In this document: one piece after another, positions 1 to 44,712 of the stretch
Layout: each line of letters opens with the position of its first letter
Numbering within the stretch: the first letter of the stretch is position 1
From: a virus
Length of the DNA: 44,712 nt
Strand: one strand, 5' to 3'
IMG/VR virus record: IMGVR_UViG_3300032456_000338
Coordinates: 1 to 44,712 of that record
Notes under the pieces: model-generated
Told to the model about the DNA's origin: nothing
Seen by the model: the letters and a program-made list of their open reading frames with translations, nothing else
The model's database searches: none
Made by a program: the position numbers and the translations under genes

Positions 1-159
1 AAATCCGTTGCGTTTTTGATTGCTCGAAAAATTGGAAAAGAAGGGACAGAACGCAGTAAAAGAAATTTTAAGCAGTTTTTAGTGGATGGTACACCTGCTA
101 AAAATTCGGCTGTTGATCGAGCGATAACCAGAATTCAAAGGAGGCTTGATAAATTATGA
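1..159 (+). CDS. C-terminal end of a probable phage tail protein (partial)
   Basis: The reading frame is open from the first base and ends at TGA 157-159, giving 52 residues of a protein whose N-terminus lies outside the window. The visible part begins with a run like AFLIARKIGKEGTE and ends in a basic helix (RIQRRLDKL). This resembles the C-terminus of HK97 gp10-type tail-completion or minor tail proteins, but the match is by eye and weak. The stop overlaps the next start by 4 nt (ATGA), so the two are translationally coupled. Confidence 0.55.
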   Translation, partial: KSVAFLIARKIGKEGTERSKRNFKQFLVDGTPAKNSAVDRAITRIQRRLDKL

Positions 160-554
160 ACGAGTTACAATTGAAAGGTGTTCTACAGGCTTTCTTAGTT
201 GCTATTCCTACTACTCAATGGGATGGTCTGGGAACTCCTAGATGTTTCGTTAATATTTATCAGGGTAACTCTACAGGCTCAGATACAATCGTTTCTAAGC
301 AATCAAAAAAGGAACTACAAATTGAGCTAAGCATCGAGTCCTTTGGGTTTATCTTAAACACCTTAGACAGCGAATTATTATCATACAAAATTCAAATTGA
401 AACTCTGATTCGAGACAACAAATCAACGCCAGTTATTTCAGGGTTGAAATTCCAGCAGTGGATAAAAGAGATCGATACAGATGGAATAGCAGAAACCGAG
501 ATACGCTATCGCGGTAAGATCAAACTCTTTTATAAGCTAAATATTTTCTTGTGA
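156..554 (+). CDS. Small probable tail-terminator or minor tail protein
   Basis: This is a 132-residue protein with no signal peptide or membrane segment. The N-terminal helix (LKGVLQAFLVAIPTTQWDG) followed by alternating beta strands and a short C-terminal strand (RYRGKIKLFYKLNI) suits the size and pattern of small tail-terminator proteins, which cap the tail tube at the neck. The position directly after a gp10-like C-terminus supports this, since the two types are commonly adjacent in siphophages. Start ATG 156 follows AAAGGAGGC, a strong ribosome-binding site. The function is an inference; the gene itself is well supported by the overlaps on both sides. Confidence 0.6.
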   Translation: MNELQLKGVLQAFLVAIPTTQWDGLGTPRCFVNIYQGNSTGSDTIVSKQSKKELQIELSIESFGFILNTLDSELLSYKIQIETLIRDNKSTPVISGLKFQQWIKEIDTDGIAETEIRYRGKIKLFYKLNIFL

Positions 555-1054
555 TTCCTTCTGAGCTAAATCTATTTTTTGCCAACATTTTTTACGATAC
601 CGATGTTTGGCGGCATTCCATGCGAGTAGCGATGATGGTGTCAAAAGTATCAGAAGATCTGCATTTTAAGCTAGCCACTCGCGATCGCTTGATTTGTGCT
701 GCACAATTTCACGACATCGGCAAAGTTTATGGAGACAATCAGGATCATCCTGAGCTAGGTTACTTTTTGTTTTTACGGATGCAGTCGGATCATGCTGTGG
801 CTGATTTGATCAGGCATCATCATTGCCACTCGAAAGAATACGCGAAACGCTTTAACGAATCACCTAATGGCTATCCTCCTGAAGTTTGCGAGATTCTGGA
901 CGTAATCTCACCAGAGTTGCAAGCATTTCAAATTTGCAATGAATGGGATTCTTTTACCATAAAAGGAAAATCAGCTAGACATGAAATAGAGTATTTAATC
1001 GAGTGTGGAAAGTGGGATAGAACTCTAGCTAACAGGGTAATAAAAAATCTATGA
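551..1054 (+). CDS. HD-GYP-like HD-domain phosphohydrolase
   Basis: This 167-residue protein starts at GTG, which overlaps the preceding TGA. It carries H22 (RHSMRV), the doublet HDIGK (H54-D55), a histidine cluster IRHHH (about 88-91), NGYP (about 106-109) and a downstream NEWDSFT (D133). That order matches the metal-binding HD superfamily, and the HDxGK / HH / GYP spacing is close to HD-GYP domains, which hydrolyse cyclic dinucleotides such as c-di-GMP. The canonical HHE and GxGYP are not intact (RHHHC, PNGYP), so the substrate is uncertain. A receiver-like protein follows in the same operon; REC and HD-GYP are fused in RpfG-type proteins, so this may be a split version. Confidence 0.75.
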   Translation: MIPSELNLFFANIFYDTDVWRHSMRVAMMVSKVSEDLHFKLATRDRLICAAQFHDIGKVYGDNQDHPELGYFLFLRMQSDHAVADLIRHHHCHSKEYAKRFNESPNGYPPEVCEILDVISPELQAFQICNEWDSFTIKGKSARHEIEYLIECGKWDRTLANRVIKNL

Positions 1055-1830
1055 TTACTATTCTTTTGCTAGAAGATGATTTAGGAGAATCGACAAAATT
1101 CATTGAAGCTTATGCGACTGAATTAGTTTCAATAACTCCTGTTGTTAACGTCGCTGAAGCATTCCACCAACTTTCTAATGACAATTTCGACTTGTGTATT
1201 ATTGATCCGGTGATGTCTCAGACACTCGATTTTAATAAACTTTTAGAAGAATTAAGCAATAAGGATATTGAATTAAAGATTGTTCACCCCGGAAAGTTCT
1301 TCCCAGAATTTTTCAAAAAGACGGCACAAAAGTTTAATGTTGATGTTATCCCCTTGCAAAATCAGCAGGCAATCTTAGAAGTGATCCGTGAGTTAGTCAA
1401 AAGAAAATCAAGTGGATCAACGCTCAGGATAACAACGGAACAACAACAGCAAGCTATCAAACAAGTCAAACTAGAGGTTCTAGTAGAGCGGCTTGATAAA
1501 GCTTTTCATCATCATACCGAAAGCCTAGAAAAGCTTAAAGATCGCTTTGATACTCAGCAGCAAGATTTTATCGAAATCAAAAATAACCAGTCAGTGATCA
1601 CATCGATTTTGACTGAGCTAAAGCAAGACGTTGGCAAACTCAAACAATACGATCCGGGCTTGGCACTCACTCTTAAAAAAGAAGAGGAATCTACAAAGCG
1701 TTTTGGGATCATCGTCGGCGTGGTTACAACTTTGTTAACTGTTTTGGGGCTTGCCGCACCGACGATTCTACCTTTTGTTTCAGGACTTTTTTCTGACAAA
1801 CCTCCTCCTCAGATAATCAAAAAGAAATAA
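1051..1830 (+). CDS. Degenerate receiver domain with coiled coil and C-terminal membrane anchor
   Basis: The protein has 259 residues. Residues 1-112 look like a CheY-type receiver: a first strand ending in LLLEDD (E8, D9, D10), and a phosphoacceptor-like D52 in CIIDPVM. The usual Thr/Ser after strand 4 is replaced (KIVHPG), and no Lys stands in the usual KP position (VIPLQ), so signalling may be altered or phosphorylation-independent. A long Gln/Lys/Glu-rich helical region (about 125-215) looks like a coiled coil. One hydrophobic segment near 217-247 (GIIVGVVTTLLTVLGL) is a probable membrane anchor, followed by a short basic tail. It overlaps the HD-GYP-like gene by 4 nt. Confidence 0.7.
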   Translation: MITILLLEDDLGESTKFIEAYATELVSITPVVNVAEAFHQLSNDNFDLCIIDPVMSQTLDFNKLLEELSNKDIELKIVHPGKFFPEFFKKTAQKFNVDVIPLQNQQAILEVIRELVKRKSSGSTLRITTEQQQQAIKQVKLEVLVERLDKAFHHHTESLEKLKDRFDTQQQDFIEIKNNQSVITSILTELKQDVGKLKQYDPGLALTLKKEEESTKRFGIIVGVVTTLLTVLGLAAPTILPFVSGLFSDKPPPQIIKKK

Positions 1831-1853
1831 CCGCCCCCATCGTGACAGGGGCG
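1831..1853 (+). terminator. GC-rich hairpin after the 1-1830 operon
   Basis: CCGCCCC and GGGGCGG form a perfect 7-bp stem around a 9-nt loop, starting right after the stop of the receiver-like gene. No T-run follows, so termination would be weak or RNA-stabilising. It lies between convergent operons. Confidence 0.5.
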
Positions 1854-1880
1854 GTCGATCGCGTGATTTTATCGACCGAC

Positions 1881-2273
1881 TCAAATATAAACCCAATCCC
1901 TTACCCGCCAATCCGCTATCTTTTTCCAGAATTTTTCACACCCGTCCTGGCGAGGTAGCCAAGCTTTTCTACACCCCTTCTCAACCGCAAACTTAACAAG
2001 GGAACTTCCGATCCCTTTACGCCGATGTTCATCGGAAACTTGCAAAAGTACAGTGCGACCGCAGTAGCCTACAGCCAAAAACCCAACAACTACTTCGTTT
2101 TGGGTGAAGGCTTCTTTGTGGGTCGCTAAAAAATATTTCTCGATCTTATCTCCATAAATGTAATCTTCTGCCATCAATGAGAAATTTACGAAAATCTCAT
2201 CCATCAAAGAGCTATCGTCTGCTTCTATCTCTTTGCCATGCTGGGTAAAGCTCAAGGGAGGGGTAAATTTCAT
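1881..2273 (-). CDS. GNAT-family N-acetyltransferase
   Basis: This 130-residue protein contains the acetyl-CoA-binding motif A of the GNAT fold: a strand RTVLLQVSDE followed by HRRKGIGSSLVKFA, where the R-x-x-G-x-G/S loop holds the pyrophosphate of acetyl-CoA. The preceding strand (VVVGFLAVGYCG) and the C-terminal KAWLPRQDGCEKFWKKI fit motifs D and B. The size is typical of a single-domain GNAT. The substrate cannot be predicted. Start ATG 2273 has AAGGAA upstream. The gene converges on the preceding operon. Confidence 0.8.
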   Translation of the reverse strand: MKFTPPLSFTQHGKEIEADDSSLMDEIFVNFSLMAEDYIYGDKIEKYFLATHKEAFTQNEVVVGFLAVGYCGRTVLLQVSDEHRRKGIGSSLVKFAVEKGCRKAWLPRQDGCEKFWKKIADWRVRDWVYI

Positions 2274-2318
2274 TTTGTTGGTTCCTTGTTTGTTGATGCT
2301 TGGTAGATCGCGTGATTT

Positions 2319-2651
2319 TTAATGTGAGATTATACCTGCTTCCTCTAGAGCAGCGCTGCCATCCCAGACCATAAGGTAGGAGATCTCTGCCGATCCTGGG
2401 GATGCAGATGCTACGACTAGCAAATCTCTACAGTTGTAAGGGCTTGGGGCATTTACCCCCGAAGCCATTAGGTCAATGCCCAATTCGACTGCAACCTTTC
2501 GAGCGTGGTCTTCATACCGTACATGAGAAATGATTTCTTTCCTCTTGCATTTCGTTGCCAGATCGCCAGCAGAGATACCGCTGATTACTAGATTTTTTTC
2601 CGGGGCGGGAAGCCAGGAGTTTGGGAGAGCGTGAACGAAACGGATTGCCAT
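2319..2651 (-). CDS. DUF1874 / STIV-B116-like small protein
   Basis: The protein has 110 residues. An N-terminal strand (IRFVHALPNSWLP), a second strand (NLVISGISAGDL), then SHVRYEDHARKVAVELG and a late strand DLLVVASAS can be aligned position by position with the DUF1874 pattern SAIGHESTAxxLxxLLG...DxLxVxxxS, recalled from STIV B116 and SIRV1 gp29. Some members (AcrIII-1) are ring nucleases that cleave cyclic tetra-adenylate and defeat type III CRISPR. The position of their catalytic His holds Tyr here, so any activity would differ. The family call is tentative; an ordinary hypothetical protein is the alternative. Confidence 0.5.
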   Translation of the reverse strand: MAIRFVHALPNSWLPAPEKNLVISGISAGDLATKCKRKEIISHVRYEDHARKVAVELGIDLMASGVNAPSPYNCRDLLVVASASPGSAEISYLMVWDGSAALEEAGIISH

Positions 2652-2735
2652 TGAAAGCCTCAGTCTTCTACGGGAGACTAGCCCTAAGTGGATGTCTAAA
2701 ACAGACGGATCATAGTTAGCTGGCTCTTCCTTTAT

Positions 2736-2969
2736 TCAGAGTCGGGATATCAAATCGTGAATAGTAAGTTTATAGTTTCCTGGTAAAAACTCAGGGAAGT
2801 TTAACACGCTGATAAATCCTTTCGGCAGTCCGCAGTCTTCCTCAAATTTGTTTATAGCCCCTTCCCATACCCAGACAGGCTCGGACACTCTCAGATTGTT
2901 GCCGATCCAATTAAGCCGGGTCTGGATGGCAAGATGATCTCGCTCATCATTCAAATTAAATTTACTCAC
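2736..2969 (-). CDS. Small hypothetical protein from an operator-controlled promoter
   Basis: A 77-residue protein of unknown function without membrane segments. An upstream in-frame ATG at 2999 lies only about 7 nt past the -10 box. GTG 2969 has AGGAGA 6-8 nt upstream and matches the leader layout of the other operator-controlled genes, so it is taken as the start. The middle (WIGNNLRVSEPVWVWEGAIN) is tryptophan-rich. No family was recognised. Confidence 0.6.
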   Translation of the reverse strand: MSKFNLNDERDHLAIQTRLNWIGNNLRVSEPVWVWEGAINKFEEDCGLPKGFISVLNFPEFLPGNYKLTIHDLISRL

Positions 2970-3006
2970 GGGTGTCTCCTGTTGTTTGCTCGTTTCCATA
3001 TTCTAA

Positions 3007-3035
3007 AGATAACACTCTAATGATGAGAGCGTCAA
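3007..3035 (-). promoter_or_regulatory. Promoter with palindromic operator in the spacer (leftward)
   Basis: On the minus strand: TTGACG, a 17-nt spacer containing CTCTCATCATTAGAG, then TTATCT. It drives the 2736-2969 gene and overlaps the last codon of the upstream ribbon-helix-helix gene. Confidence 0.8.
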
Positions 3036-3301
3036 TCTTTGTTTTTAGATTGGTCATCATCATTAAAAACAGAGGGATCATAGTTAGCTGCTTTTAGCCA
3101 GCGCTCCTTTACTTCAGCGATCTCCTGTCCTGTATCTTCTGCTTCTTCAGCAATCATTGACTCGATTTGATCGGCATTTGCCTCAATTCGAGCTGCGATC
3201 GTGCGTTCAGCCATTCCCGAAACCGACTGCCCTTTAGCAGCAGCCCACCAAATTAATCTCTTGTAATGCCATCTTTTTAATCTGACAGAAAATCGCTTCA
3301 T
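3032..3301 (-). CDS. Ribbon-helix-helix DNA-binding protein
   Basis: This 89-residue protein begins with an amphipathic strand (MKRFSVRLKRW) followed by two helices (HYKRLIWWAAAKGQSVSGMAE, then ERTIAARIEANADQI). That is the layout of the CopG/MetJ ribbon-helix-helix fold, in which the N-terminal strand of a dimer enters the major groove. The acidic C-terminal tail is presumably disordered. Such proteins usually repress their own promoters or act as antitoxins; no toxin gene is adjacent. A long inverted repeat at 3349-3382, upstream of the gene, is a plausible binding site. Confidence 0.65.
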   Translation of the reverse strand: MKRFSVRLKRWHYKRLIWWAAAKGQSVSGMAERTIAARIEANADQIESMIAEEAEDTGQEIAEVKERWLKAANYDPSVFNDDDQSKNKD

Positions 3302-3348
3302 AGGTGCATCAAAATAAAGTACTTAAATCATACGCCAATTAACTCTGA

Positions 3349-3382
3349 TTCAAATATGAGATACCAGTTATTCATATTTGAA
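3349..3382. promoter_or_regulatory. Inverted repeat between divergent regulators
   Basis: Arms TTCAAATATGA (3349-3359) and TCATATTTGAA (3372-3382) are perfect complements across a 12-nt gap. The repeat lies between the leftward ribbon-helix-helix gene and the rightward MerR-like gene, and is a candidate operator for either. Confidence 0.55.
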
Positions 3383-3405
3383 ACAAAAGGTGCTATGTTG
3401 AATTA

Positions 3406-3518
3406 GTGCAATGCAATGCATTGCCCGCCATGTGAAGCAATGCATTGCATTGCAAAGGACAGCAAAGGACAGCAAAGCATTGCAAAGCAATGCAATGCAT
3501 AGGGAGTGCAATGCAAAC
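3406..3518. repeat. Dense GCAATGC / AAAGGACAGC repeat cluster
   Basis: GCAATGCAATGCATTGC (3408-3424) and its exact reverse complement (3437-3453) form a 17-bp inverted repeat with a 12-nt gap. They are followed by units of exactly 10 nt: AAAGGACAGC twice, AAAGCATTGC, AAAGCAATGC (3454-3493). More GCAATGCAT copies lead into the ribosome-binding site of the next gene. The helical periodicity suggests cooperative protein binding, either an operator or an iteron array. Confidence 0.75.
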
Positions 3519-3765
3519 CGTAATAGTTATACAGGAATTGAGTTTCGAGAGTTTAAGACAGGAATTGGAGCGAGAACGGGGTGCGATGCCCAGTCGAACT
3601 CTTTACTCCTGGATTAGCAAGATGGGCATCATCCGAAATTCAGACGGATTTTACACATCAGAGGATCTAGAACTACTCAAACGACTTTACCGCTTCCTTA
3701 AGCGGGTTCCAAGCATCAACAAATTCAGAAAAGTAATATACCAGGAGCAAAACTCATGCCACTAG
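3511..3765 (+). CDS. Small MerR-like winged-helix DNA-binding protein
   Basis: An 84-residue protein. The stretch SRTLYSWISKMGII followed by GFYTSEDLELLKRLYRFLKR looks like the MerR/excisionase-type helix-wing: a first recognition helix, then a Tyr-Thr-x-x-Asp-Leu start to the next helix. Start ATG 3511 is chosen because AGGGAG lies a few nt upstream. Upstream in-frame ATGs at 3445 and nearby lie inside the repeat cluster and would give an odd repetitive N-terminus. The immediate upstream repeats are likely its own targets (inference). It overlaps the next gene. Confidence 0.6.
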   Translation: MQTVIVIQELSFESLRQELERERGAMPSRTLYSWISKMGIIRNSDGFYTSEDLELLKRLYRFLKRVPSINKFRKVIYQEQNSCH

Positions 3766-4166
3766 ATAAAAGCCAATATCAACCTAAAAAAGCTACCCCG
3801 TCACTGCCTGAACTAAACGCCTTTCCCCCATCCCCTCAAGAGCCTGTAGCCCCAGACTATAGAGGACAAAATTTGTCAGCTATTGCCTTAGAGGTAGCCG
3901 AGAAATCTAAGGATGCTGTGAGAAGTTTACAAGAACTAGATGATAAATTAGCCGGGTTTGAGAGCCGATTTGCTGATGCTGCTATTGATCGTATTGACTC
4001 AATGCCCGTGAGGATTGAACAGAAAATTGCACAGGGATTAGAGGCGCGGCAAAAAAGTCGGCAGAAAGCTGATTTAGGGGAAGTTTACGCTCTCATTGAT
4101 TCTCTCGTTATCCCTGGGTTTCCGATGGGTGTAACCGCTATGGGAGCGCTATCCGCTGGCTACTAA
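3756..4166 (+). CDS. Hypothetical proline-rich / helical protein
   Basis: A 136-residue protein with a proline-rich N-terminus (residues about 13-35), a helical middle with many charged residues (about 42-110), and a short hydrophobic Gly/Met-rich end. No signal peptide and no recognised family. ATG 3756 has AGGAG upstream and overlaps the end of the MerR-like gene by 10 nt, so the two are co-expressed. Confidence 0.6.
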   Translation: MPLDKSQYQPKKATPSLPELNAFPPSPQEPVAPDYRGQNLSAIALEVAEKSKDAVRSLQELDDKLAGFESRFADAAIDRIDSMPVRIEQKIAQGLEARQKSRQKADLGEVYALIDSLVIPGFPMGVTAMGALSAGY

Positions 4167-4208
4167 GATACTCGTCAATCAAACCCACACTATAGCCACT
4201 GAAAAATT

Positions 4209-4457
4209 ATGTCCGAACCAACAGACACAAACGTTCAAACATCTATCGACCCCCGCCTTGAAATGATCGAAACCCTGTCAAACGCCAGTGCAAGGCTAGC
4301 CCGCAAGATGTTTCAAGATGAAGCAGGACAACACCTTAGTCCGTCTCAAGTGAGGCAATTAGGACAGCTTTTAGTCGATTTAGGTGCAATGGAGCAGGAA
4401 TTAATTTTTCACGTCCTCAAAGATGACAGAAAGAGATTCCACTTAAGAGATCAATAG
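4209..4457 (+). CDS. Small helical hypothetical protein, paralogue of the next gene
   Basis: This 82-residue protein shares with its downstream neighbour the pattern D-x-R-L-x-x-I-x-x-L-x-N-A near the N-terminus and L-x-D-L-x-x-M-x-Q-E-L near the C-terminus. That implies a tandem duplication. It is predicted to be nearly all helical, with no Cys motif or membrane segment. Function unknown. Confidence 0.6.
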   Translation: MSEPTDTNVQTSIDPRLEMIETLSNASARLARKMFQDEAGQHLSPSQVRQLGQLLVDLGAMEQELIFHVLKDDRKRFHLRDQ

Positions 4458-4494
4458 TCAGCCCTTCAAACTCATCCTATAACCCCGAAAAACC

Positions 4495-4728
4495 ATGCCA
4501 TACCCAACAGACTCCCGCCTTCAAATAATCAAATCCCTAGGTAACGCCCGTGCAGAACTGGATTACCTCTTAAGCGAGGCGGAATCAGAACAAGTTTTTC
4601 TCCATGATGAATCGAAAAAAATGATAAAGCTTTTAAGCGATTTATACGAGATGCAGCAAGAATTACTTTCTCGTTCCCGCAGAGAAGAAGCAGCAAAAAA
4701 ACCCATCAAACTCACCCTACAACCCTAA
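4495..4728 (+). CDS. Small helical hypothetical protein, paralogue of the previous gene
   Basis: A 77-residue helical protein related to the 4209-4457 product (DSRLQIIKSLGNARAELD; LLSDLYEMQQELL). The C-terminus is basic. The intergenic sequence before it (CCCGAAAAACC) resembles that before the next gene (CCTAAAACACC), so the duplication may include flanking DNA. Function unknown. Confidence 0.6.
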   Translation: MPYPTDSRLQIIKSLGNARAELDYLLSEAESEQVFLHDESKKMIKLLSDLYEMQQELLSRSRREEAAKKPIKLTLQP

Positions 4729-4734
4729 AACACC

Positions 4735-5034
4735 ATGAAACTATTACAAGCTTTGACCCTTATTCCTGCCCTGCTTATCCTCTCCCTCAGTATCGAATCA
4801 GCTAACGCTAAACCCCTCACAAAAACCTACCGTGATGGGCTTACTGTCGAATACTATCCGAAGACTAATGTCACAGTTTTTAACTCCCCAAACCCTCCCC
4901 AGCAACGGACACAGGGGCGCGGGAAAGAGGAATACATCCACTTACCCAGGGTAAAAGACGAGTACACGGGCATCACTGTAAAAGGATGCACCACTCGAAT
5001 GGTAGGGAAAAAAACCATTACGACTTGCTTTTAG
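4735..5034 (+). CDS. Small secreted protein
   Basis: A 99-residue protein with a clear signal peptide: MK, a hydrophobic core (LLQALTLIPALLILSLS), then a cleavage site after SANA. The mature part is about 75 residues, basic, with two cysteines near the C-terminus (GCTTRM...TTCF) that could pair in the periplasm. It starts 6 nt after the previous stop. No family recognised. Confidence 0.65.
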   Translation: MKLLQALTLIPALLILSLSIESANAKPLTKTYRDGLTVEYYPKTNVTVFNSPNPPQQRTQGRGKEEYIHLPRVKDEYTGITVKGCTTRMVGKKTITTCF

Positions 5035-5037
5035 GTA

Positions 5038-5414
5038 CCAAAAGAAAGAGAGCGATCGCAGCCCTGTTCAAAATTCAACCCACCGGAGAAAACCATGAAT
5101 CATTCAAAAGCCTTGATCCTTGCTGCCACCCTCCTTCCCTTTGTTCTTCCAACAGTGGTTGATGCCAAGCCAGCTTCAAAAGTTCAGCGTTCGGAATGGC
5201 GCGAAATTCGTCGAGACGAGAATCTCGGATGGCAATCAGAAAAGTTTGAAAACGGGAAACGCATTGTAGTTACTGGTTTTGAGCAAAACGGTAATGCCGT
5301 AGTAGTCGGAGTTGTTTATAACAGCAACGGCTCAGTGCAGTCTAGCGATCGCGTCAATTTATCTCGCGATCGCCGCCGCTAAAAACCAAAAGAAAGAGAG
5401 CGATCGCAGCCCTG
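5038..5414 (+). repeat. 29-nt direct repeat flanking a secreted-protein gene
   Basis: The same 29 nt (CCAAAAGAAAGAGAG, then CGATCGCAGCCCTG) occurs at 5038-5066 and 5386-5414, directly after the stop codons of two consecutive secreted-protein genes. It looks like a by-product of tandem gene duplication. It includes a HIP1 octamer. Confidence 0.8.
5095..5382 (+). CDS. Small secreted basic protein
   Basis: A 95-residue protein with a signal peptide (MNHSKALILAATLLPFVLPT, probable cleavage after VVDA). The mature part has repeated short beta strands (KRIVVTGFEQNG, AVVVGVVYNSNG) and a very basic end (SRDRRR). The signal peptide and the KPASK/KPLTK junction resemble the preceding gene, and both are followed by the same 29-nt repeat, so they may be distant duplicates. 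RBS GGAGAA precedes ATG 5095. Confidence 0.65.
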   Translation: MNHSKALILAATLLPFVLPTVVDAKPASKVQRSEWREIRRDENLGWQSEKFENGKRIVVTGFEQNGNAVVVGVVYNSNGSVQSSDRVNLSRDRRR

Positions 5415-5475
5415 AGAAAGTAGCGATCGCCCCTTCTATCCACTTGTTTGTAAATCTCGGTAAAGGATCTACCCT

Positions 5476-6003
5476 TTGAAACTAGCACTAATAGGTGTCT
5501 TGCTGCTAATAGCAGGTAGCAATTGTGACTTAGATTCTTGCAGTCCTTTCCAGTACCCATCTCAAGCAGACTCAGGGGCGAGGATTCCTGCTAAAACGCC
5601 ATCACAGCAAACCGAGCCAGCTATCGATAATCAAGCTCAAAAAACCGCTCAGAAGCCTGTCGGGTTCATCATGCCTCCAATCATCAGGGGCAAGTGTCAA
5701 CTGTCAGGCGCGGCTGAGTACAACCCCAACACGAATACGATCCATTTATGCATAGAAATGACCCAGGCTCAAGAACGGTACGCGATCGCTCACGAAATGG
5801 GTCACGCGGTCGATTTTCAGAAAGATAGTGAATTTGAGCCTGATGAAGAGTACTGGGCGGATCAATATGCCGTAAACAGTCTGCTTCAAAATGGTGACTG
5901 TGAGGCGGTTGAATCAAGGGCTGTGAGCCACATTGATATCAAAGATGACTACACAAAGGGCATTCTCTACGCTCGTGAAATGTATTCTATCCACTGTCGA
6001 TAA
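5476..6003 (+). CDS. Secreted or lipid-anchored zincin metalloprotease (HExxH)
   Basis: A 175-residue protein beginning at TTG with AAAGGA upstream. The N-terminus is a hydrophobic export signal (KLALIGVLLLIAGSNC); the Cys could be lipidated, but the lipobox is not canonical. A Pro/Gln-rich linker precedes a catalytic domain with AHEMGH (HExxH zinc site, about residues 109-113) and EEYWADQYAV about 20 residues later. This Glu/Asp-rich helix matches the third-ligand region of ImmA/IrrE-like zincins. Function outside the cytoplasm, perhaps on envelope proteins, is an inference. Confidence 0.7.
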   Translation: MKLALIGVLLLIAGSNCDLDSCSPFQYPSQADSGARIPAKTPSQQTEPAIDNQAQKTAQKPVGFIMPPIIRGKCQLSGAAEYNPNTNTIHLCIEMTQAQERYAIAHEMGHAVDFQKDSEFEPDEEYWADQYAVNSLLQNGDCEAVESRAVSHIDIKDDYTKGILYAREMYSIHCR

Positions 6004-6025
6004 AACACTAAAGAAAGGAGTCCAA

Positions 6026-6184
6026 ATGTACGTAATTAGAAAAGGTTCAAAATACCTGAAAACCAAAGAGGGAGGCTGGGTAGGACACCCTATGGACAGT
6101 ATCGGAACATCTTCAAAAGAAGTAGCCGACGAATGGGCAAAGAAACATGGTGGAGAAGTTGTATCTTTCAATTTTGGCGATTGA
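6026..6184 (+). CDS. Small hypothetical protein
   Basis: A 52-residue protein. ATG 6026 has a strong AAAGGAG 6 nt upstream; longer in-frame starts would overlap the preceding protease gene. A short beta-rich N-terminus (YVIRKGSKYLKTKEGGW) is followed by a helix (SKEVADEWAKKHG). Function unknown. Confidence 0.6.
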   Translation: MYVIRKGSKYLKTKEGGWVGHPMDSIGTSSKEVADEWAKKHGGEVVSFNFGD

Positions 6185-6211
6185 ATCAAAAACGAAAACA
6201 CAAAGGAAATT

Positions 6212-6742
6212 ATGACCAACTTAGAAGAACAGATTGAAGTAATCAAAGAAAACGGTACGAATATTGGCATCGCTGCTTGCCTTGTGATCGCGTTAATTGC
6301 AGTAGTCACAGGCGACGGCGCGGGTCGATTCACAAAAGCACAATCGGATAAAGTAAGCGATCTCGATGCCAAAAACAGTCAACAGAGAGCCGAAAAGATT
6401 TATAACGAGCAAGGCGTTTCGGCTCAAGTTTTGAATGCTGAAACCCGTACAGCAAGCTTTGTAAGCGGCGATACAGTGATTGATCCGATGTCCGTAACAC
6501 CTGAAAATCCTCAAGGGACAATAATCAACAGTGGCTACATTGCATCGACAGAGGGTGCTGTCTTTGAGGTCGAAAACGGCATTGCGACCTTGATTGGCAC
6601 TTCCCCAAAGATTCGCAATGATCTCGTTTCGCGGGGTGCTGGCAAGCGCGCAAAAGAGATGGAAGCCTACGCTAAAAAGATTTGGAGCCAAGCATCAATC
6701 AATTCGAGTTTTCAATCGCGATACAAGGAAATCGAACCATGA
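6212..6742 (+). CDS. Single-pass membrane protein
   Basis: This 176-residue protein has one N-terminal hydrophobic segment (GIAACLVIALIAVVTG, about residues 19-34) preceded by an acidic helix, then a soluble domain with beta-rich middle and helical C-terminus. ATG 6212 has AAGGAAA upstream. Its stop overlaps the next start (ATGA). It is the first of three genes leading to the ATPase at 7498, and could belong to the same envelope-associated machine. No family recognised. Confidence 0.6.
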   Translation: MTNLEEQIEVIKENGTNIGIAACLVIALIAVVTGDGAGRFTKAQSDKVSDLDAKNSQQRAEKIYNEQGVSAQVLNAETRTASFVSGDTVIDPMSVTPENPQGTIINSGYIASTEGAVFEVENGIATLIGTSPKIRNDLVSRGAGKRAKEMEAYAKKIWSQASINSSFQSRYKEIEP

Positions 6743-7440
6743 CTTATTCCGATACGAAAAAAACCCCCGACTATGCGAACGGTGAAGGGATGGGAGATGA
6801 CGCTAAAAAGAAGCGGAACTTTTGGAAGCCCGTAAAATACATTCTCTATTTTGTTTGCGGCGTGATGGCTGCAAGATTGCTGGTAAGGGCGCTCAGCCAA
6901 TACCTAATAGCTTTTGAGAAATGGGGACTCTTTGAGAACTCAGAAACCGCATGTAGAGCAATTTCTGGAGTCTGGATTGTGGGGGGATTCTTACAAGAAC
7001 TCTGTTTCAATCTTGCCTCAACAGCAGCAGCGATTCTGCCCTACGCTGCTTTAGTCGGCTTAACGATAATGCAGTCAATCGCAACTCTTTTAGTATTTTG
7101 CCCCGGTGCCATTGAGGGTATGGTGTTGCAGCTCCGGGCAAATATGGCTAAGTTTTCCCATTTGGGAGCGGAAACGACAGATACAGAAGAGATTGGAAGG
7201 TTAGTGAAGCGGCATAAAAAAGCTCAAGAAAACAACCTAAAAACGCTGCTGGCTTTCTCTATCCTAGCGTTTATCGCGGAGGCGTTCATCATCTGGGTAG
7301 CACGAGATGGGCAAGCGGAAATCTTGGATGTGTTGGTTGATTCTCTAGCTTTCGATGCTTTGTTTGCGTTCGTTTTGATTTTGAATAATCTGTTCAAAGC
7401 TGAAAGCCACAAAAACGCTAAACGCTATCAAGGTAGCTAG
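6739..7440 (+). CDS. Multi-pass membrane protein
   Basis: A 233-residue protein with about five hydrophobic segments, including YILYFVCGVMAARLLVRAL, AILPYAALVGLTIMQSIATL, LLAFSILAFIAEAFIIWVA and LAFDALFAFVLILNNLF. The N-terminus is charged and the region between segments 3 and 4 is rich in Lys/Glu. ATG 6739 overlaps the previous stop by 4 nt; longer in-frame starts lie inside that gene. With the downstream membrane-linked ATPase it may form a transport or DNA-translocation assembly (inference from order). Confidence 0.65.
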   Translation: MTYSDTKKTPDYANGEGMGDDAKKKRNFWKPVKYILYFVCGVMAARLLVRALSQYLIAFEKWGLFENSETACRAISGVWIVGGFLQELCFNLASTAAAILPYAALVGLTIMQSIATLLVFCPGAIEGMVLQLRANMAKFSHLGAETTDTEEIGRLVKRHKKAQENNLKTLLAFSILAFIAEAFIIWVARDGQAEILDVLVDSLAFDALFAFVLILNNLFKAESHKNAKRYQGS

Positions 7441-7446
7441 AGCAAA

Positions 7447-7471
7447 AATCTCAGGTGCAACGCCTGAGATT
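7447..7471 (+). terminator. Hairpin between membrane protein and ATPase genes
   Basis: AATCTCAGG (7447-7455) and CCTGAGATT (7463-7471) form a perfect 9-bp stem with a 7-nt loop, followed by an AT-rich tract without a full T-run. It may attenuate transcription or set the relative expression of the two genes. Confidence 0.5.
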
Positions 7472-7497
7472 ATTAATAATTTTATGGAGATCAAATT

Positions 7498-9270
7498 ATG
7501 AACCAGCTAAAACTAGCATCACAAATCACTGCATCAACAATCACGATTGCTGCTCGGAAAAAAGAGCGGATCATCAAACCGACAAGCTCAGGCAAGATGC
7601 AATCTTTGCTAGTTGTAGGCGGCGGGTTAGCGACGATGTATACGTTTTGGGCTACGATGCCCATCGCGGCTATCGCTGCTTTAATAGCAATGGGTCTGCA
7701 CTTTAAGCAAGAAATTGATACCTTCCAATCTCCTCAAAGAACAGAAGCCTTGAAACTACTCTGGGAAGCTAACACCGTTCGTCATCCATCCCTCAAAGAA
7801 TCCATCAAAGAAATTAAAGCTAAGTATCCAACTGACGCGATCAATAGAGCAATTGAACAAATGGTTGATGAGTGTGAGTGGTACATTTTTACGCCTGACC
7901 AATCACACGAGTTAGCCCCATTTGGGGAAGTTTACTGCTGGCAAGATGGCGTTGATGAACAAGTAATGCTACCCACAGCAGGACTCCATAAGCTAATGAA
8001 AAGGTGGGGAATCACCGAAACTGTAGATACGAAAGTTCTGCCGTATGAAGCTTTGCCAGAATCCCCAAAAGATTCTCTAACGGTTTTACAAACCATCACA
8101 ACCGATTTTAATCCTTCATCAGAGCCACCTATTGAAGCCATAAAGGAGGCTCCCCAAGATGCCCTAGCGTTTCTACGCTCCCTCACAACCGCTCCGTTAC
8201 AGCCCGTTATCATCGCGGGTTTACCGGGCAGTGGGAAAGGTGTATTAGCAGCGATCGCTCTCACTATGGGATTCAAAGAGTCAGGGCTAAAGTACTGGGT
8301 ATTTAATCCTAAAAATCAACTTAAAGAAGCAGGGTATTGGAGCTTTGCGGAGCGGCATTATCTGAAAAATCGACTGCTTAACGACGCTGATCTATTCATA
8401 GATTTGATGACAGTCTTAGAAGAGTTTGCTACTGAAGGAAGCCGACGAAATGAAACAGCGGGTGACCATGCCCCTTTTGTGTTGCTATTGGAGGAAATCG
8501 GAGCGATCGTATCTTTGTTTGATGCTAAAGAAAAGCAGCTATTCAAAGCAAAAGTGATTGCACTGGCTAGTCTATTACGTAGCTCAAACATGGCAGTTTG
8601 GTTTAGCGGACAGTCAGTCAACTTGGAGGATTTGGGAATATCTGGCAAAAGCAACCGAGCTATCTTTACTTCAATTGTTGCGGTCGGTAGCGACAGAGAA
8701 TCGGCTCGTCAATTGTGCAGTCAGTTGGAGCTTCCCTTTGATACCTCAGAGATGGGTGAAGGACGATATTGGATCACCAGCGCTGGCAATTATCCCGCTG
8801 TGCAAGCTCCTAAAATCCCTACTTATACCAGTTGGGCAGATGTGCCAAACGTCATCGATTTACGCCCGGTTGTGGAGGAAGTACAAGAGACTCTGGTTTA
8901 TCCCGTTGAGGAGATCGCGCTACCAACTCAGATTGATCCAGTCGAATATCAGACACCAACTAAGGAGAAATTGGAGGAAACTTTCAAGCTGAGCAGTGCA
9001 GAACCAACTGAAATAAATGAAGTGGAAGCTACTTCTGATCCTGTTGATTTGTTGAAAGAACCGCTCAATGAGATTGGTAGATACATCATTTCAAAAGGTG
9101 GAGAAGTTGATGTTAGCTCCCTTAAAGGATGGGGAAGAAGTAGAAAAAAAGGTGCGCTCCTTTCAGGAGAAATCCAAGATTATTTATTGGAAATGATGGA
9201 GATGAGTTTGATCGAAATTTTCACACCTGATGGCAGAAAGACAGAGCATATAAAGTGGGTAACCCCGTAA
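7498..9270 (+). CDS. Membrane-linked FtsK/HerA-type P-loop ATPase
   Basis: A 590-residue protein. Residues about 40-68 contain one or two hydrophobic segments (SLLVVGGGLATMYTFWATMP, IAAIAALIAMG). A P-loop AGLPGSGKG (about 240-247) and a Walker B strand VLLLEEIGAI with a double Glu define an ATPase domain of the FtsK/HerA/VirD4 type. A sensor-like FSGQSV and a conserved-looking GKSNRAIF follow. The C-terminus (about 520-590) looks like a winged helix (ISKGGEVDVSSLKGWGRSRK). Proteins of this kind pump DNA in segregation or conjugation. Its last codons form part of the GTAACCCC repeat array, which could be its own DNA site. Confidence 0.75.
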   Translation: MNQLKLASQITASTITIAARKKERIIKPTSSGKMQSLLVVGGGLATMYTFWATMPIAAIAALIAMGLHFKQEIDTFQSPQRTEALKLLWEANTVRHPSLKESIKEIKAKYPTDAINRAIEQMVDECEWYIFTPDQSHELAPFGEVYCWQDGVDEQVMLPTAGLHKLMKRWGITETVDTKVLPYEALPESPKDSLTVLQTITTDFNPSSEPPIEAIKEAPQDALAFLRSLTTAPLQPVIIAGLPGSGKGVLAAIALTMGFKESGLKYWVFNPKNQLKEAGYWSFAERHYLKNRLLNDADLFIDLMTVLEEFATEGSRRNETAGDHAPFVLLLEEIGAIVSLFDAKEKQLFKAKVIALASLLRSSNMAVWFSGQSVNLEDLGISGKSNRAIFTSIVAVGSDRESARQLCSQLELPFDTSEMGEGRYWITSAGNYPAVQAPKIPTYTSWADVPNVIDLRPVVEEVQETLVYPVEEIALPTQIDPVEYQTPTKEKLEETFKLSSAEPTEINEVEATSDPVDLLKEPLNEIGRYIISKGGEVDVSSLKGWGRSRKKGALLSGEIQDYLLEMMEMSLIEIFTPDGRKTEHIKWVTP

Positions 9271-9418
9271 CCCCGTAACCCCGTAACCCCGTAATTGATG
9301 AAAATAAAAACGCCAAAAAGGGCAGTTACGGGGGTATTACGGGGTTACGCACTTGAGTTACGGGGTTACGTTACGGGGTTACGCACTTGAGTTACGGAGT
9401 TACGTTACGGGATTACGC
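9259..9418. repeat. Iteron-like GTAACCCC / GGGGTTAC array
   Basis: Four tandem copies of GTAACCCC (9259-9290) plus the start of a fifth are followed by a 30-nt A-rich gap. Then come inverted-orientation units: a 34-nt direct repeat at 9337-9370 and 9371-9404, with one mismatch and a partial third copy from 9405. Each unit holds several TTACGGGG motifs and GCACTTGAG. The layout resembles plasmid iterons or a partition centromere. It begins inside the last codons of the ATPase gene. Confidence 0.85.
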
Positions 9419-9453
9419 TTCGCAGTTTTCGCACCAACAACAGGCAAAAATCA

Positions 9454-9621
9454 ATGTCTCAGCATCACGATGATGGATCATTCACAGGCGGTTTTACGAT
9501 GGCGATTGTTGCCTTCCTCTGTCTTATCATTGGCTACTTTATCCGCGATAATGGGATAACTTTTCACATGCAAGAGAATCAACCAGTCGCACCAATCAAT
9601 CGAAACTCACCTAATTATTAA
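9454..9621 (+). CDS. Small single-pass membrane protein
   Basis: A 55-residue reading frame with one hydrophobic segment (TMAIVAFLCLIIGYFI, about 15-30) between a His/Asp-rich N-terminus and an Asn/Pro-rich tail. It lies between the iteron-like array and a strong terminator that follows its stop. The ribosome-binding site is weak, so it is less certain than its neighbours. Confidence 0.5.
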   Translation: MSQHHDDGSFTGGFTMAIVAFLCLIIGYFIRDNGITFHMQENQPVAPINRNSPNY

Positions 9622-9639
9622 TCTCCAAATCGCAAGGAA

Positions 9640-9675
9640 AAGCCCCAAACTTACTTCTAAGTTTGGGGCTTTTTT
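9640..9675. terminator. Strong bidirectional terminator
   Basis: AAGCCCCAAACTTA and TAAGTTTGGGGCTT form a perfect 14-bp stem with a 4-nt loop, followed by T-rich sequence on the + strand. It separates the + operon ending at 9621 from the leftward genes ending at 9697. Confidence 0.9.
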
Positions 9676-9696
9676 GTAGCAACGTTCGGAAAACTT

Positions 9697-9993
9697 TTAG
9701 TCTATGTGTACCACTTTTATTGCAGCCAAAGAAAGGATGTGATCTCTGATCTCTTGCATCATAGGGAGAGGGACAGTAAAAACTATTTTTGACTCCGACC
9801 CGTCCTCAAAATGTCCCGTGCTGAACCAATTCATTTCTGAGATCCCATCCCAACTATTTACCAATGCTTGCATATGAATGATCGGTGTTGTCCAAGAATC
9901 AGGAGGAGAAGATCGCCAGCGGATACAAAATTTGTCCTTAAAAATAATCTCTACCATTTCCCCCCCCTCTCTGTACCATTCTATACTTTCCAT
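9697..9993 (-). CDS. Hypothetical protein
   Basis: A 98-residue protein. ATG 9993 lies just after the stop of the upstream gene (9999) and has AAGG upstream. Residues 1-60 are rich in Trp and beta-strand formers (IEWYREGGEMVEIIFKDKF); a C-terminal helix (PMMQEIRDHILSLAAI) follows. No family recognised. It forms a two-gene operon with the 9999-10244 gene. Confidence 0.6.
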   Translation of the reverse strand: MESIEWYREGGEMVEIIFKDKFCIRWRSSPPDSWTTPIIHMQALVNSWDGISEMNWFSTGHFEDGSESKIVFTVPLPMMQEIRDHILSLAAIKVVHID

Positions 9994-9998
9994 TTGAT

Positions 9999-10244
9999 TT
10001 AACCTTCTGTGAAGTAGTCTTTGTAGTAGATAACACGGGATTTGTTTGCGACATCGCAAGCTGCTGCAATCTCACGATCTTTAAGACTTTCCATATACTG
10101 CTTAATAATGGAATGCTTCTCCCAGTTACAAGTTGGATCAGAACTACGAAAGGATTCCTCGCAAACACATAACTCATTCGCTAGCTTTACTACTAAATCC
10201 ATGTTGCGAGTGCGTAATCCATCAAAGTTTTTAGCATCGATCAT
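9999..10244 (-). CDS. Hypothetical protein from an operator-controlled promoter
   Basis: An 81-residue helical protein with three cysteines (LCVCEES, PTCNW). AAGGATTTAAGAAA precedes ATG 10244. The promoter with the conserved palindrome lies about 40 nt upstream. A helix-turn-helix is possible in SLKDREIAAACDVANKSRV, but this is not certain. Function unknown. Confidence 0.65.
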   Translation of the reverse strand: MIDAKNFDGLRTRNMDLVVKLANELCVCEESFRSSDPTCNWEKHSIIKQYMESLKDREIAAACDVANKSRVIYYKDYFTEG

Positions 10245-10285
10245 TTTCTTAAATCCTTTAGTTGTTTTCGTTTCTCCCTGTCCTA

Positions 10286-10314
10286 AGATTACACTCTAAT
10301 CATTAGAACGTCAA
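10286..10314 (-). promoter_or_regulatory. Promoter with palindromic operator in the spacer (leftward)
   Basis: Minus strand: TTGACG, a 17-nt spacer with TCTAATGATTAGA, then TAATCT. The upstream context GATGACCCC is shared with other copies. It drives 9999-10244 and 9697-9993. Confidence 0.9.
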
Positions 10315-10354
10315 GGGGTCATCAAAATCAGCCTTCTGTGTTTTGATGCTATAC

Positions 10355-10367
10355 TCTAATTGTTAGA
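10355..10367 (+). promoter_or_regulatory. Operator copy upstream of the ParB-like gene
   Basis: TCTAATTGTTAGA lies 15 nt before ATG 10382. No good -35/-10 pair frames it, unlike most copies, though TATACT abuts its left side. It is probably still a repressor-binding site. Confidence 0.65.
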
Positions 10368-10381
10368 ACGTAAAGGACACT

Positions 10382-11605
10382 ATGCAGATCGATTTATTAG
10401 TATTAAATCCTCTAAACCAGAGGGATCTTACTCTGTATGATCCCAAACCCGTGAAAGACCAGGATGGATCTCTAACCATCAAAGTTAGCGGAAACCCTGA
10501 GATCGAGGGGTTCGTCAACAGCCTTTTGACGATTGGAGAAAACAGCGTCACAGTCAAAATCAACAACCCTCTATCTTACAGGGTTTTGACTGCTGATGAT
10601 TACGATCAAATCGTAAAAACCTTTGGTAAAGATTACGGTTTGACAGCAGGCGATCCTGTTGTCTTAGCTGGCAACAGCAGACTACACGTCTGCCGCGAGT
10701 TGATCAAGCAATTCGAGGACTATGATTTTGAGTTGATTCTGACTGACATTCCCATGCAGGAGCGGTTAGAATTCGATGCGATCGATCTGATAACAGAGCA
10801 GTCAATAGACAATAGTGCGGTTCCTATGACTTCAAAGCAACGGGCAAAAAATGTAGAAATTTTAATCAATGTAATCACAGACAGGCTAAATGAGGATTAC
10901 CGTTTAGCAAAAGAGTCCGATCCCGCATTTAAGGTGCCAAGTGTTAAACAAATGAATGGGCTAGTCAATGCTGAATTAGGGCGGTTGATGAAGCTTGGAG
11001 ATTCGACGATTCTGCTGCACAAAGCATATATCGCTTTGCCCGACGTTTTGAAAGATGCTGTTGAGCGTGACATCATTGGAAACACTGCGGTTGCTGTTGC
11101 GATCGCAAAAGTATGCAACTCGAAAGATATGAAGTCAATCGATATGAATGTCTCAGAATTTCTGGTTGTTTGCCGTGTGCTAACTGGTGACTTTGAGGGC
11201 GGGAAGGTAACGATGCGTCACGTTATCAAAGCGGAGGAAGATATTAAAAACGACAACGGTCTAACCGACGAGCAACAAAACGAAACAGTCGAAATTGATC
11301 CTTCTGATTCTGACGAAACCAGCGAAACAGAAGATAAAAAATCCTCTCCAAAAGCGCTTGAAGCAACCCGATTAAGAGGGCTGACTAGAGAGCAACTAAA
11401 TGATGAATCGGATGAAATGAAGCAGCATTTGATTGATCTTTTGGTATACTATGATCCCGCTAACGATGCTGTCGACCCAGTTATCAAGGTCATCCTTTTA
11501 CAAGCTGATTTGATTAACTGCTTGGCACAGACAGAGCTTGAAAGGGAGTTGACACAAGAAGATGTTACTATTCCTGTCTCTGTGATAGAAGCCGCGATTG
11601 CCTAA
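10382..11605 (+). CDS. ParB-like partition / DNA-binding protein
   Basis: The protein has 407 residues. Residues about 80-100 contain VVLAGNSRLHVCRELI, which resembles the ParB/sulfiredoxin-fold motif (G-x-x-R-L-x-A) used for CTP and DNA binding. A helical middle (about 150-260) could hold the helix-turn-helix, and an acidic linker (DPSDSDETSETEDKK) precedes a helical C-terminus that could dimerise. A Walker-type partner (ParA) is not adjacent. AAAGGA precedes ATG 10382, and a copy of the shared operator lies directly upstream. Partition of a plasmid form is the likely role; a nuclease or regulator of the ParB fold is the alternative. Confidence 0.6.
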   Translation: MQIDLLVLNPLNQRDLTLYDPKPVKDQDGSLTIKVSGNPEIEGFVNSLLTIGENSVTVKINNPLSYRVLTADDYDQIVKTFGKDYGLTAGDPVVLAGNSRLHVCRELIKQFEDYDFELILTDIPMQERLEFDAIDLITEQSIDNSAVPMTSKQRAKNVEILINVITDRLNEDYRLAKESDPAFKVPSVKQMNGLVNAELGRLMKLGDSTILLHKAYIALPDVLKDAVERDIIGNTAVAVAIAKVCNSKDMKSIDMNVSEFLVVCRVLTGDFEGGKVTMRHVIKAEEDIKNDNGLTDEQQNETVEIDPSDSDETSETEDKKSSPKALEATRLRGLTREQLNDESDEMKQHLIDLLVYYDPANDAVDPVIKVILLQADLINCLAQTELERELTQEDVTIPVSVIEAAIA

Positions 11606-11915
11606 GCGTAAACGCTATGGGAGCGCAGCCTATTGGAGGCAACGCCAACGGATTTATCAACGCGATAAAGGTCGATGTCAATCGCCTCACTGCCTTGATA
11701 AATCCGATTTTTCTTTGCTTCACAAAGGATGGGATTTGGATCATATCATCCCCATAAGCAAAGGCGGAAACAACGATGATACGAATTTGAGATGCTTGTG
11801 CAAGTTTTGTCATCTCACTCGTTTAGACCCGTCTCACTCACAAATGAGAAAACGCTACATCGTTGCTGGTAAAGTTGATAAGGAAACAGTCGAAAGATTT
11901 TTATGGGATGGTTGA
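11598..11915 (+). CDS. HNH endonuclease
   Basis: This 105-residue protein shows the HNH pattern: RDKGRCQSPHC (first zinc knuckle), WDLDHIIPISKGG (D-H, with the catalytic His), NDDTNLRCLCKFCH (Asn and second zinc knuckle). Phage HNH proteins of this size act as homing nucleases or assist DNA packaging. The position between replication-type genes, far from the terminases, does not favour packaging. The start is taken as TTG 11598, overlapping the ParB-like stop; its ribosome-binding site is weak. Confidence 0.85.
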   Translation: MPKRKRYGSAAYWRQRQRIYQRDKGRCQSPHCLDKSDFSLLHKGWDLDHIIPISKGGNNDDTNLRCLCKFCHLTRLDPSHSQMRKRYIVAGKVDKETVERFLWDG

Positions 11916-11940
11916 CATTCTAACGATGAGAACGTAAGAT
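11912..11940 (+). promoter_or_regulatory. Promoter with palindromic operator in the spacer
   Basis: TTGACA, a 17-nt spacer with TCTAACGATGAGA, then TAAGAT. The -35 box overlaps the stop codon of the HNH gene. It drives 11967-12227. Confidence 0.85.
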
Positions 11941-11966
11941 TGAAAAAGACCTAAGCAAGGCTTATC

Positions 11967-12227
11967 ATGACCTTTGAAGAACGAGCAGAAGTCTATAAAG
12001 AATATTTTGAGTCTAAAAAAATATTCTTAGATTCTCCAGAGCTAGGGTATTACAGACACATCGCAGCAGAAAAGCGTTTAGATGTCATGTTTGCTGATCC
12101 GTTGAATCGGTTTGACGGATTCGAGAAGCTGTCGCATTCCCGTAGACAACCCCAATTAACACGCCAGTTAACCGATCTAATAATTGACAACTCTAATGAT
12201 GAGAGTGTAAGATTGAAAAAGACCTAA
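11967..12227 (+). CDS. Hypothetical protein
   Basis: An 86-residue, mostly helical, charged protein with no recognised family. Its last ten codons encode the next promoter with its operator, so the C-terminal sequence is shaped by that site. The stretch after each of the two promoters (GATTGAAAAAGACCTAAGCA) is the same, which shows that the promoter and leader were duplicated as a unit. Confidence 0.6.
   Translation: MTFEERAEVYKEYFESKKIFLDSPELGYYRHIAAEKRLDVMFADPLNRFDGFEKLSHSRRQPQLTRQLTDLIIDNSNDESVRLKKT
12184..12213 (+). promoter_or_regulatory. Promoter with palindromic operator in the spacer
   Basis: TTGACA, an 18-nt spacer with TCTAATGATGAGA, then TAAGAT. It is embedded in the 3' end of 11967-12227 and drives 12276-13379. 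Confidence 0.8.
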
Positions 12228-12275
12228 GCAAGTCTTAAAACTACTTTCAAAAAAACCACAACAAAAGAGAAAACA

Positions 12276-13379
12276 ATGAAGATAGTAACATTAAATAAAA
12301 CCACGCTGACATCTCTTTTCAACTCCGACCTAGGCGTGTCTGCCAATGGTGAAGAGACGTATAAACTAAAAATGACGGCTGACCGCTTCTCAACTACCGA
12401 GCTTTTACTGCTCGATAGTTTAGCTAAAACTTTTGGTGTAACCCCAGAACACTATGGTGTTCTCAGTGTAAAAGACACACAAGTCGAACGTTTCGAGTAT
12501 CCCACTGTTATCAAAAACTCGGAGGGTGTTGTAGGTCTTCAGTTAGGGTCTGAGTTTATTCCCTACCTTCTAGTCGGTGAGAAAACAGTAACGATTAAAG
12601 ATAAAGAAAAACAAGTACCGATTTGGACACTAAACGGCGTTGAGGTCTACTTTAGCGAATTTACCTACAAAAACCCTAAAAACCCCTCGGAGGACATTAA
12701 AGCGCCGATCATGATCGTTGAGTCGGAAAATGATTTGATTTTCCACATCCAGTTGAGGGTTAACCAAAAGCCGAATGACGCTGCAAAAGTAAAAGAAGGA
12801 GAAAAGTATTATAATCACACAGCTTTCAATAAAGCTGTAGTAAGTTACGACGAGGAAGCGGTTAACTCCGCTATCAGATCAAACTATGAGTTTGGCAAAA
12901 GCGTCAACATCGGTCGCCTTTTTAGCGATAGTTTCAGAGCGGGAAAATTTCCACCTGATGGGATTTGCATTCCTGTTTCGGGTTTTTCAAAAGTTCCTTC
13001 TACAAATCCTAAATACGAGGATTCGGGTGCTTTAACGGTAGACCTAACAAAAGCCTGGTTCACCGCGTCTGGCAACCTTTTACCGGTCTTCACAGTTTCG
13101 GTGAAACGTGCTGGCGTAGAAACGCTAGTGCAGACCGACGATATAACCGGGTTGTACGTGAGTGCGAACCATACAGCATACAAGAATGCGATCGCGTTCC
13201 TTGCAGCGGATAAGATTCCCACTGAGGAATCTCCTTGGATTTTGCGGATAACAGCACCAAACTCAAACGGCGAATTTGATCATGTTCCGGATCATGGTCT
13301 GTATTCGCTAGAAACTGCATCCAGAATCAAGAAGATTGCTGCACATATGCCGCTAGCGTTAACTGCTGCTGCTGAATAG
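12276..13379 (+). CDS. Hypothetical protein in the replication cluster
   Basis: A 367-residue soluble protein with mixed beta strands and no signal peptide or membrane segment. The first 110 residues are rich in strands (GEETYKLKMTADRFSTTELL; VERFEYPTVIKNSEG). The middle has an insertion rich in Lys/Pro (FTYKNPKNPSEDIK), and the C-terminus is helical and Ala-rich. No catalytic motif stands out. It has its own strong operator-controlled promoter, sits just before the helicase, and may be an abundant DNA-metabolism accessory factor, such as a single-strand-binding type. That suggestion rests on position only. Confidence 0.65.
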   Translation: MKIVTLNKTTLTSLFNSDLGVSANGEETYKLKMTADRFSTTELLLLDSLAKTFGVTPEHYGVLSVKDTQVERFEYPTVIKNSEGVVGLQLGSEFIPYLLVGEKTVTIKDKEKQVPIWTLNGVEVYFSEFTYKNPKNPSEDIKAPIMIVESENDLIFHIQLRVNQKPNDAAKVKEGEKYYNHTAFNKAVVSYDEEAVNSAIRSNYEFGKSVNIGRLFSDSFRAGKFPPDGICIPVSGFSKVPSTNPKYEDSGALTVDLTKAWFTASGNLLPVFTVSVKRAGVETLVQTDDITGLYVSANHTAYKNAIAFLAADKIPTEESPWILRITAPNSNGEFDHVPDHGLYSLETASRIKKIAAHMPLALTAAAE

Positions 13380-13416
13380 ACTGTTAAGGGAGATCCTAGG
13401 ATCTCCCTTAACAGTC
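13379..13416. terminator. 38-nt perfect palindrome
   Basis: The segment reads the same on both strands: arms GACTGTTAAGGGAGATCC and its complement meet at the centre TAG/CTA of CCTAGG. It starts at the stop codon of the previous gene. A long stem with almost no loop is expected as RNA. There is no T-run after it, and the right arm runs into an operator-like sequence. It may be a terminator or a binding site. Confidence 0.6.
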
Positions 13417-13434
13417 TAACGAATAGAGTATAAA
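13408..13434 (+). promoter_or_regulatory. Degenerate operator promoter before the helicase
   Basis: TTAACA, a 15-nt spacer holding TCTAACGAATAGA, then TATAAA. The spacer is short and one half-site is imperfect, so this is a weaker member of the series. It lies 18 nt before the helicase start. Confidence 0.5.
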
Positions 13435-13451
13435 CCAAACAGAGAAAAAAA

Positions 13452-14900
13452 TTGAATCTTCCACCTTTGAGAGAATACCAGCGAGAACTAAAACAGCGAT
13501 TACTAAAGAACGAGGGGACGAACGTAACAGCCCAACAACCGACGGGGACAGGAAAAACGCTAGTCTTGTTAGACTTAGCATTAAATTGGGTAGAGAAAAA
13601 CCGCGTAGTTCTGATAATAGTTCCAACGATTGAGTTAATCCGGAATCTAGAATACGATCTTAAACGGTTTGCGCCGTTTATTTTTAAGCATTTCTATGGA
13701 GTTATTAACTCAAAACTCGGAAAATTTCAACGTGGCAAACGGTTATACGTCGGAACCTTTGGATCGATTATGAAGTACGCAGACAAGATCAAACCTGATC
13801 TTGTGATTAATGACGAAAGCCATCACACATCAGCTACGATTTGGTCATCAATTTTAGATCACTACTCTGCATCATGGCAAGTGGGTTTCACGGCAACTCC
13901 CATCAGATTTGATGGAAAGAGCTTAAAAAAACGTTTTCCTGTTTTACTTGAATCTCACCCGGTGTCCTGGTTTATCGAGCAAGGTTTTTTATCGGATTAC
14001 GAAATCCGAAATGATGGGCAAACCAACGCACGGTTTTCTGCAACTGTAGATAACCTGAAAAAACAGCAGGGCATTTTTGATCAATATGACTTGGTAGGGG
14101 ATGCGGTTAAAAACTATAATCGTTTTGGCAACGAAAGAAAAGCGATCGTATTTGCAACAGGAAAAGAACACGCGAAACATCTTGCAACACAGTTTGGCAA
14201 TCAAGCTAGATGTATTCTTGGCGATACTCCAGAGCGATCTCAGTGGCTAGAAGAATTTGATTCTTCTCAAGATTATCCGATCTTAACAAACGTTAGCGTG
14301 ATCACAGAGGGAGTCAATCTCAAAAACGCTAAAGTCGCACAACTTTGTCGGCATACTTGCAGCCTGTCGTTGTACTTACAAATGGTAGGCAGAGTTCTAA
14401 GACCAGTGGAAGGACTTAAAGCTTTGATCTTAGATCACGCGGGTAATGTGGATTTGCACGGTGAACCGAAAGATTTTATCGACTGGCAAGCGCTGTACAA
14501 TAAACCCGAAACAGAGTTACCAGAATCTTTTGATCCCACAACGCTTTACTATAACTGTTCAGCTTGCGCCGCACCTTTGTGTTCATTATTAGAGTCAAAA
14601 TCAAGAACTCAAATCGAGTGCCCACACTGTGAACATATTAATCTACTTGCCAGGTTAAGCGAAAAACAGCTAAGGTCGCTACAGATCTCGGATCATTTGT
14701 TAGTGGAATATGAATCTGTCAGCACTGAAATTAGACAGCTAAGTCGAATCATCAACGATGGCAGGATGTTTAAGTCAAAGAAAATAGAAGCTATCGTTAA
14801 CTTAAAAATGGCTTCACCTGATCAAAAATTAGCTGCGCTGATCTCACTGGGAATCAATCAAAATTTAGCGAGAAACGTTTACCTAAAGGGAGAATTTTAA
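13452..14900 (+). CDS. Superfamily II DNA/RNA helicase with zinc ribbon
   Basis: A 482-residue protein beginning at TTG. It shows motif Q-like PPLREYQRELKQRLL, Walker A QQPTGTGKT (about 29-37), motif Ia VPTIELIRNL, DExH box NDESHH (about 119-124), motif III GFTATP, motif V-like TNVSVITEGVNLK, and motif VI-like QMVGRVLRP. A four-Cys ribbon (CSACAAPLC ... CPHCEHI, about 370-400) follows, then a helical tail. This is the layout of phage SF2 replication or recombination helicases (UvsW/RecG-like size class). It stands directly upstream of the polymerase and is probably the replication or repair helicase. Confidence 0.9.
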   Translation: MNLPPLREYQRELKQRLLKNEGTNVTAQQPTGTGKTLVLLDLALNWVEKNRVVLIIVPTIELIRNLEYDLKRFAPFIFKHFYGVINSKLGKFQRGKRLYVGTFGSIMKYADKIKPDLVINDESHHTSATIWSSILDHYSASWQVGFTATPIRFDGKSLKKRFPVLLESHPVSWFIEQGFLSDYEIRNDGQTNARFSATVDNLKKQQGIFDQYDLVGDAVKNYNRFGNERKAIVFATGKEHAKHLATQFGNQARCILGDTPERSQWLEEFDSSQDYPILTNVSVITEGVNLKNAKVAQLCRHTCSLSLYLQMVGRVLRPVEGLKALILDHAGNVDLHGEPKDFIDWQALYNKPETELPESFDPTTLYYNCSACAAPLCSLLESKSRTQIECPHCEHINLLARLSEKQLRSLQISDHLLVEYESVSTEIRQLSRIINDGRMFKSKKIEAIVNLKMASPDQKLAALISLGINQNLARNVYLKGEF

Positions 14901-15187
14901 TGGCTGAGTTTTTTATTTCGGTTCAAGGTAAAACACCACAAGAAGTAGTGAAATGTTCTGTAGAAGGAACAATCATCGGCGATCTAGGTATTCACAAGTA
15001 TGGTAAAAATTGGAGGATTACCGATGTTCCTTCGGGTCTAAGAGTTTGGGATTTTAGGTTGAAAAAAGACGCGGTTAAAGTTGCTAAAACTGTTTTAGCA
15101 TCACAGCATCCTAAAAAAGTTGGCAACTCTCATGCTGATCTTTGTTGGAGAGAAGAACTCAAAAAAGCTTTAAGAGAAATAGAATGA
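14900..15187 (+). CDS. Hypothetical protein between helicase and polymerase
   Basis: A 95-residue protein whose ATG overlaps the last base of the helicase stop and whose end overlaps the polymerase start by 4 nt. The N-terminal half is beta-rich (EFFISVQGKT, TIIGDLGIHKYG) and the C-terminus helical and basic. Strict coupling to the polymerase suggests a replication accessory factor; no motif is recognised. Confidence 0.6.
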   Translation: MAEFFISVQGKTPQEVVKCSVEGTIIGDLGIHKYGKNWRITDVPSGLRVWDFRLKKDAVKVAKTVLASQHPKKVGNSHADLCWREELKKALREIE

Positions 15188-17202
15188 AAATCTTTAACAC
15201 TGAGTCACAAATTTTAACTGATTGGTCAACTCTTCCACGGGATTTAGAGATAGCCATCGATACAGAAACCACCGATCTCGATCCGTTCAAGGGGAAGATC
15301 CGACTGCTACAGATTTATTTTCCGTCAGTGGACAAGGTAGCTGTTTTGGATCTTTGGAACAAAACACAGCAACAAGAAACCTGGTTAAACCATTTTCTTG
15401 CTCGTTATCTAGCCAACAAATCAATCAAAAAATATATGCAAAATGGTTATTTTGACTGTTCTTGGTTCCGTGTCCATTTTAACATTTTAGTCGAAAACAT
15501 TTGTGATACTCGGTTATTATCACAAATCAAAAAAGCGGGTCAATACGACGCTTATCTATTCAATCTAAAAGAATCATCACCAAATTCTTTACGCTCCCTG
15601 TCTCAGGAATACGGAGCTACTCACGATAAAACAGAACAGTCTTCAGATTGGTCTAATCCTAACTTGACTAAATCTCAACTAGACTATGCCGCAAAAGACG
15701 CTTACTACACTTACTGGATAGGGAAAGAACAGGAGGAAGAATTAGCCGAACACAAAGCTGTTTGCGATGCTGAAAACGGATCTTTACCAGCGTTTGTGGA
15801 GATGTGGTATCGCGGTTTACCTGCTGATTGGTTAGCATTAAAAAACCTTGCTAAGAGCTATGAACAAGCTGCTGTTGATTCTAAGTTAAAGCTTTCTGGG
15901 TTGATGGATGAAAATCCGGTGCAGAAACAAAAGATTCTAGATTATAAACAGAATTCATTACTAGGGGCAAAATGGCAAACAAAGAAAAACGCTTTTAACG
16001 TTGCCAGCCCCCAGCAGGTTAAAGCTTATCTCGTCCAGGAATTTGGACAGCAATCGATTGAAAAGTGGGATAGCAAAACGAGATCCACTAAAGAATCAAC
16101 AGGAAAGGATGTACTTTTTTCGATTTACTCTGAAAATTTAGACAGAACAGATTTACTCGATATCATCGCTTTTCGAGGAGTATCAAAAGCATCCAGCACT
16201 CTCAAAAGTTATCTTGGATCATATGACCCTGAACGAGGTTGTTTGCAAACTGCCTACAGTGTTTTAGCTTCTCAAGGGATGGGTAGATCATCGTCGGGCG
16301 ATCGCAGTCGAAAGGATGTCCAAAATGTGCAAAACATTAGCAAACATCTATCGAGCCACAAAGCCTTTAAGCTAGACCCGGTTCGGTCTTTTGTCAAAGC
16401 TAGACCAGGTTACACGCTATTAGAAATTGATTTGAGTGCTAGCCATGCTCAATTCGCTAGACATCTATCTAATGATGAGTCACTGCAAGAAGCGAAAAAC
16501 ACGGGATTAAAGCTGCATTACTATACGATGTCAGCAATGCTTGGCTTTAGTGGTAAACAAGTCACGCCGCAAGATTGTGTAGCGTTAGCAAAAGGCGACT
16601 ACTCGCTAATCTACAAACTGAGCAAAACCGTTTTCTATTCTTTCTTAAATTATGCTGGAGCAGCCACACTACAACAAACCTTTTTTAAGAATGACTTGTT
16701 TGTATCTTTGGAGGATTGTAAAAAGTACTTAGAAGCTTGTGCTAACCGTTTCGCAGGTTTGAGGCGTTTTCAGAATAAAATGTTTGCTTTAGCAGATGGT
16801 CGTAGACACGCGGTACACACGAAAGACGGTCGATTCTTAGGAGTGTTTGGTTTTTCTGAAACTTGCGACGGCGGTAAAATCTGGCATCAAAAGCCCCAAT
16901 ATTCTGATAATCTTAAAATCAGCGAAGTGGTTTCGAGCCACTGGCTCAGACCCGAAGCCACAGTGATGAAAAGATCGTTAGCTCGTGTTGTTAGTTTGGC
17001 TAAAAGTCTGGATCTAAACCGTGTTCGTTTGGTCAATTTTAGCCATGATTCCGTTTTAATTGAATGTCAAAACAACCTGATTGATAAGGTTCTCCCAGAC
17101 TGTTGGTATATTATGATCCAAGAAATGCAGAAATTTGTGCCTGACTATGAACCCGATGATCCGATAGAATCGTGCATACTCAAAGAAAACTGGACACTCT
17201 AA
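15184..17202 (+). CDS. Family A DNA polymerase with 3'-5' exonuclease
   Basis: A 672-residue protein. The N-terminal DnaQ-like exonuclease has DTETTD (Exo I, about 30-35), NGYFDCSWF (Exo II) and DYAAKDAYYTYW (Exo III). The polymerase half has motif A LLEIDLSASHAQFARHL, motif B KLSKTVFYSFLNYAG (with the fingers Lys and aromatic residues) and motif C FSHDSVLIE. Motif C reads HDS instead of the usual HDE. The start is ATG 15184, overlapping the previous stop; a longer in-frame start lies inside that gene. There is no 5'-nuclease domain, as is usual for phage Pol I-like enzymes. It replicates the element. Confidence 0.95.
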   Translation: MKIFNTESQILTDWSTLPRDLEIAIDTETTDLDPFKGKIRLLQIYFPSVDKVAVLDLWNKTQQQETWLNHFLARYLANKSIKKYMQNGYFDCSWFRVHFNILVENICDTRLLSQIKKAGQYDAYLFNLKESSPNSLRSLSQEYGATHDKTEQSSDWSNPNLTKSQLDYAAKDAYYTYWIGKEQEEELAEHKAVCDAENGSLPAFVEMWYRGLPADWLALKNLAKSYEQAAVDSKLKLSGLMDENPVQKQKILDYKQNSLLGAKWQTKKNAFNVASPQQVKAYLVQEFGQQSIEKWDSKTRSTKESTGKDVLFSIYSENLDRTDLLDIIAFRGVSKASSTLKSYLGSYDPERGCLQTAYSVLASQGMGRSSSGDRSRKDVQNVQNISKHLSSHKAFKLDPVRSFVKARPGYTLLEIDLSASHAQFARHLSNDESLQEAKNTGLKLHYYTMSAMLGFSGKQVTPQDCVALAKGDYSLIYKLSKTVFYSFLNYAGAATLQQTFFKNDLFVSLEDCKKYLEACANRFAGLRRFQNKMFALADGRRHAVHTKDGRFLGVFGFSETCDGGKIWHQKPQYSDNLKISEVVSSHWLRPEATVMKRSLARVVSLAKSLDLNRVRLVNFSHDSVLIECQNNLIDKVLPDCWYIMIQEMQKFVPDYEPDDPIESCILKENWTL

Positions 17203-17218
17203 TAAGTAGGATGAAAAG

Positions 17219-17608
17219 ATGAGTCAGGCTAAACTGATAAAAGATTTGAACGGTCTGAAAAATTTTGCAGCAGTGTACTCAACAAATTTTACTCTAATAG
17301 TTTTTTTCAGGCAAAAAATTGAGGATGATTGTCTGTGGAATGTTTCCTACTGGGATTGCTTGAAACAGCAGTCAGCGCATAATCACAAACATAATTCTCA
17401 CGGGCTGTATTCTTATTTGATCGTTGTTAATCTCACGCGAGATTACAACATCAGAGAAAAGACTTATCAAAAACTCAGACAGTGGCTACCTACACCTGAG
17501 CAACTGGTAGCGACACAAAATGATGATCAAGATGAAGAATCGGATGCAGGCATAGCTGCGTGGTGTTCAGGAAAAACCGACAAAGTAAGAGGTATCACCA
17601 TTGATTGA
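17219..17608 (+). CDS. Hypothetical protein after the polymerase
   Basis: A 129-residue protein. Alternating strands (FTLIVFFRQKIEDD, LWNVSYWDCLK, YSYLIVVNLTRDY) followed by a helix and an acidic linker (NDDQDEESDAG). The region around QSAHNHKHNSHGLY is His/Asn-rich. No family recognised. Its 3' end overlaps the start of the NblA gene by 8 nt. Confidence 0.6.
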   Translation: MSQAKLIKDLNGLKNFAAVYSTNFTLIVFFRQKIEDDCLWNVSYWDCLKQQSAHNHKHNSHGLYSYLIVVNLTRDYNIREKTYQKLRQWLPTPEQLVATQNDDQDEESDAGIAAWCSGKTDKVRGITID

Positions 17609-17774
17609 TTTAACGCAAGAACAAGAATTTGAAATCGCTAAGATGAAGACTTACGTTGGTCAAATCCCCAGACAAAATTTGGAGGAAATGCTCTTAAGCA
17701 TGATTACCCAAAATATGGTAACAAGGAACTGCTATTTAGAACTTCTGAAAAAATACATGGGAGCTTCTCGATGA
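17601..17774 (+). CDS. nblA: NblA-like phycobilisome degradation protein
   Basis: A 57-residue protein starting at TTG with AGAGG about 9 nt upstream. It follows the NblA pattern across its length: IDLTQEQEFEI at the N-terminus (family: I-x-L-x-x-E-Q-x-F), a helix leading to a V-x-x-I/M turn, LEEMLLSMITQNMV, then RNCYLELLKKY (family: R-x-x-Y-x-E-L-L-K). NblA is a small helical dimer that binds phycobiliproteins and ClpC and targets phycobilisomes for proteolysis. Copies are known in freshwater cyanophages (for example Ma-LMM01), where they act as auxiliary metabolic genes. It overlaps the genes on both sides, so it is co-expressed with the DNA polymerase operon. Confidence 0.88.
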   Translation: MIDLTQEQEFEIAKMKTYVGQIPRQNLEEMLLSMITQNMVTRNCYLELLKKYMGASR

Positions 17775-18106
17775 AAAATCCAGCAACAAAAGAACAGGCT
17801 GAAACCAATCAAAACGATGAAAGCTTTGTTTATGATCTTGTGATCAAAGACATAGGAGATCGCGTCAATGTCGGGAAAAAAGCATACGGTACGCCATTAC
17901 AACCGTTTAATGGCAGATCGGCACTTGTCGATTTATACCAAGAATTGATTGATGCCTCTTTCTATATCAGACAAAAAATAGAGGAAGATGATCAACTGCT
18001 GACACTGATAGATGACATCAGCATCCTAAAAGATAGAGGAGATTTGCCGGGGCTGTACAAAGCAATCGACCGCCTAACGATTTTAAGAAGTAGATTGACA
18101 GTCTAG
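17771..18106 (+). CDS. MazG-like phage protein
   Basis: This 111-residue protein contains VYDLVIKDIGDRVNVGKKAYG-type helix followed by PLQPFNGRSALVDLYQELID and ASFYIRQKIEE. The spaced acidic residues in YQELIDASFYIR recall the metal-binding helix of all-alpha NTP pyrophosphohydrolases (MazG/dUTPase-like), and the KYGTPLQPxNGRxALVDLYQE block occurs in many phage proteins. It could clear or alter nucleotide pools. Catalytic activity is uncertain. ATG 17771 overlaps the nblA stop by 4 nt. Confidence 0.55.
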   Translation: MKNPATKEQAETNQNDESFVYDLVIKDIGDRVNVGKKAYGTPLQPFNGRSALVDLYQELIDASFYIRQKIEEDDQLLTLIDDISILKDRGDLPGLYKAIDRLTILRSRLTV

Positions 18107-18123
18107 ACTCTAACGATTAGAAT
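18095..18123 (+). promoter_or_regulatory. Promoter with palindromic operator
   Basis: TTGACA, a 17-nt spacer with GTCTAGAC and most of TCTAACGATTAGA, then TAGAAT. Here the operator reaches into the -10 box. It drives 18154-18695. Confidence 0.85.
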
Positions 18124-18153
18124 GGTCTTAAGACAAAACAGAGAAGCACAAAA

Positions 18154-18372
18154 GTGAAAAACGCCATGAATGTTTATGAGCCACTGCCCGAATACAGCCT
18201 TGACACATTTGGCATTTACACAGACGTATACGAAACAGAGACAGGAAAGTACGTTGGCTCTATTATCAAAGATAAAGAAATCTACTGGGTATTCATAGTC
18301 AAGTCAATCAGACCGAACGTCAAAACGCAGTCGTTTAAGTCAGCAATCCTACACCTCAACGCAACACCATGA
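18154..18372 (+). CDS. Small hypothetical protein
   Basis: A 72-residue protein beginning at GTG 18154 (an ATG at 18166 is the alternative). It is beta-rich (FGIYTDVYETETGKYVGSII; IYWVFIVKSI), without Cys motifs or membrane segments. It overlaps the next gene by 4 nt. Function unknown. Confidence 0.6.
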   Translation: MKNAMNVYEPLPEYSLDTFGIYTDVYETETGKYVGSIIKDKEIYWVFIVKSIRPNVKTQSFKSAILHLNATP

Positions 18373-18695
18373 AACGCATTACATACAAGAAAGCACGAGC
18401 GCTGATCACTGAAGAGTTAGACCTCCACACAGCCATCGAAGACCAAGTGTCACATGAACCAGGTGTTGTTTTGGTTACATCAGGCAACAGAGTCGAAGTG
18501 TGTGACTGCTCATATGACCTACGAGACTTAATACGTAGGATAGTGGATAACCTACGGTACAGCACGTCTTACACACCGAGAGTCTTTTTTGTTCAAACAG
18601 ACGTAGACGTGAATGACATACATAGCGCACTACTTAGCGACGGTATCATGAACATGATCTTACCAACATCAGAAATACCTAAGACAATGACGTAA
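18369..18695 (+). CDS. Small hypothetical protein
   Basis: A 108-residue protein with an N-terminal helix (YKKARALITEELDLHTAIED), strands (GVVLVTSGNRVEVCDCS) and a helix DLRDLIRRIVDNLRY. It is translationally coupled to 18154-18372. No recognised family. Confidence 0.6.
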   Translation: MKRITYKKARALITEELDLHTAIEDQVSHEPGVVLVTSGNRVEVCDCSYDLRDLIRRIVDNLRYSTSYTPRVFFVQTDVDVNDIHSALLSDGIMNMILPTSEIPKTMT

Positions 18696-18714
18696 ACTAA
18701 TTTTAAGAAGTAGA

Positions 18715-18743
18715 TTGACAGTCTAGACTCTAACGATTAGAAT
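18715..18743 (+). promoter_or_regulatory. Promoter with palindromic operator (second copy)
   Basis: Identical boxes to the 18095 copy: TTGACA, a 17-nt spacer, TAGAAT. It drives the SWIM-protein gene. Confidence 0.85.
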
Positions 18744-18780
18744 GTTCTTAAGACGAGAAACCAAAACAGAGAAACCCAAA

Positions 18781-19200
18781 ATGAAAGACCTAAAGACTTC
18801 TTCATACTCTTTACAAGATTTAAGCTTAGCGATCGCTGATAAAATCGGTTTGCTAGTAGCTGTCAAATCTTGGCAGTTTATGAAAAACGGTTGTTTGTTG
18901 GTGTGTTACCGAGTTTTATCAAGCGGTCGGAACTGTGCAACATTCTTATCGGTCACGGTTGCCTTAAGAGCCAAGATGAAGAGAATTGTAGAGAGGTCGA
19001 AAAAGGTGACATTCACTCATCAAGGTTTGACCTCAAATGGGTACAGAGTTAGTTTAAGAGGTTGTTCTTGCCCTGCTTATCGAGATACGAAAACGTCCAT
19101 GAAAGTCAGCGGAACAACAGTGTGCAAGCACACGATTGCATACGCTAAATGCTTTTTAGGGTGCCAGTCTTTGAGTGAGTTTGTTTTGAAGGTGGGTTAA
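18781..19200 (+). CDS. SWIM zinc-finger protein
   Basis: A 139-residue protein whose C-terminal third has CSCPAYRDT...VCKHTIA: the C-x-C...C-x-H pattern of SWIM zinc fingers, which bind DNA or proteins. The N-terminal part is beta-rich. An in-frame ATG at 18742 overlaps the -10 box, so ATG 18781 is used as the start. It is followed by the next gene after one base. Confidence 0.75.
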   Translation: MKDLKTSSYSLQDLSLAIADKIGLLVAVKSWQFMKNGCLLVCYRVLSSGRNCATFLSVTVALRAKMKRIVERSKKVTFTHQGLTSNGYRVSLRGCSCPAYRDTKTSMKVSGTTVCKHTIAYAKCFLGCQSLSEFVLKVG

Positions 19201-19201
19201 G

Positions 19202-19693
19202 ATGGAAAATTGGTTTGACATTGTACAACGAGCAGCCCAACACAGATTGTTTAGTGATTTGATAGATGAACAAATCACACTAAAAGATCCGCAAACTAAA
19301 CGTTTATGGTTTTCTATTTGGGCTTCAGATATTGCCTATGCCTCTATTGAATTTGAGAAAGCTGCTACGGATGAAGAACGATCTTGTGAGGCTGGAACCG
19401 TTTTGTTGGGTATCTCAGCTTGTGCAATATTAGTCGGGTTAACACAAGATGATATTTTGACAACATCAAAATATCATACTTTTCAATCTCTAAGTTACCA
19501 TGCAATGACTTTTAGGGATTACGCTAAAAAGTTTTATAGAGATAATAGTGAATTCGATCTAGGACTTTTCAAATGGTTACTTGGGAATGTTGCAGCCCGT
19601 TTATCGGAAGACATCGGACTTAACCAAGCCTTAAAAGCAGTCGATCAAAAATTGAAAAAAGACTCGATTAACCCATTGACACTCTTATCATAA
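19202..19693 (+). CDS. Hypothetical helical protein
   Basis: A 163-residue protein that is almost entirely helical, with no signal peptide. A weakly hydrophobic helix (EAGTVLLGISACAILVGL) is probably buried and not membrane-spanning. No family recognised. Its final codons contain the next operator promoter. Confidence 0.6.
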   Translation: MENWFDIVQRAAQHRLFSDLIDEQITLKDPQTKRLWFSIWASDIAYASIEFEKAATDEERSCEAGTVLLGISACAILVGLTQDDILTTSKYHTFQSLSYHAMTFRDYAKKFYRDNSEFDLGLFKWLLGNVAARLSEDIGLNQALKAVDQKLKKDSINPLTLLS

Positions 19694-19704
19694 GAGTCTA
19701 GAAT
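19676..19704 (+). promoter_or_regulatory. Promoter with variant palindromic operator
   Basis: TTGACA, a 17-nt spacer with the perfect palindrome CTCTTATCATAAGAG, then TAGAAT. It overlaps the end of 19202-19693 and drives 19744-19974. The leader again carries GTCTTAAGAC. Confidence 0.88.
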
Positions 19705-19743
19705 GGTCTTAAGACGAGAACACCAAACCGAGAAAAAAACATT

Positions 19744-19974
19744 ATGACTAACCAAAATCAATCAATCTACCCCGATGGCATCAGGGAAGCAGTAGAGGCA
19801 AATACCGAGCGCTTAGAAGGCTACACTTTGATCACAATCATTCAAGGTGGGCTTGATGTAAATAAGGTAAAAGTAGCTCTTTTCAAGCGCCCTCATGCAG
19901 GCAGCAACGAATTCGCAGCAACCGACATACTCGCGATCGATTCACGCGGAATGATTAGTGAAATGCCTGTTTGA
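19744..19974 (+). CDS. Small hypothetical protein
   Basis: A 76-residue protein: a helix (DGIREAVEANTERLEG) and then strands (YTLITIIQGGLDVNKVKVAL; ATDILAIDSRGMI). No recognised family. The only gene directly after the 19676 promoter. Confidence 0.6.
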   Translation: MTNQNQSIYPDGIREAVEANTERLEGYTLITIIQGGLDVNKVKVALFKRPHAGSNEFAATDILAIDSRGMISEMPV

Positions 19975-19994
19975 AGCTAATCAATCGTTCAAGC

Positions 19995-20018
19995 GATCGC
20001 CCATTCAACCGGGCGATC
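19995..20018 (+). terminator. HIP1-associated hairpin
   Basis: GATCGCCC and GGGCGATC form an 8-bp stem with an 8-nt loop after the 19744-19974 gene. There is no T-run. It partly consists of a HIP1 octamer, so it may not be a true terminator. Confidence 0.4.
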
Positions 20019-20064
20019 TCCCTTCCCTTAAACACACCCCGCATACAACAAAGGAAGAACCACA

Positions 20065-20259
20065 ATGCCTGAACTACTAATTGAAACTTGTCCCGTCAAG
20101 GCTGACAGGTGCCAAGATGAGGCGCATTACCACGAAATGCTGGATGAATATTACTGGTTTTACATCGGTCATATCTCTTTCCCATCGGGGGAAAGGGCAA
20201 GAATGGCAGAGTGTAGAATGATGGTAGGAGCGGCTTGCGAGTTAAAACAAGAATTTTAA
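20065..20259 (+). CDS. Small hypothetical protein
   Basis: A 64-residue protein with three cysteines (TCPVKADRCQDE, AECRMM, AACELK) and many acidic and aromatic residues (YHEMLDEYYWFYIGH). AAGGAAG precedes ATG 20065. Its end overlaps that of the convergent tail gene. Function unknown. Confidence 0.55.
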   Translation: MPELLIETCPVKADRCQDEAHYHEMLDEYYWFYIGHISFPSGERARMAECRMMVGAACELKQEF

Positions 20260-20690
20260 CGGATGACGGTCGATCCTCCGTATCCTTCTTGGGCTATCGA
20301 AAATCGACCGTCATAACCTTTGCCGATTGCTGCGCGAATAGGAGATGATCCCACAGGTGTTATACTCCAAACGTAAGAAAACTGTTTGATCGTTGCCCCT
20401 AACAGAAGACTTGAAACAATAGCTTGAGTCACAGTTAACAAACCAGACTGAATAGAAGCGGTATTAACTTCACGGGTTAAACCGCTACCGATAATTAAAA
20501 TCAATGAAGGAGTACTGGATAATGGTACTCCTTTTTCGTTTGTACGATCTAGCTCGAAAAGTTTGAACGCTATTGCAGCATTAGTATAAACAGTTACCAC
20601 GTCCGCTATCGGTCGGGTGAAAGACCACGATAATCCAGCAATCGCAGCACCCGCTAAAAATGTTTTACCTTTAAGATCATCCACAGTCAC
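20256..20690 (-). CDS. Probable tail-region protein
   Basis: A 144-residue protein at the 3' end of the leftward head-tail operon. It is rich in Ala, Thr, Ser and Ile, with moderately hydrophobic stretches (FLAGAAIAGLSWSFTRPIAD; LLTVTQAIVSSLLLG). These could be beta strands of a structural protein or membrane segments. Its start overlaps the previous gene. No recognised family. Confidence 0.55.
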   Translation of the reverse strand: MTVDDLKGKTFLAGAAIAGLSWSFTRPIADVVTVYTNAAIAFKLFELDRTNEKGVPLSSTPSLILIIGSGLTREVNTASIQSGLLTVTQAIVSSLLLGATIKQFSYVWSITPVGSSPIRAAIGKGYDGRFSIAQEGYGGSTVIR

Positions 20691-20964
20691 ATTCCTCTAG
20701 ATCTAATAATGGCACCTTTGAATCAATATCAATCAATGCATAGAGAGATAGGATCATCAAAACGGCTGAGATTGATTTTATAGTAACCGTTGGAAAATTT
20801 GAAGACAGTGTGATACTTGGATACTCTGACAATAGCGAGAGCGTAGGCGATATGTCAATAATTAGAATACACGGGACACACGCGATCGCAATGAGCGGTA
20901 CAAGCCCTGGATTTAACCCATAGCCGTATATTTGATTTTGTAACCCAGATCCAAATAACGGCAT
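20677..20964 (-). CDS. Small hydrophobic protein of the tail operon
   Basis: A 95-residue protein with two strongly hydrophobic segments (GLVPLIAIACVPCILIID; SISAVLMILSLYALIDI) and an acidic, Cys-containing tail (DLEECDCG). Two membrane segments, small size and a late position would fit a holin, but tail genes surround it. It overlaps neighbours at both ends. Call uncertain. Confidence 0.5.
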   Translation of the reverse strand: MPLFGSGLQNQIYGYGLNPGLVPLIAIACVPCILIIDISPTLSLLSEYPSITLSSNFPTVTIKSISAVLMILSLYALIDIDSKVPLLDLEECDCG

Positions 20965-21542
20965 TATTGTGGTATCCTCTCGATCGCTGTCTGCCCAGAT
21001 GTTGCAGGAGAATTATTTTCGTCTGTCAGATTAAATACTTTTCTAACACTTCCATCTGGATTATATTGGGTAAAGGTTGATAACAAATAATTGATCCTTT
21101 GCCGTCCGTCAGCGGTTGCCATCGCTGCTGATTGAGCCGATAATAACGCAACGCGATCGCTGTTGTTAAAACCTCCGCTCACAGAAGAAACTGCTACATC
21201 AATTCTTGCTAATTCTACCGTTAGATTTGTTCTCACTGCCGATGCGATCGCGTTACCGCTGACACCTATCTCCCCTAAATCTATTGTTTGAGTTAGGTCT
21301 AATCCACTAGAGATCGCGGTTATCCTCAAGTGGACAACATCACCCTCAATCCAATTGCTTGGGAGTGTCGATTGTGCCAAAAATGAACCATCTACTAGGG
21401 TAGAAATAGAGACTACAACGGACGTGTCTATACCATTTCTGATCAAAATTCCAGAGGGTAGCACATCAGGAATTAGCACCCTTTGAGATAGTAGGGTTCG
21501 GATATAAAATATGTGATTAGCTGTAAAGCCTGCCAATAACAT
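20964..21542 (-). CDS. Probable tail-fibre-associated protein
   Basis: A 192-residue protein with Ser/Thr/Val-rich beta strands in the N-terminal half (VVVSISTLVDGSFLAQ), a Gly/Ser region, and a helical C-terminal part (DRVALLSAQSAAMATADGRQ). It resembles phage fibre or baseplate accessory proteins in composition. Its order next to the large fibre gene supports a virion role. No defined domain. Confidence 0.55.
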   Translation of the reverse strand: MLLAGFTANHIFYIRTLLSQRVLIPDVLPSGILIRNGIDTSVVVSISTLVDGSFLAQSTLPSNWIEGDVVHLRITAISSGLDLTQTIDLGEIGVSGNAIASAVRTNLTVELARIDVAVSSVSGGFNNSDRVALLSAQSAAMATADGRQRINYLLSTFTQYNPDGSVRKVFNLTDENNSPATSGQTAIERIPQ

Positions 21543-21569
21543 TTTGACTACCTGCTAATGAAATTTTGA

Positions 21570-21917
21570 TTAAGCAATATACGGCATTGATGTAGTCGCA
21601 TCAACAACAGTACACGAGAAGGTTTCAAATCTTACAGCACCCGCTATAGTTGCCGTTATCCTCACATCAATCTGATCATTTATAGCAAGAGTTGATGTTG
21701 GGACTGACAATAAATAATATCCAAGAATATTGGCAGGTGTTAAGTCTTGCAATTGAGTGATCGTGCTACTCGCAATTGTAGCTGCAACACCATTTCTATG
21801 TAAATGAGAAATTGTCGGGGCTGAATCAGGGGCAATAGGAGCGTTACCGCTGGAAAAGGTTGTGAACGTTGCAGTAAAAGGCATACCTCTTGCAACATTT
21901 TCATTTGATCTTGGCAT
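21570..21917 (-). CDS. Small beta-rich tail/fibre protein
   Basis: A 115-residue Ig-like or beta-sandwich protein by pattern: DSAPTISHLHRNGVAATI, YYLLSVPTSTLAIND and DQIDVRITATIAG. Such domains are common next to cyanophage fibre genes. Its start overlaps the stop of the large fibre gene by one base. Assignment by composition and context. Confidence 0.6.
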   Translation of the reverse strand: MPRSNENVARGMPFTATFTTFSSGNAPIAPDSAPTISHLHRNGVAATIASSTITQLQDLTPANILGYYLLSVPTSTLAINDQIDVRITATIAGAVRFETFSCTVVDATTSMPYIA

Positions 21918-24370
21918 CAGCTTATCCTAGTATTTGTATTTGAAAGTTGTGTATCTAAATTTGCGCTGGCTAGACCGATGGCGCTCCTTACTCCTGCCGC
22001 ATCCAAACCGCCGCCAGAAGAAACAGCGATCGCTATACCAGCTTGACCCGCGTTGGGATACATCGCATTTGATCCTGTGGCAATCAACCGAGAGCCGTTG
22101 TTAGTTCGGATATACCCGCCAAGCCATTCTAAGGCGAGAGCATTTACATTACTAATCTGGATCAAAGTAAGAACAAAATCGAAGAGGGAATCCGCCGTTA
22201 ATGCTTCCTTATTGGTCAATCTAATCCCTGCCGAAGTGGAGCTATACCAGACAAACCAACAGTAAGCGTCTTGAGTAATTAGCAAGCCACTCGCACGATC
22301 AATGCTCACAATACCGTTTTGATTTGCAGTCATCCCGGCGATCGCTGATCCATCGGCTGCTACAGTTTGGATCGTACCATTTGCTAAAGTTAGTACCCTG
22401 CCAATTAGAGTGTTATGCACTGTGTCAGGCGTGTCTGCTACCGTGAGGGTATCCGCGATCGCTACCCCTGCCACAGAACTCCAAATAAAACGAGCTTGAT
22501 AATACGAGGAGGCTGTGCAGCCAGCGGCGTTTTGCCAAAACCTAGCTTTTACCTCCAGCAAAGTCCCGGTCGCTTCAGTCAGAGTCACGGCATAACCGCT
22601 AGCCCCGGCTACCGAGAAATCTAATCGCGTGAAACCTTGGATCGTAAAATTACCTGATCCGGCATTACTAAATGTAATCGGTGTCCCGCCATCACTTGTG
22701 GCAAGCTGAAAGGTATTTCCAGAAACACTGACAACTGATAGCAATAAGGGAGTAATCGCACCGCCCGGATCTACCCTCTCAAAAGGTGCGGAAGCTGTGG
22801 GCAAAACCGCGCCCGGTTGCCTGACTAAAGAGATTAATGTAGGAATCCCGGTTGATCTGAATTGATGCCCAGATAGCGTAATTACGCCTGTCGCAATGTT
22901 AATCCCGCTCGATGCCAACGTGTAGGTGTTGACCCGCGAAACTTCTACACTCGTCCCTTGCTGGAAATTAGTCGCTGTGAGTGCGATTAAAGGTGACACC
23001 AAAACAACCGTACCGCCGTTTGGTGTGGATGTAGTCAAACCCGCACGATTAACCGTGACTGTTATTGTCCCTGTCCCTTCGTAACGAATATTCGTAGGAG
23101 TTGTGGAACCAACAGGGAACACAACAGAGCTTAAATTAATCGCGCCCGTAACACCAGTAGGAACCAAAACATCGGCGATCGTGTTGTTCTGTAGAGTCAC
23201 GCCCATTGCAGCATAAGAACCGCTAGCAGTGATGCGTATGCCATGGCTACAATTTCGCACCAATACATTTGTAGCGGTAGAACCTAAAATAGGGTTCCAT
23301 CCACTTGTTCCTGTTGTACTCCTGATCGTTAAATCGATTAGCGATGCTCCATTACCTGCAAGCTCACCGCAGCTTACTAATGATCCTGAGAAATTAACCC
23401 CAGATCTCAACGTGACAGGGGAAGCGTTGAAAAGACTAAGTGCGAGTGTAAGAGACGGTGAACCTGAGACGGGATCGACGATGAACTGAAAACCAGACCC
23501 GCACGAGATACTTCCAGTTAGATTAATAACGTCTGTGCTGCTTGGCTTGATTCTAAAAATGTACCAATTAGCAGGAACTTGAACGTCACAAAATCTAGAG
23601 GTTGTAAATTCAGCCGATGTTACTCCTGTGGGGAAGAATAGGCTAAAGTCTGTAGATCTAAATTGGGTAAAGGTTGATCCGTCACCAATTTGAATAGATG
23701 TAGATAACCCAAAAACCTCAGCAGATCTCACATCTGCTGTAATAATTTCTTGAAGTTGTACATCACCCGATGTTCTTATCGCAGTATTGCGTAGATAAGT
23801 CTGTAGCCCCGTCAGATTCCCAGGGTTGCCTGCATCCCCCTCCGTTGCCAGAAGAAACCCGCAGTAATAAATAGATGCTAACTGCATAAATCCAGTGGTG
23901 CCGATACCGTCGCCATCTTGGTGAGCCTCTACTCTTGTAATAGCTCCAAAGTTCAAACTACCTACGCTATCTGACTCCAAAAAACTTGTAGCAGCGATCA
24001 CGAGAGAAACAACAACATTCGCGGCAACAGGCGCGGGGCGAACAACATTATTTGAGTAAAGTGTGAAACGTCTGTAGTCAGTAGCGCTACTCAATACCGC
24101 CAATCTGATCCCCGCTGGATACGCAGGAATAGATGGATTTGCACCGTTGAAGTTCTTACCTGTTCTTACCAAGAAAACACTACCATCGACGGCAGCAAAA
24201 GCTGATCGCGTCCAACCTCTACCAAAAGTAGCGACAGTTGCAGTGGGTCTAAATTGAATCCCTGATGCTAAGTCGGAACTGTTTGTAGGAGCCAAAACGC
24301 TGCTGATAATGGACGCGCTAGCGGCTCCGTTGTCTAAGTTTACAATGCCGCCGTAAATCGGAGGTGCCAT
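21917..24370 (-). CDS. Large tail-fibre / receptor-binding protein
   Basis: An 817-residue protein rich in Gly, Ser, Thr, Ala and Val, with few Lys and Cys. The middle (about 220-430) has short repeated strand-turn patterns (NVLVRNCSHGIRITASGSY; ALSLFNASPVTLRSG) typical of right-handed beta-helix proteins. The C-terminus ends in helical SAIGLASANLDTQLSNT, which could trimerise. Fibre genes of this kind determine host range by binding surface glycans. The N-terminus (residues about 1-150) would attach to the tail. Confidence 0.75.
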   Translation of the reverse strand: MAPPIYGGIVNLDNGAASASIISSVLAPTNSSDLASGIQFRPTATVATFGRGWTRSAFAAVDGSVFLVRTGKNFNGANPSIPAYPAGIRLAVLSSATDYRRFTLYSNNVVRPAPVAANVVVSLVIAATSFLESDSVGSLNFGAITRVEAHQDGDGIGTTGFMQLASIYYCGFLLATEGDAGNPGNLTGLQTYLRNTAIRTSGDVQLQEIITADVRSAEVFGLSTSIQIGDGSTFTQFRSTDFSLFFPTGVTSAEFTTSRFCDVQVPANWYIFRIKPSSTDVINLTGSISCGSGFQFIVDPVSGSPSLTLALSLFNASPVTLRSGVNFSGSLVSCGELAGNGASLIDLTIRSTTGTSGWNPILGSTATNVLVRNCSHGIRITASGSYAAMGVTLQNNTIADVLVPTGVTGAINLSSVVFPVGSTTPTNIRYEGTGTITVTVNRAGLTTSTPNGGTVVLVSPLIALTATNFQQGTSVEVSRVNTYTLASSGINIATGVITLSGHQFRSTGIPTLISLVRQPGAVLPTASAPFERVDPGGAITPLLLSVVSVSGNTFQLATSDGGTPITFSNAGSGNFTIQGFTRLDFSVAGASGYAVTLTEATGTLLEVKARFWQNAAGCTASSYYQARFIWSSVAGVAIADTLTVADTPDTVHNTLIGRVLTLANGTIQTVAADGSAIAGMTANQNGIVSIDRASGLLITQDAYCWFVWYSSTSAGIRLTNKEALTADSLFDFVLTLIQISNVNALALEWLGGYIRTNNGSRLIATGSNAMYPNAGQAGIAIAVSSGGGLDAAGVRSAIGLASANLDTQLSNTNTRIS

Positions 24371-24374
24371 AATT

Positions 24375-24716
24375 CTACAATTCTAAAATCATTCCAAACC
24401 CTAAACCTAATTGCCTTTTTATTTCAGACAACTGGCTTTCGTAAGGGTTAAAATATCCAGTGCTGGCATTAAAAGTGTTGACGTAAGAAACAGAATACTC
24501 GCCTGTTACTGCGCGGCTTGCAATCTGTTTTGTGTTACTCTCATTGTTAGAGTATAAAAACGATGCAGCTTGAAGGAATAAAGCATCTTTATAAAAAGTC
24601 TCGCCATAAGTAGAATAAGCAATAAACACAGCGGCTCTTGTTAACGCTGTGTTTATTAAATCTTCGTCGTTGAACACGTTAGAATATCGTTCTAAAAAAA
24701 GATCGACATCAGACAT
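24375..24716 (-). CDS. DUF4054-type head-tail adaptor protein
   Basis: This 113-residue protein has the helical pattern FLERYSNVFNDEDLINTALTR-like start, AYSTYGETFYKDALFLQAASFL and a Tyr/Phe-rich C-terminus (SYVNTFNASTGYFNPYESQL). These match DUF4054, small proteins next to the major capsid gene thought to act at the head-tail connector. An operator-like TCTCATTGTTAGA lies inside the coding region (24539-24551). It overlaps the next upstream gene by one base. Confidence 0.75.
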   Translation of the reverse strand: MSDVDLFLERYSNVFNDEDLINTALTRAAVFIAYSTYGETFYKDALFLQAASFLYSNNESNTKQIASRAVTGEYSVSYVNTFNASTGYFNPYESQLSEIKRQLGLGFGMILEL

Positions 24717-25261
24717 TATTGACCTTCCATCAATTTTTTACGTTGGATTAAAACGAGTTTTTTCTGATCTTCTGCTGCGGTTTTTACCAGCGTTCTTGTT
24801 TCTGTTTTTAAGGCAGCATCGATCCAATTTTCATGAGTATGCGACGCGATCAACTTAAGCGCGTCCGGTTCAGAAAAATCAGCATACTGAGGAATTTCAG
24901 CCGTCTCTTTAGTAGGATAAATCAATTCAAAAGAAGATTCTAAGAGATTGGTATCTAACTTATTCTTTTGAATTGATTCAATCCACTCTACAGGAATCTT
25001 CCGGATCAATTCCGAGTCATCAGCGCCGCGAGTATGGTAACCGAGATTAGTTCCAGGGTGAACCGTAATCGTTAGCAACTCAGTCCCGATTGTGAATTGA
25101 AAGTATCTTAAAAATGGAGTCCTAATCGTTTGTTTGATGTCTAGCAATTCACCTAAAACAGAGGTCTTAAGCCCATTTTGTGGGCTATAAACTAGGGCAA
25201 CGTAACCCGGTTTTGTTTCGGTTGTTGCAGGTTTTGTTTCGAGTGCTGTTGATACTGCCAT
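24716..25261 (-). CDS. Hypothetical protein of the head operon
   Basis: A 181-residue protein between the major capsid and adaptor genes. Its beta-rich middle (YFQFTIGTELLTITVHPGTN) and basic, helical C-terminus (EDQKKLVLIQRKKLMEGQ) give no family match. Position suggests a capsid decoration or connector role. It starts one base after the capsid gene stop region. Confidence 0.6.
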   Translation of the reverse strand: MAVSTALETKPATTETKPGYVALVYSPQNGLKTSVLGELLDIKQTIRTPFLRYFQFTIGTELLTITVHPGTNLGYHTRGADDSELIRKIPVEWIESIQKNKLDTNLLESSFELIYPTKETAEIPQYADFSEPDALKLIASHTHENWIDAALKTETRTLVKTAAEDQKKLVLIQRKKLMEGQ

Positions 25262-25262
25262 A

Positions 25263-26222
25263 TTAAATACCAGAAAGGATTAGACCAGTCAACGGATCTT
25301 CTACAATCAAGCCAGTGGTGCGAGAAATTGCACGTTCAACGTATACTTGATCATCCCACTGTAGGAACTCCTCAGGAATCGTGAATTCGAGCGGCAATCC
25401 ATAATACATCGGATGTTCTGTGCCCGTGTCATCATCGCCTGTTGGCGAGTCCACAAGATCGGGATCGTAAGTACCTAAACCAGGTAAAATAAGAGCGGCA
25501 TCCGTACCGTTCTCACCTTTGCCGAGTAGCTGATCATCCATTATGATCTCGCTGATCTGACCCAATTCTGTCTGAGTTTCCCTGAACGATGCTAAAACGG
25601 TTTTGCCTGTGGCATCGGTGTAAATATTGGAAGCTAACAGATTAAATTGTCTTGAGGGTAACGCTAGGATAGTAGGTTGCCAAATGCCCCGGCAATTGCT
25701 AACAACGGTCGCTACGGCTGAATTTATAATATCGAGTTGAGCGCGAGGAGTTGCAGCAGCCGCTAGAGTTGTCGCCGCGTTCATTCTTGGCACTTGTGAT
25801 GTAAAAATCCCTTGCAAACCATAATCGGTATCGCCATCGTAGGCGATCGAATTATGTTTCTTTTCCATCCCGTACACCAAGGCAGATGCATACTTAGCTT
25901 CAATCGGCAAACCTTCTGCCTGCGATTGTTTGAGCATTGTGTAAGAAATCCGAGTGTAATCGCTCAGACCTTTAACCGGATATCGCGTTCGTCTGCCAAC
26001 AACCGCAACTAAGCCACCGTCGTTCGCTTGCCCCGCCATTACCGTAGCGATGCCAATCGGGTCAAATTCGACAACTTCAAACGAGTTTTTCCAAGCATAT
26101 TGCGGCATTGGCACAACAGGGAAATATCTCGTGTATTTTAGCTTGGGATACTTCTTATTCGATACCTTAGCTAATGATCCCAATAATTGATCACGAGCGT
26201 ATAGTTGAAGATCGTCTGGCAT
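25263..26222 (-). CDS. DUF2184-type major capsid protein
   Basis: A 319-residue protein with the order expected of DUF2184 capsid proteins: KLKYTRYFPVVPMPQYAW near the N-terminus, a Gly-rich region (GLVAVVGRRTRYPVKGLSDY), a helix with MLKQSQAEGLPIEAKYASA, IAYDGDTDYGLQGIF (a loop typical of the family), and a C-terminal IPEEFLQWDDQVYVERAISR and GLIVEDP. Size is right for an HK97-fold capsid protein without the scaffolding domain. It is preceded by a copy of the shared operator, so its expression may be repressed in lysogeny. Confidence 0.85.
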   Translation of the reverse strand: MPDDLQLYARDQLLGSLAKVSNKKYPKLKYTRYFPVVPMPQYAWKNSFEVVEFDPIGIATVMAGQANDGGLVAVVGRRTRYPVKGLSDYTRISYTMLKQSQAEGLPIEAKYASALVYGMEKKHNSIAYDGDTDYGLQGIFTSQVPRMNAATTLAAAATPRAQLDIINSAVATVVSNCRGIWQPTILALPSRQFNLLASNIYTDATGKTVLASFRETQTELGQISEIIMDDQLLGKGENGTDAALILPGLGTYDPDLVDSPTGDDDTGTEHPMYYGLPLEFTIPEEFLQWDDQVYVERAISRTTGLIVEDPLTGLILSGI

Positions 26223-26243
26223 TTTTTATAAATCCTATGCGAT

Positions 26244-26256
26244 TCTAATGATTAGA
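26244..26256 (-). promoter_or_regulatory. Operator upstream of the major capsid gene
   Basis: TCTAATGATTAGA, a perfect arm pair. On the minus strand TTAACT and TAGGAT flank it with an 18-nt spacer, a weaker promoter than other copies. It lies 22 nt before ATG 26222. Confidence 0.7.
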
Positions 26257-26257
26257 G

Positions 26258-27076
26258 TTAAGGTAGATTCAATGAAAGAATTGCTAGCCCCGCGCTAGTG
26301 GTTCGCGATAACCAAGCGGCTCCGCTAGTGATCTGAGAATTATCGGTAAGCGTTGAATCGGTAGCGCGAAATCTACCACGGTTTACGCCGCTAAAGTTAA
26401 GCCAAACTTGAGAAGTTGGATTAACAGCCGTTGCAGAGTGAACGACAATACGACCTTTCCTTAGGTTGTTAACGGCAGCGTCAGCATTGTAAGCGGGGCT
26501 TCCATTGATGACATAATCAAGGTCAGCTTGCGTGAACCCGGTGATGCCAGCAAAAACGTTAGTACCAGATAGAGCAGCAGCGATCAAAGATGCGTTACTG
26601 GTTGCTGGAGAGTAAGTCAGACCGCGCCCAAACAACAAGGGAACGGCATCAGATCCTTCAGTTTCAGGACTAAGAAAGAATAACAAGTTAGTTGGAGTTG
26701 AACCACCATCGACAAATTCAAAATCATACGATTTTGAACCGAGGACACGGCTTGTCAGAATTAACGGAAGTGAACCGCTGACAGTCACCATCCCGTTTAG
26801 GATTGAGTTAGCTCGGATAGCAGCAGTTAGCCCGGTTGAGACCTTAGCAGCGGTCGGTGTAGCGTCCGAGACAAAAGAAACAGTAATACCGCTTGTAAGT
26901 TCTCTTAAGCGGTAAGTTGTAATCTCTTGAGTGTTAGTCCCTAGCGTGATCGATACAGTGCGGGTAACTCTACCTGAGTTGTTTGGTGTAGTCAAAACCT
27001 CGTCAGCGGTTAAAATCATCCCTTCTACTAGGTTAGCAGTAGAGAGATCTGGAGGCGTTAGTAATCCTAGTGGCAT
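26258..27076 (-). CDS. Structural protein of the head operon
   Basis: A 272-residue protein with repeated Thr/Ser-rich strands (TRTVSITLGTNTQEITTYRL; GMVTVSGSLPLILTSRV), resembling phage tail-sheath or decoration proteins of the DUF3383 kind in part (GFTQADLDYVINGSPAYNAD). The first 40 residues are rich in strand formers. Exact role uncertain. It has its own upstream operator half (27093-27105). Confidence 0.55.
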   Translation of the reverse strand: MPLGLLTPPDLSTANLVEGMILTADEVLTTPNNSGRVTRTVSITLGTNTQEITTYRLRELTSGITVSFVSDATPTAAKVSTGLTAAIRANSILNGMVTVSGSLPLILTSRVLGSKSYDFEFVDGGSTPTNLLFFLSPETEGSDAVPLLFGRGLTYSPATSNASLIAAALSGTNVFAGITGFTQADLDYVINGSPAYNADAAVNNLRKGRIVVHSATAVNPTSQVWLNFSGVNRGRFRATDSTLTDNSQITSGAAWLSRTTSAGLAILSLNLP

Positions 27077-27092
27077 TTTTATTATTCCTATG

Positions 27093-27105
27093 CTTAATGA
27101 TTAGA
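27093..27105 (-). promoter_or_regulatory. Operator upstream of the 26258-27076 gene
   Basis: CTTAATGATTAGA, with one arm changed from the consensus. It overlaps the stop-proximal region of the DUF2213-type gene. It lies 17 nt before ATG 27076. The sequence TAGGAATAA that follows on the minus strand resembles that before the capsid gene. Confidence 0.6.
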
Positions 27106-27106
27106 G

Positions 27107-28333
27107 TTAAGCAGAGCGCTTACGGGCTGCTCTGATATTTTTTTGGATAGTTGCAAGATCTCCTACATTTGCCTGCTGCATTTCATCAGTAACGATCCGA
27201 GCTTGCTTTTTAGTATTGGTGTCACGTGACTCCATAATCTTGATCACCGCGCCGTAAGCTCCGTCTACAATCGCATCTGACGAATCAGTGTATACGGCTG
27301 TCGAATCGTGAGCTTTCAACAGATCTTCTTTGATCTGGCGATCGCTCTGAGCGTGGTCTACAACGACAAAAGGTGACACTCTAGCAATCAATTCAGATCT
27401 TTTTTTAGCAAAGGCTTGAATCGCGTCAGTTGTCAAAACAGATTTTTCAAGCACTTCGTTAGCAGCTTTCAAACCGTTGTAGCCGTCGATTAACGTCTTA
27501 ACCGAGTCCATCATTGGAGGCATCTCAGCAGGATCAGCAACCATCTCAGCAGGAGGCGTAGAAGCTTGCAATGCTGTCAAACTTGCATAAGTCTCCTCGT
27601 TCAAACCGATCAACTTTTGCAACTCTTCTGCTGACAGAGTAACCTCTCCTTCATCAGAGATTAGATAGGAAGTTTTGGGTAAACCTTTGACATCGACAAT
27701 TAGAGATTTAGTCATTTTTTTAACAGGTAAAATAACGGTATTTTCTTCAAACTTATGATTAGAATCATTGAGAAAGCAGCGGGTTGAATCTCCCATCAGC
27801 AACCTAACTTCTACTCCGGTTCTACCTTCTTCAAGAATTGCCATATGATTGTAGACAATGTTTTTCTGCCTTAGCTGGTAGGGTACACCATCATACACCC
27901 CAGACTCTTCTATGATGTCCGCTTCATATCCAGGCGACAGTTGTTTTGTTCCAGCTTGAATAGCAGCAAGTGCGATCTCGGCTTGAATCGAAAGCCCGTC
28001 AATTTTGACGTAAGGATTCTGTTTTGAGATCGAATCACCAACAACACCAACACCAAACTCTTGCCAATTTTCAGGCGTGACTAGAACATTCTTTCCATCG
28101 ACTACAGGGTGACCTAATGTAATCGGAACCCCTGAAAGTGTAGCTAAAGAATCGTCATTAAAAACATCGTCAGGATGTCTTAAGATGTCAAAAGCGGTTC
28201 CTGCTGAATCGTAGTATCGCAAAACTTTTGCAGCGGTAACTATTGCATTACAACGAACATGACCCTGCGGTGAAACCCACACGGCATCATTTGACAGCTT
28301 TACGTTTTGATCTACAAAAAAAGATTTTGACAT
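27107..28333 (-). CDS. DUF2213-type capsid maturation protein
   Basis: The protein has 408 residues. The N-terminal half contains LRYYDSAGTAFDILRHPDDVF, TLSGVPITLGHPVVDGKN and IQAGTKQLSPGYEADI, typical of DUF2213, a family tied to prohead proteases of Mu-like and related phages. The C-terminal half is helical and acidic (about 230-400), which fits a fused scaffold. It would cleave itself and the capsid protein inside the prohead. The assignment follows from motif and position next to the capsid gene; the catalytic residues were not identified. Confidence 0.8.
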   Translation of the reverse strand: MSKSFFVDQNVKLSNDAVWVSPQGHVRCNAIVTAAKVLRYYDSAGTAFDILRHPDDVFNDDSLATLSGVPITLGHPVVDGKNVLVTPENWQEFGVGVVGDSISKQNPYVKIDGLSIQAEIALAAIQAGTKQLSPGYEADIIEESGVYDGVPYQLRQKNIVYNHMAILEEGRTGVEVRLLMGDSTRCFLNDSNHKFEENTVILPVKKMTKSLIVDVKGLPKTSYLISDEGEVTLSAEELQKLIGLNEETYASLTALQASTPPAEMVADPAEMPPMMDSVKTLIDGYNGLKAANEVLEKSVLTTDAIQAFAKKRSELIARVSPFVVVDHAQSDRQIKEDLLKAHDSTAVYTDSSDAIVDGAYGAVIKIMESRDTNTKKQARIVTDEMQQANVGDLATIQKNIRAARKRSA

Positions 28334-28361
28334 AACCTAAGTATGCTCGATTGATCAAGCA

Positions 28362-28399
28362 AAAATTAACCCAAAACTATACACTTTTGAGTTAATTTT
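28362..28399. promoter_or_regulatory. Inverted repeat between divergent portal and capsid genes
   Basis: Arms AAAATTAACCCAAAA (28362-28376) and TTTTGAGTTAATTTT (28385-28399) pair at 14 of 15 positions. It differs from the element-wide operator. The right arm contains the -35 box of the portal promoter, so binding would block it. Confidence 0.7.
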
Positions 28400-28416
28400 A
28401 GACCTCCAAATAAAAT
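28387..28416 (+). promoter_or_regulatory. Predicted promoter of the portal gene
   Basis: TTGAGT, an 18-nt spacer, TAAAAT. The -35 box lies in the right arm of the inverted repeat. No clear Shine-Dalgarno sequence is seen before ATG 28442, so the RNA may have a short leader. Confidence 0.6.
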
Positions 28417-28441
28417 AAGATGGTAGTTTATTTCTAATACT

Positions 28442-29626
28442 ATGACTGAATTATTTAACGATTCTGCTTTCTCTTCTTTGTCTCAAGGGTTTGGACAATT
28501 AGGTAGCGATCGCACTGCTGACTATCAGGTTACTCAAAAGTTTTATCAACAGCGCGAATTGGATCTGTTAACAGAGTGTAACAACTTTGCCGCGAACATT
28601 GTTGAGTTGCTACCTATTGCGATGGGTAAGAAAGCTTGTGTTTTTGAGTGCGAAAACGAAATAATTAAAGGACAAATCCAAACACGCTTAAACGAGATTA
28701 CGCCCAAATTTGTTAAAGCCACAAAACTTGCTAGACAGTGCGGAGGATCGGGTTTATTTCTAGGAAACAGCGATGAAGATTTAAGCCAGCCCTTGATCAC
28801 GCCAATCGAGTTTTACAACATCTTTCAAGGTGGAAAATCAGGCACTCTTCAAATATCGGAAATTGAAAAAAATCCGTTGAATCCAAATTTTGAAAATCCC
28901 TGCTATTACAAGATTAGAAATGGGTCGGCAGTGATTCATGCAAGTAGAATCATCCCGTTTTACGGCATACGAATGATCACAAAAGAGCAGCAAATCCGTT
29001 ATAACCATTGGGGCATTAGCGTTCTGCATCGCAGCATCGACAAACTAAAAAATCTTGACATTGCCGATCAATCAATTGCCAACACAATTAGCCAATTTTC
29101 AAGGCTTATTTACGAAATTGAAGATTTACCCACACTTCTTTCTAGTGAGCAAGGAAAACAGTTGTTACGCGATCGCCTAGCTCTTTTGAATCATAGCTGG
29201 AATGTTCTCAAAACATTAGTTGTGAAAACTGGTGAAAAGGTTTACAACCTTAAAGTTGATTACACAGGGCTTGATTCGATGCTGCAACATTTTAAGGAGA
29301 TGCTAGCAGGGAGTGCTGATATTCCCTATCAAAAACTCTTTAATTCTGGTGGAGGCGGCGAAGGAATGGGCGGATCATCCAGCGCATCAGGAAGCATCGA
29401 CCGTACAACAGAACGACAATGGAGTGATCTCATCTCTGATAGACAGCAAGAAGACTGGCAACCGGGAATGACAAAACTAATAGGTCATTGGCTAAGACAA
29501 CCGATACCCTACCAATTAGAATATCCTAATCTTTTGCAGCTTTCCGAAACAGAAGAAATTGCAAACGATAAATTAAAAGCAGAAACCGAAAAGATCAAAT
29601 CCGAAACTCAAACAGGTATGATATGA
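28442..29626 (+). CDS. DUF1073-type portal protein
   Basis: A 394-residue protein with the DUF1073 layout: an N-terminal YQVTQKFYQQRELDLLTECN, NIVELLPIAMGKKACVFE, a Gly-rich LARQCGGSGLFLG, SRIIPFYGIRM, a helix with LDIADQSIANTISQFSRLIYEIEDL, LQHFKEMLAGSADIPYQKLF and GGEGMGGSSSASGSIDRTTERQ. The C-terminal helical part is Glu/Lys-rich. Portal rings of this type are the DNA entry vertex. It is encoded on the opposite strand from the other head genes, which is unusual. Confidence 0.88.
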   Translation: MTELFNDSAFSSLSQGFGQLGSDRTADYQVTQKFYQQRELDLLTECNNFAANIVELLPIAMGKKACVFECENEIIKGQIQTRLNEITPKFVKATKLARQCGGSGLFLGNSDEDLSQPLITPIEFYNIFQGGKSGTLQISEIEKNPLNPNFENPCYYKIRNGSAVIHASRIIPFYGIRMITKEQQIRYNHWGISVLHRSIDKLKNLDIADQSIANTISQFSRLIYEIEDLPTLLSSEQGKQLLRDRLALLNHSWNVLKTLVVKTGEKVYNLKVDYTGLDSMLQHFKEMLAGSADIPYQKLFNSGGGGEGMGGSSSASGSIDRTTERQWSDLISDRQQEDWQPGMTKLIGHWLRQPIPYQLEYPNLLQLSETEEIANDKLKAETEKIKSETQTGMI

Positions 29627-29651
29627 TGGCGATACCGATTATTGTTTGAAA

Positions 29652-30011
29652 ATGGTTGAATTACTCAGCACTCGAATAAATAGAATTTGTAAAGCCTTAA
29701 ATAAACAGAAATTTACAAATACTAAAATCGCTCGATTGTGTGGTTACTCTGCACAGTCGGTAATGTTTTGGTGCAATGGTTCTAAGAGAGTTCCACAGTC
29801 AGCGGTGGAAGCGATCGCCCGTAAAATCGGTAGCACTGCTGAAATCATTCTGGCTGACACTCTGCAAGTCACCGGTAAAAAAGCGTTAACAAACTATTCA
29901 AACTGTTGTTACTGGAGAATTACTGAGCTTAAAGAATATCAAGGGTTAACACTAGAAGAAGTGAAAACAATTCTTGAATGGCGTGAAAAAAATCCTGACT
30001 GGGAGCCTTGA
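29652..30011 (+). CDS. Helix-turn-helix regulator
   Basis: A 119-residue protein. The N-terminal 70 residues form a Cro/CI-type HTH: INRICKALNKQKFTNTKIAR, then LCGYSAQSVMFWCNGSKRVP, and QSAVEAIARKIG. The C-terminal half (RITELKEYQGLTLEEVKTIL) is a second, unassigned helical part. ATG 29652 is preferred; a TTG two codons earlier is possible. It could be the repressor of the element-wide operator, but there is no direct evidence. An operator promoter lies at its 3' end. Confidence 0.65.
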   Translation: MVELLSTRINRICKALNKQKFTNTKIARLCGYSAQSVMFWCNGSKRVPQSAVEAIARKIGSTAEIILADTLQVTGKKALTNYSNCCYWRITELKEYQGLTLEEVKTILEWREKNPDWEP

Positions 30012-30036
30012 CGGTCTAATCGTTAGAATCTAAAAT
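30008..30036 (+). promoter_or_regulatory. Promoter with palindromic operator
   Basis: TTGACG, a 17-nt spacer with TCTAATCGTTAGA, then TAAAAT. The -35 box overlaps the HTH gene stop. It drives 30066-30275. The leader contains TCTTAAGACAAAAC. Confidence 0.88.
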
Positions 30037-30065
30037 TATCTTAAGACAAAACCAAGAAAATAAAA

Positions 30066-30275
30066 ATGTCTAATCCCATAAACTACAAAACCCAAGCAGG
30101 CTTGATAAAAGCTTTAGCCCGTCAAAGTGATAAGCCTATGGACGTTTCCGCAGCATGGTGGTTCAAGAATGCAGAATGGACACTGATTAATTCTTTTGGA
30201 TGGAAAGAAAAGGAAGCTGCACAGTTCGTTTCTTGCTATCATCCCACTTCGTCAGCGTATGCTGCAACTTCTTGA
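30066..30275 (+). CDS. Small hypothetical protein
   Basis: A 69-residue protein with a helical N-terminus (YKTQAGLIKALARQSDK) and Trp-rich middle (SAAWWFKNAEWTLI). No recognised family. Its leader is of the GTCTTAAGAC type. Confidence 0.6.
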   Translation: MSNPINYKTQAGLIKALARQSDKPMDVSAAWWFKNAEWTLINSFGWKEKEAAQFVSCYHPTSSAYAATS

Positions 30276-30360
30276 AAATCAAAAAAACGGTCGCTAGGTT
30301 TGTTGAGAAAACGGGGATCGTTGGTCGTCCGCACTGCTAAAAACTAATTTTGAAAAGGGG

Positions 30361-30389
30361 TTGACATTCTCATGATGAGAGTGTTATCT
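30361..30389 (+). promoter_or_regulatory. Promoter with palindromic operator
   Basis: TTGACA, a 17-nt spacer with the palindrome-like TTCTCATGATGAGAG, then TTATCT. It drives the 30430-31502 small-protein genes. The leader starts TTTAGGACATGG. Confidence 0.9.
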
Positions 30390-30429
30390 TTAGGACATGG
30401 AAACGAGCAAACCGAAAGGAGAAATCGAA

Positions 30430-30609
30430 ATGGGGATCAAAATCGTGAAATGCTTCAAACTGACGGAAAACGACCTCGAAGCCGAGTTTGTAGAGGGCGA
30501 AGAGGATGTGAATCTCGTGTTCCCATCAGGGAATTCCGAGGGGATCTCGCTAAAAACTCTCGAAAGTTTGGCGTTGCTCTGGGAGGAAATCAAAAAGGGT
30601 GCCGATTAA
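30430..30609 (+). CDS. Small acidic protein, first of three tandem paralogues
   Basis: A 59-residue acidic protein. An upstream in-frame ATG at 30397 lies in the conserved leader, so ATG 30430 behind AGGAGA is chosen. The pattern (LTENDLEAEF, VNLVF-GN, LKTLESLALLWEEIKK) recurs in the next two genes. The acidic charge could mimic DNA. Function unknown. Confidence 0.65.
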   Translation: MGIKIVKCFKLTENDLEAEFVEGEEDVNLVFPSGNSEGISLKTLESLALLWEEIKKGAD

Positions 30610-30646
30610 TCGGGGATCGCTGATCGGGGATCGCTGATCCCCGATT
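30608..30646 (+). terminator. Inverted repeat between paralogues
   Basis: AATCGGGGATC (30608-30618) pairs with GATCCCCGATT (30636-30646). A GATCGGGGATCGCTG unit is repeated inside. No T-run follows. A related sequence, without the full stem, lies before the third paralogue, so this is part of the duplicated unit. Confidence 0.6.
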
Positions 30647-30704
30647 GAAATCGAAATCGGGGATCGCAAACAAACTGTCTTAAAACAAAACAGAAGGATT
30701 AAAA

Positions 30705-30971
30705 ATGGAAGTTAAAATGGAAGTCAAAATGTTAAGAGAATATAAGGTCACACAAGTTGATCTTGACGGTTCTTTTGCGGGTGAATATTTCAGCGGAGAT
30801 CAGCTTTACGGTTCTTTTGTGGCTGAATATTTCAGCGAAGATCAAGAAGTTACTATCACATTTAATAATGGAAATTTTGTGGATCTTTCGTTAAACAATT
30901 TAGAGAGTTTGGTAAAAAATTTAGATGGTTTGTCTCTGCTCTATGAGGAAATCAAAAAGAGATCCGATTGA
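30705..30971 (+). CDS. Small acidic protein, second tandem paralogue
   Basis: An 88-residue paralogue of 30430-30609 with an internal duplication: EYFSGDQ and EYFSEDQ each follow a GSF-A segment. The C-terminus repeats the LNNLESLVKN...LYEEIKK pattern. The 5' end holds two nearly identical 12-nt units (ATGGAAGTTAAA, ATGGAAGTCAAA) and then another ATG, giving three in-frame starts. ATG 30705 follows AGAAGGA. Confidence 0.65.
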   Translation: MEVKMEVKMLREYKVTQVDLDGSFAGEYFSGDQLYGSFVAEYFSEDQEVTITFNNGNFVDLSLNNLESLVKNLDGLSLLYEEIKKRSD

Positions 30972-31006
30972 AATCGAAATGGGGATCGCAAACAGAGGGA
31001 TTCAAA

Positions 31007-31207
31007 ATGGAAGTTAAAATGGAAGTCAAAATGTTAAGAGGGTATAAAATCACCCAGGGGGATCTTGAGGATGATCTAGAAGCGGAATATTTCAGCGGGG
31101 ATCAGGAAGTTAATATCACATTTAATAATGGCAATTTCTTAAAGATTACGTTGAAGAACCTAGAGGTTTTGGCGATGCTCTGGGCAGAAATCAAAAAGCC
31201 GATCTAA
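31007..31207 (+). CDS. Small acidic protein, third tandem paralogue
   Basis: A 66-residue paralogue with the same first 11 residues as the second copy except for one change, and the same EYFSGDQEV and ITFNNGNF motifs. It lacks the internal duplication. The start ATG 31007 follows GAGGGATT. The 5' flank of about 45 nt is shared with the second copy, so the duplication covers gene and upstream DNA. Confidence 0.65.
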   Translation: MEVKMEVKMLRGYKITQGDLEDDLEAEYFSGDQEVNITFNNGNFLKITLKNLEVLAMLWAEIKKPI

Positions 31208-31223
31208 CATTACAAGTAAAAAA

Positions 31224-31502
31224 ATGGAAATCCAAATAGAAAGTGAAGATCAAGACATCACAGATAAATTCTCTGAAGAATACAGACAAAAGCTCAAACA
31301 AGGCTTTATTAAAAATTTAGCGCTAAGCTCCTCAGAGAAATTTGATGTGAGAGTGCTGTTTAATCCTGATACAAAAGAAACAACTTTTGTAGCCGATTTT
31401 GGGGACGGGTTGAAGCTAGAAGACAAACACAGGGCAGCATTGTTAAACATGATACCGCGCCCCTGGGAAGAAGACGATGATGATTACGATGATGATTATT
31501 AG
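31224..31502 (+). CDS. Small acidic protein with Asp-rich tail
   Basis: A 92-residue protein, last of the group. The middle resembles a small alpha/beta domain (KFDVRVLFNPDTKETTFVAD), and the last 15 residues are almost all Asp/Glu/Tyr. The acidic tail could mimic nucleic acid or be a simple spacer. Function unknown. Confidence 0.6.
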   Translation: MEIQIESEDQDITDKFSEEYRQKLKQGFIKNLALSSSEKFDVRVLFNPDTKETTFVADFGDGLKLEDKHRAALLNMIPRPWEEDDDDYDDDY

Positions 31503-31617
31503 TTATACCCAATCGAAACTTAATAATGGTATACTGATAATGGAATTAATAAATTTTTTAATGCTTGATTGTTCTTGGTTTTCAACTAAGGCGGTCGAGT
31601 ATTTTTTATTCTCTATC

Positions 31618-33042
31618 TTAATCCTCAAAATAACTTGCCATTTCGGTTATGACATTACCGTCGCTGAGATAGTTATAAGCGCCGACAACGGCATCATAAC
31701 GATCCATTAGCCCGTTAGGGATAGTGTCTAATTCCTCCAAAAAGTCTTCATTCCAGTCACCTTGGAGGATGAAGACTTTTCCATTTTTAGAAGATGTGAT
31801 AAAATTCTTTCCTCTTAAAATCTTGTCACCTTGTGGTCTGATTCCCGACACAATGAAGCCATTCAGTAAATTTTTGATATGGACAGAATCACGTATACCG
31901 CTAGCTCCTCCTTCTAGCTCGTGTGCTATAGGTGTGAGATCGCCATCTTGGACAGCAGCAGCAAGCATAAGCTGATCTGTGTTAGATGGGTTAAAAGCCT
32001 CAGCTAAACAGTCAAAAACAACCCATTGACCGGTTGCTGTCGAATAACCCAAAAGAACGCCAGCGGTATTACACGGTTTTTTCTTTTTGGTGATGTCAGC
32101 TTGTGTTGCCGCCAGATCCCAAAAGCGGACAAAGCGATCGCAGTATGGTAAATCGTATCGAGTAACAATCTGATACCAATCACGATCAATAAGTTTGATT
32201 GATGACCAATCAGCAGGTATACAATCAAGCTCCTCTAAAGCCGCTTGACCATACTCAGCGCGAAGATCAATTACCCATTGATTTTGCTTTTCTTGACCCC
32301 ACTGCTCTCCATTGACCAAACAAATTCTTTTATACAACCCCTCATCCAACGCATCTTGTAAAGTGATATGATGCAGCGAAAACGGTCGCTTACCTTCCTT
32401 AATTTCTTCAATAAGCTTATTGAAGAAAGAGTTTTTACCGTTGTGCGTACTCCAAATCGCAATCTTGCCACCCCACATTTTGAAAGCGATCGCAGCTTTG
32501 AGAAGTTCTTCAGGGTTATCATGAAAGGCAAACTCATCAATCCTTAGCCTGTCACCCGGTCTACCTTTCGATCTAATGTTGCGAGGGGTGGAAGATAACG
32601 CCTGCACCATAAACCCGCTAGCAAACGTAATCCTGTAGGCAATAATGTCTTTCTCGTCTTCTAAGATCACTCCTTCTGTGTCCAAAAGCTCAACAGCGAC
32701 AGAATAATGTGCAGCCCAATCGGCACACGCCTGGATATACTCCAGCGCCATCTCGCGGTTATAGCCAAGATAAAAAGTGTTGCGACCGTTGGCTCTTGCT
32801 GCTTCTAGCGTGGAATCAGCAGCATCGCACCATGACAAACCAATACGCCTTGACTTAACGGCGATCTTAATACCCAACTGATCATCCGTCCAGCGCTGCT
32901 GATAGGGTAGCAGAACAGCAGGAATACCTCGGATTAAACCCTGTTGATCATCCGTTGTGCTAGATTGTTGAGTCGCAACCCTTTGCGGTTGCTTGCTAGC
33001 CTTTTGTAGTGATCTCTCTAAACTGGCAAAAGATTTTGACAT
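31618..33042 (-). CDS. Terminase large subunit
   Basis: A 474-residue protein. The ATPase half has a Walker A-like KSRRIGLSWCDAADST (about 60-75), a Walker B-like RLRIDEFAFHD (about 165-175) and a coupling motif WSTHNGKNS. The nuclease half has RFWDLAATQ (first acidic residue of the RNase H fold), LEGGASG and a late DRYDAVVGAYNYL. This matches Mu gp28/Terminase_6-type large terminases. An operator copy abuts the start codon, leaving no Shine-Dalgarno sequence, so binding would block both transcription and translation start. Confidence 0.88.
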   Translation of the reverse strand: MSKSFASLERSLQKASKQPQRVATQQSSTTDDQQGLIRGIPAVLLPYQQRWTDDQLGIKIAVKSRRIGLSWCDAADSTLEAARANGRNTFYLGYNREMALEYIQACADWAAHYSVAVELLDTEGVILEDEKDIIAYRITFASGFMVQALSSTPRNIRSKGRPGDRLRIDEFAFHDNPEELLKAAIAFKMWGGKIAIWSTHNGKNSFFNKLIEEIKEGKRPFSLHHITLQDALDEGLYKRICLVNGEQWGQEKQNQWVIDLRAEYGQAALEELDCIPADWSSIKLIDRDWYQIVTRYDLPYCDRFVRFWDLAATQADITKKKKPCNTAGVLLGYSTATGQWVVFDCLAEAFNPSNTDQLMLAAAVQDGDLTPIAHELEGGASGIRDSVHIKNLLNGFIVSGIRPQGDKILRGKNFITSSKNGKVFILQGDWNEDFLEELDTIPNGLMDRYDAVVGAYNYLSDGNVITEMASYFED

Positions 33043-33055
33043 TCTTATGATTAGA
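33043..33055 (-). promoter_or_regulatory. Operator abutting the terminase start
   Basis: TCTTATGATTAGA, with one changed arm base, lies directly before ATG 33042. Minus-strand TTGTCA sits upstream. It also lies 3 nt from the rightward promoter at 33059. Confidence 0.65.
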
Positions 33056-33058
33056 GCG

Positions 33059-33088
33059 TTGACAAACTAAACTAGAATCGCTTAATAT
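33059..33088 (+). promoter_or_regulatory. Rightward promoter of the first cys-rich small gene
   Basis: TTGACA, an 18-nt spacer, TAATAT. The spacer does not carry the standard palindrome; the operator sits 3 nt upstream. It gives a leader ACAAAACAGAGAAAACACG before ATG 33118. Confidence 0.75.
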
Positions 33089-33117
33089 TGGAATATAGAC
33101 AAAACAGAGAAAACACG

Positions 33118-33357
33118 ATGGCTGATTCAACTTCTAAGAAATATTCATTGTACTTCACTGAGCGTTGCTACGACGCTGGCTACCACTATAAAAATACTAA
33201 AAAACTACCAAAGACTGAGATCGTAGACGGTATTCGCATTCAAGTTCTCGATAGCACTGAAAGACCCGGTTGCCTGTTTGTAGAAGGATGGGAAAAAGCG
33301 AGAGAATTAGAAAGATGGGAAAAAGCCAACAAATCAGGATCGGCATTCTTTGGATGA
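33118..33357 (+). CDS. Small protein, first of two paralogues
   Basis: A 79-residue protein. ATG 33118 is chosen over ATG 33088 because the latter overlaps the -10 box. It shares with the next gene the pattern SLYFTERCYDAG, KLPKTEIVDGIRIQV, ST-x-x-P and FVEGWEKAR. No known family. Confidence 0.6.
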   Translation: MADSTSKKYSLYFTERCYDAGYHYKNTKKLPKTEIVDGIRIQVLDSTERPGCLFVEGWEKARELERWEKANKSGSAFFG

Positions 33358-33362
33358 GAGTG

Positions 33363-33391
33363 TTGACAAACCTTTTTAGGTTTAGTACAAT
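33363..33391 (+). promoter_or_regulatory. Promoter with a different palindrome in the spacer
   Basis: TTGACA, a 17-nt spacer with AACCTTTTTAGGTT, then TACAAT. The spacer palindrome differs from the standard operator, so this promoter may answer to another regulator or have lost the site. Confidence 0.7.
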
Positions 33392-33418
33392 TAGAATAAC
33401 ACCAACGGAGAAAACACA

Positions 33419-33613
33419 ATGCTTTCGACTTCCTCCAGCTACGACCTATTTCTTACCGCTTGCTACGACGCGGGTGTTCTACACGGCACAAGCCCAAAAC
33501 TGCCCAAGAAAGCCGTTGTAGACGGCAAGACAATCCAAGTCACGGGAAGCACTGGAAGCCCTTCATACTGGTTTGTGAGAGGTTGGAAAACTGCTAGGAA
33601 ATCGGTACGCTAA
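33419..33613 (+). CDS. Small protein, second of two paralogues
   Basis: A 64-residue protein aligned with 33118-33357 (LFLTACYDAG, KLPKKAVVDGKTIQV, FVRGWKTAR). The 3' end overlaps the terminase small-subunit gene by 20 nt on the opposite strand. Function unknown. Confidence 0.6.
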   Translation: MLSTSSSYDLFLTACYDAGVLHGTSPKLPKKAVVDGKTIQVTGSTGSPSYWFVRGWKTARKSVR

Positions 33614-34271
33614 CAACCTCAACAGAATCCGAGAACGTCTCGGATTCTGGCACCTTCAAAATTCTAGCTCGGATTATTTCAGACCCGAAATCGGATAAAC
33701 CTGGTTTTGGTTTTGGCTCTGAAAACACGTCTTGATCGGGATAATATTCTGTGAATATAGCTCGGATCTCTTCTTTTGATGCTGATAATTTTGAAAGTAT
33801 ACGATCTACAAGATGCGGAGGAAAAAAGCCCGAATCGGCACACATTTTCAAAACTTCTACTTCTGTCATATCAGCGCCAAGAACGCGATCGATAGTCCAC
33901 TTTGGCACCCCAACAGGTGTTCTTGTTATAGTCTCAAAAGCTCCCAGAAAATTTCCGTCTTTATCGACCTGCGTTGTTACACTTGAACTTACCTTTTCCA
34001 TGCGCCCGAAGAGATAATCGGCTAACGCTTTTTTTGCAGCATTAATTAAAACAAGCGGTTGAGTTTCCCTGTATTGGGAGAGAGCATCGTTGATCCTATC
34101 CTGTAATTCTGGATGATTGCGAATCCAGGAAGTGAGAGCTGTAGGAGTTGCGCCAACGGCTGCGATCGCGGTTTTTTTACAACCGCAGGATTTGAGATGT
34201 TCAATGAACTCGTCAGCCTTATGATGGTAAAGCGATCTGAAGTTGGCTCCTTTGGCGTTCTCAGTCGGCAT
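33594..34271 (-). CDS. Terminase small subunit
   Basis: A 225-residue protein. The N-terminal HTH (KADEFIEHLKSCGCKKTAIA, AVGATPTALTSWIRNHPEL) is the expected DNA-binding domain of a small terminase, followed by a helical oligomerisation part and a C-terminal segment that would contact the large subunit. It is separated from the large subunit by two + strand small genes. Its end overlaps the convergent gene. Confidence 0.75.
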   Translation of the reverse strand: MPTENAKGANFRSLYHHKADEFIEHLKSCGCKKTAIAAVGATPTALTSWIRNHPELQDRINDALSQYRETQPLVLINAAKKALADYLFGRMEKVSSSVTTQVDKDGNFLGAFETITRTPVGVPKWTIDRVLGADMTEVEVLKMCADSGFFPPHLVDRILSKLSASKEEIRAIFTEYYPDQDVFSEPKPKPGLSDFGSEIIRARILKVPESETFSDSVEVVSVPIS

Positions 34272-34325
34272 TATTTTTTACAATATAATTTCGCATTGTA
34301 GCGTATTATCTCGCAACATTAACCG

Positions 34326-35189
34326 ATGGCTAATCCAAACTACCTTTTTTCTTATCCGGGGAACAAACGAAAGCTGATCCAGATTTTACAACCATTTCAA
34401 GGTGTTGAAACATTTATTGAAACACACGCTGGCAGTTCCGCATTCACTTTGCAAATGATCGAGCGATACCCTAATGCTCGATTTGTTGTAGCGGAAAAAG
34501 ACCAGAGCATCAAAAACGTTCTAAGGTCTTGCAGGAGAAAAGAGACGCTTGATACTCTAATTAGTAGAACGATTGAAATCAGAGATACATTCCTGCTTAA
34601 CACTAATTACTGGCAAACGATCAAGGAAGACGCGATCGCAGGGTGCGGCGCAAGTAAGCTAGTCTTTCAGCGAATAGCGCACAGTTCCGTTGCGAGAACG
34701 TCCAAGAATGGGCAGTATAACGTAGCGTGGAGTCCCGATAAAGTTAAGTCGCTTGGGTCATGGGTGCCAAAACCGCCTAAGCTTTTTGATGCAGATTTGA
34801 CCGTGCTGGATTCAGCGGACTGTTGCTTTGAGCAGGCATACGCTTGCACTTGCGTATTTATAGATCCGCCGTATTACGCACCAGGCAAAACACGCTGCTA
34901 CCCTGGACACAATCCTGCAAGCACACTCACAGCGATCGCTGTCGTTAGGACTCTTGAGAAGGCTATTAAACGCGAGTGCAAACAGATCTGGCTAACACAC
35001 TACAAAATAGAATTAGTTGATGATTTGATCCAAACTTTGGATCTTTCAAATTACGTGTTGACAGAAATAGCATTAGGTGAGTTGCCAGCGCTCGGATTGG
35101 GAAACGGCAATTTTAAGCATGGGGAACGGGCAACAAAAAAGAAAACGATCGCAGTGGACACACTTTACACGTTTAATCGAATTTTTTGA
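34326..35189 (+). CDS. D12-class (Dam-type) adenine-specific DNA methyltransferase
   Basis: A 287-residue protein. The N-terminal SAM-binding motif FSYPGNKRKLIQIL-like corresponds to the F-x-G-x-K block of D12-class enzymes, THAGSSAFTL to the SAM-contacting loop, and IDPPYYAPGK to the catalytic DPPY motif. It would methylate adenine in a short site, possibly to protect the element from host restriction or as part of its own regulation. An operator-like sequence (34556-34568) lies inside the coding region. No endonuclease gene is next to it, so it is probably an orphan. Confidence 0.88.
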   Translation: MANPNYLFSYPGNKRKLIQILQPFQGVETFIETHAGSSAFTLQMIERYPNARFVVAEKDQSIKNVLRSCRRKETLDTLISRTIEIRDTFLLNTNYWQTIKEDAIAGCGASKLVFQRIAHSSVARTSKNGQYNVAWSPDKVKSLGSWVPKPPKLFDADLTVLDSADCCFEQAYACTCVFIDPPYYAPGKTRCYPGHNPASTLTAIAVVRTLEKAIKRECKQIWLTHYKIELVDDLIQTLDLSNYVLTEIALGELPALGLGNGNFKHGERATKKKTIAVDTLYTFNRIF

Positions 35190-35196
35190 TGACCCC

Positions 35197-35225
35197 TTGA
35201 CACTCTCATCATTAGAGTGTTAGCT
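35197..35225 (+). promoter_or_regulatory. Promoter with palindromic operator
   Basis: TTGACA, a 17-nt spacer with CTCTCATCATTAGAG, then TTAGCT. It drives 35270-35530. Leader TTTAGGACATGGGGAAAC. Confidence 0.88.
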
Positions 35226-35269
35226 TTAGGACATGGGGAAACACAGCAAACAAAATGGAGGCAATCAAA

Positions 35270-35530
35270 ATGAAATATCTTAATTTTGGGACTTTGCAAC
35301 TAACCAAAGTGGAAAAACTATCATCTTGGGATTTGCGAAGAGAAGCCGCGTGTCACGAAGAAACTGAGATGTGGAAAACAGACGAATACAATGCTGAGCA
35401 GTTAGAACTTTTGTGGCTACCCTCTTCAAAAAGATCTGGTATTGCCGTCGGAGCGATTCCAGATTGGACAGATGCAAGTAGCCCGGAGGACGCGCTGAGA
35501 AGGTTTTTTGATGACGACATGATCGACTGA
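35270..35530 (+). CDS. Small hypothetical protein
   Basis: An 86-residue acidic protein. ATG 35270 follows GGAGG; the in-frame ATG at 35255 is part of the leader. The C-terminal DASSPEDALRRFFDDDMI is acidic and helical. No recognised family. Confidence 0.6.
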   Translation: MKYLNFGTLQLTKVEKLSSWDLRREAACHEETEMWKTDEYNAEQLELLWLPSSKRSGIAVGAIPDWTDASSPEDALRRFFDDDMID

Positions 35531-35569
35531 TTTTAAGAAGGGGTCATCAAAACTAATTTCGATAACCCC

Positions 35570-35598
35570 TTGACACTCTAATGATTAGAGTGTTATCT
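35570..35598 (+). promoter_or_regulatory. Promoter with palindromic operator
   Basis: TTGACA, a 17-nt spacer with CTCTAATGATTAGAG, then TTATCT. It is the clearest copy. AAGGGGT and ACCCCTT form a hairpin upstream that may terminate the preceding gene. Confidence 0.92.
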
Positions 35599-35652
35599 TT
35601 AGGACATGGGGAAACGACCCCTGTCCTAAAGAAACCAAAATGGAGAAATCAA

Positions 35653-36021
35653 ATGACCTACGCAATCGCTCAGAACTTCTTGACCCTAGCTGCTAACGCT
35701 ACCCTCTACACGGCGATCGCACTCTCAATATTCTACGTCCTGAGATGGACACTCGCTAGCCCGACCGCAACAGAACCCGCGCTAGAATTGACCGAAGAAT
35801 TGATTCCCGATCCTGAGCCAATCCGAGTATTGCCGCCTGTCCCTGCCGCTCCTAGACCCACTGAGAAAACGCTGACAGCGATCGCTGTCACAGTCGAAAC
35901 GGAGGCTGGCAAAAAACCCACCATCCGAGAAATGAGAAAAGCCCTGACTGACGCGGGGATCAAGGGAGCGGGAAAATGGAAGAAGGCGAAATGTGAAGAA
36001 GAGTTAGCAAAACTTAATTAG
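35653..36021 (+). CDS. Membrane-anchored protein with SAP-like C-terminus
   Basis: A 122-residue protein. An N-terminal hydrophobic segment (LTLAANATLYTAIALSIFYV) anchors it in the membrane. A Pro/Glu-rich linker (about 40-75) precedes a basic helix-loop-helix (TIREMRKALTDAGIKG...KKAKCEEELAKL) resembling SAP/HeH DNA-binding domains. It could tether the element's DNA to a membrane (inference). ATG 35653 follows GGAGA; an upstream in-frame start lies in the leader. Confidence 0.65.
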   Translation: MTYAIAQNFLTLAANATLYTAIALSIFYVLRWTLASPTATEPALELTEELIPDPEPIRVLPPVPAAPRPTEKTLTAIAVTVETEAGKKPTIREMRKALTDAGIKGAGKWKKAKCEEELAKLN

Positions 36022-36030
36022 ACAGAGAAA

Positions 36031-36053
36031 GAGGGGGCGATTTCGCCTCCTCC
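36031..36053 (+). terminator. Hairpin after the SAP-like gene
   Basis: GGGGGCG-ATTT-CGCCTCC forms a short stem with one G-T pair, 10 nt after the stop. The surrounding sequence resembles the terminator at 36157-36182, so they look like duplicates. The T-run is absent on this strand. Confidence 0.5.
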
Positions 36054-36156
36054 AGTATTCAGCCACAAAAGCCCCGTCAAGCCACTCAATGTCATTGCTG
36101 CCCTATTGTACCTAAAAGGCTTTAACAAGCGTTCTAGCACCCTACAAATTAGACAG

Positions 36157-36182
36157 AAAAAAGGGGGACGATTTCGTCCCCC
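36157..36182 (-). terminator. Terminator of the 36200-36409 gene
   Basis: GGGGGACG and CGTCCCCC form an 8-bp stem with a 4-nt loop. On the minus strand TTTTTT follows, so it would end leftward transcription from 36409. Confidence 0.8.
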
Positions 36183-36199
36183 TCTCGATTGCCCCCTTT

Positions 36200-36409
36200 C
36201 TACTGGGCTTCAGCCAAGTGCAGTTCAGGATCGAAGTACTCCTCGTCGTCGGGTTCCAGTAGCTCCATCCTCGCCTCAGCCTCCGCTGCTAGCCCTCTCA
36301 GCACCTCCTGTAAATCGGCTAGCTCGTCGTAACCCATTCGATTCACTTCCCCCCGAATCACCGTCGCCAAACCCTGAATTTTCGTTGAGCAAAGCGTTTC
36401 AAATTCCAT
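36200..36409 (-). CDS. Small acidic hypothetical protein
   Basis: A 69-residue, Glu-rich protein with a helical middle (LADLQEVLRGLAAEAEARME) and an acidic C-terminus (PDDEEYFDPEL). GGGCAGGAAA precedes ATG 36409. A + strand reading frame of similar span is likely spurious. Function unknown. Confidence 0.65.
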   Translation of the reverse strand: MEFETLCSTKIQGLATVIRGEVNRMGYDELADLQEVLRGLAAEAEARMELLEPDDEEYFDPELHLAEAQ

Positions 36410-36739
36410 TTTCCTGCCCTCGTGTCGGTTTCCATGTATCCAATATATACGGGATGGATATGAAAAAACCGCTTTTTTGGCGTACTACAGCGTAATTGTG
36501 CCAGTTTTTTGCCCTAAAACGGGGTGCCCACATAGCTCACACTCTATACATGGCGATCCCAGAACAAAAATCTACGTAGTTTCAGGGATTGACAGGCTGA
36601 TTTATAAAGATACGGTAAAGAATCTGTACTAGAAAGCAGTAGTACGAAGTCGAAAGCTTCATGAAGATTAGATAAACTTCAGTCAGATAAATAAAGAATT
36701 GAAGTGTCACACTGCCGCATACTACAAGTGCTTACACGG
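36410..36739. other. Non-coding segment with hairpins
   Basis: No credible gene is seen. GTACTA and TAGTAC (36626-36645) form a small hairpin, and TTGACA occurs at about 36589 without a good -10 partner. Sequence is otherwise AT-rich. Confidence 0.5.
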
Positions 36740-36769
36740 TTGCATTTTATCTAATCTATGCGGTATACT
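36740..36769 (+). promoter_or_regulatory. Promoter of the 36795 gene
   Basis: TTGCAT, an 18-nt spacer, TATACT, then 25 nt to the start codon. The spacer has only a half-site (TCTAATCTA) of the common operator. Confidence 0.7.
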
Positions 36770-36794
36770 TGGAATATTTGCACGAGGTAGATCA

Positions 36795-37010
36795 ATGGCG
36801 AGAGGCACAAACTCAAAAAGCCTGAAAAATCTTGAAGCGCGAGGAAGAACTCCAGACTGGGATGAATCGAAAAAACGTCGCTATCTATCGGTCACAAACA
36901 CAGGGTTTAATGGCGCGATCGTGCTAGCACGATCGCTGGGATGTAACTCTGTATCCGACCTACTAGAGAAGATCGGCAGGGGTGAGTTGGTCATCTCTCC
37001 CATTGTATAG
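36795..37010 (+). CDS. Small basic protein of possible DNA-binding role
   Basis: A 71-residue protein, very basic in the first half (SKSLKNLEARGRTPDWDESK, KKRRYL) with a C-terminal helical part (VSDLLEKIGRGELV). It resembles short cyanobacterial plasmid-borne regulators by composition, but no family can be named. AGGTAGATCA precedes ATG 36795. Three leftward promoters begin at its stop codon and would make RNA antisense to it. Confidence 0.6.
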   Translation: MARGTNSKSLKNLEARGRTPDWDESKKRRYLSVTNTGFNGAIVLARSLGCNSVSDLLEKIGRGELVISPIV

Positions 37011-37030
37011 TCTAATGATTAGAATGTCAA
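37002..37030 (-). promoter_or_regulatory. Leftward operator promoter, copy 1 of 3
   Basis: Minus strand: TTGACA, a 17-nt spacer with TCTAATCATTAGA, TACAAT. It overlaps the stop of the 36795 gene and points into it. The flank is repeated at copy 2. Confidence 0.88.
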
Positions 37031-37099
37031 TCAATCCGTCCTGCGATCGCATTCTTTTTTTAACTGACTCTCAATGGAAGAAAACTGGTCATCTCTCCC

Positions 37100-37128
37100 A
37101 TTGTATAGTCTAATGATTAGAATGTCAA
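37100..37128 (-). promoter_or_regulatory. Leftward operator promoter, copy 2 of 3
   Basis: Same boxes and spacer as copy 1. About 60 nt around it (from GGTCATCTCTCCC to CTGCGATCGC) repeats copy 1. Confidence 0.88.
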
Positions 37129-37238
37129 TCAATCCGTCCTGCGATCGCTTCCGAGTCAGCCAACAGCCTGCCATCATTGCGCCGATGTCGGCTAACCCAA
37201 AACCTGCGAACAATGATGCAAAAGTTGCCATCTCTCCC

Positions 37239-37267
37239 ATTGTATACTCTAACGATTAGAATGTCAA
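37239..37267 (-). promoter_or_regulatory. Leftward operator promoter, copy 3 of 3
   Basis: TTGACA, a 17-nt spacer with TCTAATCGTTAGA, TACAAT. Slightly diverged from the other two. It lies 30 nt beyond the end of the endolysin gene. Confidence 0.88.
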
Positions 37268-37296
37268 TCAAACCGTGTGCTGCGATCGCTTTCAGT

Positions 37297-37980
37297 TCAG
37301 CCAAAAACCTTAGACGCTCTGGCATAGTAAGCAAGGCGATCGCCTAGCCCCCTTATCGTGCCGTTCGCCCCGCCTAAATTAACCATACGAGAAATCTGCT
37401 CAACATTCGCGCCTGCATCCACCAATGAATTGATGCCATTCATCATCCACCAAAACCCCGCCGACGTAAATGGATATTCTGCTGCTACAAACTCGCTTCC
37501 TTGCATGATTCTTTGATCATTCATATGATCGGCAAAAGCTTGATAGTTGGCGCGCCCAGTCAGTTGAATCGCACCTGCTCCTTTATACTTGCGACCGTCG
37601 CCCGGTTTGACATTGCCTAAGTCTCTTCGCCATTCATACGCATCGCCTGTTGCTATTTCTTGCATCCATTGCAAGCCACCCGATTCATGTCCAATCTGAG
37701 GAAGAAACTGTCGCATCCTTTTGTGGGTTGTTATCTCAAATCTCACAAGGCAAGCGTTGAGATCTAAAAGTTGTTTGGCAGACGGCGATCGCAAAAAGAT
37801 TGCTGTCGCTTGCTGCATCGTGATCAATTGCTTGGTTTCTAGTTTGGGTTCGGCTCTCCACAACTCAGCGAATTTTGCCATAACAGCCGCGTCAATGTTA
37901 GCTTGCAGGAATGCGATCGCCTTATCTTGATGCGGTTTGGCTGCGTAGAATTTAATTACGTTGGACAGTTTAATTGTCAT
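37297..37980 (-). CDS. GH19-type (chitinase-like) endolysin
   Basis: A 227-residue protein. LPQIGHESGGLQWMQE carries the catalytic Glu region (H-E-S-G-G), and KYKGAGAIQLTGRANYQAF and PFTSAGFWWMMNGINSLVDAG are the substrate-binding blocks typical of GH19 lysins. The last part (NLGGANGTIRGLGDRLAYYAR) is also family-like. The N-terminal 75 residues are an unassigned helical domain. It would cleave peptidoglycan glycan strands and release progeny. It is the last gene of an operon driven by an operator-controlled promoter at 38545, which puts lysis in the regulon. Confidence 0.88.
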   Translation of the reverse strand: MTIKLSNVIKFYAAKPHQDKAIAFLQANIDAAVMAKFAELWRAEPKLETKQLITMQQATAIFLRSPSAKQLLDLNACLVRFEITTHKRMRQFLPQIGHESGGLQWMQEIATGDAYEWRRDLGNVKPGDGRKYKGAGAIQLTGRANYQAFADHMNDQRIMQGSEFVAAEYPFTSAGFWWMMNGINSLVDAGANVEQISRMVNLGGANGTIRGLGDRLAYYARASKVFG

Positions 37981-37982
37981 GT

Positions 37983-38252
37983 TTAGTAAGTGTAGTGTTT
38001 CTCAGCTTTAATATCATAAACACACCAACCCTTTGATGGTTCAACTACATATCTGAGAGCATCTACGTAAGTGTTACCTCTTTCCTTCCACAGACCAACA
38101 GCATCGAACCCTATTTCCTGGTAATAACAAACAAGCTCAAACAGACGCTCAGGTGTTAACGCTTGTTGTCTGAATGATTTGTTATACTGAGGATCGCTAA
38201 TGAAATAGCCATCAACAGGGGCTTCATTATCCTTAAGCATTAGTGTCTTCAT
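37983..38252 (-). CDS. Hypothetical protein in the endolysin operon
   Basis: An 89-residue protein, 2 nt before the endolysin start. Aromatic-rich (FELVCYYQEIGFDAVGLW) and without membrane segments, so not a holin. Overlaps the upstream gene by 4 nt. Function unknown. Confidence 0.6.
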   Translation of the reverse strand: MKTLMLKDNEAPVDGYFISDPQYNKSFRQQALTPERLFELVCYYQEIGFDAVGLWKERGNTYVDALRYVVEPSKGWCVYDIKAEKHYTY

Positions 38253-38497
38253 GGTACAAATCCTGTAACAATCACTTCTGAAACAAGATATTTTTCATTT
38301 TCGTAAATTTCGCAGTCATCGTCCTTAGACAAGTTGTCTAACACAGCCATCTGATCATCGGTCATAACATCACCGCCAGCATACAATTTATGACAAGACC
38401 TCAACACCGTGATATTGGGATGATAGGAGGGAACTGAATACAATTTAATATTGCCTTGAAGATCGTCAAAGACAATTAAAATCATCGTTTCATTCAT
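38249..38497 (-). CDS. Hypothetical protein, first in the endolysin operon
   Basis: An 82-residue protein, acidic in the C-terminal half (MTDDQMAVLDNLSKDDDCEI). No membrane segments. GAATAACCA precedes the start; the leader sequence matches that upstream of the 38594-38875 gene. Function unknown. Confidence 0.6.
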   Translation of the reverse strand: MNETMILIVFDDLQGNIKLYSVPSYHPNITVLRSCHKLYAGGDVMTDDQMAVLDNLSKDDDCEIYENEKYLVSEVIVTGFVP

Positions 38498-38544
38498 TGG
38501 TTATTCTCGATTAGGTTGATTGAACTGCGATCGCCGTCTTCTCG

Positions 38545-38572
38545 ATTGTATAGTCTAATCGTTAGACAAGAA
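38545..38572 (-). promoter_or_regulatory. Operator promoter of the endolysin operon
   Basis: Minus strand: TTCTTG, a 16-nt spacer with the perfect palindrome GTCTAACGATTAGAC, TACAAT. The -35 box is poorer than at other copies. Confidence 0.75.
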
Positions 38573-38593
38573 GTTAATCGAAATTAGTTTGAT

Positions 38594-38875
38594 TCAGCGT
38601 CCTTTAGCAGCACTCCAAATGACTATGAAGTTTGAACTATAAGTTTCGACTAATGCCTTTAACCCGTGCAGCACAATGACAAACATGAATTCAGAACAGT
38701 GATCTTGAAACTCAAGATCTGAAACGTACTTAATAAACATCCTAGCTCCAACACGTTGATTCATTGGAAAACCCAAAACTTCTAACTTTTCAGTGAGTAA
38801 GGAGTTAGCTTTAACGCAAACTATATTGTCTTCTATAATTTGAAAATCGGAAACTGAAATATCTTGAGTGTTCAT
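38594..38875 (-). CDS. Small protein, paralogue of the upstream gene
   Basis: A 93-residue protein. AAGGA lies within the first codons of a longer in-frame start (38890), so ATG 38875 is used. It shares VSDLE-x-QDH, FP-x-(N/D)Q-x-(V/I)G-(A/S) and a late hydrophobic strand with 38941-39261. Function unknown. Confidence 0.6.
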   Translation of the reverse strand: MNTQDISVSDFQIIEDNIVCVKANSLLTEKLEVLGFPMNQRVGARMFIKYVSDLEFQDHCSEFMFVIVLHGLKALVETYSSNFIVIWSAAKGR

Positions 38876-38923
38876 TTTGTTTTCCTTCATTGGTTATTCT
38901 CGGCTGCGATCGCCGTCTTCTCG

Positions 38924-38952
38924 ATTGTATACTCTAATCGTTAGAACGTCAA
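38924..38952 (-). promoter_or_regulatory. Leftward operator promoter
   Basis: TTGACG, a 17-nt spacer with TCTAACGATTAGA, TACAAT. The operator sits over the last codons of the 38941 gene. It drives 38594-38875. Confidence 0.88.
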
Positions 38953-39261
38953 TCGAAACCGGTTTTCAAAATGATCTAGCTCTACCAGTGCGGGAAGTGC
39001 AGCGCTGGAAATAATGATATCGGGAGAGTCACAACTTTCAACTACAAAAGATCTTAAAGATTGCAGCATTATTTTAAGTACCAAGTCCACATGATCTTGA
39101 GTTTCGAGATCTGATACGTAACTAAGGAATGCTTCAGATCCGATACACTGATCCACTGGGAAGTTCCGAAATTTTAACTTATCGACAAACTCAGTATTAA
39201 CTTCGACTCGAACTGTGTTGATGTCAAGATCGTGAGTAACTTCAAAGCGTGTATCATTCAT
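38941..39261 (-). CDS. Small protein, paralogue of the downstream gene
   Basis: A 106-residue protein aligned with 38594-38875 over residues about 20-90 (VDKLKFRNFPVDQCIGSEAF; YVSDLETQDH). The C-terminus is longer. The start overlaps the previous stop by 4 nt. Function unknown. Confidence 0.6.
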   Translation of the reverse strand: MNDTRFEVTHDLDINTVRVEVNTEFVDKLKFRNFPVDQCIGSEAFLSYVSDLETQDHVDLVLKIMLQSLRSFVVESCDSPDIIISSAALPALVELDHFENRFRLTF

Positions 39262-39476
39262 TGGTTATTCTCTGTGAAAGTAACAATACCGCCTTGCTTT
39301 ACTGACTTGCGCCAAACCTGATACGATCCGCCAAAACGATAGATTTTTTCAACGGTAGGAAGAGACTCATTTGATTTATTTAGTTCTAAAAGTTGTAGCA
39401 ATTTCTCGTTTGTGGCTACGCGATCGTTGTTGTATATGGCATTAAGCAGGTCATAAAAAATATCTTGAGTGTTCAT
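39258..39476 (-). CDS. Small hypothetical protein
   Basis: A 72-residue protein whose first residues (MNTQDI) and leader (AAGGAAAACAAA before ATG) are the same as those of 38594-38875, indicating a shared or copied translation start. The rest differs: a helical first half (LLNAIYNNDRVATNEKLLQL) and a basic end. No operator is seen directly upstream. Confidence 0.6.
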   Translation of the reverse strand: MNTQDIFYDLLNAIYNNDRVATNEKLLQLLELNKSNESLPTVEKIYRFGGSYQVWRKSVKQGGIVTFTENNQ

Positions 39477-39528
39477 TTTGTTTTCCTTCATTTTATCGAG
39501 AATTTGGGTTGAACTGCGATCGCTGTCT

Positions 39529-39570
39529 AAACATTGCGAAGCAGAACACGTGTTCTACTTCGCAATGTTT
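39529..39570. terminator. 42-nt near-perfect palindrome after 39573-39809
   Basis: AAACATTGCGAAG and CTTCGCAATGTTT flank an inner AGAACACGTGTTCT. Placed right after a leftward gene, it probably ends or slows transcription before 39258-39476. The outer arms match the hairpin at 39934-39969. Confidence 0.75.
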
Positions 39571-39572
39571 CT

Positions 39573-39809
39573 CTAATCCGTGCGTTCAATCAGATGATCG
39601 ACCGTAAATCGGATCCGCGCATATTCGCTTTGTGAAAGGTGGAAGGTCGGTAATTGTTTATGCGTCCTTCGTAGATCTGCCGCCATGTTTGGCGAGGAAT
39701 TCCGCGCTTCATAAGCTGCTGTAACGTTGCCGTCGCTGTCATAGCAAAGCATTAGTCTGAAGTGGATACCCTTCAAGTCGAAGGGGCGTGAAAACATTTG
39801 AAAAAGCAT
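39573..39809 (-). CDS. Small hypothetical protein
   Basis: A 78-residue protein. An in-frame ATG at 39851 lies in the conserved leader; ATG 39809 follows GGAGAAACC and is preferred. Beta-rich N-terminus (GIHFRLMLCYDSDGNVTAAY), helical C-terminus. Function unknown. Confidence 0.65.
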   Translation of the reverse strand: MLFQMFSRPFDLKGIHFRLMLCYDSDGNVTAAYEARNSSPNMAADLRRTHKQLPTFHLSQSEYARIRFTVDHLIERTD

Positions 39810-39857
39810 CTTTTTGGTTTCTCCATTTTGTTTGCCGGGTCGTTTCCCCATGTCCTA

Positions 39858-39886
39858 AGATTACAGTCTAATCATTAGAACGTCAA
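39858..39886 (-). promoter_or_regulatory. Leftward operator promoter
   Basis: TTGACG, a 17-nt spacer with TCTAATGATTAGA, TAATCT; leader starts TTAGGACATGGGGAAACG. Drives 39573-39809 and perhaps 39258-39476. Confidence 0.9.
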
Positions 39887-39933
39887 GAGGTTAATCAAAA
39901 TTAGTTTTGTTGGAACTGCGATCGCTGGCTGAT

Positions 39934-39969
39934 CATTGCGAAGTAGATCAAGTGTGCTGCTTCGCAATG
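39934..39969. terminator. Long hairpin after 39974-40171
   Basis: CATTGCGAAG and CTTCGCAATG form the outer stem, with an imperfect inner stem. It shares the arms of 39529-39570, so the hairpin was duplicated together with the gene and promoter unit. Confidence 0.75.
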
Positions 39970-39973
39970 TTTT

Positions 39974-40171
39974 TTACTCGATGATGCAAGCGACGGCGCA
40001 AGTATACCCATACTCAGCGTATGATTTGTTTAGTTTGGTTGCTACAATTCTGGCTGCTGATTCACAATCAAAGATCCACGTTTTGGGAAAGTCGAAATCA
40101 CTTGCTGTCATTACATTATTCTCAAGATCCTTTTGCGAGGAAATCCAATTATTAGCAATGTGAAATCTCAT
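39974..40171 (-). CDS. Small hypothetical protein
   Basis: A 65-residue protein. ATG 40171 follows GGAGAAAAAC; a longer in-frame start (40216) would begin in the leader. The middle (ASDFDFPKTWIFDCESAARI) is mixed alpha/beta, ending in a Tyr/Cys-rich strand. Function unknown. Confidence 0.6.
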   Translation of the reverse strand: MRFHIANNWISSQKDLENNVMTASDFDFPKTWIFDCESAARIVATKLNKSYAEYGYTCAVACIIE

Positions 40172-40222
40172 TTTGTTTTTCTCCATTTTGTGTACTGGGG
40201 TTTTTCGTTTCCCCATGAATCA

Positions 40223-40251
40223 AGATTACAGTCTTATGATGAGAGTGTCAA
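40223..40251 (-). promoter_or_regulatory. Leftward operator promoter
   Basis: TTGACA, a 17-nt spacer with CTCTCATCATAAGAC, TAATCT. Its -35 box lies 5 nt from the -35 box of the rightward promoter at 40256. Confidence 0.88.
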
Positions 40252-40255
40252 CCCC

Positions 40256-40285
40256 TTGACAAAAGATTAGAGTTTATGATAAGCT
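40256..40285 (+). promoter_or_regulatory. Rightward promoter into the non-coding segment
   Basis: TTGACA, an 18-nt spacer, TAAGCT. A hairpin GAGCA-TTTT-TGCTC plus a T-rich tail follows at about 40293-40315, so a very short RNA is possible. Confidence 0.6.
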
Positions 40286-41383
40286 GTAAGGTTGAGCATT
40301 TTTGCTCTGATTTTTAGACAACACTAAGTGAATATTTTTCGCTAAAAGGATATTGTTTTCTTTGTCAGGGGTGCTGTCAAAAACAGGGCAAAGGTACAAA
40401 CGTGAGCGGGGTTCGGCAAGAGGTCAGCAAGAGGCTGTTTTGTTGGACTGGTTGCAGATTGGTGCGATTGCCTGATGAGCGGAGATTGCTGGGGGTGCGA
40501 TCGCTCTCAGAATTTTTTTTGTCGTTTTGGGAAAATTTTGGTAGGAGATTGCTTGCAACCAGTCCAGCAAAAAATTGCTGTGTTGATACTCCTGTGTCTA
40601 AGCACCATCAAACGGTCGCAAACAAGTCAAAGGTACAAACCATAAGACGAGAAGCTAAGAAGCACTCAGCACCCGTTTTTGTTGGGCTGGTTGCTGTGCT
40701 GTGCTGTTCTGTTCACTTTTGATGGATGGAGATTGCTTGCGCTGGCTGAGAGTGAACGGTTGCTGCTCATGTTTGAGGGGAGCGAACGTTTTCAAGGTCT
40801 GCTAAAAAATTACGTAACACGTTGACAGCATGGTTCTTAGCGATTTCTTAAGGCTGTTTTTTAAGATGTTACAGGTTTGTACAGGAAAGTACAGAAAAAG
40901 ACGTACGGTCTACGATTGCTTGGTGTCGGGAGTTTCGGGGTTTGTTTTTCTTAGTGTACGTCTTTTTTATATCAAATCAAGGAAATAGAAATAAAGAAAA
41001 GAGAATGACTACTTATACGTAGAGCTACATTACTAAGTATCAGTAGTCGTTCAAATGCAAAAATAAATATATCTGGAATCCAACGCCAAAAAACCGCGTA
41101 CAACACGTAACACCATCTCAGCAAGGGTTTCAAGTGCGTAACATTTACGTACGGCACTTCAAGAATCCCGTACAAACCAGAAAAATGCCGCTAACCTGCT
41201 CCTTTAGGCTGGCTTTTTCTTTGGCAGGATATAGCAATCGAGTACTGATACGTAGGATACCGATACCAGTATCAGTACTCGTTAAAGGTTGCTAGGAAAG
41301 TAGGTAACGACATTTTCTCAGTCTAGGAATTCTTAATTGAATCCCGTTTTTTCCGGTCAAGTCACACTTAAACTGATAAATTA
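40286..41383. other. Repeat-rich non-coding segment of about 1.1 kb
   Basis: No credible gene. It contains two copies of CAAAGGTACAAAC (about 40390, 40628), each followed within 50 nt by TTTTGTTGG(A/G)CTGGTTGC (about 40438, 40675). A reverse-complement copy of the latter lies near 40554. GGAGATTGCT(T/G)G occurs three times. AAAAAGACGTAC / GTACGTCTTTTT (40895-40906, 40956-40967) is a likely bidirectional terminator. Two further inverted repeats lie at 41003-41052 and 41239-41281, sharing the TGATAC...GTATCAGTA theme. A replication origin or an RNA gene are both possible. Confidence 0.6.
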
Positions 41384-41430
41384 AAGGAGGTGCGAGGCGA
41401 TAATTGAGACACAAATTATTTGGTGGAAAA

Positions 41431-41730
41431 ATGGGATTCTTAACCGCACTAGCAGCCGTAGTCTCAGAAACTTTAGAAGCGATCGTACAACTCAAAACCG
41501 AACTTGCAACCGCACTCGCGGAACCACAGGCAAGCCAAGATCAAGTTAATGCCGCGCTTGCTGAAAGAGACAAGGCTATTTTGGCTCTCCAAGCTCTAAC
41601 CGACTCTGAAGCGACAGAGGATGAGAATGAGCGGGTCGCAGTTGAAGCAATGGTAAACAGTCTAAGGGAAGCGATCGCTCCAGTTGCGACGCTTCCCGTT
41701 GAGCCAACACCAGTTGAGCCAACACTTTAA
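41431..41730 (+). CDS. Small coiled-coil protein
   Basis: A 99-residue protein, mostly helical, rich in Ala, Glu and Gln (ETLEAIVQLKTELATALAEP; NAALAERDKAILALQALTDS). The C-terminus repeats VEPTPVEPTL. Two starts are possible: TTG 41404 with AAAGGAGGTG upstream, or ATG 41431 with GGTGG upstream. Similar small coiled-coil proteins occur in many phages with no known function. A strong terminator follows. Confidence 0.65.
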   Translation: MGFLTALAAVVSETLEAIVQLKTELATALAEPQASQDQVNAALAERDKAILALQALTDSEATEDENERVAVEAMVNSLREAIAPVATLPVEPTPVEPTL

Positions 41731-41760
41731 TTTTCTAGGTTGCGAATAGCCATGTGCATA

Positions 41761-41797
41761 GCGACGCGTCCCTAGGAAACGCGTCGCTTTTCTTTTA
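41761..41797 (+). terminator. Intrinsic terminator
   Basis: GCGACGCGT and ACGCGTCGC form a 9-bp GC-rich stem followed by TTTTCTTTT, 30 nt after the coiled-coil gene. Confidence 0.9.
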
Positions 41798-41824
41798 GCC
41801 TTAATCTGCTACAATTGCAGAGCG

Positions 41825-42074
41825 GTCGCAACCCACACTAAACCCTTATAGGGATTGAAACCTAAGAGCAGTAGCGTTGCAAAAGCATTCCACACGGGGT
41901 CGCAACCCACACTAAACCCTTATAGGGATTGAAACGAACATCTCCAGCATTGTCTTTAAGTCGTCTGATGTCGCAACCCACACTAAACCCTCTCAGGGAT
42001 TGAAACATCGCTGGTTCAGGACTTGTTACCGTTCGATCTCGTCGCAACCCACACTAAACCCTTTTAGGGATTGA
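41825..42074 (+). CRISPR. Mini-CRISPR array, four repeats and three spacers
   Basis: Repeats of 37 nt at 41825-41861, 41899-41935, 41970-42006 and a truncated last one at 42041-42074. Spacers are 37, 34 and 34 nt. Repeats begin GTCGCAACCCACACTAAA and end GGGATTGAAAC; the degenerate last repeat puts the leader on the left. The copies differ only in the three bases between CCCT and AGGG: TAT, TAT, CTC, TTT. No cas gene is in the window. The repeat type resembles cyanobacterial type I or III arrays. Confidence 0.95.
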
Positions 42075-42120
42075 CTTTAATACTTTAAGTTATCAAAGTA
42101 TTAAACTCTTGCTCTCCACC

Positions 42121-42152
42121 AAGGGTAAGAAAAGAATTCTTTTCTTACCCTT
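42121..42152. repeat. 32-nt perfect palindrome
   Basis: AAGGGTAAGAAAAG and its complement meet at AATT. It starts 46 nt after the CRISPR array and may end the array transcript or bind a protein. Confidence 0.8.
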
Positions 42153-42213
42153 CCACTCATCAGGAACCGAGTCTAAATATTTAGTCACGGCGATCGCGGT
42201 TCTAACCTGCTAC

Positions 42214-42254
42214 AAAAAAGTCCCTAAGTGCTGAAACACTAGGGACTTTTTTTT
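42214..42254. terminator. Bidirectional intrinsic terminator
   Basis: AAAAAAGTCCCTA and TAGGGACTTTTTT pair, with an inner loop AGTGCTGAAACAC, T-runs on both strands. Confidence 0.9.
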
Positions 42255-42321
42255 GTTCTGCCTAATATCCTACTTTTTGGTATATAATACAAATAAGAAC
42301 GTTATTAGCTCCCCACACCCT

Positions 42322-43032
42322 ATGGAAAGCATTCAAAGCTACTTACAGCAAAAGGTTAGATTTCATTCAGACAAAGAAAAAGAAGTCGTACATATGATGG
42401 ATTTTGCAAACGTCCTGGGTTTACCCAAAAACAGCAGGGACATTACCGCATTAGTTTGGAGAGAATACAGGACTCGACTGCCAGATGGTGTGGGTAAGCC
42501 CTCATGGTGGGTTAATGAGTCAGGCATCTATCAAATGATTTTTGCTTCTGAGCAGAGTAAAGCTGTGGAAATTCAGCGATGGATATTTGAGGAGGTTTTG
42601 CCAGCTATCCGAAGAGACGGAGCTTTCATAGATGAGCATCGCATAACAGATCCTCAACTGGCTAAGGTTTCCAATCGCATCAAACAGATGCAGCAAGAGC
42701 GACTAGCCGCTCGTAAATCTTGGACAGACCAGGTTAAAAAGCGTCTAATAAAGGATGGCTTGTATCACACGACAAACGGGACGGGAAAAGTGATCACAAC
42801 AGCATATTCTAAAAACGTCTTCCGCAGCCTAACCGTAGAAGTCAACGAAGTACTTTTCAACCGTAGACATTTCTATTGCGATCGCTCTGCATTTATGGAG
42901 GTTGATCAGCAAGAAATCATTACCCAGTTTGAAATTGAGTTAGCAGCATCAGCTAGAGAATATCCCGATGAACCGATTGAGAAAATCGTTGCGTTGGCTT
43001 TGGACAAAATCCTAGAGGTTCAACAAACTTAA
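42322..43032 (+). CDS. Bro-N-type antirepressor
   Basis: A 236-residue protein. The N-terminal half has the BRO-N pattern: MMDFANVLGLPKNSRDITAL, WWVNESGIYQMIFASEQSKA, VEIQRWIFEEVLPAIRRDG. BRO-N proteins in phages act as antirepressors or DNA-binding regulators. The C-terminal half is helical with a basic region (QMQQERLAARKSWTDQVKKR). ATG 42322 is taken as the start, since an upstream in-frame start lies in the terminator. A TATAAT at about 42283 is the likely -10 box. It is a candidate antagonist of the repressor that binds the widespread operator. Confidence 0.85.
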   Translation: MESIQSYLQQKVRFHSDKEKEVVHMMDFANVLGLPKNSRDITALVWREYRTRLPDGVGKPSWWVNESGIYQMIFASEQSKAVEIQRWIFEEVLPAIRRDGAFIDEHRITDPQLAKVSNRIKQMQQERLAARKSWTDQVKKRLIKDGLYHTTNGTGKVITTAYSKNVFRSLTVEVNEVLFNRRHFYCDRSAFMEVDQQEIITQFEIELAASAREYPDEPIEKIVALALDKILEVQQT

Positions 43033-43089
43033 AGTCACAACAAGCCGCGAATTAGTTGACAGCCTTTAGCCGCTAGTGTTAAAATCGTG

Positions 43090-43260
43090 GAACCAAGACG
43101 AACCAGACAATCAGCTTCTACCAAAAATTTTAACTTTTCTAACTTTTCAGCGTCCCCTGAAAACCCCAAAAAACCCTCTACCCAACTTGTTCGTCTTGGT
43201 ACACAAACATTAGGAAGGTAGAGGGTTTTTTGCTGTCTGGGATTATTTTGTTGTCTGGTT
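43090..43260 (+). ncRNA. Structured non-coding segment upstream of the replication gene
   Basis: Several inverted repeats that cannot all pair at once: ACCAAGACGAAC (43092-43103) with GTTCGTCTTGGT (43189-43200); AACCAGACAA (43101-43110) with TTGTCTGGTT (43251-43260); TTTTCAG (43144-43150) with CTGAAAA (43157-43163); and AAAAAACCCTCTACC (43168-43182) with GGTAGAGGGTTTTTT (43217-43231), which looks like a terminator. The crossing of the first and last pairs suggests a switch. Possible copy-number control or attenuator; also possible as an origin feature. Confidence 0.55.
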
Positions 43261-43266
43261 GCCAAC

Positions 43267-43298
43267 AAAAAAAGCTAGGAAGCCCTTCCCTAGCTTTT
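43267..43298. terminator. Bidirectional hairpin terminator
   Basis: AAAAGCTAGG and CCTAGCTTTT pair around an 8-nt loop, with A- and T-runs at the base. It separates the structured segment from the replication gene. Confidence 0.8.
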
Positions 43299-43361
43299 AA
43301 GAATCTAGCATTTCAACGCTTCGACTCGGTTCAACAGCAACAACACTTTTATTATAGCACC

Positions 43362-44712
43362 ATGATTTTCCCGTCTTTATTTCCGGACAATGAACTCAAT
43401 AAAAATCTAAAACTGCTCCCTTTTCTACAAAAAATCATTGAAGCTCAATCTGATTCAGACCCAACTTTTCTCATTGAAATAAATGCACAAGTACGATCAA
43501 CGCTACAAAATAAAAAGCCGGGGAATATTAATGGCGGTAAAAACAATCCTCTTTTTGGGCAAAACGGATTGTACTGGGTCACTGCGGAATGCACCCTGAA
43601 GACAATTAAAGCTCTAGTACTAGAAGGATTCTGTTTGCGACTGGGAGTTAAGATCGGCGGAACGGACTACAAAAATCATTTCGATTCAGCAAATTTCTGT
43701 TATCTCGACGTTGACCTTGGATCGACTATTCAGCACTCAATCGATTTATTTCAAGATCTGGCATTTTTGATCTATAGCAGTCCGTCCTACACGAAAGAAA
43801 ACCAAAAGCACAGAATTGTAATTCGGTTTTCTGAACCCGTTCTAGATCGGTTTGAGGTTGAAGCGATCCTGAGACTGCTCCTTCACTCCCATGACTTTCT
43901 AGACCCGTCTTGCTGTGATCCATCTAGGGTAATGTTCGCATCGTTGCTTGAGACTGAATTCTTTTACAACGAAACCAACGTTCTAGACCTAGCAGAATAC
44001 CGTGCGAGTGAAGAGTTTCAGCTAGTCTACACCGGGCTAAAAAACCCACCTTCGCGCGGCGTTGATACCACTGGCAAAGCGTTGCCCTTTTACTATGAAG
44101 AACTAGCTTTGACAGGCGATCTAAACGCGCTAACAAAACGCGTCGGTTTAGATTATGATTTTGAGTTTCATTCGGTTACGCCTGACGACGGTACGATCTT
44201 AAAGTGGCAAGGTCGGAACCCTTTTTCAGCGACAAATTCAAGCGGAACCAGTCTTGTCGTTTCGTTAAAAAACAACGACCTCCTAGTCTACGATCGCGCT
44301 AATAATCAAGGCGGCACCTTTCTCAGATTCTATCATTCTCTGATAGAAGGGTATTCTTCTTTGGTTGAACAGGAATTAGACAAAGAGAGTTATCAAAAAC
44401 TGCTTAAAGCGTTCTCCTCGCACTTTCCTTCTAATCAAAAGAGTGAAGAATCGTTGTTGTCTTCTTTGCTTAGTCAAATCTGCCCTTATGAACTGCGTTA
44501 CGTCAATACCTCTGAAAAAATCAAGACCATCACTTATCAACCAAAAGTCGGCACCTTTCAAATATTTGGAGCAGGCACCAATAGTTTTTACAATAGTATT
44601 TATGTCAGTCAATTGAAAACCATCAATGAGTCTTTGCAGTCTCACGGGTTAGAGCCTATTAAAAAATTACAAGAATACAAATCACTACATCAGGAATATC
44701 ACAGACAGAATA
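43362..44712 (+). CDS. Plasmid-type primase / replication protein, N-terminal part (CyRepA1-like)
   Basis: An open frame from ATG 43362 to the window end, at least 450 residues. It contains FCYLDVDLGSTIQ (D-x-D, the first metal motif of archaeo-eukaryotic primases), SSPSYTKENQKHRIVI (S-x-x-x-x and R-I-V-I block), and DPSCCDPSRVMFAS (third motif, D-P-S-R). This arrangement is typical of the primase-polymerase domains in cyanobacterial plasmid replication proteins and resembles the CyRepA1 group. Those continue into a C-terminal helicase, here beyond the window. Its presence implies a self-replicating element. Confidence 0.75.
   Translation, partial: MIFPSLFPDNELNKNLKLLPFLQKIIEAQSDSDPTFLIEINAQVRSTLQNKKPGNINGGKNNPLFGQNGLYWVTAECTLKTIKALVLEGFCLRLGVKIGGTDYKNHFDSANFCYLDVDLGSTIQHSIDLFQDLAFLIYSSPSYTKENQKHRIVIRFSEPVLDRFEVEAILRLLLHSHDFLDPSCCDPSRVMFASLLETEFFYNETNVLDLAEYRASEEFQLVYTGLKNPPSRGVDTTGKALPFYYEELALTGDLNALTKRVGLDYDFEFHSVTPDDGTILKWQGRNPFSATNSSGTSLVVSLKNNDLLVYDRANNQGGTFLRFYHSLIEGYSSLVEQELDKESYQKLLKAFSSHFPSNQKSEESLLSSLLSQICPYELRYVNTSEKIKTITYQPKVGTFQIFGAGTNSFYNSIYVSQLKTINESLQSHGLEPIKKLQEYKSLHQEYHRQN

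Follow-up and report, generated by a model that had tools for sequence, protein, structure and literature searches.

The question raised by this locus is whether a phage keeps, among its own replication genes, a gene for breaking down the antenna of its host. NblA signals the host to dismantle the light-harvesting antenna. An earlier note had read a very short frame as an nblA gene inside a DNA polymerase operon. We analysed the whole stretch in which it lies (the window: 44,712 nucleotides, positions 1 to 44,712 of IMG/VR record IMGVR_UViG_3300032456_000338).

Gene content around the short frame

The genes from 13452 to 18106 all lie on the plus strand and are tightly packed; they are listed here with the gene before them:

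12276..13379, +, 367-aa ORF, first gene past an operator-bearing promoter (weak match, phrog_36548 0.0018)
13452..14900, +, SF2 (superfamily 2) DNA helicase (PF04851 1.2e-23; phrog_16 6.2e-69)
14900..15187, +, 95-aa ORF between helicase and polymerase, function unassigned
15190..17202, +, family-A DNA polymerase (polA) with 3'-5' exonuclease domain (PF01612 5.9e-25; PF00476 1.6e-19; phrog_17 5.1e-45)
17219..17608, +, 129-aa ORF, overlapping nblA by 8 nt (ORF call)
17601..17774, +, nblA, NblA-family proteolysis adaptor (PF04485 match, codon composition, AlphaFold2 helices)
17771..18106, +, 111-aa protein, ATGA overlap with nblA (phrog_22538 7.6e-14; phrog_7609 2.4e-12; phrog_139 4e-4)

With nblA two genes past polA in this co-directional run, the description of the gene as lying inside the DNA polymerase operon is a fair one as far as layout goes. 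The polymerase has its relatives among the polymerases of cyanobacterial plasmids (22-26% matches) and of large cyanophages, and shows no relative at 1e-20 among 386 cyanobacterial genomes. The 129-aa ORF has no significant family in Pfam, PHROG or NCBIfam. With phage dNMP kinases (phrog_139) the 111-aa protein shares just their C-terminal domain; its other matches are to phage families of unknown function.

The short frame has the 57 residues and the TTG start given in the earlier note, and ends on a TGA stop. The overlaps with both neighbours claimed there are also present; read directly from the sequence, they measure 8 nt upstream (17601-17608) and 4 nt downstream (ATGA, 17771-17774). A Shine-Dalgarno-like AAGAGGT stands at 17587-17593 on the plus strand, with 7 nt between it and the TTG. 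Codon composition scores 0.28 bits per codon, against 0.24 +/- 0.09 for true genes and -0.07 +/- 0.12 for wrong frames; none of 2,525 wrong-frame segments reaches the score of nblA.

Membership of the NblA family

Pfam PF04485 (NblA) matches the 57-aa protein with 35.4 bits (gathering score 25, E 1.5e-8), aligning residues 3-51 to positions 1-49 of the 50 in the profile. The profile search proposed earlier is therefore significant, and the NblA pattern indeed runs over the whole length; it is the sole PF04485 match on the record. We also built a profile from 122 cellular NblA sequences only, leaving out the window protein and all phage sequences. On this profile the window protein scores 37.4 bits, NblA of Ma-LMM01 38.3 and NblA of PaV-LD 35.7, while the highest score among 20,000 shuffled sequences with the window protein's composition is 16.0.

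A short frame with a TTG start in a coding-dense region invites the suspicion of a chance open frame, or of a chance profile match. This explanation is refuted by the shuffle and codon-composition tests: the profile score far exceeds that of the shuffles and codon use is coding-like. The Shine-Dalgarno-like site and the tight overlap with both adjoining ORFs also argue against it. On these combined grounds 17601-17774 is a real gene.

The narrower NCBIfam naming model for the NblA equivalog, NF045916, gives 27.7 bits (E 2.3e-6) against a cut-off of 100, so we file the protein at the level of the Pfam family only. Its identity to cellular NblAs is at most about 40%, and activity is for that reason not assured. 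Diverse NblAs vary so much that their alignment could not be used as a scan query. In size the protein is typical: NblA averages 63 aa (PMC4103541), and 57 residues fit a small protein of about 60.

For the residue comparison three solved NblA structures were found by sequence (PDB 3cs5, 1ojh and 2qdo). L4, E7, Q8, F10 and V19 are invariant with respect to the NblA of Anabaena, S. elongatus and T. vulcanus, and L31, Q37, Y45, L48, L49, K50 and G54 are additionally common to the window protein and Nostocales NblA. NblA has a conserved N-terminal motif for ClpC binding and a C-terminal one for phycobiliproteins (PMC4103541). Both motif regions are retained in the window protein, the first with L4, E7, Q8 and F10 and the second with Y45, L48, L49 and K50. 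We take L48 and K50 to align with L51 and K53 of Anabaena NblA, which are reportedly contacts to phycobiliproteins.

The structure prediction, also suggested by the earlier note, agrees with this assignment. In the single-chain AlphaFold2 model (pLDDT 83.6) helices at 6-19 and 24-53 form a helix-loop-helix, the layout also predicted for a bona fide NblA used as control (helices 9-21 and 27-56). A Foldseek search of the PDB returned no NblA match for the window model, and the control came back equally empty. A weak sequence match of the protein to a C-type lectin in the PDB (3jqh) was rejected as a repeat artefact. At the level of sequence, then, the family, the reality of the gene and its operon position can be regarded as established.

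The phage and its host

The record is a linear virus contig of 44.7 kb with genes for TerL, TerS, portal, head protease, major head protein and endolysin; it comes from a tailed phage with a cyanobacterial host. The host assignment follows from two observations. HIP1 (GCGATCGC), commonly frequent in cyanobacterial genomes (PMC4390886), occurs at 44 sites against 0.39 expected. The best relatives of TerL are found in a prophage of a cyanobacterial genome (G149; 44-46%) and in Microcystis phage Mae-JY22 (about 40%). Lying on a cyanophage genome, nblA is a phage-borne auxiliary metabolic gene.

Scans of IMG/VR with NblA, the DNA polymerase, TerL and the major head protein brought up no close relative of the phage. 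The same holds for a tblastn search of phage records and a scan of genome contigs, both with the window NblA; a distant-DNA search with 15000-20000 returned no relative. The idea of a phage-plasmid was considered, and a 590-aa P-loop protein on the record gave no plasmid match. Elsewhere on the record (30705-31207, 33088-33613 and 38594-39491) we observed runs of small adjoining genes that resemble duplicates of one another, for example with MEVKMEVKML... and MKENKMNTQDI....

A repressor-like HTH regulator is encoded at 29646-30011 and an Ant-like antirepressor at 42253-43032. Together with the operator-bearing promoters described below, these genes suggest that the phage is probably temperate. 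Temperance is something we infer, given that no integrase was found on the linear record, which may be incomplete.

Operator-bearing promoters

A 13-bp palindrome with the consensus TCTAAYSRTTAGA recurs in some 17 sigma-70-like promoters on the two strands, where it lies between the -35 and -10 boxes or overlaps them. These promoters are found at positions 3016, 10295, 11919, 12192, 18109, 18729, 19683, 30015, 30368, 35204, 35577, 37011, 37109, 37248, 38933, 39867 and 40232. Exact palindromes number 12 on the record (0.00 expected), and 30 are counted when up to 2 mismatches are allowed (4.0 expected). An exact match to the extended operator pattern is absent from IMG/VR. The elements around the replication genes are:

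12184..12213, +, promoter-like TTGACA-N18-TAAGAT with palindrome TCTAATGATGAGA in the spacer, candidate promoter of the nblA transcription unit
13380-13415, +, intergenic inverted repeat ACTGTTAAGGGAGATCCTAGGATCTCCCTTAACAGT of 36 bp with no run of T, adjoining the operator
13415-13427 (in 13380..13433), +, operator TCTAACGAATAGA with weak promoter elements, directly before the helicase gene
18095..18123, +, TTGACA-N17-TAGAAT, the next operator-bearing promoter 3' of nblA (from the sequence)

The promoter at 12184-12213 heads the 367-aa gene that precedes the helicase. The inverted repeat at 13380-13415 is a candidate terminator or protein-binding site. The 30-mer at 18095 is identical to that at 18715. 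A separate observation concerns two plus-strand ORFs, at 30372 and 35581, which open with the near-identical peptides MMRVLSLGHG and MIRVLSLGHG because the frames begin within repeated operator-promoter DNA; the starts listed there are probably not real.

The recurrence of the palindrome in promoters, taken with the repressor-like HTH protein and the Ant-like antirepressor, suggests a phage-wide repressor regulon in which nblA and polA would be silenced together. The nblA, helicase and polymerase genes would accordingly be shut off jointly in a lysogen and released jointly. Judging from the layout and the shared promoters, it is plausible that nblA expression is timed with DNA synthesis.

Viral nblA genes in other settings

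Phage NblA is established for Ma-LMM01, MaMV-DC and PaV-LD, with bleaching on expression in several cases (PMC4103541, PMC9602691). For Ma-LMM01 and PaV-LD either the phage bleaches its host or the nblA gene is active when expressed (PMC4103541, PMC9602691, PMC5780444). That phage copies are known was correctly stated in the earlier note, but their range extends beyond a few freshwater cyanophages to podo- and myoviruses from marine and estuarine waters (PMC9602691). Our scans of IMG/VR with two NblA types yielded 26 and 3 contigs with an nblA relative.

The Microcystis myoviruses Ma-LMM01 and MaMV-DC resemble the window in the family of their NblA (38.3 bits for Ma-LMM01 against 37.4) and in the overlap of nblA with a gene for DNA synthesis. 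This is nrdA in Ma-LMM01, as also described in PMC4103541, where nblA lies in a region of DNA-processing and nucleotide genes with early-type expression. The neighbour is therefore a ribonucleotide reductase gene in these phages and DNA polymerase in the window. They also differ in being large lytic myoviruses, with an NblA that falls elsewhere in the tree.

Planktothrix phage PaV-LD and 26 related IMG/VR loci likewise share the family and an overlap with a nucleotide gene; in PaV-LD and the three related loci inspected, nblA overlaps the thymidylate kinase gene (tmk). Expression of the PaV-LD protein in Synechocystis leads to phycobilisome degradation (PMC4103541). This type nonetheless belongs to another NblA clade, with other neighbours and an unrelated genome.

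The T7-like cyanopodoviruses S-SRP01, S-CBP1 and S-TIP37 have an nblA-like gene in the replication region past the DNA polymerase, as in the window. It overlaps an exonuclease gene downstream of the polymerase; mazG (where annotated in these three) and/or ribonucleotide reductase follow in cyanopodoviruses. The proteins group weakly with that of the window, but are very divergent (9.7-17 bits on the cellular profile), and these phages are lytic. In S-TIP37 the NblA-like frame that overlaps the end of the exonuclease gene (L171, about 4001-4147) is unannotated.

The prophage in genome G149 (L154-L155, C1 about 2653500-2671600) has a related head module: besides TerL (44-46%), its portal, head protease and major head protein are related to those of the window. 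It also carries an nblA-like gene (L155:1055-1249) within a packed run of small genes, whose product is 29% identical to the window NblA and scores 35.3 bits on the NCBIfam model. Unlike in the window, this gene is not beside polA, of which no relative was found in genome G149; it lies one ORF past a PD-(D/E)XK nuclease and near the serine integrase (phrog_95) at which the prophage ends.

In all, neighbours of nblA were read in seven settings. Two further IMG/VR loci belong here. In L208 (IMGVR_UViG_3300042518_001688) nblA at 5971-6183 overlaps the gene of a 778-aa protein, followed by thyX; this protein has a B12-dependent ribonucleotide reductase domain (nrdJ), at a match just below the model cut-off. 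In L207 a thymidylate-synthase protein (thyA-like) is encoded downstream of nblA. Exceptions to the DNA-synthesis neighbourhood are L206, a weak candidate in S-EIV1 and a candidate in a Nodularia phage. Placement of nblA beside genes for DNA synthesis thus recurs in several unrelated phages. The coupling to replication genes proposed for this locus is consequently correct but not special to this phage.

The Nodularia candidate deserves a separate remark. Gp151 of vB_NspS-kac65v151 (L174:2956-3186), 76 aa and labelled 'hypothetical protein', is a sub-threshold but clear NblA match: 23.6 bits in Pfam (cut-off 25) and 28.1 bits on the cellular profile.

In the NblA tree the window protein groups weakly (82/89) with the copies of the G149 prophage and the podoviruses, near the S. 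elongatus type. On this tree the phage label has to change several times, and proteins this short cannot resolve the origins.

Proposed mode of action

We consider it likely that the product of the window gene is a functional proteolysis adaptor of the NblA family, used by a probably temperate cyanophage. Its activity, partners and benefit we infer from NblA biology. In a productive infection nblA would be co-expressed with the helicase and DNA polymerase genes of the replication region. The protein may pair with itself or with host NblA to act as a helix-loop-helix dimer, a four-helix bundle in this family, whose C-terminal helix (YLELLK) would bind phycobilisome rods and whose N-terminal motif (LTQEQEF) would bind the host ClpC chaperone. 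Through this recruitment of ClpC, Clp would degrade the antenna; amino acids and nitrogen would be freed and excitation pressure lowered while phage DNA is copied. In a lysogen, a repressor on TCTAAYSRTTAGA within the promoters would keep nblA silent.

The high divergence from cellular NblA also fits a different role, and here lies the main rival. The protein could descend from NblA yet work as a decoy. Either by forming dimers with host NblA or by taking up phycobilisome sites while recruiting no ClpC, it would prevent the antenna from being broken down, and light harvesting would then continue during infection. Many cyanophages try to maintain photosynthesis, and a partner could be poisoned where, according to the title of a reference cited in PMC7966870, some cyanobacteria need an NblA1/NblA2 heterodimer. 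However, the conserved motifs for ClpC and for phycobiliproteins are both retained, and the phage NblAs tested to date cause bleaching (PMC9602691). We regard such a decoy as unlikely.

Adaptors can also change cargo, and the homologues of short-tailed phages have moved far off the family core (9.7-17 bits). The family match might thus be genuine and the protein nevertheless deliver some other host protein to Clp, leaving phycobilisomes unaffected. Unlike those distant copies, the window protein still has the core of the family, and its C-terminal binding helix is preserved too, which makes this very improbable. The adaptor that targets the antenna remains our preferred reading.

Implications

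Viral nblA genes were already known; what is new is a phage lineage without a close relative in the collections searched. The analysis adds this lineage, the recurrent link to DNA-synthesis genes and the putative operator regulon. Phage NblA is thereby extended to a new cyanophage lineage with a likely temperate control system, and phages of several unrelated kinds have nblA beside genes for DNA synthesis.

A broader interpretation can be offered, though tentatively, as a possibility that slightly more speaks against than for. In this presumably temperate cyanophage nblA and DNA polymerase would be under the same repressor operators, so that the prophage spares the antenna and induction couples bleaching to replication. 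The repeated placement of nblA in overlapping units with genes for DNA polymerase, nuclease or dNTP synthesis in unrelated cyanophages might then reflect that antenna breakdown and phage DNA synthesis are generally linked. This raises the question whether the antenna is dismantled mainly to feed replication, through nitrogen, amino acids and relief from light, at the onset of DNA synthesis.
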